In this document: positions 1 through 39,012 of the stretch, piece after piece | Numbering within the stretch: position 1 is the first letter of the stretch | Layout: the number at the start of each line of letters is the position of its first letter | Source: Ruminococcus sp. | GTDB lineage: Bacteria > Bacillota > Clostridia > Oscillospirales > Acutalibacteraceae | Direction: 5' to 3' | Assembly: GCA_017416065.1 (NCBI GenBank) | Contig: JAFQDM010000004.1 | Span: 1-39,012, forward strand | DNA length: 39,012 nt | Made by a program: the position numbers and the translations under genes | Notes under the pieces: generated by a model | Databases searched by the model: none | Seen by the model: the letters and a program-made list of their open reading frames with translations, nothing else | Told to the model about the DNA's origin: nothing

Positions 1-293
1 ACCAGATTGAGGCTGCTCGTATTGCCATCAACCGTTACTGCAAGAGATTCGGTAAGGTTTGGATCAAGATTTTCCCCGACAAGCCCGTAACAGCAAAGCC
101 CGCTGAAACCCGAATGGGTTCCGGTAAAGGTTCACCTGAGTACTGGGTAGCAGTTGTTAAGCCCGGCAGAGTTATGTTCGAGCTTGCAGGCGTTGATGAG
201 AAGATCGCTCGTGAGGCTATGCGTCTTGCAGCTAACAAGCTTCCCATCAAGTGCAAATTTGTTAAAAAAGCAGATCAGGAGGTTGAGCAGTAA
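1..293 (+). CDS. rplP: 50S ribosomal protein L16, 3' part
   Basis: The 5' end lies outside the window; the reading frame begins at base 3 and runs 96 codons to TAA. The visible part carries the L16 C-terminal half, including the [18 protein letters not shown] stretch and the ending rich in Lys and Glu. L16 binds 23S rRNA near the A-site finger and the peptidyl transferase centre and is needed late in 50S assembly. Its stop codon overlaps the rpmC start (TAATG), so the two are translationally coupled. The order L16-L29-S17 is the usual S10/spc junction. Confidence 0.97.
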
Positions 294-496
294 TGACAGC
301 AGCAGAACTTAAGAAATTAGACGCTTCAGAGCTTCAGAAGAAGCTTGCTGACCTCAAAGAGGAGCTTTTTAACCTCAGATTGCAGCTTGCTATCAACCAG
401 CTCGAGAACCCTATGCGTATCAGCGCTGTAAAGAAGGACATTGCAAGAGTTTCTACCGTTCTTCGTCAGATCGAGCTTGAGGCTCAGAAAGCATAA
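293..496 (+). CDS. rpmC: 50S ribosomal protein L29
   Basis: This is a 67-residue helical protein of normal length for L29. It has the family pattern of an N-terminal [10 protein letters not shown] helix followed by [10 protein letters not shown] and a second helix with [13 protein letters not shown]29 sits beside L23 at the polypeptide exit tunnel, where trigger factor and SRP dock. The ATG overlaps the rplP stop by one base, and the Shine-Dalgarno (CAGGAGG) lies inside the end of rplP. Confident call from sequence and context. Confidence 0.97.
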
Positions 497-510
497 GGGA
501 GGACGAAAAA

Positions 511-765
511 ATGGATAGAAATATGAGAAAGACCGTTATCGGCAGAGTAGTAAGCAACAAGATGGATAAGACCATCGTTGTAGCTATCGAGGATAGCGTA
601 AAGCATAAGCTTTACAACAAGATCGTTAAGCGTACAGTTAAGTACAAGGCACACGACGAAGAGAACGTATGCTCAATTGGCGACAGAGTAAAGATTATGG
701 AGACACGTCCCCTCTCCAGAGATAAGAGATGGAGACTTGTTGAAATCGTAGAAAAGGTTAAGTAA
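511..765 (+). CDS. rpsQ: 30S ribosomal protein S17
   Basis: An 84-residue OB-fold protein with the family motifs [33 protein letters not shown] and [19 protein letters not shown]17 is a primary 16S rRNA binder in the 30S body. GGGAGGA lies 8 bases before the ATG. The 14-base gap to rpmC is typical of this operon. Nothing unusual in length or motifs. Confidence 0.97.
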
Positions 766-777
766 GGAGGGAACACG

Positions 778-1146
778 ATGATTCAGCAGCAGACATATTT
801 GAAGGTTGCCGATAACACAGGCGCTAAAGAGCTTATGTGTATCCGTGTTCTCGGTGGTACCAGAAGAAAGTATGCAAACATCGGCGATGTAATCGTTGCT
901 TCTGTTAAGAAGGCTGCTCCCGGCGGCGTTGTTAAGAAGGGTGACGTTGTTCGCGCAGTAGTTGTTCGTTCCGCAAAGGGCGTTAGACGTGCTGACGGCA
1001 CATACATCCGCTTCGATGAGAATGCAGCAGTTATTATTAAGGAAGATAAGAACCCCCGTGGTACTCGTATCTTCGGACCGGTAGCAAGAGAGCTTCGTGA
1101 TAAGGATTACATGAAGATTCTTTCTCTCGCTCCCGAAGTACTTTAA
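778..1146 (+). CDS. rplN: 50S ribosomal protein L14
   Basis: At 122 residues it has the standard L14 length. Diagnostic segments are the N-terminal [20 protein letters not shown] and the C-terminal [15 protein letters not shown]14 contacts the 30S subunit in the intersubunit bridges and is the docking site of the silencing factor RsfS. AAGGAGGG precedes the start. The last base of its stop region overlaps an in-frame upstream ATG of the rplX frame, but that ATG is not the likely rplX start. Confidence 0.97.
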
Positions 1147-1160
1147 TGGAGGTGTCAACA

Positions 1161-1481
1161 ATGGCTAATAAAGTTCATGTAAAAACAGGTGACACCGTAA
1201 TTGTTATGAGCGGTAAAGACAAGGGCAAAAAAGGCAAGGTTCTTGCTGTAAGCCCCAAGGAAGGCAAAATCATTGTTGAGAAGATCAATATGGTTTCCAA
1301 GCATGTAAAGCCCAGAAAGATGGGCGAGCAGGGCGGTATCATCAAGGCTGAGGGCGCATTCTACGCTTGCAAGGCTCAGATCTACTGCTCACACTGCAAG
1401 AAGCCTTCAAGAGTTGCATTTAAGGTAAACGACAACGGCGACAAGACCCGCGTTTGCGCTAAGTGCGGCGAGAAGCTTTGA
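1161..1481 (+). CDS. rplX: 50S ribosomal protein L24
   Basis: This 106-residue KOW-domain protein begins MANKVHVKTGDTVIVMSGKD; the GKDKGKKGKVL loop is the KOW motif. It ends with a CSHC...CAKC four-cysteine pair, a common zinc-type L24 tail in Firmicutes. L24 initiates 50S assembly and lies near the tunnel exit. I chose the ATG at 1161 rather than 1146 because the Shine-Dalgarno GGAGGTG sits between them and the extra residues (MEVST) are not family sequence. Confidence 0.95.
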   Translation: MANKVHVKTGDTVIVMSGKDKGKKGKVLAVSPKEGKIIVEKINMVSKHVKPRKMGEQGGIIKAEGAFYACKAQIYCSHCKKPSRVAFKVNDNGDKTRVCAKCGEKL

Positions 1482-1499
1482 TAAGGAGGACTGAAAGAA

Positions 1500-2039
1500 A
1501 TGGCAAGACTTAAGGATTTTTACATTAAGGAAGTTGCACCTGCTCTTCAGAAGAAGTTCTCCTACAAGAGCGTAATGCAGATTCCCAAGCTTGATAAGAT
1601 TGTTATCAACGTTTCTTCAGGCGAGGCAAAGGATAACTCCAAGATGATGGACGCTATCTGCACAGACCTGGGCACTATCACAGGACAGAAGCCCATGATC
1701 TGCCACGCAAGAAAGTCAGTTGCTAACTTTAAGCTCCGTGAGGGTATGCCCATCGGTGCAAAGGTTACACTCAGAGGCGAGAGAATGTATGAGTTTCTTG
1801 ATAGATTCTTCAACGTAGCTCTGCCCAGAGTTCGTGACTTCAGAGGTATCAACCCCAACTCCTTCGACGGCCGTGGTAACTACAACATGGGCGTTAAGGA
1901 GCAGCTGATCTTCCCTGAGATCGACTACGATAAGATCGACAAAATCCGCGGTATGGACATCTGCTTTGTTACAACCGCAACAACAGACGAAGAGGCCAGA
2001 GAGTTACTCACACTCATGGGCGCTCCCTTCGCAAAGTAA
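1500..2039 (+). CDS. rplE: 50S ribosomal protein L5
   Basis: A 179-residue protein of normal L5 length. Recognisable blocks are [16 protein letters not shown], the [21 protein letters not shown] segment, and [21 protein letters not shown]5 binds 5S rRNA together with L18 and forms the movable B1b bridge to the 30S head. AAGGAGGA precedes the ATG. It is followed after 12 bases by rpsN in the canonical spc order. Confidence 0.97.
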
Positions 2040-2051
2040 GGAGGTATAACC

Positions 2052-2237
2052 GTGGCAAAGACAGCAATGAAAATCAAGCAGCAGAGAACTCAGAAGTTCT
2101 CCACAAGAGAATATTCCAGATGCAAGATCTGCGGCAGACCCCACGCTTATCTCCGTAAATTCGGCATTTGCCGTATTTGCTTCCGTGAGCTCGCTTACAA
2201 GGGCGAGATTCCCGGTGTAAAGAAAGCAAGCTGGTAA
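2052..2237 (+). CDS. rpsN: 30S ribosomal protein S14, zinc (type Z) form
   Basis: A 61-residue short S14 with two CxxC pairs (CKICGRPH and GICRICF), the C+ or type Z form that binds zinc. S14 helps organise the 30S head near the A site. The start is GTG at 2052, with AAGGAGGT ahead of it. The frame has no upstream alternative that keeps the family N-terminus [12 protein letters not shown]. Firmicutes often also encode a zinc-free S14 elsewhere; none is in this window. Confidence 0.97.
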
Positions 2238-2260
2238 TTCATCAAAGGAGGAAAACTATA

Positions 2261-2659
2261 ATGCAGATTACTGATCCTATTGCTGACCTGCTTACCAGAA
2301 TCCGTAACGCAAGCTCAGCTAAGCACGACACAGTTGATATCCCTGCATCAAATATGAAGAAGGCTATTTGCCAGATTCTCCTTGATGAAGGCTATATCAA
2401 GAATTTCACAGTAACAGAAGACGGCAAGCAGGGCGTTATCACAGTTGTTCTCAAGTACGGCGAGGCTAAGACTCCCGTTATCTCAGGACTTCGCCGTGTA
2501 TCCAAGCCCGGCCTGCGTATTTATTCCGACGTAGAGAATATGCCCAAGGTTATGAAGGGCCTGGGCGTTGCTATCATCTCCACATCCAAGGGCGTTATGA
2601 CAGACCGTCAGGCTCGCAAGGAGAATGTTGGCGGCGAGGTTCTTGCGTTTGTTTGGTAA
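2261..2659 (+). CDS. rpsH: 30S ribosomal protein S8
   Basis: A 132-residue protein beginning [20 protein letters not shown] and ending with the [19 protein letters not shown] signature, both diagnostic for S8. S8 binds the central domain of 16S rRNA; in E. coli it also represses translation of the spc operon. Whether that holds here cannot be read from the sequence. AAAGGAGGA is well placed before ATG. Confidence 0.97.
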
Positions 2660-2671
2660 GGAGGTGCGAAG

Positions 2672-3211
2672 ATGTCTCGAATTGGAAGAAAACCTATAAA
2701 TATTCCCGCCGGCGTAGAAGCTAAGTTCGAAGCAGGCGTTATGACTGTTAAGGGTGCAAAGGGCACACTTACACAGGCAATTCATCCCAACATGCAGGTT
2801 GAGATCAACGGTGCAGAGATCACAGTTACTCGCCCCAACGACGATAAGCTCAACCGTTCACTCCACGGTCTTACAAGAACACTCATCTTCAACATGATTG
2901 TAGGTGTATCCGAAGGCTTCAAGAAGGAGCTCGAGGTAAACGGTGTTGGTTACCGTGTACAGAAGCAGGGTAAGGACCTTGTTATGAACCTGGGTTATTC
3001 CCATCAGGTTGTTATGTCTGATAACGAGGACATTACAATCGAGGTTCCCGGTCCCAATAAGATCATCATTCACGGCACAGATAAGCAAAAGGTAGGTCAG
3101 TTTGCTGCCGAGGTTCGCTCTAAGCGTCCCCCCGAGCCTTACAAGGGTAAGGGTATCAAGTACGTTGACGAGTATATCCGCCGCAAGGAAGGCAAAGCCG
3201 GTAAGAAGTAA
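2672..3211 (+). CDS. rplF: 50S ribosomal protein L6
   Basis: At 179 residues it is a full-length L6, starting MSRIGRKPINIPAGV and ending with the PEPYKGKGIKYVDEYIRRKEG signature. The two repeated L6 beta domains are visible (about residues 10-80 and 90-165). L6 lies near the sarcin-ricin loop and factor-binding site. AAGGAGGTG precedes the ATG. Confidence 0.97.
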   Translation: MSRIGRKPINIPAGVEAKFEAGVMTVKGAKGTLTQAIHPNMQVEINGAEITVTRPNDDKLNRSLHGLTRTLIFNMIVGVSEGFKKELEVNGVGYRVQKQGKDLVMNLGYSHQVVMSDNEDITIEVPGPNKIIIHGTDKQKVGQFAAEVRSKRPPEPYKGKGIKYVDEYIRRKEGKAGKK

Positions 3212-3229
3212 TTTAAGGAGTGAATTAAA

Positions 3230-3589
3230 ATGGTTAAGAGACCTGATACAAAAAAGGCACGTATTCAGCGTCATAAGAGAGTACGTGGCAAAATTAGCGG
3301 TACAGCAGAATGTCCCCGTCTTTGTGTATATCGCTCCACTAATAACATCTACGCTCAGCTTATTGATGACGTAAAGGGTGTTACATTAGCTTCTGCCTCT
3401 TCTCTTGATAAGAGCATTGAGGGCAACGGCGGTAACAAAGAGGCTGCTAAGGCAGTAGGCAAGCTCATTGCAGAGCGTGCAAAGGAAGCAAACATCACAG
3501 ATGTTGTTTTCGACAGAGGCGGTAATATCTACCACGGCCGTGTTAAAGAATTGGCCGAAGGCGCTCGTGAGAGCGGCCTCAATTTCTAA
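3230..3589 (+). CDS. rplR: 50S ribosomal protein L18
   Basis: A 119-residue protein with a basic N-terminus ([13 protein letters not shown] pattern, here with [12 protein letters not shown] ahead of it) and the conserved [23 protein letters not shown] and [20 protein letters not shown] blocks. It binds 5S rRNA with L5. A weaker AAGGAGTG lies before the ATG. Normal length and context. Confidence 0.97.
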
Positions 3590-3607
3590 GGAAGGGGAGG
3601 AATTACT

Positions 3608-4105
3608 TTGGCTATTATTGACGCATCCACAATGGATCTTAAAGAGCGTGTAGTCGCTATCAACCGTGTATCAAAAACCGTAAAGGGCGGACGTATCTAC
3701 AAGTTCGCTGCTCTGGTTGTTGTAGGTGACGGCGAAGGCACAATCGGCTTTGGTATTGGTAAAGCCGGTGAAGTTCCCGATGCAATCCGCAAGGGCATCG
3801 AGGACGCAAAGAAGAATCTTGTTAAGATTTCTCTTCGTGGCACAACAATCCCTCACGAGATCATCGGCGCATACGGCGCAGGCAGAGTTCTTATGAAGCC
3901 CGCTGCACCCGGTACCGGTGTTATCGCAGGCGGTCCTGTTCGTGCAGTACTTGAGGTTGCCGGTGTTAAGGACATCAGAACAAAGGCTCTGCGCTCCAAC
4001 AACCCCTGCAACGTTGTTCGTGCTACTTTCCAGGGACTTATGAACCTTCGTACAGCTGAGCAGGTTGCTGCTGTAAGAGGCAAGTCCGTTAAGGAAATTC
4101 TGTAA
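3608..4105 (+). CDS. rpsE: 30S ribosomal protein S5
   Basis: A 165-residue S5 with the double-stranded RNA-binding fold and the conserved [20 protein letters not shown] segment. It also has [21 protein letters not shown]5 lines the mRNA entry channel and affects decoding accuracy. The start is TTG at 3608, preceded by GGGGAGG eight bases upstream. No ATG or GTG is placed to give the family N-terminus. Confidence 0.96.
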
Positions 4106-4118
4106 GGAGGGCCGTATA

Positions 4119-4286
4119 ATGAAAATCACATTGGTTAAAAGCCTTATCGGCTCTAAGAAAGATCAGATCGCAACCGCCCACGCACTGGGTCTTCGCAAGA
4201 TCGGCGACACAACCGTTCAGCCCGACAATGCACAGACTAAGGGTAAGGTTAAGAAGATCGTACACCTCATTGAGGTTGAAGCTTAA
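4119..4286 (+). CDS. rpmD: 50S ribosomal protein L30
   Basis: A 55-codon gene starting with ATG after AAGGAGGG. The protein begins [19 protein letters not shown] and contains the family [14 protein letters not shown] segment, followed by a basic stretch and a hydrophobic end (VHLIEVEA). L30 is a small 50S protein contacting 23S and near 5S rRNA. It sits between rpsE and rplO as in other bacteria that keep L30. Confidence 0.96.
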
Positions 4287-4301
4287 TAGGGAGGTGCGAA
4301 T

Positions 4302-4742
4302 ATGAGATTACATGATTTATCTCCGGTTGAAGGTTCCAGAAAGGAAGCTAAGAGAATCGGTAGAGGCCACGGCTCAGGCCAGGGTAAAACCGCAGGCAAG
4401 GGTCACAAGGGTCAGAAGGCAAGAGCCGGTCGCGGTATGAGAATCGGCTTCGAAGGTGGTCAGATGCCCCTTCAGAGACGTGTTCCCAAGCGCGGTTTCA
4501 ACAATATCTTCGCTAAGAATATTGTTTCCGTAAACGTTGGCACACTTGAGAAGTTCGACAACGGCACAGTTGTAGATGTACAGGCACTTGTTGCTGCAGG
4601 CATCGTAAAGAACTCCTTCGACGGTGTTAAGATTCTCGGCAACGGCAATCTCACCAAGAAGCTGACAGTTAAGGTTTCTGCTTATTCCGAATCTGCTAAG
4701 GCAAAAATCGAGGCCGCAGGCGGAAAGGCAGAGGTGATCTAA
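4302..4742 (+). CDS. rplO: 50S ribosomal protein L15
   Basis: A 146-residue protein with the glycine/arginine/lysine-rich L15 N-terminus ([20 protein letters not shown]) and the [16 protein letters not shown] block. The C-terminal half contains the [19 protein letters not shown] signature. L15 threads through 23S rRNA and helps late 50S assembly. Its TAA is directly followed by the secY TTG with no spacer, so secY translation is probably coupled to it. Confidence 0.97.
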
Positions 4743-6071
4743 TTGTTTAAAACAATAAGAAACGCATGGGCGATTCCTGATGTAAGAAAGAAGCTCCTCT
4801 TTACACTGCTTATTCTTGCAATCTACAGAATCGGTTGCGTAATCCCTGTTCCTTTTGTTAACATTGAGACACTTGCAGCAAACTCCATGCTCACATCCGG
4901 CAACACAGTGTTCGCTTATCTGAACACTCTCTCCGGCGGTGCATTCGGTAATGCTACAATTTTTGCAATGGGTATCACACCCTACATCAACAGCTCCATT
5001 ATTATGCAGCTCCTCTGCGTTGCCATTCCCGCACTTGAGAGAATGAGCAAAGAGGGCGAAGACGGCAGAAAGAAGATTGCTACCATGACCCGTTACCTGA
5101 CCGTTATCCTCGGTCTGATTCAGGGTACAGCTTACTTCTTCTACCTTAAGGGCTGGAACTACCTCAGCACTAAGGGCGCAGGCCAGAACTGGTTTGCAGC
5201 ATTCGTTATCATTCTCACGTTCACCGCAGGTACCGCACTTATCATGTGGCTCGGTGAGCAGATCAACGAGAAGGGTATCGGCAACGGTATCTCTATGATC
5301 CTTTTTGCAGGTATCATTGCTCGTCTTCCCAGCACACTCTACTATATGTTCCCCATTCAGAAGGCAACAGCAAGTATGAGCTACTGGTACAGAGCAACAC
5401 AGGGTGAGTGGAAGTTCTACATCCTCGTACCCGTATTCATCCTTCTCTTCCTTGCAGTTGTATGGGTTATCACCTTCATGCAGGATGCAGAGAGAAGAAT
5501 CCCCGTTCAGTATGCTAAGAGAGTTGTTGGCAGAAAGATGTACGGCGGACAGTCCTCACACCTTCCCATCAAGGTTGCAATGGGTGGCGTTATGCCCGTA
5601 ATCTTCGCTTCCTCTATCCTCTCCATTCCCCAGACTATTCAGATGTTCGTTCAGAATCCCGGCCCCTTTTGGCAGGGCGTGTTCAATGCATTCAACCCCA
5701 GCGGCTGGCTGTATCTCACACTGAGCTTCCTGTTCATTCTGGCATTTGCATACTTCTACACAACTATTCAGTATAATCCTGTTGAGATGGCTAACAATCT
5801 CAAGCAGAATAACGGTACTATCCCCGGCATCCGCCCCGGTAGTCCCACTGCAGACTTCATCAAGAAGATTCTTTCCAGAATCACCCTCATCGGTGCACTC
5901 TTCCTGGCAGTTATTTACCTGGTTCCCAGCATCTACTCCGCAGTTGGCGGACTTACCAACCTCTCTATGGGTGGTACCTCCATCATCATCGTTGTAGGCG
6001 TTGCTCTGGAGACAGTTAAGCAGCTTGAGAGCCAGATGATGATGCGTCACTACAGAGGCTTCCTGGATTAA
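4743..6071 (+). CDS. secY: Protein translocase channel subunit SecY
   Basis: A 442-residue polytopic membrane protein with the ten-helix SecY pattern. Family landmarks include the plug-region GNATIFAMGITPYINSSIIM (about residues 75-95), ERMSKEGEDGRKKI, the cytoplasmic loop with AERRIPVQYAKRVVGRKMYG, and the C-terminal VKQLESQMMMRHYRGFL. SecY forms the SecYEG channel for secreted and membrane proteins. It starts with TTG immediately after the rplO stop; GAGGTG in the end of rplO is the likely ribosome site. Placement before adk is standard. Confidence 0.98.
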   Translation: MFKTIRNAWAIPDVRKKLLFTLLILAIYRIGCVIPVPFVNIETLAANSMLTSGNTVFAYLNTLSGGAFGNATIFAMGITPYINSSIIMQLLCVAIPALERMSKEGEDGRKKIATMTRYLTVILGLIQGTAYFFYLKGWNYLSTKGAGQNWFAAFVIILTFTAGTALIMWLGEQINEKGIGNGISMILFAGIIARLPSTLYYMFPIQKATASMSYWYRATQGEWKFYILVPVFILLFLAVVWVITFMQDAERRIPVQYAKRVVGRKMYGGQSSHLPIKVAMGGVMPVIFASSILSIPQTIQMFVQNPGPFWQGVFNAFNPSGWLYLTLSFLFILAFAYFYTTIQYNPVEMANNLKQNNGTIPGIRPGSPTADFIKKILSRITLIGALFLAVIYLVPSIYSAVGGLTNLSMGGTSIIIVVGVALETVKQLESQMMMRHYRGFLD

Positions 6072-6098
6072 TAAGAATCGGAAAAGGAGAGTAGGATT

Positions 6099-6731
6099 AT
6101 GAATATTATTCTCTTAGGTGCTCCCGGTGCCGGCAAAGGCACACAGGCAGCAGTTATCTGCGAGCACCTCTCTATCCCCACGATCTCTACTGGTAATATT
6201 ATCAGAGAGGCGCTGAGAACCGGCACTGAGATGGGACTCAAGGCCAAGTCCTTTATGGATGCAGGCAAGCTTGTTCCCGATGAGGTAGTTATCGGCATCA
6301 TTGAGGAGCGTCTTGCAAATGATGATTGCAAGAACGGCTTTATCCTCGACGGTTTCCCCAGAACTATTCCTCAGGCTGAGGCTCTGGACAAAATGGGCGT
6401 TGTTATCGACAAGGTTATCGACATCGAAGTACCTGACGAGAAGATCGTTTCCAGACTGTCCGGACGCCGCGTTTGTGAAAAGTGCGGCAGACCCTACCAC
6501 ATTGTTGACCTGAAGCCTCAGGTTGAAGGTGTTTGCGACGATTGCACAGGCGCCCTTATTCAGCGCAAGGACGATCACATTGATACCGTTAAGGCAAGAC
6601 TTGACATTTATCACGCCGAGACAGAGCCCCTGAAGGATTACTACGGTAAGCAGGGCAAGCTCACTATTGTTGAGGGTCAGGATAAGGTTGAGGACACAAC
6701 AGCTTTAACGCTCAAGGCACTTGAGGCTTGA
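6099..6731 (+). CDS. adk: Adenylate kinase, zinc-lid type
   Basis: A 210-residue enzyme that interconverts ATP + AMP and 2 ADP. The P-loop is GAPGAGKGTQ (residues 7-16), the AMP-binding region includes STGNIIREA and DGFPRT (84-89). The lid holds four cysteines (C126, C129, C146, C149), the zinc-binding form usual in Gram-positives. It follows secY by 27 bases with AAAGGAGA before ATG and lies three bases before map. Confidence 0.98.
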   Translation: MNIILLGAPGAGKGTQAAVICEHLSIPTISTGNIIREALRTGTEMGLKAKSFMDAGKLVPDEVVIGIIEERLANDDCKNGFILDGFPRTIPQAEALDKMGVVIDKVIDIEVPDEKIVSRLSGRRVCEKCGRPYHIVDLKPQVEGVCDDCTGALIQRKDDHIDTVKARLDIYHAETEPLKDYYGKQGKLTIVEGQDKVEDTTALTLKALEA

Positions 6732-6734
6732 TCT

Positions 6735-7502
6735 ATGGTAGTTATCAAGACTGCACGCGAGCTTGAACATATGAAACAGGCTTGCAGGATCTCCGCCAAT
6801 GCTCTTAAGCTGGCGGGACAGGCGGTTGAGCCGGGTGTTTCGACACTTGAGATTGATACTCTTATCCATAAGTACATCGAGAAAGAGGGCGCTCGCGCCT
6901 CCTTTCTCGGGTACGGCGGCTTCCCAAAGAGTTCCTGTATCTCTGTTAACAATGTGGTTATCCATGGCATACCAAACAAGAACTGCATTCTTAAAGAAGG
7001 CGACATAGTCTCCATAGACGTTGGAGCTTTCTTTGAGGGTTACCACGGCGATAACGCCTACACCTTCCCCTGCGGACAGATTTCCGACGATGCTCAGAGG
7101 CTCCTTGATACAACCAGGGAATCCCTCTTTGAAGGCATCAAGGCTGCTCTGGCAGGTAACCGTGTGGGAGATATCGGCCACGCAGTTCAGAGCTATGTCG
7201 AAGCTCGCAGTTACTCGGTGGTACGAGATTTTGTCGGCCACGGCGTAGGTGCGAAGTTACACGAAGAACCAAGCGTACCAAACTATGGCACCCCCGGTCG
7301 AGGTGTGCGATTGCTTCCTGGTATGACTATTGCCATTGAACCCATGATAAATATGGGCACTCACCAGGTTCGGATTCTTGAGGACGAATGGACCACCGTC
7401 ACGGCGGACGGCAAGCTGTCTGCTCACTTTGAGCACACAATTGTCATCACTCCCGACGGACCCAAGATCCTCACAATTCCTGACGATGAGGTGAGGCTAT
7501 GA
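6735..7502 (+). CDS. map: Methionine aminopeptidase, type I
   Basis: A 255-residue enzyme that removes the initiator Met from new proteins. The full set of metal ligands is visible: D95 and D106 (SIDVGAFFEGYHGDNA), H169 (GHGVGAKLHEEP), E202 (AIEPMIN) and E233, with the substrate-contacting H77 in VIHGIPN. No insertion or zinc-finger extension is present. The Shine-Dalgarno is weak (a GAGG inside the end of adk), suggesting coupling to adk. Its stop overlaps the next gene by four bases (ATGA). Confidence 0.97.
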   Translation: MVVIKTARELEHMKQACRISANALKLAGQAVEPGVSTLEIDTLIHKYIEKEGARASFLGYGGFPKSSCISVNNVVIHGIPNKNCILKEGDIVSIDVGAFFEGYHGDNAYTFPCGQISDDAQRLLDTTRESLFEGIKAALAGNRVGDIGHAVQSYVEARSYSVVRDFVGHGVGAKLHEEPSVPNYGTPGRGVRLLPGMTIAIEPMINMGTHQVRILEDEWTTVTADGKLSAHFEHTIVITPDGPKILTIPDDEVRL

Positions 7503-7744
7503 CCATCACCATCGGTTCCGTGGTCAGAGCTAAGGCAGGACGCGACAAAGACAGATTCTTTGTAGTCCTGAGGGTAGAAGACGGATTTGCTTTTATTGCA
7601 GACGGCAGACGCCGCAAGGCAGAAGCCCCCAAAAAAAAGAAGCTTATCCACCTTGCTGCTACCCACACAACTCTGGCAGATACAATGGATACTAACCGTA
7701 AAATAAGAAAAGCCCTGAGAGATTTCTCAGAGGGTACACTTTAA
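7499..7744 (+). CDS. KOW-domain RNA-binding protein (L14e/L6e/L27e-like)
   Basis: An 81-residue basic protein with an N-terminal KOW-like segment (GSVVRAKAGRDKDRFFVVLRV, residues 6-26 approximately, without the last residues being strictly conserved) and a lysine-rich middle (APKKKKLIHL). Such proteins occur between map and infA in many Clostridia. They are annotated as KOW or ribosomal L14E/L6E/L27E-like RNA-binding proteins, but their exact function is not established. The start overlaps the map stop as ATGA, and infA follows after 12 bases, so it is co-expressed with translation genes. Confidence 0.85.
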   Translation: MTITIGSVVRAKAGRDKDRFFVVLRVEDGFAFIADGRRRKAEAPKKKKLIHLAATHTTLADTMDTNRKIRKALRDFSEGTL

Positions 7745-7756
7745 GGAGGTTACACT

Positions 7757-7975
7757 ATGTCAAAGCAGGACGTTATTGAAATAGAAGGTACGGTAACGGA
7801 TGCTCTTCCCAACGCACAGTTCAAGGTTGAGCTTCCCAACGGCCACTCAATTCTGGCTGTTATTTCCGGTAAGCTGAGAATGAATTTTATTCGCATTCTC
7901 CCCGGAGACAAGGTTACGGTGGAGATGTCTCCCTATGACCTTACAAGAGGTAGAATCACTTGGAGATCCAAGTAA
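7757..7975 (+). CDS. infA: Translation initiation factor IF-1
   Basis: A 72-residue S1-type OB-fold protein of exact family length. It has [40 protein letters not shown] and the closing [15 protein letters not shown]-1 occupies the ribosomal A site during initiation and assists IF-2 and IF-3. AAGGAGGT lies before the ATG. Position ahead of rpmJ and rpsM is conserved in Firmicutes. Confidence 0.98.
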
Positions 7976-8015
7976 TTAATCCAAAACAATGATTTCAGGA
8001 AAGGAATGATTATTC

Positions 8016-8129
8016 ATGAAAGTCAGACCTTCAGTAAAGAAAATTTGCGAAAAGTGCAAGGTAATCAAGAGAAAAGGCAAGATTATGGTAATCTGCGAGA
8101 ACCCCAAGCACAAGCAGAGACAGGGCTAA
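8016..8129 (+). CDS. rpmJ: 50S ribosomal protein L36
   Basis: A 37-codon gene encoding [20 protein letters not shown] followed by a short basic tail ending HKQRQG. The C-x2-C...C...H set is the zinc-ribbon of the C+ form of L36. ATG at 8016 is preceded by AAAGGAATG, a weaker site than its neighbours. L36 is a small 50S protein. It is too short for many gene finders but matches the family over its whole length. Confidence 0.97.
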
Positions 8130-8229
8130 TTCCCTGAGTACAGGTCGCAAGACTTTACAGGTTGAGGCTTAAGCCTTAACAACTTTAACTTAAACTATTA
8201 CTTAAATTTTATATGGAGGTGCAACCAAT
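8130..8229 (+). other. rpmJ-rpsM intergenic spacer with a palindrome
   Basis: This 100-base gap is longer than others in the operon. It holds an imperfect palindrome around GAGGCTTAAGCCTT (about 8164-8178) and an AT-rich run before the rpsM Shine-Dalgarno GGAGGTG. It may contain an internal promoter or processing site, but I see no clear -35/-10 pair. Confidence 0.35.
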
Positions 8230-8598
8230 ATGGCTCGTATAGCAGGCGTTGACCTGCCCAGAGATAAGAGAGTTGAGATCGGACTCACTTATATCTACGG
8301 CATCGGCAGAAAAACTGCAAACGACATCATTGCTGCAACAGGCGTAAATCCTGACACTCGTGTCAGAGATCTCACAGAAGACGATATTTCAAAGCTCAGA
8401 GAGTATATTGATCACAATTGCCGCGTAGAAGGTGACCTTCGCCGTGACATCGCATTTGATATCAAGAGACTCATCGAAATTGGCTGTTACCGTGGCGTTC
8501 GCCACAGAAAGGGTCTCCCCGTAAGAGGTCAGCGTTCCAAGACAAACGCTCGTACTCGTAAGGGTCCCCGTAAGACAATGGCTAACAAGAAGAAGTAA
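8230..8598 (+). CDS. rpsM: 30S ribosomal protein S13
   Basis: A 122-residue S13 starting [20 protein letters not shown], with the helix-hairpin-helix block [11 protein letters not shown] and the C-terminal [20 protein letters not shown] tail. S13 is in the 30S head and contacts the P-site tRNA and the 50S bridge B1. GGAGGTG precedes ATG. It begins the alpha-operon part of the cluster (rpsM-rpsK-rpsD-rpoA-rplQ). Confidence 0.97.
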
Positions 8599-8613
8599 GG
8601 AGGGAAACACGAA

Positions 8614-9012
8614 ATGGCAGTAAAAGCAACTAAGAAGACTGTTCGCCGCCGTCGCGAGAAAAAGAATATTGAGCGCGGTGCAGCACACATCCAGTCTACT
8701 TTCAACAACACAATTGTTACTATCTCTGACGTTCAGGGTAATGCACTTTCCTGGGCATCTGCAGGCGAGCTCGGTTTCCGTGGTTCCCGTAAGTCTACTC
8801 CCTTTGCAGCACAGTCTGCTGCAGAGACAGCTGCTAAGGCAGCTATGGAGCACGGCCTTAAGTATGTAGATGTATACGTAAAGGGCCCCGGCCAGGGCCG
8901 TGAGGCAGCTATCAGAGCATTACAGACCGCAGGTCTCGAGGTTACAATGATCAAGGACGTAACTCCGATTCCTCACAACGGATGCCGTCCTCCCAAGAGA
9001 AGACGTGTATAA
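8614..9012 (+). CDS. rpsK: 30S ribosomal protein S11
   Basis: A 132-residue S11 with a basic N-terminal tail, the [20 protein letters not shown] block and the C-terminal [18 protein letters not shown] signature. S11 forms part of the 30S platform near the mRNA exit. AAGGAGGG precedes ATG. Normal length and position. Confidence 0.97.
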
Positions 9013-9027
9013 TAGGAGGTAACGATT

Positions 9028-9630
9028 ATGGCAAAGAATATGCAGCCGATTGCAAAGCGTTGCAGAGCACTCGGTATTTCACCTGCTGTTATGGGTTATG
9101 CAGGCAAGTCCTCTAACAAAAACCCCGGCGGCAATATGAGAAGAAAAAAGAGCGAGTACAGCATGCAGCTCACAGAGAAGCAGAAGGTTAAGTTCATCTA
9201 CGGTATTCTTGAGAAGCAGTTCAGAGCTTACTACGAGAAGGCTGAGAAGGCTGAGGGTAAGACAGGTGAAGAGCTCCTCACACTTATCGAGAGAAGACTT
9301 GACAACGTTGTTTTCAGACTTGGCCTTGCTTCCACAAGACGTGAGGCAAGACAGCTTGTTAACCACGCTCACTTTACAGTAAACGGCAAGAAAGTAAACA
9401 TTCCTTCCTACCTTATCAAGGTTGGCGATGTTATCGAAGTTAAGGAGTCCAGTCGCTCAACTACAAGATTCAAGGCTATCGCTGATGGCCAGACAGCAGC
9501 AGTTGCAGCTCCCAAGTGGCTCCAGAAGGATGCTAACCTCCTGGGTGGTAAGGTTATCGCAGCTCCTCAGAGAGACGATATCGACTTCCCCGTAGAAGAG
9601 CACCTCATCGTTGAGTTGTACTCCAAGTAA
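9028..9630 (+). CDS. rpsD: 30S ribosomal protein S4, zinc-free form
   Basis: A 200-residue S4. The N-terminus ([20 protein letters not shown]) has lost the CxxC zinc ligands of the C+ form, and only one Cys is visible there. The S4 RNA-binding domain is clear at about residues 93-155 ([20 protein letters not shown], then [20 protein letters not shown]). S4 starts 16S assembly and lines the mRNA entry. TAGGAGGT precedes ATG. Zinc-free S4 is known in Clostridia. Confidence 0.96.
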
Positions 9631-9695
9631 TCCCTTATTTTGTAGGTTTACACAACATCTCAGCATGCTGCTGAAATATGTTAAGGAGGATTCGC
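9631..9695 (+). promoter_or_regulatory. Hairpin in the rpsD-rpoA spacer
   Basis: The 65-base spacer contains an imperfect hairpin from about 9654 to 9682. Its arms AACATCTCAGCA and TGCTGAAATATGTT enclose a tiny loop. It ends one base before the rpoA Shine-Dalgarno AAGGAGGA, so it could tune rpoA initiation or mark an RNA-processing site. Function is inference only. Confidence 0.4.
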
Positions 9696-10646
9696 ATGAT
9701 CGAAATAGAAAAGCCCAGAATCACTGTTGAAGATTTGTCAGCAGACGGTAAATACGGCCGCTTTGTTGTTGAGCCTCTTGAGAGAGGCTTCGGCAATACT
9801 CTCGGCAACAGCCTCAGAAGAGTTCTGCTCTCCTCACTTGAGGGTGTGGCAGTTACCTCCATCAAGATTGACGGAGTGCTCCACGAGTTCTCTACCATCG
9901 AGGGTGTTAAGGAGGACGTAACAGAGATCGTTCTCAATATGAAGAGCCTTGTTGCAAGACTCCAGAGCAACGGCCCCAAGGTAGTAGAGATTGCTGCAGA
10001 GGGTCCCTGCAACGTTACTGCTGATATGATCAAGTGTGACAGCGAGGTGGAGATTCTCACACCCGACCTGCACATTGCAACACTCGGCGAAAACGCAAAA
10101 CTCAACATGGAAATTACACTGGACAGAGGCAGAGGCTACATTCCTGCAGAGAAGAACAAGCTCATTGCAGGCAACAATGTAATCGGCGTTCTTCCCGTGG
10201 ACTCCATTTACACACCTGTACTCAAGGTGAACTATACAGTTGACAACACCCGTGTTGGTCAGATCACTGACTACGACAAGCTCACACTTGACGTGTGGAC
10301 AAACGGTGTGCTCAACGCACAGGAAGCTGTATCCCTTGCAGCAAAGGTACTCTGCGAGCACCTGAACCTCTTTGTTGACCTTTCTGAGAGAGGCAGCCAG
10401 GAGATCATGGTTGTTAAGGAGGACTCCAGCAAGGAGAAGGTTCTTGAGATGACTATCGAGGAGCTTGACCTTTCAGTTCGTTCCTTCAACTGCCTCAAGC
10501 GTGCAGGCATCAACACTGTTGAAGACCTCATCGGCAAGAGCGAGGAAGAGATGATGAAGGTTCGTAACCTCGGCAGAAAGTCCCTGGAGGAAGTTATGCA
10601 GAAGCTGGCTTCCCTTGGCTTCAGCCTTCACAGCGAAGAAGACTAA
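9696..10646 (+). CDS. rpoA: RNA polymerase alpha subunit
   Basis: A 316-residue alpha subunit. The N-terminal dimerisation domain includes [20 protein letters not shown] and [20 protein letters not shown]. After a linker, the C-terminal domain (about 245-310) shows [20 protein letters not shown] and [11 protein letters not shown], which contact UP elements and activators. The ATG at 9696 is chosen over 9678 because AAGGAGGA lies between them and MIEIEKPRI is the family start. Upstream codons would place the Shine-Dalgarno inside the gene. Confidence 0.98.
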
Positions 10647-10682
10647 TTCCCTTTTTATAATTCGATAAAGGAGTGAATATTA

Positions 10683-11024
10683 ATGCCCGGTACAAGAAAG
10701 CTCGGAAGAACTACAGCTCACAGAACAGCAATGCTCAGAGCTATGGTTACCTTCCTTTTCGAGAACGGTAAGATAGAGACCACAGTTACTCGTGCTAAAG
10801 AGGTTTCCTCTATGGCAGAGAAGATGATCACCATCGCTAAGGAGAATAATCTGCACAACAAGCGTATGGTAATGTCCTTCGTAACAAAAGAGGACGTTGC
10901 TCATAAGCTCTTCACAGAGATTGCTCCCAAGTACAGCGACAGAAACGGCGGCTACACACGCATCACAAAGATCGGTCCCCGTCGCGGTGACGCAGCAGAG
11001 ATGGCTATCATCGAGCTCATCTGA
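10683..11024 (+). CDS. rplQ: 50S ribosomal protein L17
   Basis: A 113-residue L17 beginning [20 protein letters not shown], with the [18 protein letters not shown] and [19 protein letters not shown] signatures. L17 lies near the tunnel exit. AAAGGAGTG precedes the ATG. It closes the ribosomal operon and is followed by a terminator hairpin. Confidence 0.97.
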
Positions 11025-11046
11025 TCAATCTCATACTGATTTTATG

Positions 11047-11079
11047 GGGACAGCACAGGAAGACCTTGCTGTCCCTTTA
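11047..11079 (+). terminator. Terminator of the ribosomal protein operon
   Basis: The arms GGGACAGCA and TGCTGTCCC form a perfect nine-pair hairpin, followed by TTTAAT. It lies 22 bases after the rplQ stop and just before the tRNA. The T run is short, so some readthrough into the tRNA is possible. Confidence 0.75.
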
Positions 11080-11083
11080 ATAT

Positions 11084-11160
11084 CCGCCCGTGGCGCAGCT
11101 GGATAACGCAGCAGATTCCGATTCTGAAGATCGGGGGTTCGAATCCCTTCGGGCGGGCCA
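11084..11160 (+). tRNA. tRNA-Arg (anticodon CCG)
   Basis: A 77-base tRNA with encoded CCA. The acceptor arms CCGCCCG and CGGGCGG pair perfectly with G as discriminator. The D arm is GCGC...ACGC, the anticodon stem GCAGA/TCTGA has a mismatch at the first pair, and the loop TTCCGAT gives anticodon CCG at 11118-11120. The T arm is GGGGG-TTCGAAT-CCCTT. It reads the CGG arginine codon. It marks the boundary between the conserved operon and the accessory region. Confidence 0.95.
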
Positions 11161-11193
11161 AAAAATCCAAGTCTTCGGACTTGGATTTTTTAT
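11161..11193 (+). terminator. Terminator after tRNA-Arg
   Basis: A perfect 13-pair hairpin with a TTCG tetraloop: AAAAATCCAAGTC, TTCG, GACTTGGATTTTT. The flanking A and T runs make it bidirectional. It starts directly after the tRNA CCA end. Confidence 0.93.
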
Positions 11194-11382
11194 CCATTGC
11201 GAAAGCAATGGTATATCATCAGCCGCTGGGCTGTATATTATCAAGGGCGATTGCACCGCCCTTGTATCTCATCACACATTTAGGTGTGTATCAAAACCCT
11301 TTCGCAATGATGATATACAAGACTTCGTCTTGAGGATATGCAATTCCTGCGGAATTGATGGTATACACACCTGCGGTGTGAT
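11194..11382. repeat. Hairpin array A with inverted GTATATCAT linkers
   Basis: Short hairpins follow one another: CATTGC-GAAA-GCAATG, AGCC/GGCT, a stem with arms CAAGGGCG and CGCCCTTG, CACAC/GTGTG, CAAGAC-TTCG-GTCTTG (arms as read), AATTC/GGAATT and CACAC/GGTGTG. Between them lie linkers GTATATCAT (11211), GTATTAT-type (11233) and GTATCTCAT (11264). In the second half they appear inverted: ATGATATAC (11310), GAGGATATGC (11332) and GATGGTATAC (11357). The linkers can therefore pair first with last, second with fifth and third with fourth, giving a fishbone. No coding frame is convincing here. The remaining bases to 11469 hold only an AT-rich leader and the next Shine-Dalgarno (AAGGAG). Confidence 0.8.
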
Positions 11383-11469
11383 TTAATATACATAAGCTCG
11401 AACAAATATGTCTAAATCAAAAGAACTTAGGGTAACTTGCAACTATTGAACCGCTAAGGAGAATAAACA

Positions 11470-11991
11470 ATGAGCAAGGTTTTAGCTTCATGGAGTGGAA
11501 TGCGCAAATATCTGGAAGAAGAAATGCCGGCAGAGTGCCTTAAGGGGCGGATACGCTATGGCTGTACCTCGTACAAAGGGATGGACGATTGCAAAGTGTT
11601 TGAGATCTGTATTGACGGAAATTCCGTAAAACGCTTTTCCTGGGAAACGGTAAACACTTATTTTATAAATAACGGCTTCAAACAGAACAGTGATCCCTAT
11701 GGCAAAACGGAATATTGGGCAGAGTTTTGGGATCTTCTGGATAATACTCCCATATCTGAGAGAACGGAATATACAGACGGGGAGTTTTGTGATGCACTTG
11801 CCGAATACAGAAATCAGGATGTTCAGAAAAGTATTTCTTCCGATAACCCATTGGTGGTGATGTTTGCGATTCTTGACAGAAGAATAGGGAAGAGAACTTT
11901 ACTTAGTATCAAATCTCTGATGGACTTTAAACCCCTGTGGCTCAGGAAGTTTTATGAATTAAGGATAGATGCTGAACGTATCAGAGTTTGA
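11470..11991 (+). CDS. SF0329-family-like protein of unknown function
   Basis: A 173-residue soluble protein. The layout resembles proteins catalogued as SF0329 family: an N-terminal SWSGMRKYLEEEMPAECLKG block, a sheet with FEICIDGNSVKRFSWET, and a C-terminal block VMFAILDRRIGKRTLLSIKS ending KFYELRIDAERI. I recognise the ending best (DRR-GKR-L then FYELR). No catalytic motif or membrane segment is seen, and no function is established for that family. CTAAGGAGA precedes the ATG. It is followed within 62 bases by an ASCH-domain gene. Family assignment is from memory and moderate. Confidence 0.6.
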   Translation: MSKVLASWSGMRKYLEEEMPAECLKGRIRYGCTSYKGMDDCKVFEICIDGNSVKRFSWETVNTYFINNGFKQNSDPYGKTEYWAEFWDLLDNTPISERTEYTDGEFCDALAEYRNQDVQKSISSDNPLVVMFAILDRRIGKRTLLSIKSLMDFKPLWLRKFYELRIDAERIRV

Positions 11992-12052
11992 GAGCGTTAA
12001 GGCTATTCAGGAAATTCCGAAACATCCTGTAAGAAGAAAAGGAGACCTCCCA

Positions 12053-12400
12053 ATGACCCACTATATGAACCTTAATGCTTCGCCCTTTGAAATGATAAAA
12101 TGTGGTGTAAAGACCATAGAACTGCGGCTTTTTGACGAAAAGCGCCAAGTGCTTGCAGTTAATGACAGCATCGTTTTCACTATGACAGACGATCCTTCAC
12201 AGCAGATCACAGTTAAGGTCAAAGCCTTGCATTTGTTTTCAAGCTTTGAGGAATTGTATGCAGAGCTTCCCTTAGAAAACTGTGGATATACCAAAGAGGA
12301 GCTCCCTGCAGCATCTTACAAGGATATGGAGCAGTATTATTCACAAGAAAAGCAGACAAAATACGGGGTTGTGGGGATAGAAATTCAGTTAGCAAATTAA
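12053..12400 (+). CDS. ASCH/PUA-like domain protein
   Basis: A 115-residue protein that fills one ASCH domain, a PUA-like beta-barrel thought to bind RNA or modified nucleosides. Evidence is the N-terminal NLNASPFEMIKCGVKTIELR with the conserved G-K-TIELR loop, then DEKRQVLAVNDSIVF, and the closing YGVVGIEIQL strand. The start at 12053 follows AAAAGGAGA and gives the family start MTHYMNLN. A longer frame opening at 11969 overlaps the previous gene and adds non-family sequence. Substrate is unknown. Confidence 0.8.
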   Translation: MTHYMNLNASPFEMIKCGVKTIELRLFDEKRQVLAVNDSIVFTMTDDPSQQITVKVKALHLFSSFEELYAELPLENCGYTKEELPAASYKDMEQYYSQEKQTKYGVVGIEIQLAN

Positions 12401-12419
12401 CTTTTTAAGGTGCGATGTT

Positions 12420-12908
12420 ATGAACAAAACAGATGCAAAGCAAATGTACAATAAAATATTCAAGGTGATGGGGGAACTTACGCCCCTTCGAGCAGATTGC
12501 GGTGCGCTTTGCGGCGGCGCTTGCTGTAAAAGTGACGATAAAAGCATTGGTATGAGGCTTTTTCCCTATGAGGAGACCACTCTGCCCGTAAAGGTTACGG
12601 AAGACGGAGTGCACCTTGTGGTGTGCGATGGCACCTGCAACAGAGAGGAGCGACCTCTATCCTGCAGGATATTTCCCTTTTTCCCCACGGTAGATCTCAG
12701 GGGAAGGGTGTATGTGGAGCCTGATTTTCGCGGCGCAAGGCTTTGCCCCATGCTTGACCATATGGACGAGATCATATTTGACAAGCGTTTCTTTAAGGCT
12801 GTTAAAAAGGTAGGCAAGATCCTTGCGAAAGATGCACAATGCCTTTGCTTTCTTAAGGAATCCACGGATGAAATAGATACATACAAAGCCTTTCTTAAAG
12901 AGAGCTGA
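12420..12908 (+). CDS. Cysteine-cluster protein, YkgJ-like (putative metal-chelating)
   Basis: A 162-residue cytosolic protein with a dense cysteine pattern near the N-terminus: DCGALCGGACCK (about residues 27-38), then VVCDGTCNREERPLSCRIFP (about 69-88) and further CP and C-L-C residues. This fits the YkgJ-type CxxxCC zinc/iron-chelating domain family, whose biochemical role is unsettled. ATG at 12420 is preceded by AAGGTG. The gene lies 19 bases after the ASCH gene, so the three small genes may be one transcript. A strong terminator follows. Confidence 0.7.
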   Translation: MNKTDAKQMYNKIFKVMGELTPLRADCGALCGGACCKSDDKSIGMRLFPYEETTLPVKVTEDGVHLVVCDGTCNREERPLSCRIFPFFPTVDLRGRVYVEPDFRGARLCPMLDHMDEIIFDKRFFKAVKKVGKILAKDAQCLCFLKESTDEIDTYKAFLKES

Positions 12909-12928
12909 AATTCCATTAAACGCAAAAA

Positions 12929-12970
12929 CTCCCTGCAAGGTGCAAGCCTTGCGGGGAGCAGTGTTTTTGT
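12929..12970. terminator. Bidirectional terminator between convergent genes
   Basis: Twelve-pair hairpin with arms CTCCCTGCAAGG and CCTTGCGGGGAG, an A run on the left (AAAAA) and GTTTTTG on the right. It serves both the + gene ending at 12908 and the - gene ending at 12977. Confidence 0.9.
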
Positions 12971-12976
12971 ATGGAT

Positions 12977-14002
12977 CTACTTATAAATAAAGAACTTGTT
13001 TTTGATGAACCACGCTAACAGCAAGGAGATGAGCAGGGACGCAAGCGTTGCCAGCAGGCTTATAAGGATGGGATCGTTGGTAAAGGTGCGAACCAGAAGG
13101 TTTGAGTAATCCATAGTCCTGAAGGGCATATAGTGCAAAATCATAATGCCCAGGGAATTTGCGCCCAAAAAGCTCAGAATCTTTGAGTGCTCGCCCAATG
13201 CATAGGAGAGCATCAGCACCCCAAAGGAGCCCATAAGTGAGGTGCACATAAGCAGGAGCAGGTCGGAGCTTTTGAACAGATGAAAATTTGAGTAAAGTCG
13301 GGTGAATCCCACCACAACGCAGGTGCCTGAAATCAGCAAAACACCCAGGATACCGCTTAGGAGCCTGCCTGCTTTCTTTATAAGCTCTGCCTGAGAAACA
13401 ACGTAACCCAGCAGTAGCATAGGCATAGTCAAAGTGAATCTTGAGGCGGTAACAAAGAGAAAATAGGGGATAACTCCTATGTTTTTTGTGTTGAGTGAGT
13501 TTATGTCCTGCACCAGCCAGAGGGTAAAGGCTCCGCCCAGCATAACTGCGCTCAGCAGAAGGTATAAGGCGGTCTTGCCCTTTTTGCCCAGCTTATAGGA
13601 GGCAAGCCTTAAAGCGGCAAAGGCAAGCTCGCACAAGGCAAGTGCGGCAAGGAACCACAAGGGAGCAATTCCTCTTGCGGTGAGCACTGCGTTGAGCCTC
13701 AGGGGACTTTGCAGCTTACCGCTTGTGAACAGGTAGATTGCGCTCCAGACTATGTAGGGCAGCAAAAGATTGCGGGATATCTTTTTGAGTGCAGGCAGGA
13801 ATGCAGGTCGTTCTCCCGTGTCTTTTTTCAGTCCCAGGCAGTAGCCCGAGATAAAGAAGAACAAAGGCATATGAAAGGAATAGATCATCCTGCGGACCAG
13901 ACCTAACTCCGCGGTTAAGTCGCAACGTGAGATTATGTGTGCATAAACCACCAACAGGATTCCCAATCCCTTTGCCACGTCTATATATTTTTCTCTTTTC
14001 AT
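12977..14002 (-). CDS. Membrane acyltransferase, acyltransferase-3 (OafA/WecH-like) family
   Basis: A 341-residue protein with about ten hydrophobic segments. The N-terminus KYIDVAKGLGILLVVYAHII has the D-x-A-K-G and buried His typical of acyltransferase 3. The first loop, SFHMPLFFFISGY, is the second family signature. Members move acetyl or other acyl groups onto extracellular polysaccharides or peptidoglycan. The acceptor cannot be told here. The start ATG (complement of 14000-14002) follows GGAGGG and a clear promoter. It stands alone, convergent with the small-gene cluster. Confidence 0.88.
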   Translation of the reverse strand: MKREKYIDVAKGLGILLVVYAHIISRCDLTAELGLVRRMIYSFHMPLFFFISGYCLGLKKDTGERPAFLPALKKISRNLLLPYIVWSAIYLFTSGKLQSPLRLNAVLTARGIAPLWFLAALALCELAFAALRLASYKLGKKGKTALYLLLSAVMLGGAFTLWLVQDINSLNTKNIGVIPYFLFVTASRFTLTMPMLLLGYVVSQAELIKKAGRLLSGILGVLLISGTCVVVGFTRLYSNFHLFKSSDLLLLMCTSLMGSFGVLMLSYALGEHSKILSFLGANSLGIMILHYMPFRTMDYSNLLVRTFTNDPILISLLATLASLLISLLLAWFIKNKFFIYK

Positions 14003-14034
14003 TGTATACCCTCCAAGGTGATCGTATGCTAAAT

Positions 14035-14062
14035 ATTATATCACAACACAGCCTAATATCAA
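14035..14062 (-). promoter_or_regulatory. Promoter of the acyltransferase gene
   Basis: On the - strand: -35 TTGATA (14057-14062), 16-base spacer, -10 TATAAT (14035-14040). The leader of about 30 bases contains GGAGGG before ATG. Confidence 0.7.
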
Positions 14063-14078
14063 TAGAATTTTTGCTGTC

Positions 14079-14107
14079 TTGACAATGTATGCGGTATCAA
14101 ATATAAT
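14079..14107 (+). promoter_or_regulatory. Consensus sigma-A promoter of the cyclodeaminase gene
   Basis: TTGACA (14079-14084), 17-base spacer, TATAAT (14102-14107): a perfect housekeeping consensus. It points at the gene starting 14144 and is divergent from the acyltransferase promoter. Confidence 0.88.
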
Positions 14108-14143
14108 TAAAATAGATTATTATTTGCCTACGTGAGGTGCAAT

Positions 14144-15085
14144 ATGAAGATAATTACACATCAGGATATTATGGATCTGAACATAAGCCCTTTGGAGGCT
14201 TACGATTGGTCGGAATATGTAATCAAGAATAAATCACAGGCTATATTGCCTCCCAAGATAAGCATCAAGCCCCCTGAGATGGAGGGTGTTTTCTGCAATG
14301 TAATGCCCTGCTATCTTGGCGAATTCGGCGGAGTTAAGATGGTGACCCGCTACCCTGACCGTGCCCCTGCTTTGGACAGCCAGCTTATGCTTCTGGACAC
14401 GGCAACAGGCGTTACCAAGGCGCTGATAGATGCGAATTTCATCACAGCACTTCGCACAGGCGCGGTGTGTGTGCACTCTCTGCTGGAGTTTGCAAATCCC
14501 GATTTCTCTCTTATTGGTATGATGGGTCTGGGCAACGTTGCAAGAGCTACCATGATGATCCTCCTCTCAAAGGTAACGGACAGAAAGCTCATCGTGAAGC
14601 TTCTGAAGTACGCAGACGAGCACCAGCTCTTTGCACAGAGATTCAGCAGCTACGATAACGTAGAGTTTGTATTCTGCGACACTCCTGAGGAGCTTGTGGC
14701 AGATTCAGATGTGGTTATCTCTGCCGTGACCTACGCAGGACAGAATGTCTGCGAGGATAAATACTTCAAGCCCGGCGTGGTGGTTATCCCCGTGCATACT
14801 CTGGGATTTACCAACTGTGACCTGTTCTTTGACAAGGTGTTTGCAGATGATTACGGCCACGTGAAGCACTTCAGATACTTTGATAAATTCAAGAGCTTTG
14901 CAGAGGTTTCCGACGTGGTAACGGGCAAGGCAGTGGGCAGAGAAACCCCCGAGGAGAGGATCTTGGTTTATAACATCGGCATTGCACTGCACGATATCTA
15001 CTTTGCAGGCAAGATCTACAACAAGCTGCAGAATACAGCCACAGAGGTTGAGTTCAAGGCTCCTACGGAAAGATTCTGGCTGTAA
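14144..15085 (+). CDS. Ornithine cyclodeaminase/mu-crystallin family protein
   Basis: A 313-residue NAD(P)-dependent enzyme. Ornithine cyclodeaminases convert ornithine to proline and ammonia; relatives act as imine reductases or alanine dehydrogenases. The family N-terminal region is present (GVFCNVMPCYLGEFGGVKMV, then TRYPDRAPALDSQLMLLDTA), then ALIDANFITALRTGA, and the Rossmann loop GMMGLGNVARATMM near residue 130. The ATG at 14144 is used because GTGAGGTG lies before it; the upstream GTG at 14132 overlaps that site. The strong promoter and following terminator make it a single-gene unit. Substrate is not certain. Confidence 0.85.
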   Translation: MKIITHQDIMDLNISPLEAYDWSEYVIKNKSQAILPPKISIKPPEMEGVFCNVMPCYLGEFGGVKMVTRYPDRAPALDSQLMLLDTATGVTKALIDANFITALRTGAVCVHSLLEFANPDFSLIGMMGLGNVARATMMILLSKVTDRKLIVKLLKYADEHQLFAQRFSSYDNVEFVFCDTPEELVADSDVVISAVTYAGQNVCEDKYFKPGVVVIPVHTLGFTNCDLFFDKVFADDYGHVKHFRYFDKFKSFAEVSDVVTGKAVGRETPEERILVYNIGIALHDIYFAGKIYNKLQNTATEVEFKAPTERFWL

Positions 15086-15112
15086 TAAAATATAATATTT
15101 TTATTCGGAACA

Positions 15113-15156
15113 AAAGCCGACAGCTATGCTTAAAACGCACATGCTGTCGGCTTTCT
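15113..15156. terminator. Terminator between the cyclodeaminase and spoVT genes
   Basis: Twelve-pair hairpin with arms AAAGCCGACAGC and GCTGTCGGCTTT around an 18-base loop, flanked by A and T residues. It lies between convergent genes. Confidence 0.8.
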
Positions 15157-15201
15157 TGCATTTGTCCGGGGTTCGGCAGATATTTCTGCTTTAACCTTAA
15201 A

Positions 15202-15744
15202 TCATTCTTCCATCTGTTTGCCTAAAAAGGCGGCGGCAGACTGGGCAAGCTTTATCTCTGCGTCAGAGGGGGACTTTATGGCATCGCTCTGAAGCATTAC
15301 CACCGCACCTGTTACGTCCCCTGCGGCAATAATGGGGAAGATCACCGCCGCGTGGTAGTCTACACCCTCCACGGGGCTAACGGGGGAGATATCTCCCTGA
15401 TGTGCCGCAAAGGAACGGCGATTCTCCATATATCCCTCCAAAGCAGTGGTGACCCGTCTTTCAAGGAATTCCCTCTTGGAAACTCCTGCGGCGGCAATAA
15501 CGTGGTCTCTGTCGCAAATGATCGTGGGCAGAGAGCTGATTCGCGAGAGCACCTCTGCATACTGTGCAGCAAAGGCGGACATCTCGCCCACGGGCGAGTA
15601 TTTCTTAAAGATCACCTCACCGTCCGTTGCGGTGTAGATCTCCAGGGGATCCCCCTCACGAATGCGGAGAGTCCTCCTGATTTCTTTCGGGATAACCACA
15701 CGACCCAAATCGTCTATTCTACGAACTATTCCAGTTGCTTTCAT
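15202..15744 (-). CDS. spoVT: Stage V sporulation protein T, AbrB-type regulator
   Basis: A 180-residue protein, the usual SpoVT length. Residues 1-50 are an AbrB swapped-hairpin DNA-binding domain (MKATGIVRRIDDLGRVVIPK, then EIRRTLRIREGDPLEIYTA). Residues 55-178 are a GAF-like domain ending KLAQSAAAFLGKQME. In B. subtilis SpoVT is made in the forespore under sigma-G and adjusts sigma-G genes. The start at 15744 follows AAGGAGAAAT; a 23-residue upstream extension is not family sequence. It indicates a spore-forming organism. Two decayed copies of its promoter and first codons lie at 16662-16801 and 18677-18805. Confidence 0.93.
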   Translation of the reverse strand: MKATGIVRRIDDLGRVVIPKEIRRTLRIREGDPLEIYTATDGEVIFKKYSPVGEMSAFAAQYAEVLSRISSLPTIICDRDHVIAAAGVSKREFLERRVTTALEGYMENRRSFAAHQGDISPVSPVEGVDYHAAVIFPIIAAGDVTGAVVMLQSDAIKSPSDAEIKLAQSAAAFLGKQMEE

Positions 15745-15779
15745 ATATACATTTCTCCTTAAATTACAAATTGTGTTGT

Positions 15780-15808
15780 TATTATCTGTAATTGTGGGAG
15801 AAATATAC
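15780..15808 (-). promoter_or_regulatory. spoVT promoter, forespore-sigma-like (GTATA-N17-GATAATA)
   Basis: On the - strand GTATA (15804-15808), 17 bases, GATAATA (15780-15786). GTATA-type -35 and xATAATA-type -10 elements resemble sigma-F/sigma-G promoters. SpoVT is sigma-G dependent in B. subtilis, which fits. The same element with the same spacing occurs in both decayed copies, so it is conserved. The sigma assignment is inference. Confidence 0.6.
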
Positions 15809-15815
15809 CGCAAGA

Positions 15816-15844
15816 TTTACTTTTTGACCCTGTTGTGATATAAT
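15816..15844 (+). promoter_or_regulatory. Promoter TTTACT-N17-TATAAT of the propeller-like gene
   Basis: -35 TTTACT (15816-15821), 17-base spacer, -10 TATAAT (15839-15844), 20 bases before the ATG at 15865. It is divergent from the spoVT promoter, and the same element recurs at 18818. Confidence 0.65.
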
Positions 15845-15864
15845 AAATTAAAGGCGGTGAATTT

Positions 15865-16554
15865 ATGAAAAAGTTTTGGGGCTATGTATCCAATAACGAG
15901 TTTTCTGTCGGTTGTACAGGTCAGACTGTTTATTTATATGATAAGGATGGTAATGAGTTAGCTAAATTTAAAGATATAATTTACGGTTATACGCCTATGA
16001 TTTCGCCTGATGGAACATTATTTGTTGTCAAATCTACAGAAGGCAGACTTGCAGTATATTCTCTTGAAAGCTTGTCTTTAATTAAAAAGTTCCGTTTTTC
16101 AAAGGTTGACGGAGCACAAAATGACGGCTTTTGCTTTTCGCCCGACGGAAAGTTTTTTATAAACATTGAACGTCAAAAAGATAGTTTACATTCTGCAATT
16201 TCAGTTTATGATACTTCTGATTTCTTGCTAACAAATCAAGTTTTGTTAGGCGAAGATATGATGTTAGACCATATAGAGTTTGATAAAGCAACAAATAAAT
16301 ATTATATTTTGGGATTTATGCGTGATGCCAACCGTGTTATTGATCACGGTTTCGTTGCTGAATTTGAAGATAATCAAATTGAAAATATTACTGCTATTTC
16401 TGAAAACGAGTATGATTTTTATCGTTCATATAAGCATTTGGAAATTATGGGTTTTTCGGAAAAAGCATACGAATGGTCATATATGGATTGTGAACTCGAT
16501 AAATTAAAATCCATGAATCATACACTTGCAAATTTGTATAAGCATTACAATTAA
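15865..16554 (+). CDS. Hypothetical protein with WD40/beta-propeller-like repeats
   Basis: A 229-residue protein without signal peptide or membrane segment. It shows loosely repeated propeller-blade strings: YLYDKDGNELAKFKD, MISPDGTLFVVKSTEGRLAV followed by YSLESLSLIKKF, and CFSPDGKFFINIERQ followed by ISVYDTSDF. The SPDG turn occurs twice, as in WD40-like beta-propellers. About 200 residues is short for a closed propeller, so it may oligomerise or be a fragment. Codons are markedly AT-rich compared with neighbours, a sign of separate origin. GGCGGTGAAT precedes ATG. Function unknown. Confidence 0.65.
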   Translation: MKKFWGYVSNNEFSVGCTGQTVYLYDKDGNELAKFKDIIYGYTPMISPDGTLFVVKSTEGRLAVYSLESLSLIKKFRFSKVDGAQNDGFCFSPDGKFFINIERQKDSLHSAISVYDTSDFLLTNQVLLGEDMMLDHIEFDKATNKYYILGFMRDANRVIDHGFVAEFEDNQIENITAISENEYDFYRSYKHLEIMGFSEKAYEWSYMDCELDKLKSMNHTLANLYKHYN

Positions 16555-16562
16555 TAAATTTC

Positions 16563-16592
16563 AAAAGCGAGGTGAATTTTACCTCGCTTTTG
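16563..16592 (+). terminator. Terminator after the propeller-like gene
   Basis: Eleven-pair hairpin AAAAGCGAGGT/ACCTCGCTTTT with a 7-base loop, bounded by A and T runs. Confidence 0.88.
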
Positions 16593-16661
16593 CTATGTAT
16601 CGGTCAAAATATGCTGTTTTTGTAAAAATTTTCCTTTAAAAATTGCCTGAAAGTCCAGTAT

Positions 16662-16736
16662 TTATAAGGGTAAAAGGTACTTTTGTGTTATTATAACACG
16701 AGCCTCTATTCTTCTAACGATACCTGTTGCTTTCAT
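16662..16736 (-). pseudogene. spoVT 5' remnant, copy 2
   Basis: On the - strand an intact ATG opens a frame whose first 11 residues, MKATGIVRRIE, are spoVT; the frame then diverges and stops after 24 codons. An AAGGAGAT Shine-Dalgarno and the spoVT-type promoter (16773-16801) remain. It is a truncated duplicate of the spoVT start, not a functional regulator. The break lies in a small palindrome, GTGTTATTATAACAC. Confidence 0.8.
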
Positions 16737-16772
16737 ATATACAAAATCTCCTTATCTTAGTAATAGTGATAC

Positions 16773-16801
16773 TATTATCTGTAAAACAAGGAGATTTATA
16801 C
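16773..16801 (-). promoter_or_regulatory. Duplicated spoVT-type promoter, copy 2
   Basis: GTATA (16797-16801), 17 bases, GATAATA (16773-16779) on the - strand. Element and spacing equal the native spoVT promoter. It now drives only the 24-codon remnant and lies directly beyond the stop of the 573-residue gene on the same strand. Confidence 0.6.
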
Positions 16802-16809
16802 TTGATATT

Positions 16810-18531
16810 TTACTTTCTATGTGCAAGTACTTCCACAATTCCCATCGCTCCGCCAAAGCCAATCCAACTAATAGCTAAGATAAGACCCCAGGGCATTGTT
16901 TTTAGCATTTCAGGAATATCAGCGAACAACCCAAATGCAGCTGTTGTTATTATACACAGAAGCATCATAATTAACGTCATAGCAATGCCGAACATACTGC
17001 CGCCAATCAAGAATACCCACCCAAACATTCTCCATCCGGGAAGCAGCCTGCCATACTCTTTTTGTTCTGCTTTAGTCAGTTTGATACATTCTGCTTTTTT
17101 AACTGCAATCGTAACAGAGGTTTCTAAATTGTCTGCTTCGTTACCTTCCTCGGCTTGCAACGGAATATAATGATGTACCGTATGGAATAATCGTCTGCCT
17201 TTTGCGTTGAACAGACAATCATATATATCCACATCCATTTCGGCTTCGCATTTTTTTAAAAATGCAGTTCCGCATAGGAATTGTATCGTTAAGTAATCAT
17301 TTTCGTCAAAAGATTCACAGCAACGAATGTGATACTGTACTCTCTTTTCCATACCTACAAAATAGGTCATATTGTATGAGTGCTCTAAATGGATACCATC
17401 CAAAACACCGTCTTTAACAAAACCGGGATATGTGCCGATATAGCCTTTGGATTCCATAAGTACTTGAATATCATTGCGAACACTTGCAAGCAGATCTTTA
17501 TCGCATAATGAATCCACTTTATTTGGATATACGGTTTGTGATTCTGCTATTTTGTTATAAATTTCTCTCCATAAAGGCTCACACTGCTTTTGACAAAGAA
17601 TCGCAATCAGTTTTTTTAAGGTTTTATAAAACGCACTATCACCGGGTTTTATTGTTTCCAATTTGCCGAGCAGTATTTTCGCCTTGTTATAACCGTATTG
17701 GTGAGCCAATCTTTTCAGTTCACCAAACGAAAACAATTCTTGTTCAGGAAGTTCCATCCAATATTCGAGTGCAATAATTTCCTTAATGAGTGGCAACAAC
17801 TCTTTTTCTTTTGCGTTGCAGTAATCTCCCGGCAGATCCGCTTTCATACCAATTGCAAAACTAATTGTGCGCAGGAAATCCCAAGGATTTTCCCAAAAGG
17901 TAATATTATTACAGGAATTATAAATTTCAACTTCTACTTCGACATTTTCAAATGTTAAAGCAAAAGGTATAGCAAATTCTTTTGCAGGATCTTCTATTTC
18001 ACCATAAAAACAAAATCTGTTTTGTTCCTTCTTGAGAACCATTCCGAGATTTTGACAGCAGTACCCCTCTTTGCCCATTGGAACTGCATCTGCGTTTTTA
18101 AGAGTAAGGATTCTTCTGAAAGCAGGGGTATCGTCTGTGACGATTTTTATATCGCTGCCAACAGCCGTTATTTCCGGCCAAAACTCTAACTCTAACAGCT
18201 TTTTGAGCGCTGATTTTGCCGCCTCATCCATCATAGCAAAATCTACTTCGAATTTGTTTTCTTTTTCTTTAGCTATTGATTTACCTAAATCGACACACTC
18301 TTTCAAAAACAGAAGCACATCTTTGTCGCTGTTTTCTATTGAGAATATGTTTGCTTCTTCCGGTAATTCATGCACCAGTTCTATGTATTGGTTGCTTATC
18401 CACTTTCTTATTTTTCGTTGCTTCGCTTCAGATGTTTCAATTGGATCAGTACCAAAAACATAAGTGGCATGTAAGTAAGCGCCGGCAAGCTTAGATATAT
18501 ATTCACCGCTTATTTTCGATATATCAATCAA
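16810..18531 (-). CDS. Large hypothetical protein with C-terminal membrane anchor
   Basis: A 573-residue protein that I do not recognise. Residues 1-490 are soluble and mixed, with several aromatic-rich strings (ITFWENPWDFLRTISFAIGM, EYWMELPEQELFSFGEL) and scattered Cys. Near the C-terminus two long hydrophobic helices occur (about 505-535 and 543-566), ending VEVLAHRK, so the large N-terminal part probably faces the cytosol. The start is the ATG ending at 18531; I see no strong Shine-Dalgarno before it. Base use is AT-rich relative to the chromosome. It sits between the two spoVT remnants. Confidence 0.7.
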   Translation of the reverse strand: MIDISKISGEYISKLAGAYLHATYVFGTDPIETSEAKQRKIRKWISNQYIELVHELPEEANIFSIENSDKDVLLFLKECVDLGKSIAKEKENKFEVDFAMMDEAAKSALKKLLELEFWPEITAVGSDIKIVTDDTPAFRRILTLKNADAVPMGKEGYCCQNLGMVLKKEQNRFCFYGEIEDPAKEFAIPFALTFENVEVEVEIYNSCNNITFWENPWDFLRTISFAIGMKADLPGDYCNAKEKELLPLIKEIIALEYWMELPEQELFSFGELKRLAHQYGYNKAKILLGKLETIKPGDSAFYKTLKKLIAILCQKQCEPLWREIYNKIAESQTVYPNKVDSLCDKDLLASVRNDIQVLMESKGYIGTYPGFVKDGVLDGIHLEHSYNMTYFVGMEKRVQYHIRCCESFDENDYLTIQFLCGTAFLKKCEAEMDVDIYDCLFNAKGRRLFHTVHHYIPLQAEEGNEADNLETSVTIAVKKAECIKLTKAEQKEYGRLLPGWRMFGWVFLIGGSMFGIAMTLIMMLLCIITTAAFGLFADIPEMLKTMPWGLILAISWIGFGGAMGIVEVLAHRK

Positions 18532-18676
18532 TATTCAACCCGCCATTCAAATGAGATTGAAATTATTATACTATAAAACAATGAATTTTTCAACATTGGT
18601 ACAAATTGAGTCTAATCAAAAACTGATAAAAACCCAGTGATTATGCGTGATTTGTGGTTCTTGACGTTATTATACA

Positions 18677-18715
18677 TCATTCCTCTATGCGTCTTACAAT
18701 ATCTGTTGAATTTAT
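18677..18715 (-). pseudogene. spoVT 5' remnant, copy 3
   Basis: On the - strand the frame aligned with spoVT reads INSTDIVRRIEE then stop; IVRRIE matches spoVT residues 6-11. The ATG has changed to ATA, so it is dead, but a GGAGGTTG Shine-Dalgarno and the promoter (18777-18805) are still visible. The sequence beyond the break (GTTATTATA) is shared with copy 2, so copies 2 and 3 have a common truncated ancestor. Confidence 0.7.
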
Positions 18716-18776
18716 ATATAAATCAACCTCCGTCTTAACATAGGCTTAGACTACACAAATTATCAAATTGCGATAC

Positions 18777-18805
18777 TGTTATCTGTAAAACAAGGGGATT
18801 TATAC
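18777..18805 (-). promoter_or_regulatory. Duplicated spoVT-type promoter, copy 3
   Basis: GTATA (18801-18805), 17 bases, GATAACA (18777-18783) on the - strand, one base off the native -10. The 17-base interior is nearly identical to copy 2. Confidence 0.55.
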
Positions 18806-18817
18806 TGTACATATAGG

Positions 18818-18846
18818 TTTACTTTTTAGAAGACTGATGATATAAT
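18818..18846 (+). promoter_or_regulatory. Promoter TTTACT-N17-TATAAT of the 110-residue gene
   Basis: -35 TTTACT (18818-18823), 17-base spacer, TATAAT (18841-18846), 20 bases before ATG. It matches the arrangement at 15816 relative to the spoVT-type promoter, so the whole divergent promoter cassette was duplicated. Confidence 0.65.
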
Positions 18847-18866
18847 GCAACAGAGGTGTTGTATTA

Positions 18867-19199
18867 ATGGTTAAGCTAACTCTCGATATATCGTCTTATA
18901 ATAGAATAAAAACTCTTTTGCCGGAAATCTGTCCCGAAGTAGAGTTTCATCTGGAATACATTGATGAAAACTTAGATAAGTTGGGTTTCTGCAAAAGTGC
19001 ACCTTGTTTTGTTGCTTTTGAACTTGACGAACAAGGATTCAACGAATTAATTGATACTTTATCTTATATAGAGATAGATGCTTTTAATACACCAAATGGA
19101 GAAAATCCGAAATCAGATAGTTTTGCATATCATAAATATTTAAAATATGGTTGCTTGTTTGATATTTTGAATAATGCAGAAATAATTAAAGCGGAGTGA
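18867..19199 (+). CDS. Small hypothetical protein
   Basis: A 110-residue acidic, soluble protein with no motif I recognise. It starts MVKLTLDISSYNRIKTLLPE and carries FVAFELDEQGFNELIDTLSY in the middle. No signal peptide, no transmembrane segment, two cysteines. AGAGGTG precedes the ATG. AT-rich codons like the other genes of this patch. Its stop codon is part of the downstream terminator hairpin. Confidence 0.7.
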   Translation: MVKLTLDISSYNRIKTLLPEICPEVEFHLEYIDENLDKLGFCKSAPCFVAFELDEQGFNELIDTLSYIEIDAFNTPNGENPKSDSFAYHKYLKYGCLFDILNNAEIIKAE

Positions 19200-19224
19200 T
19201 GTCAAAATTCACTCCGCTGTTATT
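19190..19224 (+). terminator. Terminator overlapping the stop of the small gene
   Basis: Arms AGCGGAGTGA and TCACTCCGCT form a hairpin of about ten pairs whose left arm includes the TGA stop; GTTATTTG follows. Confidence 0.8.
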
Positions 19225-19260
19225 TGTGTTATGCATAATAAATATGCGTGATGCGAGGGG

Positions 19261-20031
19261 TTATTCTATGTCGTTGGCAGAATAGGCGCTGTCAGTGGAA
19301 TAAGCCTCGGTATTCTTTTTGGATTTTTTCTTGTTTATCAGGGCAACTATTCCTCCTGCTATGCCGCCTGCCAACGCACCGCCCAGAGCCCTGGGGATAA
19401 CACTGCTCCAAACAGAAGGCTTTTTTGCCTCTTTTAAGGAGGGGTCTACATCAAAGCGGATGCTGTCAACAATTCTTTTTATTTCATCGTATTCAGAATC
19501 AACAAAGGGTGAAGTTGACTGGAACGTGAGGGTATAGTTATCTTTGTTGACAAGGGTAACATATTCGCATATGTAGTAGTTCAATGTGGAATCTAAATAT
19601 TCCAGCCTTGCAAATTTATAATCATTTTCATACACGGAAAAGTCTTCTGCATTTTGCTTTTTGGCTACCTCTTCTGCAAACTCCAGAACTTCCTCGTCTT
19701 TATAATTGGATAGGTTTGCAACTCCTGAATCTATTGCCTTTTTCCTTACAAACAGCTCCACGTAGTCTCCGTCTTCGTAGAACATAATGGCATCCATGTA
19801 AGCGCTGTTGTTGTGAAGAATATCATGGATCGTATCATAAGCGATCCCCAGCTCCTCCAGCTCAGGGTTATCTCTTATGTTATCCCTTGTGAAAATATAC
19901 CATTTGGTGTCATCAACCTGAAGGCTTATGTCTGTGTCAGAAAGCTGATAGGTAAGGGCATCTGCTGCCACAGGGCACAGCATTGCAAGGCACAAAAGAA
20001 CAGTTGTTAATACTTTAAAATATCGTTTCAT
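19261..20031 (-). CDS. Secreted, C-terminally anchored protein of unknown function
   Basis: A 256-residue protein. Residues 1-26 form a signal peptide (MKRYFKVLTTVLLCLAMLCP with AxA-type site near VAADA). Residues 30-200 form an exported domain with strings such as YQLSDTDISLQVDDTKWYIF and a late YDEIKRIVDSIRF, reminiscent of small lipoprotein-like stress domains in Clostridia, but I assign no family. Residues about 213-230 (ALGGALAGGIAGGIVALI) are a membrane helix followed by a KKKSKK stop-transfer and a short Ser/Asp tail. The start at 20031 follows GAGGTG. It stands alone. Confidence 0.75.
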   Translation of the reverse strand: MKRYFKVLTTVLLCLAMLCPVAADALTYQLSDTDISLQVDDTKWYIFTRDNIRDNPELEELGIAYDTIHDILHNNSAYMDAIMFYEDGDYVELFVRKKAIDSGVANLSNYKDEEVLEFAEEVAKKQNAEDFSVYENDYKFARLEYLDSTLNYYICEYVTLVNKDNYTLTFQSTSPFVDSEYDEIKRIVDSIRFDVDPSLKEAKKPSVWSSVIPRALGGALAGGIAGGIVALINKKKSKKNTEAYSTDSAYSANDIE

Positions 20032-20186
20032 AGAAACACACCTCATTTCAGTACAATAATATCATAATGTGTTGATATATGCAACGGTATGGCGGTTTTT
20101 GTGATGGTATATTTTTAGCTTTCGTGTCTGGTGCGATCTTGCGTGCAGGAGCGTTACGCGGTTTAATAAACAATATCTGCTTTTGT

Positions 20187-20215
20187 TTGCTTTTTTATCA
20201 AAAAGAATATATAAT
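20187..20215 (+). promoter_or_regulatory. Promoter of the GH13 gene
   Basis: -35 TTGCTT (20187-20192), 17-base spacer, -10 TATAAT (20210-20215). The leader to ATG at 20280 is about 58 bases with GGGAGA. Confidence 0.65.
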
Positions 20216-20279
20216 GCTTACATAGGCAGAAGCGGTCTGCTCAGGCTGCTGAATATTAAAATGTAAAGGGAGACGTATT

Positions 20280-21809
20280 ATGAGGAATATGAAAAGATAT
20301 CTTGCTTTTTTGCTTGCAGCTTTGATGCTGTTTTCTTTGGCGGCTTGCGAGAAGGGGCAAGGTGGTGCAGAGCCCGTTGAGACTACGGCACCCGTGCAGG
20401 CGCAGGCAGAGTATCTGAAGAACGACTACGTGTTGTCTGAGAATGTGCCCCAGGGTAGCGTTGTGGAGGGGGTTATGACGGATATCTCCGGTGGTGACCC
20501 TGTGCTTGAGAAGACCACCGCCTCCTGGCTTGATACTTGCGTGCTCTACGAGGTAAACATCAGGCAGTACACTGAGGAGGGGACCTTCAAGGCCTTTGAG
20601 GCTCACCTCGGAAGACTTAAAGGTATGGGAATCAATACCCTGTGGCTTATGCCCGTGCATCCCATCAGCCAAACTGACAGAAAGGGTACTCTGGGCTCTT
20701 ACTACGCGGTAGATGACTACACACAGATCAACCCTGAGTTTGGCACAATGGAGGATTTCCTCCATCTTGTGGACACAGCTCACAGCATGGGCTTTAAGGT
20801 GATACTTGACTGGGTTGCCAACCATACGGGCTGGGATAATAAGTGGATAAAAGACCATGAGGATTGGTACGTGCACGATGAAAGCGGCGCCATTACATAC
20901 CCCTATGACTGGAGCGATACTGCGGAGCTTAATTTTGACAATTACCTGATGCGTGCCGAGATGATAAAGGCAATGCAGTTCTGGGTTGAGGAGTGCGGAA
21001 TTGACGGCTTCAGGTGCGACCACGCAATGGGAGTTCCTGCAGAGTTCTGGAATGCGGCGGTCTATAAGCTTAAATCCGTGAACAGAGAGATCCTGATGCT
21101 TGCAGAGACAGCGGCAACAGCAGCCCTCACAGAGTATGCCTTTGATGCTTGCTACAATGACAACCTCTACAGCCAGTCGCTTATGATGCAGGCAGGAATT
21201 GAGACGGATGCCCTGCAGAAGGCGCTTGTGCCCAATGCTTTTTATTCTGACAATGCAGGAAGCTTCCCTATGAACTATACGGATAATCACGACAAAAACT
21301 CCTACGAGGGAACCATCTACGACCGCTTTGGGGATTCCTACGAGGCTATGCTGGCACTCTCCTTTTTGGCACCGGGTATGCCCTTGGTATATACCGCCAA
21401 CGAGCAGGGCTACGACCACGAGATCGAGTTCTTTGAGAAGGATGCCGTGAAGTGGGAGGAGAAGCCTGTGTACGCAGAGTTTATCTCTGAGCTGGCAGAG
21501 CTTAAGTCAGGCTGTAAGGCTCTGGCCTCCACAGGCAGGGATATTGAATTTTTAAGCACAAGCGATCTGAGATTCCTTGCTTTTTCAAGGCCTGCAGCAG
21601 AGGGTAGGGTGTACTACGTTGCAAATCTCTACTATGAAGCCCTGTCTGACGTGAGCATAGATTTTGGAGTGGACAGCGCACGGTGTGTGCTCCACTATGA
21701 CGGAAGCACCTTTGACTTTGAGGATAAGGAGCTGAATCTTGCTTCTCTCGGCTCAAAGGAGTTTGCACCCTATGAGTTCTATATCTTTACCGCAGAGGAT
21801 CCGGCATAA
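20280..21809 (+). CDS. Alpha-amylase family (GH13) lipoprotein
   Basis: A 509-residue glycoside hydrolase. Residues 1-23 are a lipoprotein signal with lipobox L20-A-A-C23. The GH13 barrel starts near residue 88 (CVLYEVNIRQYTEEGTFKAF). Family regions are visible: DWVANHTGWDN (177-187), GFRCDHAMG with nucleophile D247, LMLAETA with acid/base E276, and YTDNHDKNS with D338. So all three catalytic carboxylates are present. Alpha-glucan or oligosaccharide cleavage on the outer membrane face is expected; exact specificity is unknown. No dockerin or starch-binding module. GGGAGA precedes ATG, and a terminator follows. Confidence 0.92.
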   Translation: MRNMKRYLAFLLAALMLFSLAACEKGQGGAEPVETTAPVQAQAEYLKNDYVLSENVPQGSVVEGVMTDISGGDPVLEKTTASWLDTCVLYEVNIRQYTEEGTFKAFEAHLGRLKGMGINTLWLMPVHPISQTDRKGTLGSYYAVDDYTQINPEFGTMEDFLHLVDTAHSMGFKVILDWVANHTGWDNKWIKDHEDWYVHDESGAITYPYDWSDTAELNFDNYLMRAEMIKAMQFWVEECGIDGFRCDHAMGVPAEFWNAAVYKLKSVNREILMLAETAATAALTEYAFDACYNDNLYSQSLMMQAGIETDALQKALVPNAFYSDNAGSFPMNYTDNHDKNSYEGTIYDRFGDSYEAMLALSFLAPGMPLVYTANEQGYDHEIEFFEKDAVKWEEKPVYAEFISELAELKSGCKALASTGRDIEFLSTSDLRFLAFSRPAAEGRVYYVANLYYEALSDVSIDFGVDSARCVLHYDGSTFDFEDKELNLASLGSKEFAPYEFYIFTAEDPA

Positions 21810-21817
21810 TAAATAAG

Positions 21818-21860
21818 AAAACGGCTGATGATGCAGTACGCAGTTCATCAGCCGTTTTTT
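21818..21860. terminator. Bidirectional terminator after the GH13 gene
   Basis: Hairpin with arms AAAACGGCTGATGA and TCATCAGCCGTTTT around a 13-base loop, then TT. It separates convergent genes. Confidence 0.92.
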
Positions 21861-21868
21861 GCTTTGTA

Positions 21869-22840
21869 TTAAGTCTGATCTTTGTCAGCTTGGGGGTCAG
21901 TTGTGCGGTCGCTTATGATGTACCTTGGGCGACCCTTGACCTCCATATATATCTTGCCTATGTATTCACCTATAATGCCCGTGCAGATAAGCTGAATGGA
22001 AGAAAGCAGGCAAATAGCGGCAACGGTACTTGCCCAGCCGTCAACGGCGGCACCTGTGAGCTTTGCAACAACTGCCCACACAATGCCTGCAAGGCTTCCC
22101 AAAGACATAATGAAGCCCATGGCGGAGATAAGGCGCAGAGGCTTGACGGAAAGGCTTGTGATGCCGTCAAGAGCCAGGGCTATCATCTTCCTTAAGGGAT
22201 AGTGGGACTTGCCCGCAAGGCGCTCGTGACGCTCGTAATAAACACAGGAGGATTTGAAGCCCACCAGGGGAATCATACCCCTGAGGAACAGGTTGACCTC
22301 CTTAAAGTTTGCAAATTCTCTGAGCACCCTTGCGCTGATAAGGCGGTAGTCTGCGTGATTATACACCACCTCAGCCCCCATGGCACTCATAAATTTATAG
22401 AAGCCCTGGGCAGTGCTGCGCTTAAAGAAGGTGTCCTTTTTGCGGCTGTTGCGCACACCGTATACCACCTCTGAGCCCGACAGATATTCTTCTACCATAC
22501 GGGTCATGGCCTTGATGTCGTCCTGGCCGTCGCAGTCGATGGAGATGGTGATGTCGCACATATCCTTTGCCTCCATAAGCCCTGCCAGCACCGCATTCTG
22601 ATGCCCTCTGTTTCTGCTTTGGGCAATTCCCGTGAAGATGCGGTTTTCCCCGGAGAGCTTTGTGATTATCTCCCAGGTAGAGTCCTTGCTGCCGTCGTTT
22701 ACAAACATTATCCTGCTGTTTTCCGACACTAAGCCCTCCCTTTGCATATTCTGTATCTGCTCCAAAAACATGGGAGCAGTTAAGGGCAACACCTTTTCTT
22801 CATTGTAGCAGGGGATGATTACGTATAAGGTTGGCTTCAT
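21869..22840 (-). CDS. Glycosyltransferase family 2, GtrB/DPM1-like
   Basis: A 323-residue membrane enzyme. The N-terminal GT-A domain has YVIIPCYNEEKVLP, MFVNDGSKDST and DITISIDCDGQDD (the DxD-type metal site). Two C-terminal helices (about 230-255 and 270-295) and the ending IIGEYIGKIYMEVKGRPRYI are typical of GtrB-like enzymes that load a sugar onto polyprenyl phosphate. The product usually feeds a lumen-side transferase, and the upstream gene encodes a candidate. The ATG ending at 22840 is chosen; the longer frame starts with TTG inside the previous gene. Shine-Dalgarno is weak (AGTAGG). Confidence 0.88.
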   Translation of the reverse strand: MKPTLYVIIPCYNEEKVLPLTAPMFLEQIQNMQREGLVSENSRIMFVNDGSKDSTWEIITKLSGENRIFTGIAQSRNRGHQNAVLAGLMEAKDMCDITISIDCDGQDDIKAMTRMVEEYLSGSEVVYGVRNSRKKDTFFKRSTAQGFYKFMSAMGAEVVYNHADYRLISARVLREFANFKEVNLFLRGMIPLVGFKSSCVYYERHERLAGKSHYPLRKMIALALDGITSLSVKPLRLISAMGFIMSLGSLAGIVWAVVAKLTGAAVDGWASTVAAICLLSSIQLICTGIIGEYIGKIYMEVKGRPRYIISDRTTDPQADKDQT

Positions 22841-22850
22841 AGGCTTAAAC

Positions 22851-24356
22851 CTACTTTCTCTCAAAAAGTCTGAACATTTCGTTTTCTGTGTGCAGAGTAT
22901 ATTCCGTGTCTATTATATGGTTTATTTCCGCAGTTTCTATGGGTCTTGATGCTGAGGTTACAAACCATTTGGGGGGTGAAGCCTCAAAGTAGCCGAGGAT
23001 CTCCTCCTTTATCTGCACAGAGAGGGTCATATAGTGATCCTGCCAATCGCAGTACCTGCAGGGGGGATACATCTCTGCAATGGAGTACCAGGCGGAGCAG
23101 GAGGTTTTTGTGTAGGCATAAACGCTGTGGCGGTCTTCCTTTGGAATGTGGCTTTTGATCTCAAGCACCTGCTCGCAGGTCTGGTCGTTTTTCAGGTCAA
23201 GGATACGGCTCACACAGGCACCGCCTGCAATTGTGAGGTTCGGCAGCTGCAAAAGGGTCAGAACTGCGCACACGGTGCTAAGCCCCCATTTTTTAGCCCT
23301 GGGGATAAGGGTGAGGCTCTCCGTCTTCAAGATCACAAAAAGTCCGAACACAAGGTTTGGAAGCCCTAAGGTGAAGTAGTGCAGATAGCCGTTGCCCATA
23401 GAAACTCCCACGAGCAGAAGCACAAAGGAGGACAGTGAAAACACACGGTAGCTCCTGTTTTTGGATAAAAGGAAAGCTGAAAAAACAGGGAACAGCATTG
23501 CAAGCACAACTGCCCAGTGAGCAGAAAGAGTCAAAAGGAGTTTCTGCATAAAGGTGAACTCTGAGGAATAAGTAAACCCAAAGGCAAACACCTGATACAG
23601 CATTTCGTACAGCAGACCCTTGGCTGCAAAGAACACCGCCATGGGTGCAAAAGCGGCAAGAACACCTGCTATGGACACAAGCCCGTTGAGGATCAGGTTT
23701 TTGAACTGCTTTGAGCATATGAGCTCGATTGATACGGTCAGCACCACAGCACCCAGAAAAGCGGCGTTGGTGATCCTTATAAGCGCGAGTACTCCAAAGA
23801 ATGCTCCGTAGAAAAAGCCGTACCAAAGCGGATGGGGAGAGGTTTTGTCTGAAGCCGAGCCTTTAAAAAACCTCAGCATAAGCTTTAAGCTTAAAAGCAG
23901 AAACAGCAGAGAAAGCTCCTCCGTCAGGTTGCCTCTTTCAAAGGTGAAGGCGGCAACCCCCAGCACGGGAACAAAGCCTATGAAGAACAGCTTTGCAAGG
24001 TTTCTGAGGCTGTCAAGCCTAAAGAGCTTAAGCTCTGTGGTGTATATGCTGTCAATTACCCAAAGGCAGGCACTCAGATTTACAGCCTGAAGGATAAAGG
24101 AGCCTGTGCGCCCCTCACACAAAAGCTGACCCAGATACTCAAAAAAGAACAGGTACGGACCTTTCATATCAAAGAAGTCGCGGTAGGGCAGCAGACCGTC
24201 CTTCATTCCTTTTCCCACAAGGGTGAAGAATGCGCTGTCAAAGCCGTAAGCATCGCAAAGGGGAGAGGTAGAGGTGGAAAATATCAGCAGAAAAGCCACG
24301 GAAACAACGGCGTATACCGAATATCGGAGCACTTTGCTTTTGGGGGATAATCTCAT
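22851..24356 (-). CDS. Polytopic membrane glycosyltransferase-like protein (GT39/ArnT-type layout)
   Basis: A 501-residue protein with about ten to twelve hydrophobic segments. The first extracytoplasmic loop after helix 1 has PLCDAYGFDSAFFTLVGKGM and GLLPYRDFFDMKGPYLFFFE. Such an acidic D/E-containing loop with a P-Y-x-D-x-F-x-x-K-G-P motif is typical of GT-C enzymes using polyprenyl-phosphate sugars. It is paired with the GtrB-like gene ten bases downstream, which supports a lipid-linked sugar route. The start at 24356 follows AAGGAGGT; upstream in-frame codons are discounted. Sugar and acceptor unknown. Confidence 0.75.
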   Translation of the reverse strand: MRLSPKSKVLRYSVYAVVSVAFLLIFSTSTSPLCDAYGFDSAFFTLVGKGMKDGLLPYRDFFDMKGPYLFFFEYLGQLLCEGRTGSFILQAVNLSACLWVIDSIYTTELKLFRLDSLRNLAKLFFIGFVPVLGVAAFTFERGNLTEELSLLFLLLSLKLMLRFFKGSASDKTSPHPLWYGFFYGAFFGVLALIRITNAAFLGAVVLTVSIELICSKQFKNLILNGLVSIAGVLAAFAPMAVFFAAKGLLYEMLYQVFAFGFTYSSEFTFMQKLLLTLSAHWAVVLAMLFPVFSAFLLSKNRSYRVFSLSSFVLLLVGVSMGNGYLHYFTLGLPNLVFGLFVILKTESLTLIPRAKKWGLSTVCAVLTLLQLPNLTIAGGACVSRILDLKNDQTCEQVLEIKSHIPKEDRHSVYAYTKTSCSAWYSIAEMYPPCRYCDWQDHYMTLSVQIKEEILGYFEASPPKWFVTSASRPIETAEINHIIDTEYTLHTENEMFRLFERK

Positions 24357-24394
24357 TCGCTCTACCTCCTTCATACGTTTAAAAATACATTTTA

Positions 24395-24424
24395 ATAATA
24401 CTGTAAACCGGGGTGGTTTGTCAA
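24395..24424 (-). promoter_or_regulatory. Promoter of the GT-C/GtrB operon
   Basis: On the - strand TTGACA (24419-24424), 18-base spacer, TATTAT (24395-24400), about 38 bases upstream of ATG. Divergent from the GT2 promoter. Confidence 0.65.
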
Positions 24425-24445
24425 TGGAGATTCTCACCCTCAAGA

Positions 24446-24474
24446 TTTACTTTTCGTAAGGAATATGATATAAT
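24446..24474 (+). promoter_or_regulatory. Promoter TTTACT-N17-TATAAT of the GT2 gene
   Basis: -35 TTTACT (24446-24451), 17-base spacer, TATAAT (24469-24474). The 14 bases CAAGATTTACTTTT are identical to those at the 15811 promoter. Confidence 0.65.
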
Positions 24475-24510
24475 ATCCTCAAAGATCGTTTATTCGGAAG
24501 GAGCATATGT

Positions 24511-25470
24511 ATGCAATCTCTTGTGAGTGTTATCATCCCGGTATATAACGCAGAGAAATTCCTTGATGCTTGTGTGGGCAGTGTGCTGGCTCAGACGTAC
24601 AAAAACTTTGAGATAATACTTGTGAACGACGGCTCCAAGGACAGCTCCGGGGAAATTTGCCGCAGGCTTGCAGGCAAGCACCAAAGCGTGGTGCTTGTTG
24701 AGCAGGAGAATCAAGGGGTTTCTGCCGCAAGAAACGCAGGACTTGCTCTTGCAAGGGGAGAATACGTTGTTTTTGCGGATGCAGACGACACCCTGCCTGC
24801 AGGTGCGTTGGAAGCGCTTGTAAAGGGCGCCGCAGAGTACGACGCAGACCTGACCATAGGCAGAATACACCAGGCGGAGGATATTCCCACGGGAGTGCTT
24901 GAGGGGGAGGAATACCTGAAGAAGGCTCTGGAGGATAACCCCATAACCTACTCTGTGTGGCGCATACTCTACAAAGCGGATTTTATAAACGGACTTGAGT
25001 TTCCCTTAGGGTACGTGGCTCACGAGGACAGCTACTTTATTTTTACCTGTGCTCTCAGAAAGCCCAGGGTTGCCCTTATTAAGGATGTGGTCTATAACTA
25101 CACGGTTGTGGGTAGCAGTGCCAGCAGGTCAAGCTTCAGCATCAGGAAATACAATGCAATATGCGAGCTCCTTGCAAAAAAGGAGGAGTTGGTCAAAGAG
25201 GAATACCCTCATCTTCTGCCTCTTTTCTATCATCTTAAGACCAAGATACAGATGGTGCTCCTCACAGGACTGAGCTTTACAAAGGGAAAACAGTTCAGAA
25301 AATGCGAGAAAGAGACGCTTCTCCGCTTTAAAGAGGTCAAGGGCTACTTCAAAGCAGAGCTTCCCCATTCGGAAGCATCTGTTTACAGGGTGTATGCAAG
25401 GGGAATGTATTACCCGCACAAGCTCTTCCTTAAAATAAAAAGCGCGGCAAAGAGGATGCTGGGCAGATAA
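24511..25470 (+). CDS. Glycosyltransferase family 2
   Basis: A 319-residue enzyme with a GT-A fold at the N-terminus: VSVIIPVYNAEKFLDACVGS (residues 5-24), EIILVNDGSKDSSGE, GVSAARNAGLALARGEYVVF and the metal site DADD (about residues 90-93). The C-terminal part is variable and basic, ending LFLKIKSAAKRMLGR, without membrane helices. It likely adds a sugar to a cell-surface glycan; donor and acceptor unknown. GGAAGGAG lies before the ATG. It is divergent from the GtrB/GT-C pair, which makes a small surface-glycan cluster. Confidence 0.9.
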   Translation: MQSLVSVIIPVYNAEKFLDACVGSVLAQTYKNFEIILVNDGSKDSSGEICRRLAGKHQSVVLVEQENQGVSAARNAGLALARGEYVVFADADDTLPAGALEALVKGAAEYDADLTIGRIHQAEDIPTGVLEGEEYLKKALEDNPITYSVWRILYKADFINGLEFPLGYVAHEDSYFIFTCALRKPRVALIKDVVYNYTVVGSSASRSSFSIRKYNAICELLAKKEELVKEEYPHLLPLFYHLKTKIQMVLLTGLSFTKGKQFRKCEKETLLRFKEVKGYFKAELPHSEASVYRVYARGMYYPHKLFLKIKSAAKRMLGR

Positions 25471-25524
25471 GCCCCCGAGAATGATCCGGTCAATTCATAA
25501 TTTGTCATCAGAGCAGAGATTTAA

Positions 25525-25553
25525 TTGCATTTTGCTTATGCTTGTGATATAAT
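25525..25553 (+). promoter_or_regulatory. Promoter of the tyrosine phosphatase gene
   Basis: -35 TTGCAT (25525-25530), 17-base spacer, TATAAT (25548-25553), about 60 bases before ATG. Confidence 0.7.
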
Positions 25554-25613
25554 CATTTGTCAGGGGTATCCCTTGCATAATATTTAAAAATTAACAGAAA
25601 GAAGGGGAAGAGT

Positions 25614-27026
25614 ATGAAAAACGGAATTATAAAAGAAGACGGACAGCTTATCTTTTATAAGGATGACATACCCTTTCACGCAGGAGTTATCAACATAGAC
25701 GGCCATATCTACTACGTGGGTCGTCACGGCAGGGTTGTGACGGGTCAGCACATTGTGCATAAGGAGATGGCCAACGGACTTCTTGAGAGAGGAACTTATA
25801 CCTTTGACGAGCAGGGAAGGCTTATCGAGGATTCCTTTATCCCTGCCAAGCGAGTCAGGTCCTCTCAATCAAGCTCTAAAAGCAAGAAGTCGTCTCACGG
25901 CAGAAGAAGAAAATCAGGCAAGTTCAGACTTACAAAAAAGAAGAAGATCCAGCTTGTTTGCATTGTGGTTGCTGTTGTGATGCTGTTTGGTCTGGCTGTG
26001 CTTATTGATGCAGTCAAATCCGGGCACGGGAGCAGCTCCTCTGCACAGACTCAAAGCACCATCTGTCTGCCTGAGTACAGCGAGCCTGTGGCGCTTTGCA
26101 CCACGGCAGGGCAGAAGCTCTATGCAAACCAGATAACCATGGAAAGCCTCAAGGGAATAGAGGTTTATCAGCCCCTTAGGTTTAGTTACGGCCTGGCAGG
26201 TGAAGACGGCATCTTATCCCTCAGCGAAAATGCGGATATGACAAAGTCAAGAACCTTTATTCTTGCCAAATCCGAGAATGTGCTTGAGCTTCATAATCTT
26301 AAGACAGGCACCACCTACTACTACACGGTTGAGGTTGGTGAGGAGAGGCGTACAGGCAGCTTTAAGACTGCAGAGGGCACAAGGTTTATTCAGATTCCCG
26401 GAGTTGCCAATACCCGCGACATTGGCGGATACACCACCTCTTCAGGCGAAACCGTAAAGCAGGGAATGATAATCCGCGGAACAGAGCTGGACGGCTTGGT
26501 TGAAGCATCCTACTTCCTTTCAGGCAAGGATGTGGAGGCAGTGCAGGAGCAGTTCTCCTTTGTTTACGATATGGACCTGAGGTACCCTTCGGAGGTTACG
26601 GAGGCTAAGGGCTCACGCCTGGGTGCAGATGTAGGCTACAAATGCTACGGAGCGCCTATGTACCTGAGTGCTTTCAACGATTCGTACAAGCAGGCAGTAA
26701 AGAACATCTTCTCTGACCTTGCAAAGGAAGAAAATTATCCCATGTATATGCATTGCACCTACGGTGCTGACCGCACGGGCACTATTGTTTATCTGCTTCA
26801 GGGCTTGCTCGGAATGTCTGAGCAGGATATGGTCAGGGAGTATCAGATGACGGGTATGCACGCACGTGAGTACGCAACCTCAACCCGTATGGATGCCATG
26901 GCAGAGAAGCTCTCTGAATTTCCGGGGGATACAACGGCTGAGAGGATAGAGCACTTTTTGACAAAGGAGATAGGCATCACAAATGCGCAGATACAGTCCA
27001 TAAGAGATATTCTTCTTGAGGACTGA
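25614..27026 (+). CDS. Membrane-anchored tyrosine phosphatase (PTP, Y_phosphatase3-like)
   Basis: A 470-residue protein. Residues 4-70 hold a short repeat-like region (DGQLIFY, DGHIYYVGRHGRVVTGQ, RGTYTFDEQGRL) resembling cell-wall/choline-binding repeats. Residues 80-111 are Ser/Lys/Arg-rich, then one membrane helix at about 112-132. After the helix come a fibronectin-like segment (155-255) and a phosphatase domain with NTRDIGGY (266-273), DMDLRYPSEV (319-328) and the P-loop HCTYGADRTG with C381 and R387. The positive-inside rule puts the phosphatase outside. Substrate unknown. AAGGGGAAG precedes ATG. Confidence 0.85.
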   Translation: MKNGIIKEDGQLIFYKDDIPFHAGVINIDGHIYYVGRHGRVVTGQHIVHKEMANGLLERGTYTFDEQGRLIEDSFIPAKRVRSSQSSSKSKKSSHGRRRKSGKFRLTKKKKIQLVCIVVAVVMLFGLAVLIDAVKSGHGSSSSAQTQSTICLPEYSEPVALCTTAGQKLYANQITMESLKGIEVYQPLRFSYGLAGEDGILSLSENADMTKSRTFILAKSENVLELHNLKTGTTYYYTVEVGEERRTGSFKTAEGTRFIQIPGVANTRDIGGYTTSSGETVKQGMIIRGTELDGLVEASYFLSGKDVEAVQEQFSFVYDMDLRYPSEVTEAKGSRLGADVGYKCYGAPMYLSAFNDSYKQAVKNIFSDLAKEENYPMYMHCTYGADRTGTIVYLLQGLLGMSEQDMVREYQMTGMHAREYATSTRMDAMAEKLSEFPGDTTAERIEHFLTKEIGITNAQIQSIRDILLED

Positions 27027-27051
27027 GCCCCATAGATAGTGTGAATATAAG

Positions 27052-27081
27052 AAAACGGAGTGATCTTCACTCCGTTTTTTT
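27052..27081 (+). terminator. Terminator after the phosphatase gene
   Basis: Arms AAAACGGAGTGA and TCACTCCGTTTT with a 3-base loop and a long T run. Confidence 0.93.
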
Positions 27082-27104
27082 GTGTGCCGATGTGCCTTAT
27101 GGGC

Positions 27105-27139
27105 AGGGCTTTTGTGAGAACAGCCATCGTAGGGGCAGG
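27105..27139. repeat. 35-bp direct repeat, left copy
   Basis: The 35 bases from AGGGCTTTTGTGAGAAC to GGGGCAGG are identical to 27337-27371. The right end runs into a GGGGCAGG/CCTGCCC hairpin. The copies bracket about 197 bases of palindromic elements. Confidence 0.9.
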
Positions 27140-27201
27140 TCTCTGTGCCTGCCCGTTACACTTCCCATATGCAAACCCTTTCGGCGACAGAGGAAGTAAG
27201 A

Positions 27202-27249
27202 GTCCCCCTTGCCTAAAGGGGGAAGGATTGCGGAGCAATTCAGGGGGAT
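27202..27249. repeat. Small palindromic intergenic element (CCCCCTT type)
   Basis: A compact element with stem TCCCCCTT/AAAGGGGGA, then GATTGC-GGA-GCAATTC, then a second GGGGGAT end. This look is common for short, scattered repeats in gut Firmicutes intergenic DNA. It has no coding capacity. Confidence 0.7.
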
Positions 27250-27286
27250 ATGTAATTGAGGTAAGAAGTAATAGGTAAGCAGCAGA

Positions 27287-27340
27287 CAATCCTCCCGTCA
27301 AAACCCGACGGTTTTGCCACCCTCCTTTACACAAGGAGGG
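27287..27340. repeat. Small palindromic intergenic element (CAATCCTCC type)
   Basis: Starts CAATCCTCCCGTC, contains the hairpin AAAACCCGACGGTTTT, and ends in the hairpin CCCTCCTTTACACAAGGAGGG (given as arms CCCTCCTT and AAGGAGGG). It abuts the right 35-bp repeat. It resembles another family of dispersed short repeats in Clostridia. Confidence 0.65.
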
Positions 27341-27371
27341 CTTTTGTGAGAACAGCCATCGTAGGGGCAGG
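27337..27371. repeat. 35-bp direct repeat, right copy
   Basis: Identical over 35 bases to 27105-27139, same orientation. Beyond it the sequences differ. Confidence 0.9.
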
Positions 27372-27435
27372 GCCCCTGCAATTTGCTGCTGTGGGTATCA
27401 GCGTTGGTGGTGTGCCTTGCTCAGATAAAACTTAA

Positions 27436-27537
27436 AAGGACAAAGCGGTCGGCAGAGGTGCCGACCGCTTTGCTTCAAGGGGGGTCTTTATGTGGGAATG
27501 TTGTGGGGCAGATTAAGCTGAAGGGTTTCCCCTTTCA
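27436..27537 (-). ncRNA. Candidate ECF-controlled small RNA
   Basis: The interval is bounded by a perfect match to the local ECF promoter motif (27542-27571) and a strong terminator hairpin (27442-27471), both on the - strand, predicting an RNA of about 100 nt. It overlaps the 3'UTR of the sigma operon. A 16-codon frame (MKGETLQLNLPHNIPT, 27488-27538) begins at the predicted start point but has no Shine-Dalgarno. So either a noncoding RNA or a leaderless micropeptide is possible. Entirely inferred from promoter-terminator geometry. Confidence 0.5.
27442..27471 (-). terminator. Terminator of the ECF operon and of the candidate small RNA
   Basis: A perfect 13-pair hairpin, arms AAAGCGGTCGGCA and TGCCGACCGCTTT. 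On the - strand it is followed by GTCCTTTTAAG, a moderate T run. It lies 110 bases beyond the stop of the LRR-dockerin gene. Confidence 0.8.
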
Positions 27538-27541
27538 TAAA

Positions 27542-27571
27542 TAATACAATTGACCTGTGCAAAACATCACA
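27542..27571 (-). promoter_or_regulatory. ECF promoter motif, site C
   Basis: TGTGATGTTTT, 10 bases, ATTGTATTA on the - strand: identical in both boxes and spacing to sites A and B. It lies 10 bases after the stop of the LRR-dockerin gene and points away from it. Confidence 0.75.
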
Positions 27572-27581
27572 AAAATTTTAA

Positions 27582-28985
27582 TTATATTTTCACCAGACCT
27601 GCAATAGATTTCTGCACGGCGGTTGCATCCTTAACGTTTACCTTGCCGTCTGTGTTCACGTCTGCATTTTTGTAGATGAATACGCTCTGAGAGATTCCTG
27701 CGCAGTATTTCTGGATGGCTGTGGCGTCTTTGACGTTGACCGCGTTATCATCGTTCACGTCTCCCTGTGTGCGCACATTCCACGCAAGCTCCAGAAGCTC
27801 CTTCTTGTTGTTTGCAATTGCATCTCGGGCGCTGAGGGCACATTCGTCCTCGTACAAAAGGAAGCCTTGGGCATCGCCTATGTAAAAGCCGTAGCTTGTA
27901 ACAAAGCTGTCGTCGGTGATGATCTCGTCAGAGGTTGCCGAATCAGGGATGGTAGGGGGCTCTGTAGAGTCAACGGTGGGCGCTATGGTTGGTGATTCGG
28001 TGGGCGCCTGGGTTACGGGAGCCTGGGTTTCGGGAGCTTCGGTTATAGGCTCTGTGCAGACTGTGGGTGCTATGGTGAAATCAGGTGTGGGCTCAAAGGG
28101 AGCCTGGGGCGTTGTGTACTGGGGAGTATCATTGCTTGTTCCTACGGTGGTCTCCTCTGTGGGGTCGGTTTGAGTGTAGCCGGGAGCAGTGGGGGTAACG
28201 GGCACTGTAGGGAGCTTGTTGCTGTTCCACTCATCAGGGAACTGAACACCGCTTCCCTTAAAGGCATCCTTCATAACATAGGTGCGAAGGCCCGCATCAG
28301 AGGTACTGCTGATGCTTGTAAGGTCTCGGCATTGGGCGAATGCCATATCTCCTATGTAATTAAGATAGTTTGTGAATTCCAGGGAGGTGAGTCCGCTTCC
28401 GTAGAATGCATAGGAGTCAACCTGGCTTACGTGTTCGGGAAAATCTATGCTCTTAAGGCTTGTGCAGTAGGCAAACATACCCTCCTTAATAACCTGTGCA
28501 TCAGAGGGCAGAATTACGTCGGAAAGGGAAGTGCAGCCGTAGAACATATAGTCCCCAAGCTTTGCCTTGGGAGGTATAAGCACGCTCCTGAGGCTTTTGC
28601 AGTATCTGAAGGCGCCCGTGCCTGCGTATTTAAGGGTAGAGGGGAGCCGAAGGGTCTCCAGAGCGCAGTTGTAGAAGGCTTCTGAACCTATGAAGGTGAT
28701 GCCTTCTGAAACGGTAACGTCCTTGACCTGCGTTTCGTAGAATGCGTGGGAGCCTATCTCCTTGACGGGTATGCCGTCAATGCTTGCAGGCACCTGAATG
28801 ATGTCGTCTTCTCCTGTGTAGAAGAGGATGGTGATGGTGTTGTTGTCGAGCACCTCGTAGATATATTCATCGTTCTGATATAATTGTCTTTCGTCTGTCT
28901 GCTGCGGAGCTGCATAGGCTGTAGAGCTTGCAAGCATCAATACTGCCAATGCAATGCACACCCATTTTTTGATACTGTTCCTCAT
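27582..28985 (-). CDS. Secreted BspA-type leucine-rich-repeat protein with C-terminal dockerin
   Basis: A 467-residue secreted protein. Residues 1-25 are a signal peptide (VCIALAVLMLASSTAYA). Residues about 45-245 hold BspA/LRR_5-type repeats with the pattern I-x-x-x-AF-x-x-C-x-x-L-x-x-V-x-L-P (for example GSEAFYNCALETLRLPSTLK). Residues 258-348 are a Pro/Thr/Glu linker. Residues 408-465 are a type I dockerin: DVNDDNAVNVKDATAIQK and DVNTDGKVNVKDATAVQK are its two calcium-binding repeats. It should dock to a cohesin, none being in this window. It is the third gene of the sigma operon, 18 bases after the anti-sigma gene. GGGGGAAAT precedes ATG. Confidence 0.9.
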   Translation of the reverse strand: MRNSIKKWVCIALAVLMLASSTAYAAPQQTDERQLYQNDEYIYEVLDNNTITILFYTGEDDIIQVPASIDGIPVKEIGSHAFYETQVKDVTVSEGITFIGSEAFYNCALETLRLPSTLKYAGTGAFRYCKSLRSVLIPPKAKLGDYMFYGCTSLSDVILPSDAQVIKEGMFAYCTSLKSIDFPEHVSQVDSYAFYGSGLTSLEFTNYLNYIGDMAFAQCRDLTSISSTSDAGLRTYVMKDAFKGSGVQFPDEWNSNKLPTVPVTPTAPGYTQTDPTEETTVGTSNDTPQYTTPQAPFEPTPDFTIAPTVCTEPITEAPETQAPVTQAPTESPTIAPTVDSTEPPTIPDSATSDEIITDDSFVTSYGFYIGDAQGFLLYEDECALSARDAIANNKKELLELAWNVRTQGDVNDDNAVNVKDATAIQKYCAGISQSVFIYKNADVNTDGKVNVKDATAVQKSIAGLVKI

Positions 28986-29003
28986 AACATTTCCCCCGTG
29001 GAT

Positions 29004-29945
29004 TTAGTTTATATCTGTCATGGCGCTGACAGAATAGGTTGTGTCTGTAACCCTGAGTTCCCCATTTTCTATCTCAAGCACTCTCCATACATTCCCCTTT
29101 GAGAGTGCATCAATGCTGTATTCGCCCACAAGTGAGCTGCCCTTGTAGAGGGTGAGGGTGGCACCTGACTGAGCAAGAGGCAGGCTGTTTTCGTCCTTGA
29201 GGGAGGAGTAGGAGCCGACGCTCAGGCGCCACACACCTTGGCAGTCGCCTCTGAAGGTTACCGTTTCGGGAGAGTGGGGTGCAGAGCTGTCTGTGTCCAA
29301 AGCCGCAAGCACCTCTCCCTGCGCATTCAAAATATCGCTTTTAAAGTAGTGGAGCTTTTCTGTTTTGTCTTCGGTTGTCAGGGTAAGGAAGGCGTCAAGG
29401 TCGCAATCCTCGGTCCAGGTAAGCACCGCGCGGTAGGTGTCCTCTGTCATCTTTGGGCATACATATATGTTTTCTGAGGCATTTCCCACAAAGGGGATAA
29501 AGCCCTCGGCGGTAACCTCTATCTGCAAAGCCTCCTCTTGGGGAAGCTTTGCCGTAACCCGTCCTTTTTCGTCTGTATAGGCTGTGAGGGTGTTGCCGTT
29601 TTCGTCCTTCAGGTACTCACCCTCGGAATTCAGGAAGCTTACCTTTGCGCCTCCTACCTGTGCAAGGTTTGTGGCAGAGGAGATCCTGAAGTGCATATCC
29701 TTGGTGACTGCAGGCGGTGAGCTTCTCAGCACAGAGAACAAAAGCAGTGCGCAGGCAACTATCGCTACAGCCGCGGCGGCAGAAAGGGCGGCTCTTTGAA
29801 GGAGGACAAGCCCGGGCTTTTTCTTTGGTGCATCCTCAAGGCTCAGATTGGAGAGGATATGGTCTTTGAAGTTTTCGGGAAGCTGTACGCTGTTCACGGA
29901 CTTTTTGTAAGCATCAGAAAATCTGTTGTCAGTCAAAGTAATCAT
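29004..29945 (-). CDS. Probable transmembrane anti-sigma factor with extracellular sensor domain
   Basis: A 313-residue protein. Residues 1-50 are cytosolic and probably bind the sigma factor (DAYKKSVNSVQLPENFKDHI). Residues 52-73 form one membrane helix. The exported part begins with a carboxypeptidase-regulatory-like beta domain (about 84-155, with GGAKVSFLNSEGEYL and AYTDEKGRVTAKLP). It continues with a second domain (about 165-250) containing AVLTWTEDCDLDAFLTLTTE, similar to the LTW-x-DLD-x-L pattern of YfaP-like domains. It overlaps the sigma gene by 17 bases, typical of sigma/anti-sigma pairs. No zinc-binding HxxxCxxC motif is seen. Role inferred from context. Confidence 0.75.
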   Translation of the reverse strand: MITLTDNRFSDAYKKSVNSVQLPENFKDHILSNLSLEDAPKKKPGLVLLQRAALSAAAAVAIVACALLLFSVLRSSPPAVTKDMHFRISSATNLAQVGGAKVSFLNSEGEYLKDENGNTLTAYTDEKGRVTAKLPQEEALQIEVTAEGFIPFVGNASENIYVCPKMTEDTYRAVLTWTEDCDLDAFLTLTTEDKTEKLHYFKSDILNAQGEVLAALDTDSSAPHSPETVTFRGDCQGVWRLSVGSYSSLKDENSLPLAQSGATLTLYKGSSLVGEYSIDALSKGNVWRVLEIENGELRVTDTTYSVSAMTDIN

Positions 29946-30405
29946 CTCCTATCTTTTCTTTCAGTAATTTTCGTCCCCGCTGAAGTCGGGTAGACACCGC
30001 TGACTCGGTGATGCCAAGAGCTTTTGCGATCTGCTTCTGGGTGTAATCCTCGTAATAAAAAAGGTGGATAACTATTCTGTATTTTTCGGGCAGGGAGTTT
30101 ACTATCTCTGCAAGGCCCGAGGAGTAGGTGTCGCAAACACTCATATTTTCGTCAAGCTCTGCGTAGTTTCTGCGGTAGGCAGAGCTCAGGTGATTCTTGC
30201 ATATATTGATGGTAACACGAATGAGCCAGGCTTTTTCGTGTTCATCCGATGAAAACTGCGGGGCAGAGCTCATATAGCGGAGAAACGCATCCTGGACCAT
30301 ATCCTGAGCATCCTGCATATTCTTTGTGTATGTATAGGCTACTCGCATAAGGCTTTCGCCGTATTTTTCCAGCGCCTGCTCTGCGGCGCGCCTGAGGTCA
30401 GACAA
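29929..30405 (-). CDS. ECF-type RNA polymerase sigma factor
   Basis: A 158-residue sigma-70 family protein of ECF size. Region 2 is at about residues 10-75 (YTYTKNMQDAQDMVQDAFLR, then KAWLIRVTINICKNHL). Region 4 is at about 100-152 (LPEKYRIVIHLFYYEDYTQK, then QIAKALGITESAVSTRLQRG, a helix-turn-helix). The start is TTG at 30405 with GGGGGGAG before it. It is the first gene of an operon with the anti-sigma and LRR-dockerin genes. The operon promoter (site A) carries the same motif as two other local sites, which suggests autoregulation. Confidence 0.93.
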   Translation of the reverse strand: MSDLRRAAEQALEKYGESLMRVAYTYTKNMQDAQDMVQDAFLRYMSSAPQFSSDEHEKAWLIRVTINICKNHLSSAYRRNYAELDENMSVCDTYSSGLAEIVNSLPEKYRIVIHLFYYEDYTQKQIAKALGITESAVSTRLQRGRKLLKEKIGDDYFD

Positions 30406-30428
30406 GCTTCTCCCCCCCTTTACATCTT

Positions 30429-30458
30429 TAATACAATTGTGAAGACCAAAACATCACA
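30429..30458 (-). promoter_or_regulatory. ECF promoter motif, site A (sigma operon)
   Basis: TGTGATGTTTT, 10 bases, ATTGTATTA on the - strand, ending about 24 bases before the TTG start of the sigma gene. AT-rich sequence upstream could act as an UP element. Confidence 0.8.
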
Positions 30459-30544
30459 ATAATTTGCAAAAATATATTTTATACGATTTATATTACCACA
30501 GAGTCCTTTGCTCTTCAATAAAATGCAAAAAATTCAGAATGTTT

Positions 30545-30574
30545 TGTGATGTTTTTAGTTTGTGGATTGTATTA
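30545..30574 (+). promoter_or_regulatory. ECF promoter motif, site B (divergent dockerin gene)
   Basis: TGTGATGTTTT, 10 bases, ATTGTATTA on the + strand, 51 bases before the ATG at 30626. It is divergent from site A. The leader contains a 6-codon ATG...TAA frame (30590-30610) after GAGAGG, which could be incidental. Confidence 0.8.
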
Positions 30575-30625
30575 GGTTCAGAGAGGAAAATGAATCCCTC
30601 AAAACAATAAAAAGGAGTTGTTTTT

Positions 30626-32203
30626 ATGAACCGAAAGAGATTTTTGTCTGCAATACTTGCAATGCTTATACTGCTGTCAGTTGCCGTGCCCTCGGCTATG
30701 GCGGCTGAGCAGTACGGTGAGCTTTACGTTGCCGTGGGTAACGTAACGGATGACGGCAGGGTGAACGTTAAGGATGCCACAGCCGTGCAAAAGCATCTGG
30801 CAGGAATCATCACTCTGACAGGAGCACAGCTTCTGGCCGCCGACACAAACGGCGACGGAACAGTTAACATCAAGGATGCCACCGTGATTCAAAAGCACAT
30901 TGCAGGATTTTCCCAGGTGTCTCAGATAGGGGTGGTCATAACCCTTCCGGAGCCCACTCCCGATGAGGAGACGCCGGAAACAGAGGTGATCCCCACCTGC
31001 ACAGGGTGCGACATCCCCGTGCCTATCCTGCCTGATGTTACTCAGCCTGTGACCACATCCCCTGCAACAACGCCCCAAGACCCCGTAGAGCTTCCCTCTA
31101 CTCCCGATACTGCTCAAGGGGATATATACTTTAACGTTGAGTGCTCTCTGAGAGTGAGCGACTACGAGGGTCGGGATACGGGAGGAACGGTTCTCTACCT
31201 GATAAACGATCTGCAGGAGCTCAAAGACGTGCTTTCAACCATCAAGGTGACAATGTACGGCGACGGCACCTACACAACGCCTGACGTAAGCCCTGAGTAC
31301 TCAGAGGAGTTCTTTAAGGAGTACGCACTTGTTGTTTCCTTAAACTGCGTAGGCGGCAGCAACTGCAGCCAGGAAATAGACAGACTCTCAGTTGAAGGCA
31401 ACGTCCTCACTACTCACAGAACTCTTTATCACCCCTTCATTATGCTTTGCGATATGAACTGGCAGTATGTGCTTGTGAAGGTAAAGGCGGAGGACGTTGA
31501 GAGTGTGGAGCTGCTTGCAGATGATACATATATTGACGAGTGTACTCAGGAGGATCCCACATTGCCTGTCGCCACTCTGCCCACAGACCCTACAGAGCCT
31601 GCGGAAACCATTCCTGCACTTACCACAGAGCCTGAGACCGAGCCTGTTTCCACCCTGCCCACAGAGCCTGAGACCGAGCCTGTTCCCACTCTGTCCACAG
31701 AGCCTGCCGAAACCCAAAAGCCCGTGGATGAAACCACCCCTGTCAAGCCCGGATACATCCCCTTTGACATCATAGAAGAGGGCAGGATCACAGACTACAA
31801 AGGCTCTGACGAAACAAAAGTGTTCTATGCCGATTCAGTAGAAAAGGCGCTGGAGGCATATGCCCAGATAGTGCTTGACCCTTACTATCAGGGCACCTAC
31901 TTCTTAAATCCCACCCTTGACGAAAAGTACAACGAGGAGTACTTTGAGGATAAGGCGCTTATAATCTCTCTCAACTGCGTAGGAGGCAGTAACTGCTACC
32001 AGAGCATTAATAAGCTGACGGTTTGCGACGGTGTGCTCACTCTGCACAGAAATCTGTACAAACCGGTGATAGTTACCTGTGATATGAATTATCAGTACGT
32101 GCTCATAGAGGTAGACAAAGCACACGTGGGCACCGTAACGGGCATGGAAAATCACAACACCTACTATACCATCGAGGAAGAAGGTATTGATGTTCCCTGG
32201 TGA
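30626..32203 (+). CDS. Secreted protein with N-terminal dockerin and duplicated novel domain
   Basis: A 525-residue secreted protein. Residues 1-27 are a signal peptide. A dockerin follows at once (38-95), with the repeats TDDGRVNVKDATAVQKHLAG and DTNGDGTVNIKDATVIQKHI. After a linker come two copies of one domain (about 170-300 and 380-510). Both carry SLNCVGGSNC (238-247, 448-457) and CDMNxQYVL (275-283, 485-493). A Pro/Thr/Glu linker with LPTEPETEPV-type repeats separates them. The fold is unknown to me; the layout is faintly like PrcB C-terminal domains. An N-terminal dockerin is unusual. AAAGGAG precedes ATG. Confidence 0.88.
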   Translation: MNRKRFLSAILAMLILLSVAVPSAMAAEQYGELYVAVGNVTDDGRVNVKDATAVQKHLAGIITLTGAQLLAADTNGDGTVNIKDATVIQKHIAGFSQVSQIGVVITLPEPTPDEETPETEVIPTCTGCDIPVPILPDVTQPVTTSPATTPQDPVELPSTPDTAQGDIYFNVECSLRVSDYEGRDTGGTVLYLINDLQELKDVLSTIKVTMYGDGTYTTPDVSPEYSEEFFKEYALVVSLNCVGGSNCSQEIDRLSVEGNVLTTHRTLYHPFIMLCDMNWQYVLVKVKAEDVESVELLADDTYIDECTQEDPTLPVATLPTDPTEPAETIPALTTEPETEPVSTLPTEPETEPVPTLSTEPAETQKPVDETTPVKPGYIPFDIIEEGRITDYKGSDETKVFYADSVEKALEAYAQIVLDPYYQGTYFLNPTLDEKYNEEYFEDKALIISLNCVGGSNCYQSINKLTVCDGVLTLHRNLYKPVIVTCDMNYQYVLIEVDKAHVGTVTGMENHNTYYTIEEEGIDVPW

Positions 32204-32262
32204 ATCCGAGGCAAAGCAAGGGGACTGTGAATGCTGACACCTGATAAGGAAATGATTCTATA

Positions 32263-32299
32263 AACAAGAGGAATTTGCCGTACAAATTCCCTGCTTGTT
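32263..32299 (+). terminator. Hairpin after the dockerin gene
   Basis: Imperfect stem with arms AACAAG-GGAATTT and AAATTCC-CTTGTT around GCCGTAC, lying about 60 bases after the stop. No T run follows, so it may be an mRNA 3' structure rather than a terminator. Confidence 0.4.
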
Positions 32300-32314
32300 A
32301 AGGTATAAGACAAA

Positions 32315-32361
32315 ACCGCCCGATAAGGAACGAAGAATTCCTTTTCGGGTGGTATCTTTTT
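32315..32361 (+). terminator. Terminator of the dockerin gene
   Basis: Long hairpin of about 15 pairs with arms ACCGCCCGATAAGGAA and TTCCTTTTCGGGTGGT (one T-T mismatch, one G-T), followed by ATCTTTTTG. Confidence 0.85.
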
Positions 32362-32366
32362 GTGCA

Positions 32367-32538
32367 GTTTCAAACCTGAGGTTTGAAGTGAAGTTGTCAT
32401 AAATGACAGTGAAGTTTTTGCTTTTTGGGCAAAAGTGAAGTTAAGTTTGCCTCAAAACACTTGCGAAGCAAACTTCACTACAAAGTAACTTCACTGCGTG
32501 CTCGCAACTTCACTTGCCCTTACGGGCAAACTTAGTTT
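32367..32538. repeat. Hairpin array B with inverted AAGTGAAGTT linkers
   Basis: Linker AAGTGAAGTT occurs at 32386, 32408 (as AGTGAAGTT) and 32433. Its reverse complement AACTTCACTT occurs at 32471, 32487 and 32506. Between them stand hairpins CAAACC/GGTTTG, GTCAT/ATGAC, TTTGC/GCAAA, an apical AAGTTTGC/GCAAACTT region, TAC/GTA, GCG/CGC and GCCC/GGGC. The three forward and three inverted linkers can pair in nested order. No open frame crosses it. The design equals array A at 11194 although the linker word differs. Confidence 0.85.
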
Positions 32539-32590
32539 CGGCACAGCGCGATGCATTGCTTAGAATACTGCCTTATGTGGCTGTGCCGAA
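32537..32590. repeat. Inverted repeat TTCGGCACAGC/GCTGTGCCGAA
   Basis: Eleven-base perfect arms separated by 32 bases, abutting array B. It could be an end of the array unit or a structure of its own. No T run, so not an obvious terminator. Confidence 0.6.
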
Positions 32591-32629
32591 TGAAACCTCT
32601 GTTGATCGTAATTAAAGCTTCGCATAAAA

Positions 32630-32664
32630 ACACCCGAGTAAGGCTTGTGACCTTGCTCGGGTGT
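32630..32664. terminator. Terminator of the processive GT2 gene
   Basis: Arms ACACCCGAGTAAGG and CCTTGCTCGGGTGT (14 positions, one G-T) with a 7-base loop. It lies 17 bases beyond the - strand stop; on that strand TTTTTATG follows. Confidence 0.85.
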
Positions 32665-32681
32665 AGTTGTTTGTGTGTGTT

Positions 32682-33947
32682 TTATTTTCTCTTGTTCATA
32701 TCGCTGATGGACTTTACGTCCTCGTGCTTGATCTGCTTCCACTCAACCTTTCTGAATAAGGTGGTGATTGCAATGGGAATGTACGTGGACATAAACAAGG
32801 GGAAGGTAAAGCAGAACATAAGCTTCTTCCAGCCTGCACAGCGGATCTCCTTCCACTCGGAAATGCAGATAAGCAAGCCTACAAAGAAGAGCATCAGAAT
32901 AGAATTGCGCATCGCCTCAAGGCAAGACCAGATGATTGCCGCAAGTGCGCCCCAGCCGCCTGTGCACAGGGCGAGGATCATGGTCACAACGTTTACGAAT
33001 ACGCTGAAGGTTGTGAGTATGACCGCAGGCATAATGGCCATTGTCATATCAAAGCAGGAGAAGCCGTTGGGACCGAAGAGACCTCTCAGCAGGTCCTTGC
33101 CGTATTTCTGGAAAACCTGAATGTAGCCCTTTGCCCAGCGTGAGCGCTGATTCCAGGAATCCTTAAACCGAGTGGGCTGTTCGTCGTAGTATTTAGCAGC
33201 GTTGCAGTATGCGATCTTTTCGTTATTGATGACGCTGTGGATGGAGAACTCAATGTCCTCTGTCAGCAGGAAGAACTTCCAGCCGCCGTTTTCTCTGATC
33301 ACCTCACTGCTTACAAGGAAGCCTGTGCCGGATACCGCACAGCTTGTGCCCAGCATCATTCGCACGTTGTTCAGGTGCTTTGCTTCTCTTAAGAACCACA
33401 GAGCATAGCCTGAGGAGATCCAGTTTGTATCAAAGTTTTTGGAGTTTCTGTAGCTTGTGACTATTCTGTGGCCTGCGCACATTGCTTTGTTCATCTCTGC
33501 CACGTAGCGCTTGTCAAGGAGATTGTCTGCGTCAAAGATAAAGTATCCGTCGTAGTAGCTGTCTCCGCTTAATTCGTGAATTTTGGAGAAGAGGAAGTCC
33601 AGCGCGTAGCCCTTGCCGACCTGCTCCTTGTTAAAGCGCTCAAAGACGGTGGCTCCTGCTTCTCTTGCAACCTTTGCCGTGTTGTCCGTGCAGTTGTCTG
33701 CGCAAACGTAGATGTCTATGAGCTCAGCAGGGTAGGTCTGCTGCTTTATGCTGTCAATAAGATTGCCGATGACCGCCTGCTCGTTTCTTGCCGCAAGCAT
33801 AAAGGCGTAGCGCTTTGTCTGCTCGGCTCTTTTGAACCTGACGGGCTTTTTGAGAAAAGCAACCGCTATGTAAAAAAACTGATAAGAATAACAAACGACG
33901 AATAATAACGCAACAAAGTAGTTAATATACTGAATAAACGTACCCAT
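32682..33947 (-). CDS. Processive family 2 glycosyltransferase (polysaccharide synthase-like)
   Basis: A 421-residue membrane enzyme. An N-terminal helix (residues 8-32) precedes a cytosolic GT-A domain with D84 (VCADNCTDN), the DADN metal site (139-142), LLTED (228-231 region) and QRSRW (267-271). D, DxD, TED and QxxRW together mark processive synthases such as cellulose or hyaluronan synthase. Three or four C-terminal helices (about 300-410) would form the export channel. The polymer is unknown. No PilZ domain is seen. The promoter lies about 150 bases upstream, giving a long leader. The gene is alone on its strand. Confidence 0.88.
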   Translation of the reverse strand: MGTFIQYINYFVALLFVVCYSYQFFYIAVAFLKKPVRFKRAEQTKRYAFMLAARNEQAVIGNLIDSIKQQTYPAELIDIYVCADNCTDNTAKVAREAGATVFERFNKEQVGKGYALDFLFSKIHELSGDSYYDGYFIFDADNLLDKRYVAEMNKAMCAGHRIVTSYRNSKNFDTNWISSGYALWFLREAKHLNNVRMMLGTSCAVSGTGFLVSSEVIRENGGWKFFLLTEDIEFSIHSVINNEKIAYCNAAKYYDEQPTRFKDSWNQRSRWAKGYIQVFQKYGKDLLRGLFGPNGFSCFDMTMAIMPAVILTTFSVFVNVVTMILALCTGGWGALAAIIWSCLEAMRNSILMLFFVGLLICISEWKEIRCAGWKKLMFCFTFPLFMSTYIPIAITTLFRKVEWKQIKHEDVKSISDMNKRK

Positions 33948-34103
33948 ATTAAACCCCTGAAATAATAAACCTGATTATCGTATACCTTCATTCGTAAGAT
34001 GCCAAAAGGTATCCGTTTGTAAGTTTCGTCCTGAAGCTTTAATTTGCTTTTGATCGGTGACCTGTGCAAGGCAAGAGCACGGCACAGCACCGCATATATA
34101 AGA
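33948..34103 (-). promoter_or_regulatory. Long structured leader of the GT2 gene
   Basis: About 150 bases between the predicted start point and ATG. It contains local inverted repeats, including ATACCTT/AAGGTAT (about 33995-34014) and a GC-rich block with GTGCTGTGC and GCACAGGTCAC. I tried to fit c-di-GMP, purine and other riboswitch cores and could not. Its length suggests a control function; none is established. Confidence 0.35.
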
Positions 34104-34132
34104 ATTATATCATAAATATTTAGAAAAAGCAA
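34104..34132 (-). promoter_or_regulatory. Promoter of the processive GT2 gene
   Basis: On the - strand TTGCTT (34127-34132), 17 bases, TATAAT (34104-34109). Confidence 0.65.
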
Positions 34133-34294
34133 TTGATTATGGCTGTTAATTGCACTAAACCTTGTGGGCTTTCGGGGGGTTATTTCATCAAAAATACTGA
34201 TTGCAGGATAAAAAGTTGCCATGTATGCGGTATTTTGACTTTTGTCGTAATATGCTGATTTTTTGCGTTTTACAAAGTTTTTACAATTTCCAAC

Positions 34295-34323
34295 TTGCAG
34301 ATTTAACACGGAAATAATAAATT
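34295..34323 (+). promoter_or_regulatory. Possible promoter of the Na/Pi symporter gene
   Basis: TTGCAG (34295-34300), 17 bases, TAAATT (34318-34323), 37 bases before ATG. A TATAAT at 34337 is too close to the start to leave the Shine-Dalgarno in the transcript. In the rest of 34133-34294 I see nothing definite. Confidence 0.35.
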
Positions 34324-34360
34324 TAGAAATGCGAAATATAATGAATTCAGGAGTGAAATT

Positions 34361-36118
34361 ATGGATCTGTTTGACGCGTTGACCCTCATAGGCGGCTTGT
34401 GCCTTTTTCTTTTCGGTATGAACCTGATGGGGGAATATTTGGAAAAATCTGCAGGCAGCGGACTTAACAAGCTGCTCTCAAAGCTTACCACGGGAAAAAT
34501 GGCAGGCTTTCTCACAGGACTTGGAGTGACTGCGGTTATCCAGTCCTCATCCGCCACTACCGTTATGGTGGTAGGCTTCGTGAACTCGGGAGTTATGTCC
34601 CTCAAGCAAGCGATCAACGTAATTATGGGTGCTAACGTGGGCACCACGGTTACTGCCTGGCTTTTGAGCCTTACGGGTATAGAGAGTGGCAACGTGTTTG
34701 TTAAGCTCTTAAAGCCCACATCCTTTACCCCCGTGCTGGCGCTTGTGGGAATCATACTTTATATGATGTCCAAGAAAAGCCGTAATAAGGACATAGGAGT
34801 TATCCTTTTAGGCTTTGCAACCTTGATGTTCGGTATGGATACCATGTCAGGCGCAGTTGCAGGACTCAAGGAAGTGCCCCAGTTTGCAAATATCCTTGTT
34901 ATGTTCTCTAATCCCGTGCTGGGTGTGCTTGCAGGTGCTGTGCTCACGGGTATTATCCAGTCCTCGTCTGCTTCCGTGGGTATATTGCAGGCGCTTTCTT
35001 CCACGGGTGCCGTCACCATCGGTGCTTCTGTCCCCATTATTATGGGTCAGAACATAGGTACCTGCGTAACTGCTCTGTTGTCCTCAGTGGGTACCAACAG
35101 AAACGCAAGACGTGCCTCCCTTGTGCACCTTATGTTCAATATTATCGGTACCACTGTGCTGTTGAGTGTTTACTGCGTGGTTACGGGTGTTTTCAACCTT
35201 GAGATCGTGAACTCCTCTGCAAATGAGCTGAGCATTGCCATCTGCCACACGGTGTTCAACGTGCTGTGTACTGCTCTGATGCTTCCCATGTCGGGACTTC
35301 TGGAGAAGCTTTCCTACAAATTGATCAAAGAGCCTGCAGGAAGCACCGGACAGGAGAAGGTAATCGAGCTGGACAAGCGTCTTATGACTACTCCTGCTGT
35401 GGCTATCGGCCGTGCAAAGGAAGTTACCTGCCATATGGCAAAGGTGAGCGCTCAGGCACTCACAGCCTCCCTTGATCTGCTCTACGATTTCTCTGAGGAA
35501 AGAGCTGAGGAGATAGCAGTAAAAGAGAGCGTGGTTGACCGCTACGAGGACACCATCGGCTCCTACCTTGTAGAGCTCAGTGCGGCTCCCATGTCAGATG
35601 CAGACAACAACGAGCTTTCAAAGCTTCTGTTTGTAATAGGCGATTTTGAGCGTATCTCAGACCACGCCATCAACGTTATCCGCAGTGCCCGTGAGATAAA
35701 CGAGAAATCTCTTGTGTTCAGCACAGCTGCACAGGCAGAGCTCAGAGCCATTGTGGGTGCTGTCAGAGAGATCGTGGAGCTGACCCTCTTTGCCTTTGCC
35801 TCTGACAGCATAGAAGCCGCCACAAAGATCGAGCCTCTGGAGCAGGTGGTTGATAAGCTGAAAAAACAGCTCAGAGCCAACCACATCACCCGTCTGCAAA
35901 AGGGCGAGTGCTCCATAGAGCAGGGCTTTGTGTGGTCAGATCTGCTCACAAATCTGGAGCGTGCCTCCGACCATTGCTCCAACATTGCTGTGAGGATCAT
36001 TGAATCTGCTCACAACAGAATGGATACCCACAGATATCTGCACGAGCTCAAGGAAAAGAGCGAGACCTTTAACTCCCTCTACAAGGAGTACGCAGAGAAG
36101 TACTCCGTGATGGCTTAA
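34361..36118 (+). CDS. Na/Pi cotransporter family protein with PhoU-like domain
   Basis: A 585-residue membrane protein. The first 320 residues contain two inverted repeats with the signature QSSSAT (61-66) and QSSSAS (200-205), each in a hairpin with TG-x-x-x-x-Q, the hallmark of NptA/PNaS Na+/phosphate symporters. GANVGTT and GQNIGTC follow each repeat. The C-terminal 340-575 region is helical and resembles PhoU (IGDFERISDHAINVIRSARE, LERASDHCSNIAVRIIESA), as in many bacterial fusions. It likely imports phosphate, or senses it via the PhoU part. CAGGAGTG precedes ATG. Confidence 0.93.
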   Translation: MDLFDALTLIGGLCLFLFGMNLMGEYLEKSAGSGLNKLLSKLTTGKMAGFLTGLGVTAVIQSSSATTVMVVGFVNSGVMSLKQAINVIMGANVGTTVTAWLLSLTGIESGNVFVKLLKPTSFTPVLALVGIILYMMSKKSRNKDIGVILLGFATLMFGMDTMSGAVAGLKEVPQFANILVMFSNPVLGVLAGAVLTGIIQSSSASVGILQALSSTGAVTIGASVPIIMGQNIGTCVTALLSSVGTNRNARRASLVHLMFNIIGTTVLLSVYCVVTGVFNLEIVNSSANELSIAICHTVFNVLCTALMLPMSGLLEKLSYKLIKEPAGSTGQEKVIELDKRLMTTPAVAIGRAKEVTCHMAKVSAQALTASLDLLYDFSEERAEEIAVKESVVDRYEDTIGSYLVELSAAPMSDADNNELSKLLFVIGDFERISDHAINVIRSAREINEKSLVFSTAAQAELRAIVGAVREIVELTLFAFASDSIEAATKIEPLEQVVDKLKKQLRANHITRLQKGECSIEQGFVWSDLLTNLERASDHCSNIAVRIIESAHNRMDTHRYLHELKEKSETFNSLYKEYAEKYSVMA

Positions 36119-36133
36119 TAATCTTCGTAAAAT

Positions 36134-36180
36134 AACAAGCAGCGATTCTCCGCAAGTGCAGGGAATCGCTGTTTGTTTGT
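36134..36180 (+). terminator. Terminator of the Na/Pi symporter gene
   Basis: Arms AACAAGCAGCGATTC and GGAATCGCTGTTTGTT enclose a 12-base loop; TTGT follows. Confidence 0.85.
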
Positions 36181-36235
36181 CTGCAGGGACTTTTTTTATG
36201 GGCAGATCTCGCATTATTTTAAAATATTTTTGAGA

Positions 36236-36257
36236 AATTGCATAAAAATATGCAATT
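36236..36257. promoter_or_regulatory. Palindrome AATTGCATA/TATGCAATT
   Basis: Perfect 9-base arms with a 4-base A spacer, 76 bases before the replisome-organiser-like gene. It lacks GC and a T run, so it resembles an operator rather than a terminator. Confidence 0.45.
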
Positions 36258-36332
36258 ATTACTCCTTTTTGGGGCAAGGGTGAGAGGATCGTGTTCGGTT
36301 TTCTTAAATTTCAGCAAGAAGGGTGATATTAA

Positions 36333-36686
36333 ATGGCAAAAAGAAGATGCATCAGTATAGATGTGTATGAGAACGAGGGCTTTATCAAATTATCAAATAC
36401 GGCAAAGTGCTTGTATACGTATATGATACTGAGAAGCGATGATGAAGGTGTGGTTATAAATCCGAGCCTGGCAGCTTGGGTTTGCAAGGCAGGAGAGAGC
36501 GAGTACGCAGAGCTTATGGATAATGGCTTTGTATTGAAGATCAAAGGGCTTTATGTTATCCGACATTGGCCTGCACACAACAGGATTGCGCCCTCAAAGG
36601 TTGTGAAATCGGTGCATAAGGATGTGATTGAGAAGCTGACAGTATGCAACAATTACACGTATGAGTATCAGCAGAATATTTGCTGA
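36333..36686 (+). CDS. Replisome-organiser N-terminal domain-like protein (phage-type remnant)
   Basis: A 117-residue protein. The start MAKRRCISIDVYENEGFIKL, the LYTYMILRSDDEGVV stretch and the VIRHWPAHNRIAPSK ending match the N-terminal winged-helix domain of phage replisome-organiser/DnaD-like proteins. Those normally reach about 250-300 residues, so the C-terminal half is missing. No other phage gene adjoins. It may be a domesticated or decayed piece of a prophage or element near tRNA-Pro. AGAAGGGTG precedes ATG. AT-rich, direct-repeat-containing DNA follows. Confidence 0.65.
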   Translation: MAKRRCISIDVYENEGFIKLSNTAKCLYTYMILRSDDEGVVINPSLAAWVCKAGESEYAELMDNGFVLKIKGLYVIRHWPAHNRIAPSKVVKSVHKDVIEKLTVCNNYTYEYQQNIC

Positions 36687-36947
36687 AAAAAAGCAGAAAA
36701 AATCTGCACAATATAAGATAATTTAATATAAGAAAAGATAATTAAAGAAAAAACAAGTGAAGTGAAGCGCTTTTGTGTGCAGAAAAATGCCTGTATGTTG
36801 AAAACTATGTGGAAAACTTCACCTATGGATACTTATTTGTCGGTTGACAGATTCTGTGTTTTATTCACTTTGGTGGGTGGGCAGATGCAGCATCGTTTCC
36901 TATAAATATAATATTCCCAAAATAAGCACAAAACTTAAAAATTCCTC
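36687..36947. other. AT-rich spacer with short direct repeats
   Basis: About 260 bases without a gene. It contains AAGATAATTTAATATAAG followed by AAAGATAATTAAAG, that is two AAGATAATT words 19 bases apart, then a GTGAAGTGAAG stretch and GTTGAAAACTATGTGG/AAAACTTCAC. It resembles an AT-rich unwinding region but nothing can be proven. Confidence 0.35.
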
Positions 36948-36976
36948 TTGACATCTGCGGCCAAATGGTGTATTAT
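36948..36976 (+). promoter_or_regulatory. Promoter of tRNA-Pro
   Basis: TTGACA (36948-36953), 17 bases, TATTAT (36971-36976), 21 bases before the tRNA. Confidence 0.85.
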
Positions 36977-36997
36977 ATTCAAGTCGTCAATCGACAT

Positions 36998-37074
36998 CCG
37001 GGTGTAGCGCAGTTTGGTAGCGCGCTTGAATGGGGTTCAAGAGGCCGCAGGTTCGACTCCTGTCACTCGGACCA
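36998..37074 (+). tRNA. tRNA-Pro (anticodon GGG)
   Basis: A 77-base tRNA with encoded CCA. Acceptor arms CCGGGTG and CACTCGG (one G-T), D stem GCGC/GCGC, anticodon stem CTTGA/TCAAG, loop ATGGGGT with anticodon GGG at 37032-37034, T arm GCAGG-TTCGACT-CCTGT. It reads CCC and CCT. Confidence 0.95.
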
Positions 37075-37077
37075 TCT

Positions 37078-37125
37078 AAAAGTCTTGAAAACGCAGTGTT
37101 TATGCGGGTTTCAAGACTTTTTTAT
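37078..37125 (+). terminator. Terminator after tRNA-Pro
   Basis: Arms AAAAGTCTTGAAA and TTTCAAGACTTTT with an 18-base loop and a T run. Confidence 0.85.
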
Positions 37126-37133
37126 TTGCTAAA

Positions 37134-37167
37134 AAAGGGGCTGAAAACTGGTGTTTTCAGCCCCTTT
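37134..37167. terminator. Second hairpin after tRNA-Pro
   Basis: Perfect 15-pair hairpin AAAGGGGCTGAAAAC/GTTTTCAGCCCCTTT with loop TGGT. It is very stable; it may end a transcript from the right, since A residues precede it on the + strand. Confidence 0.7.
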
Positions 37168-37678
37168 GGTGCAATATTGGTGTAACTGAATTACAAATAC
37201 ACTACCTAAAGATTTATTTTGATCGCCTTCACAAATTAATTTTACATATCAAAAAAATTCTGAACAGAAATCAATCAAAAACATAATTTTGGCCCTTAAA
37301 ACCGCCAAAAAGCATATAGAAAAATCTTGTGTAAGGGCCATAAGGTAAAAATCTCTTATTTTGAATCTATTTACTAGAATTAACTTGACACCACAAAATA
37401 TCAACGCCCTGTTATTTTTAACAGGGCGATTATTAATTATTGCTGATGTTTAAACACTTGCTTGTCCAAAGCGTAGATGCGAGGAGAGAATTCGCCGGGT
37501 GAAATATTTGCAGTCGCTTCGCTGTAGATTTGTCACAGTTTGCACCGCCTTTCTCAATACAAACACATATCATAACAATCTTAACAAGTCCAGATGTTTT
37601 TTGTTTGATTATCGAATAAATCAATAGTTGTATTCGAAAAGATTTATGGTGTTAATTGTGATTTTTTATAAAATCTAC
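37168..37678. other. AT-rich intergenic region with two palindromes
   Basis: No convincing gene in about 510 bases. An inverted repeat TGGCCCTTA (37290-37298)/TAAGGGCCA (37332-37340) and a hairpin CGCCCTGTT/AACAGGGCG (about 37406-37429) stand out. A 63-codon - strand frame at 37433-37624 has no Shine-Dalgarno or recognisable content. The region may be a scar of an element beside the tRNA. Confidence 0.5.
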
Positions 37679-37707
37679 TTGACACTAAAGAATTCTAGGA
37701 GTAAAAT
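37679..37707 (+). promoter_or_regulatory. Promoter of the T-box leader/ilvA
   Basis: TTGACA (37679-37684), 17 bases, TAAAAT (37702-37707), about 25 bases before the first T-box module. Confidence 0.8.
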
Positions 37708-37734
37708 ACTCAACAAATTTAAAATTTTCTTAAA

Positions 37735-37905
37735 GGCTGTGACGAAAAACGGTCAAGGATATTCATTTCAGAGAACCGATGTTTGGTGCGAATCGGTATG
37801 ACCCTGCCAAGACCTCTCCCTTCCGAGCCGGAAGCCTGAACTTTCATTCAGTAGGGCGACCCGTGTATGCTACGTCAGTGCATAGAGGTTGATTGACTTC
37901 GAAAC
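37735..37905 (+). promoter_or_regulatory. T-box leader, first (incomplete) specifier module
   Basis: Begins GGCTGTGACGAA and closes its base with CCGAGCC. It has the stem I features AGAGA, GGTG and a GGTCA/TGACC helix, then the shared block CCCGTGTATGCTACGTCAGT and GACTTCGAA. No TGGNACCGCG T-box or terminator follows; the second module starts at once. The triplet aligned with the second module's candidate specifier is CTC (Leu), with ACC (Thr) nearby. The reading is tentative. Confidence 0.75.
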
Positions 37906-37908
37906 AAA

Positions 37909-38192
37909 GGCTGTGACGAAGACGGAAACTGTAACGAATTTCGCAGAGAGTCGGGGATGGTGCGATCCCGGCAAAGGACTACAGAGCTTCCAATCCCTTC
38001 CGAGCCGGAAATCCCAAAGGTTTAACACCCAGTAGGCATTTCCCGTGTATGCTACGTCAGTGCATAGAAGTTGATGGACTTCGAAGAGGTGGCGGATTAT
38101 TGTATCCGCAATTTGAGTGGTACCGCGAGTGTATTATATTTTTTAAATTTCACCCGTCTCAAAGCAACTATTAAGCTTTGAGGCGGGTTTAT
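37909..38192 (+). promoter_or_regulatory. T-box riboswitch, complete module with antiterminator and terminator
   Basis: Stem I begins GGCTGTGACGAAGACGG and contains AGAGAGTCGGGGAT-GGTG-CGATCCCGGC and the CTGTA/TACAG helix. The candidate specifier is ATC (Ile) at 37992-37994, just before CCTTCCGAGCC. The shared CCCGTGTATGCTACGTCAGT block follows, then a GGCGGATTATTGTATCCGC hairpin and the T-box GAGTGGTACCGCG (38115-38127). The terminator is CCCGTCTCAAAGC/GCTTTGAGGCGGG (38153-38187) plus T run. Uncharged tRNA-Ile would favour ilvA expression, which suits isoleucine synthesis. Confidence 0.9.
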
Positions 38193-38238
38193 TTTTTGCC
38201 TTAAAGCATAAAATCATTATGTGAAAGGCGGAATTATT

Positions 38239-39012
38239 ATGCTATCTCTTGATAAGGTTTTTAACGCACAAAGTGTTCTCAAGGGTATCATCCGAGAAAC
38301 AAAATTAGTCAGAGCTTACGGAATCGCCAATGACTGCGAACTATATTTAAAGCCCGAAAATTTACAGATTACAGGTTCCTTCAAGGTACGAGGCTCTGCC
38401 TACAAAATCGCTATGCTCTCTGACGAAGAAAAGAAGAAGGGAGTTATCGCCTGCTCTGCAGGCAACCACGCACAGGGTGTGGCATTGGCGGCAACGAAGA
38501 ACGGCATCAAATCACTCATCTGTCTGCCCGACTCTGCTCCCATATCCAAGGTTGAAGCCACAAAGGGTTTCGGCGCTGATGTGTGTCTGGTGGCAGGTTG
38601 CTATGACGATGCATATAGGAAAGCTTTGGAGCTTAAAGAAAAAGAGGGTTACACCTTCGTGCATCCCTTTGACGATGAAAATGTTATCGCAGGTCAAGGT
38701 ACGATTGCACTTGAAATTTTGAATGACCTTGACAATATCGATGCTATTGTAGTCCCTATCGGTGGTGGCGGACTCATTTCGGGTATTGCATATACTGTTA
38801 AGCAGATTCGCCCTTCCGTTAAGGTTTACGGCGTACAAGCGGCAGGCGCACCCAGTATGTACAACTCGGTGAAGGACGGAGAAATTGAATGTCTTTCTTC
38901 CGTTTCTACTATCGCCGACGGTATTGCCGTAAAACAACCCGGCGAAAACACCTTCCATTATGTCAGCGAGTATGTGGATGAAATTGCTCTTGTCACCGAC
39001 GACGAGGTTGCA
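38239..39012 (+). CDS. ilvA: Threonine ammonia-lyase (threonine deaminase), 5' part
   Basis: 258 codons are in the window; the gene runs off the right end. The PLP enzyme converts threonine to 2-oxobutanoate, the first step of isoleucine synthesis. The PLP lysine is in QITGSFKVRGSA (near residue 48), the ACSAGNHAQGVA loop holds the substrate carboxylate region, and PIGGGGLISGIA binds the PLP phosphate. The ATG at 38239 follows AAAGGCGGA. The T-box leader upstream, probably Ile-specific, supports a biosynthetic role, but whether a C-terminal ACT regulatory domain follows cannot be seen. Confidence 0.9.
   Translation, partial: MLSLDKVFNAQSVLKGIIRETKLVRAYGIANDCELYLKPENLQITGSFKVRGSAYKIAMLSDEEKKKGVIACSAGNHAQGVALAATKNGIKSLICLPDSAPISKVEATKGFGADVCLVAGCYDDAYRKALELKEKEGYTFVHPFDDENVIAGQGTIALEILNDLDNIDAIVVPIGGGGLISGIAYTVKQIRPSVKVYGVQAAGAPSMYNSVKDGEIECLSSVSTIADGIAVKQPGENTFHYVSEYVDEIALVTDDEVA

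Follow-up and report, generated by a model that had tools for sequence, protein, structure and literature searches.

The closest described systems for the control of dockerin genes are the sigma-I/RsgI pairs of Clostridium thermocellum and its relatives. According to passages of PMC6056542, these pairs consist of an autoregulated alternative sigma factor and a membrane anti-sigma factor with an extracellular sensor, and control cellulosomal (dockerin, cohesin) genes via stringent promoters. The same passages describe sigma-I as having region 4 replaced by a sigma-I C-terminal domain, with an A-tract in the -35 element, and the C. thermocellum systems are loosely grouped with the ECF factors in a passage of PMC10766802. 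The amylosome of Ruminococcus bromii is composed of dockerin, cohesin and CBM26 proteins (passages of PMC9112005 and PMC5814915). The amylosome passages of these two sources mention no sigma control, and those of PMC9112005 (2022) report little evidence for differential regulation of its genes. Among the literature matches listed, no title concerned ECF control of Ruminococcus dockerin genes or sigma control of the amylosome.

The locus described here lies in a window of 39,012 nucleotides (the whole stretch of DNA that was analysed) from a Ruminococcus sp. genome, G000 (1,864,962 bases, 84.8% complete), whose source bacterium is probably from the ruminant gut. It resembles sigma-I/RsgI, as portrayed in the passages of PMC6056542, in its predicted autoregulated sigma factor, membrane anti-sigma factor and dockerin target genes. 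In contrast to those systems, region 4 is present in the sigma factor, making it a true ECF factor, the -35 element carries a T-tract instead of an A-tract, and the sensor is predicted to be a pair of TerD-like and transthyretin-like domains. Membership in sigma-I/RsgI, as defined in these passages, is ruled out by region 4 and the missing A-tract, and the systems are analogous only. The main reading, held at a probability of roughly 0.85, is that the ECF sigma factor reads a two-box motif and would activate its own operon and a few other secreted dockerin genes.

Organization of the locus and its promoter motif

The genes and elements of the locus are as follows.
29929..30405, minus strand: 158-aa ECF sigma factor with sigma-70 regions 2 and 4 and no others (Pfam Sigma70_r2, Sigma70_r4_2; TIGR02937)
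29004..29945, minus strand: putative membrane anti-sigma factor, 313 aa (alignment, structure model, structure matches)
27582..28985, minus strand: 467-aa secreted protein with BspA-type LRRs and a C-terminal dockerin (Pfam LRR_5 and Dockerin_1)
30626..32203, plus strand: D gene, secreted dockerin protein, 525 aa, with an unnamed repeat domain present twice (Pfam Dockerin_1; repeat alignment)
30429..30458, minus strand: site 1, predicted autoregulatory ECF promoter of the sigma/anti-sigma/LRR-dockerin operon (exact motif; same position in 9/9 sigma genomes)
30545..30574, plus strand: site 2, predicted ECF promoter of the D gene, which is divergent from the operon (exact motif)
27542..27571, minus strand: site 3, orphan ECF-type site (exact motif; starts 10 nt beyond the stop codon of the LRR-dockerin gene)
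27440..27473, minus strand: intrinsic terminator 3' of the operon (15-pair stem; fold of predicted RNA)

The sigma protein contains Sigma70_r2 at residues 13 to 78 and Sigma70_r4_2 at residues 98 to 148 of 158, and its match to TIGR02937 (sigma70-ECF) is over the cut-off. By profile, Bacillus ECF factors such as SigW and SigV are among its closest named models and solved structures, and it scores far under the SigW/SigV-type equivalog cut-offs (best 25 of 115 families). Bacillus SigW and SigV have targets and a -10 element other than those found here (TTGTATTA).

An earlier note on this DNA had claimed three identical two-box sites, and TGTGATGTTTT-N10-ATTGTATTA is indeed found three times in the window, with both boxes exact at each position, whereas 100 dinucleotide shuffles of the window gave 0 matches. 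Frequent occurrence at random genomic positions, which would speak against a regulatory role, was not seen, as the 3 window copies are the only exact ones in the 1.86-Mb genome. The reversed-pattern control gave 0 matches in the whole genome, both exact and at ≤3 mismatches. The genome-wide search that the note had proposed retrieved 5 sites at ≤3 mismatches, of which 2 lie beyond the window.
C22:31870-31899, minus strand: extra site with 2 mismatches, directly 5' of a dockerin-type gene
C32:12732-12761, minus strand: extra site with 2 mismatches, directly 5' of a dockerin-type gene

Site 1 precedes the TTG start of the sigma gene by 23 nt, and site 2 precedes the ATG of the D gene by 51 nt. 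The refined motif is TGWGAtRTTTT-N10-wTTGTATTA, with TGTGAT followed by the T-tract as the -35 element and TTGTATTA as the -10 element. Positions 8 to 11 are T in 26 to 29 of 30 collected sites, and the flanks of these sites make a common start region visible. Identical boxes inside about 3 kb could also reflect a recent local duplication of no regulatory meaning. This is hardly credible, given that interiors and flanks differ between the sites, that the corresponding sites of relatives vary in their boxes and have diverged in their flanks, and that distant sites lie on other contigs. The sites of one genome have the -35 variant at position 3 in common (p = 0.0008); among the four variable positions, within-genome agreement was found at position 3, weakly at position 6, and at no others (p = 0.06 and 0.54 for positions 7 and 22).

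Co-occurrence of the motif and the sigma factor

Orthologues of the sigma factor (60 to 75% identity) are present in 9 of the 161 genomes of the genus. At ≤1 mismatch, the refined motif matched in 9/9 of these sigma genomes versus 2/152 of the others (Fisher p = 3e-13), and the latter two contain one intragenic match apiece. The motif was matched in both G106 and G121, which had been left out of the pattern refinement. The autoregulation put forward in the earlier note agrees with this tracking of the sigma orthologue by the motif, which includes a site just 5' of the sigma gene: an own-promoter site precedes all 10 sigma gene copies in the 9 genomes. Of the 21 sites in these genomes at ≤1 mismatch, 10 precede sigma genes and another 10 precede dockerin-family genes; the remaining one is the orphan site 3. 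The same putative sigma switch and its DNA signal are found together in eight related species. Because all 9 sigma genomes belong to one genus, shared descent adds to this co-occurrence.

The matches with exactly 2 mismatches (n = 9) lie before dockerin genes in three cases, before other secreted proteins in two, and before neither in four, and the 86 matches at ≤3 mismatches are only about threefold more than the 31 of the reversed control. In G121 the sigma site is the only one at ≤2 mismatches, and the dockerin gene after the operon is without a site. Outside the genus, 392 genomes gave 3 matches, equal to the reversed control (3), none of them 5' of a sigma or dockerin gene.

Two conserved boxes at a fixed spacing might be half-sites, and the motif would then be the operator of a classical DNA-binding regulator, with transcription starting at another promoter. 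This is very unlikely, since neither box is a direct or inverted repeat of the other, the boxes point towards the gene at the 20 gene-linked sites (≤1 mismatch), and the motif tracks the sigma gene. Furthermore, the motif ends about 18 to 33 nt from the sigma start codon (starts assigned by eye), which leaves little space for another promoter, and a sigma-70 scan of 26900 to 32600 found no site in 30406 to 30625 (5 found and 5.5 expected overall).

A different ECF factor could also read the motif, with the neighboring sigma gene merely another of its targets. ECF cross-talk is known (a passage of PMC6056542), and ECF-like matches to the sigma factor occur in 98 of 100 sampled genomes of the genus, with 5 in this genome. 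However, the absence of the motif from 150 of the 152 genomes without a sigma orthologue makes this highly improbable, as do 23 paralogue loci (L013 to L035) where the best matches at spacing 10 have 5 to 6 mismatches; several of these precede the paralogue but differ in the -10 box. A survey of 25 paralogous ECF loci (about 1.5 kb per side, ORFs of ≥90 aa, dockerins by a simple pattern) retrieved a dockerin-like gene in one, L024, beyond the anti-sigma gene, and the best motif match of this locus has 6 mismatches.

The orphan third site

The earlier note had included site 3, in the 3' region of the operon, among the copies of the promoter. It does lie there, starting 10 nt past the LRR-dockerin stop codon, but probably does not act as a gene promoter in this genome. 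Of the 8 relatives, 5 have a site at this position in front of a dockerin-family gene akin to the divergent gene of the window, and site 3 is therefore best read as a left-behind promoter, probably that of a dockerin gene. A tblastn search for a gene remnant 3' of site 3, with 11 proteins against 26901 to 27620, gave nothing better than an E value of 0.10.

The terminator would limit an RNA started at site 3 to about 100 nt, and it is conceivable, though unlikely, that such a small RNA is functional. The boxes of site 3 are letter-perfect despite the lack of a gene downstream, and the predicted RNA has a small GAAA-loop hairpin at its start (not beyond shuffles; fraction 0.18) and a strong terminator at its end. 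Against this stand the dockerin-family genes that follow the same position in the relatives, the lack of an Rfam match at gathering thresholds in 26900 to 32600, and the similarity of 27040 to 27600 to other loci in short pieces, several of which are further copies of the promoter. As a remnant, site 3 most likely once served a downstream dockerin gene, and would now give at most a short terminated RNA.

Target genes, the putative anti-sigma factor, and the proposed mechanism

The genome contains 50 dockerin matches over the cut-off, 7 cohesin matches (6 over the cut-off), and 48 CBM26 matches. Only two of these 50 dockerins, both in the window, are linked to a site at ≤3 mismatches, so that the regulon would comprise a small subset. 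Two of the four targets in this genome have weak dockerins, with 17.5 bits (below the cut-off) and 23.3 bits, and neither is among the matches listed in the dockerin search. None of the four is a starch enzyme or scaffoldin. Among the relatives, G073, G106, G045, and G028 have D genes with CBM26 starch-binding modules, G077 has an amylase-dockerin gene with a site at 2 mismatches, and G020 has a cohesin-CBM26 protein with one at 3 mismatches. The regulon of the earlier note keeps its dockerin targets but is not only local, given the two distant sites here and further ones in the relatives. For the D-protein repeat domain, each Pfam family matched 1 of 16 members at most (best E value, 0.011). 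The third gene of the operon resembles R. bromii Doc1, an LRR-LRR-Doc protein in a passage of PMC9112005.

The anti-sigma gene overlaps the sigma gene, and its orthologue adjoins sigma in 9/9 genomes. The protein has the layout of an anti-sigma factor, with short N-terminal helices, a predicted membrane helix (residues 50 to 74), and outer beta domains, one transthyretin-like (80 to 165) and one TerD-like (167 to 313), and is considered a putative anti-sigma factor. A TerD fold is predicted for the outer domain from the structure model (mean pLDDT, 77; pTM, 0.59), on which the TerD match rests. Structure matches to the calcium-binding TerD proteins 2kxt and 3ibz have 12 to 14% identity to this domain, which, in contrast to those proteins, is predicted to be an extracellular part of an anti-sigma factor. 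A sequence search of solved structures gave a single match (E value, 0.16), and the 9 orthologues matched no RsgI-named Pfam family at an E value of ≤0.1.

If the neighboring sigma factor reads the motif, the 158-aa protein would recognize TGWGAtRTTTT-N10-wTTGTATTA and turn on its own operon, which encodes the sigma factor, the membrane anti-sigma factor, and the LRR-dockerin protein, as well as the divergent dockerin gene and the genes on contigs C22 and C32. The anti-sigma factor presumably retains sigma at the membrane until a signal is received by the extracellular TerD-like and transthyretin-like domains; the released sigma factor would then amplify itself, and the cell surface would be loaded with dockerin proteins, which dock onto cohesin scaffolds. 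The sequences themselves show the motif and its positions, the orthology, the joint occurrence of motif and sigma factor, and what kinds of genes are targeted; the binding by sigma, the action of the anti-sigma factor, the signal, and the release of sigma are inferred. The logic is that of ordinary ECF factors, and the regulon predicted from these sequences is new and well supported. It suggests that ECF/anti-sigma pairs came to control dockerin genes separately from sigma-I/RsgI.

More tentatively, the system may be a transcriptional switch devoted to cohesin/dockerin assemblies of the amylosome type in Ruminococcus-like inhabitants of the ruminant gut, with the TerD-like anti-sigma domain sensing the cell surface, possibly calcium; this is doubtful at present. 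Dockerins need calcium to fold and to bind cohesins. How gut bacteria control their cohesin-dockerin starch machines can now be tested directly, starting from this sigma factor, its predicted promoter motif, and the few target genes.

A conserved 5' hairpin after the dockerin-gene promoters was considered and rejected, being absent in some cases and having similar values in 4 of 10 sigma leaders. It is clear after the promoters in G077 C19, G000 C22, G020 C8 and C49, G028, and G088.

Motif sites in the window and its genome

The earlier note described three identical ECF-type promoter sites (-35 box, N10, -10 box) in the window, and the search found these to be exact, versus none in 100 shuffles. 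The relevant features are as follows:

30429-30458, minus strand: site before the operon for an ECF sigma factor (158 aa), a putative membrane anti-sigma and an LRR-dockerin protein
29004-29945: putative anti-sigma gene
30545-30574, plus strand: site before the D gene
30626-32203, plus strand: secreted dockerin gene (D gene), divergent and upstream of sigma
31115-31537 and 31745-32173: unnamed repeat domain of ~140 aa with a VGGSNC core
27542-27571, minus strand: third site

No other exact copy occurs in the whole source genome G000 (36 contigs, 84.8% complete). Allowing up to 3 mismatches adds only two sites, with 2 mismatches each, both on the coding strand and directly 5' of genes for secreted dockerin-type proteins.

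Genes after the two further sites in G000
Contig C32: 365 aa, secreted; site 80 nt before start; dockerin 23.3 bits, cut-off 22.9
Contig C22: 430 to 440 aa, secreted; site 27 or 57 nt before the two candidate start codons; dockerin 17.5 bits, below cut-off, with two repeats by eye

The genome search suggested in the earlier note thus supports a dockerin regulon, since both extra sites precede dockerin-type genes. The chance of a random site lying upstream of a dockerin gene is ~0.2%, and that of two of two ~4e-6, a rough estimate that assumes ~50 dockerin genes with 150 bp of upstream DNA each on one strand; dockerin-like genes must be more numerous than this, because those on C22 and C32 are both absent from the list behind that count.

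The ~140-aa repeat domain is common to several of the predicted regulated dockerin proteins, and no Pfam family was found for it. The outer domain of the putative anti-sigma is predicted to be TerD-like, and Cohnella, Bacillus marasmi and two MAGs (L181-L184) have matches to part of this protein.

Sigma factor, motif and target genes in the genus

In a first sample of 100 genomes, six relatives carried a sigma orthologue, and the motif was directly upstream in all six (1 to 4 mismatches). The refined pattern derived from these six, TGWGAKRTTTTN10WTTGTATTA, was run on 161 genus genomes. Sigma orthologues, with 60 to 75% identity (next full-length matches, 43 to 45%), are present in nine: G000, G020, G028, G045, G073, G077, G088, G106 and G121. 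At up to 1 mismatch the pattern occurs in 11 genomes, namely these nine plus G033 and G144, with one intragenic match each; the reversed pattern gave 1 match. Co-occurrence of pattern and sigma is significant (Fisher p = 3e-13; 5e-4 on the held-out genomes G106 and G121 alone), values made optimistic by relatedness. Among 398 family genomes (6 of the genus, 392 others), the three pattern matches outside the genus equal the reversed control count; two are intragenic, one overlaps a gene end, and none of the three precedes a sigma or dockerin gene.

With no more than 1 mismatch, the nine sigma genomes hold 21 sites (reversed control, 0): 10 before sigma, including two copies in G028, one of them cut off at a contig end; 10 upstream of dockerin-family genes; and 1 orphan. 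Pfam places six of these dockerin-family genes above and two below cut-off (17.5 and 17.7 bits); the remaining two were assigned from repeats by eye (one of the G020 C20 pair) and by BLAST similarity (the G028 gene). Nine sites have exactly 2 mismatches: three precede dockerin genes (G077 C17, G020 C49, G045), two precede other secreted G077 proteins, one with CBM26 (sequence partial at its end), and four precede neither class. Outside the sigma locus, a dockerin-family gene follows 7/13 of the sites with 2 or fewer mismatches. With the limit raised to 3 mismatches, the pattern gives 86 matches versus 31 in the reversed control; among 17 examined of the 56 with exactly 3, five precede dockerin or cohesin genes and 12 do not.

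Dockerin or cohesin genes after 3-mismatch sites
G077 C19: CBM26-dockerin
G077 C11, two sites: FIVAR-dockerin; amylase-CBM26 with sub-threshold dockerin (19.5 bits)
G020 C35: dockerin, 17.6 bits
G020 C8: cohesin and CBM26

All nine sigma genomes encode cohesins and many CBM26 modules, which is the make-up of an amylosome. None of the four own targets of G000 contains CBM26 or amylase, so the starch link rests on the relatives. These eight are MAGs recorded as Oscillospiraceae, Ruminococcus or Clostridia; four records point to a ruminant gut, namely the rectum of sheep, the rectum of roe deer, and the colon and the caecum of goat, and the other four name none.

On G028 C39, sigma is present in a second copy, again preceded by a site, at a contig end (L090, 4690-4993); G028 may therefore carry two such systems or be a bin of mixed origin. 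On G020 C20 (L093, 3132-4714), two tandem promoter and dockerin-gene units with identical 30-base sites are probably a recent duplication within the regulon. The LRR-dockerin product of G077 C6 (L085, 3866-6520; 884 aa) has a cohesin match in addition.

Promoter anatomy and proposed mechanism

Thirty sites were compared (17 upstream of dockerin or cohesin genes, 10 of sigma, the orphan, and 2 of unsure assignment). Conservation of the boxes is partly built in, because the sites were picked by motif; the flanks were not selected. These are AT-rich on the upstream side, carry a T at the fourth base 5' of TTGTATTA in 26/30, and contain a pyrimidine-purine start region 5 to 8 nt 3' of the -10 box (pyrimidine in 29/30, then purine in 30/30). 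The motif ends about 18 to 33 nt before the sigma start codon. A shared, genome-specific reader would lead to the same -35 variant among sites of one genome. Across 27 sites (the 2 unsure rows and one duplicate left out), -35 position 3 agreed in 0.81 of within-genome pairs, compared with 0.46 after shuffling (p = 0.0008); for position 6 p was 0.03, and positions 7 and 22 were not significant. Upstream of paralogous ECF genes of the genus (L013, L014, L021, L029, L030, L032, L033), in motif matches with 5 to 6 mismatches, the -35 is similar (TGTRRY...TTTT) and the -10 boxes differ, as if the -10 box set specificity.

Ordinary ECF logic explains the observations: sigma would act by positive feedback and on a small dedicated regulon, for which we infer the signal, the anti-sigma action and sigma binding. 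The working is comparable to sigma-I/RsgI control of cellulosomes (PMC6056542). However, the present system lacks two defining features of that family, since its sigma has region 4 and its promoter a T-tract in place of the A-tract.

The third site

In G073 and G106 a site begins 5 nt past the LRR-dockerin stop codon, and in G045, G028 and G088 107 to 109 nt past it, in each case followed by a same-direction relative of the D gene; the G106 operon is apparently split across two contig ends. No counterpart was found at up to 4 mismatches in G077 and G020, or at up to 3 in G121. The window retains the site 10 nt past the stop, with no gene downstream in the order as assembled, and no dockerin-gene remnant was found after it. 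Among the genes compared, the window D gene best matches that of G106 (183 bits), then those of G073 and G028 (120 each). A gene move, or loss plus gain, best explains both the site without a gene and the divergent D gene. Any RNA from the third site would be ~100 nt, stopped by the operon terminator. The spacer left of the operon contains an exact 35-base direct repeat (27105-27139 and 27337-27371), and short pieces resembling this spacer are present in other loci compared.
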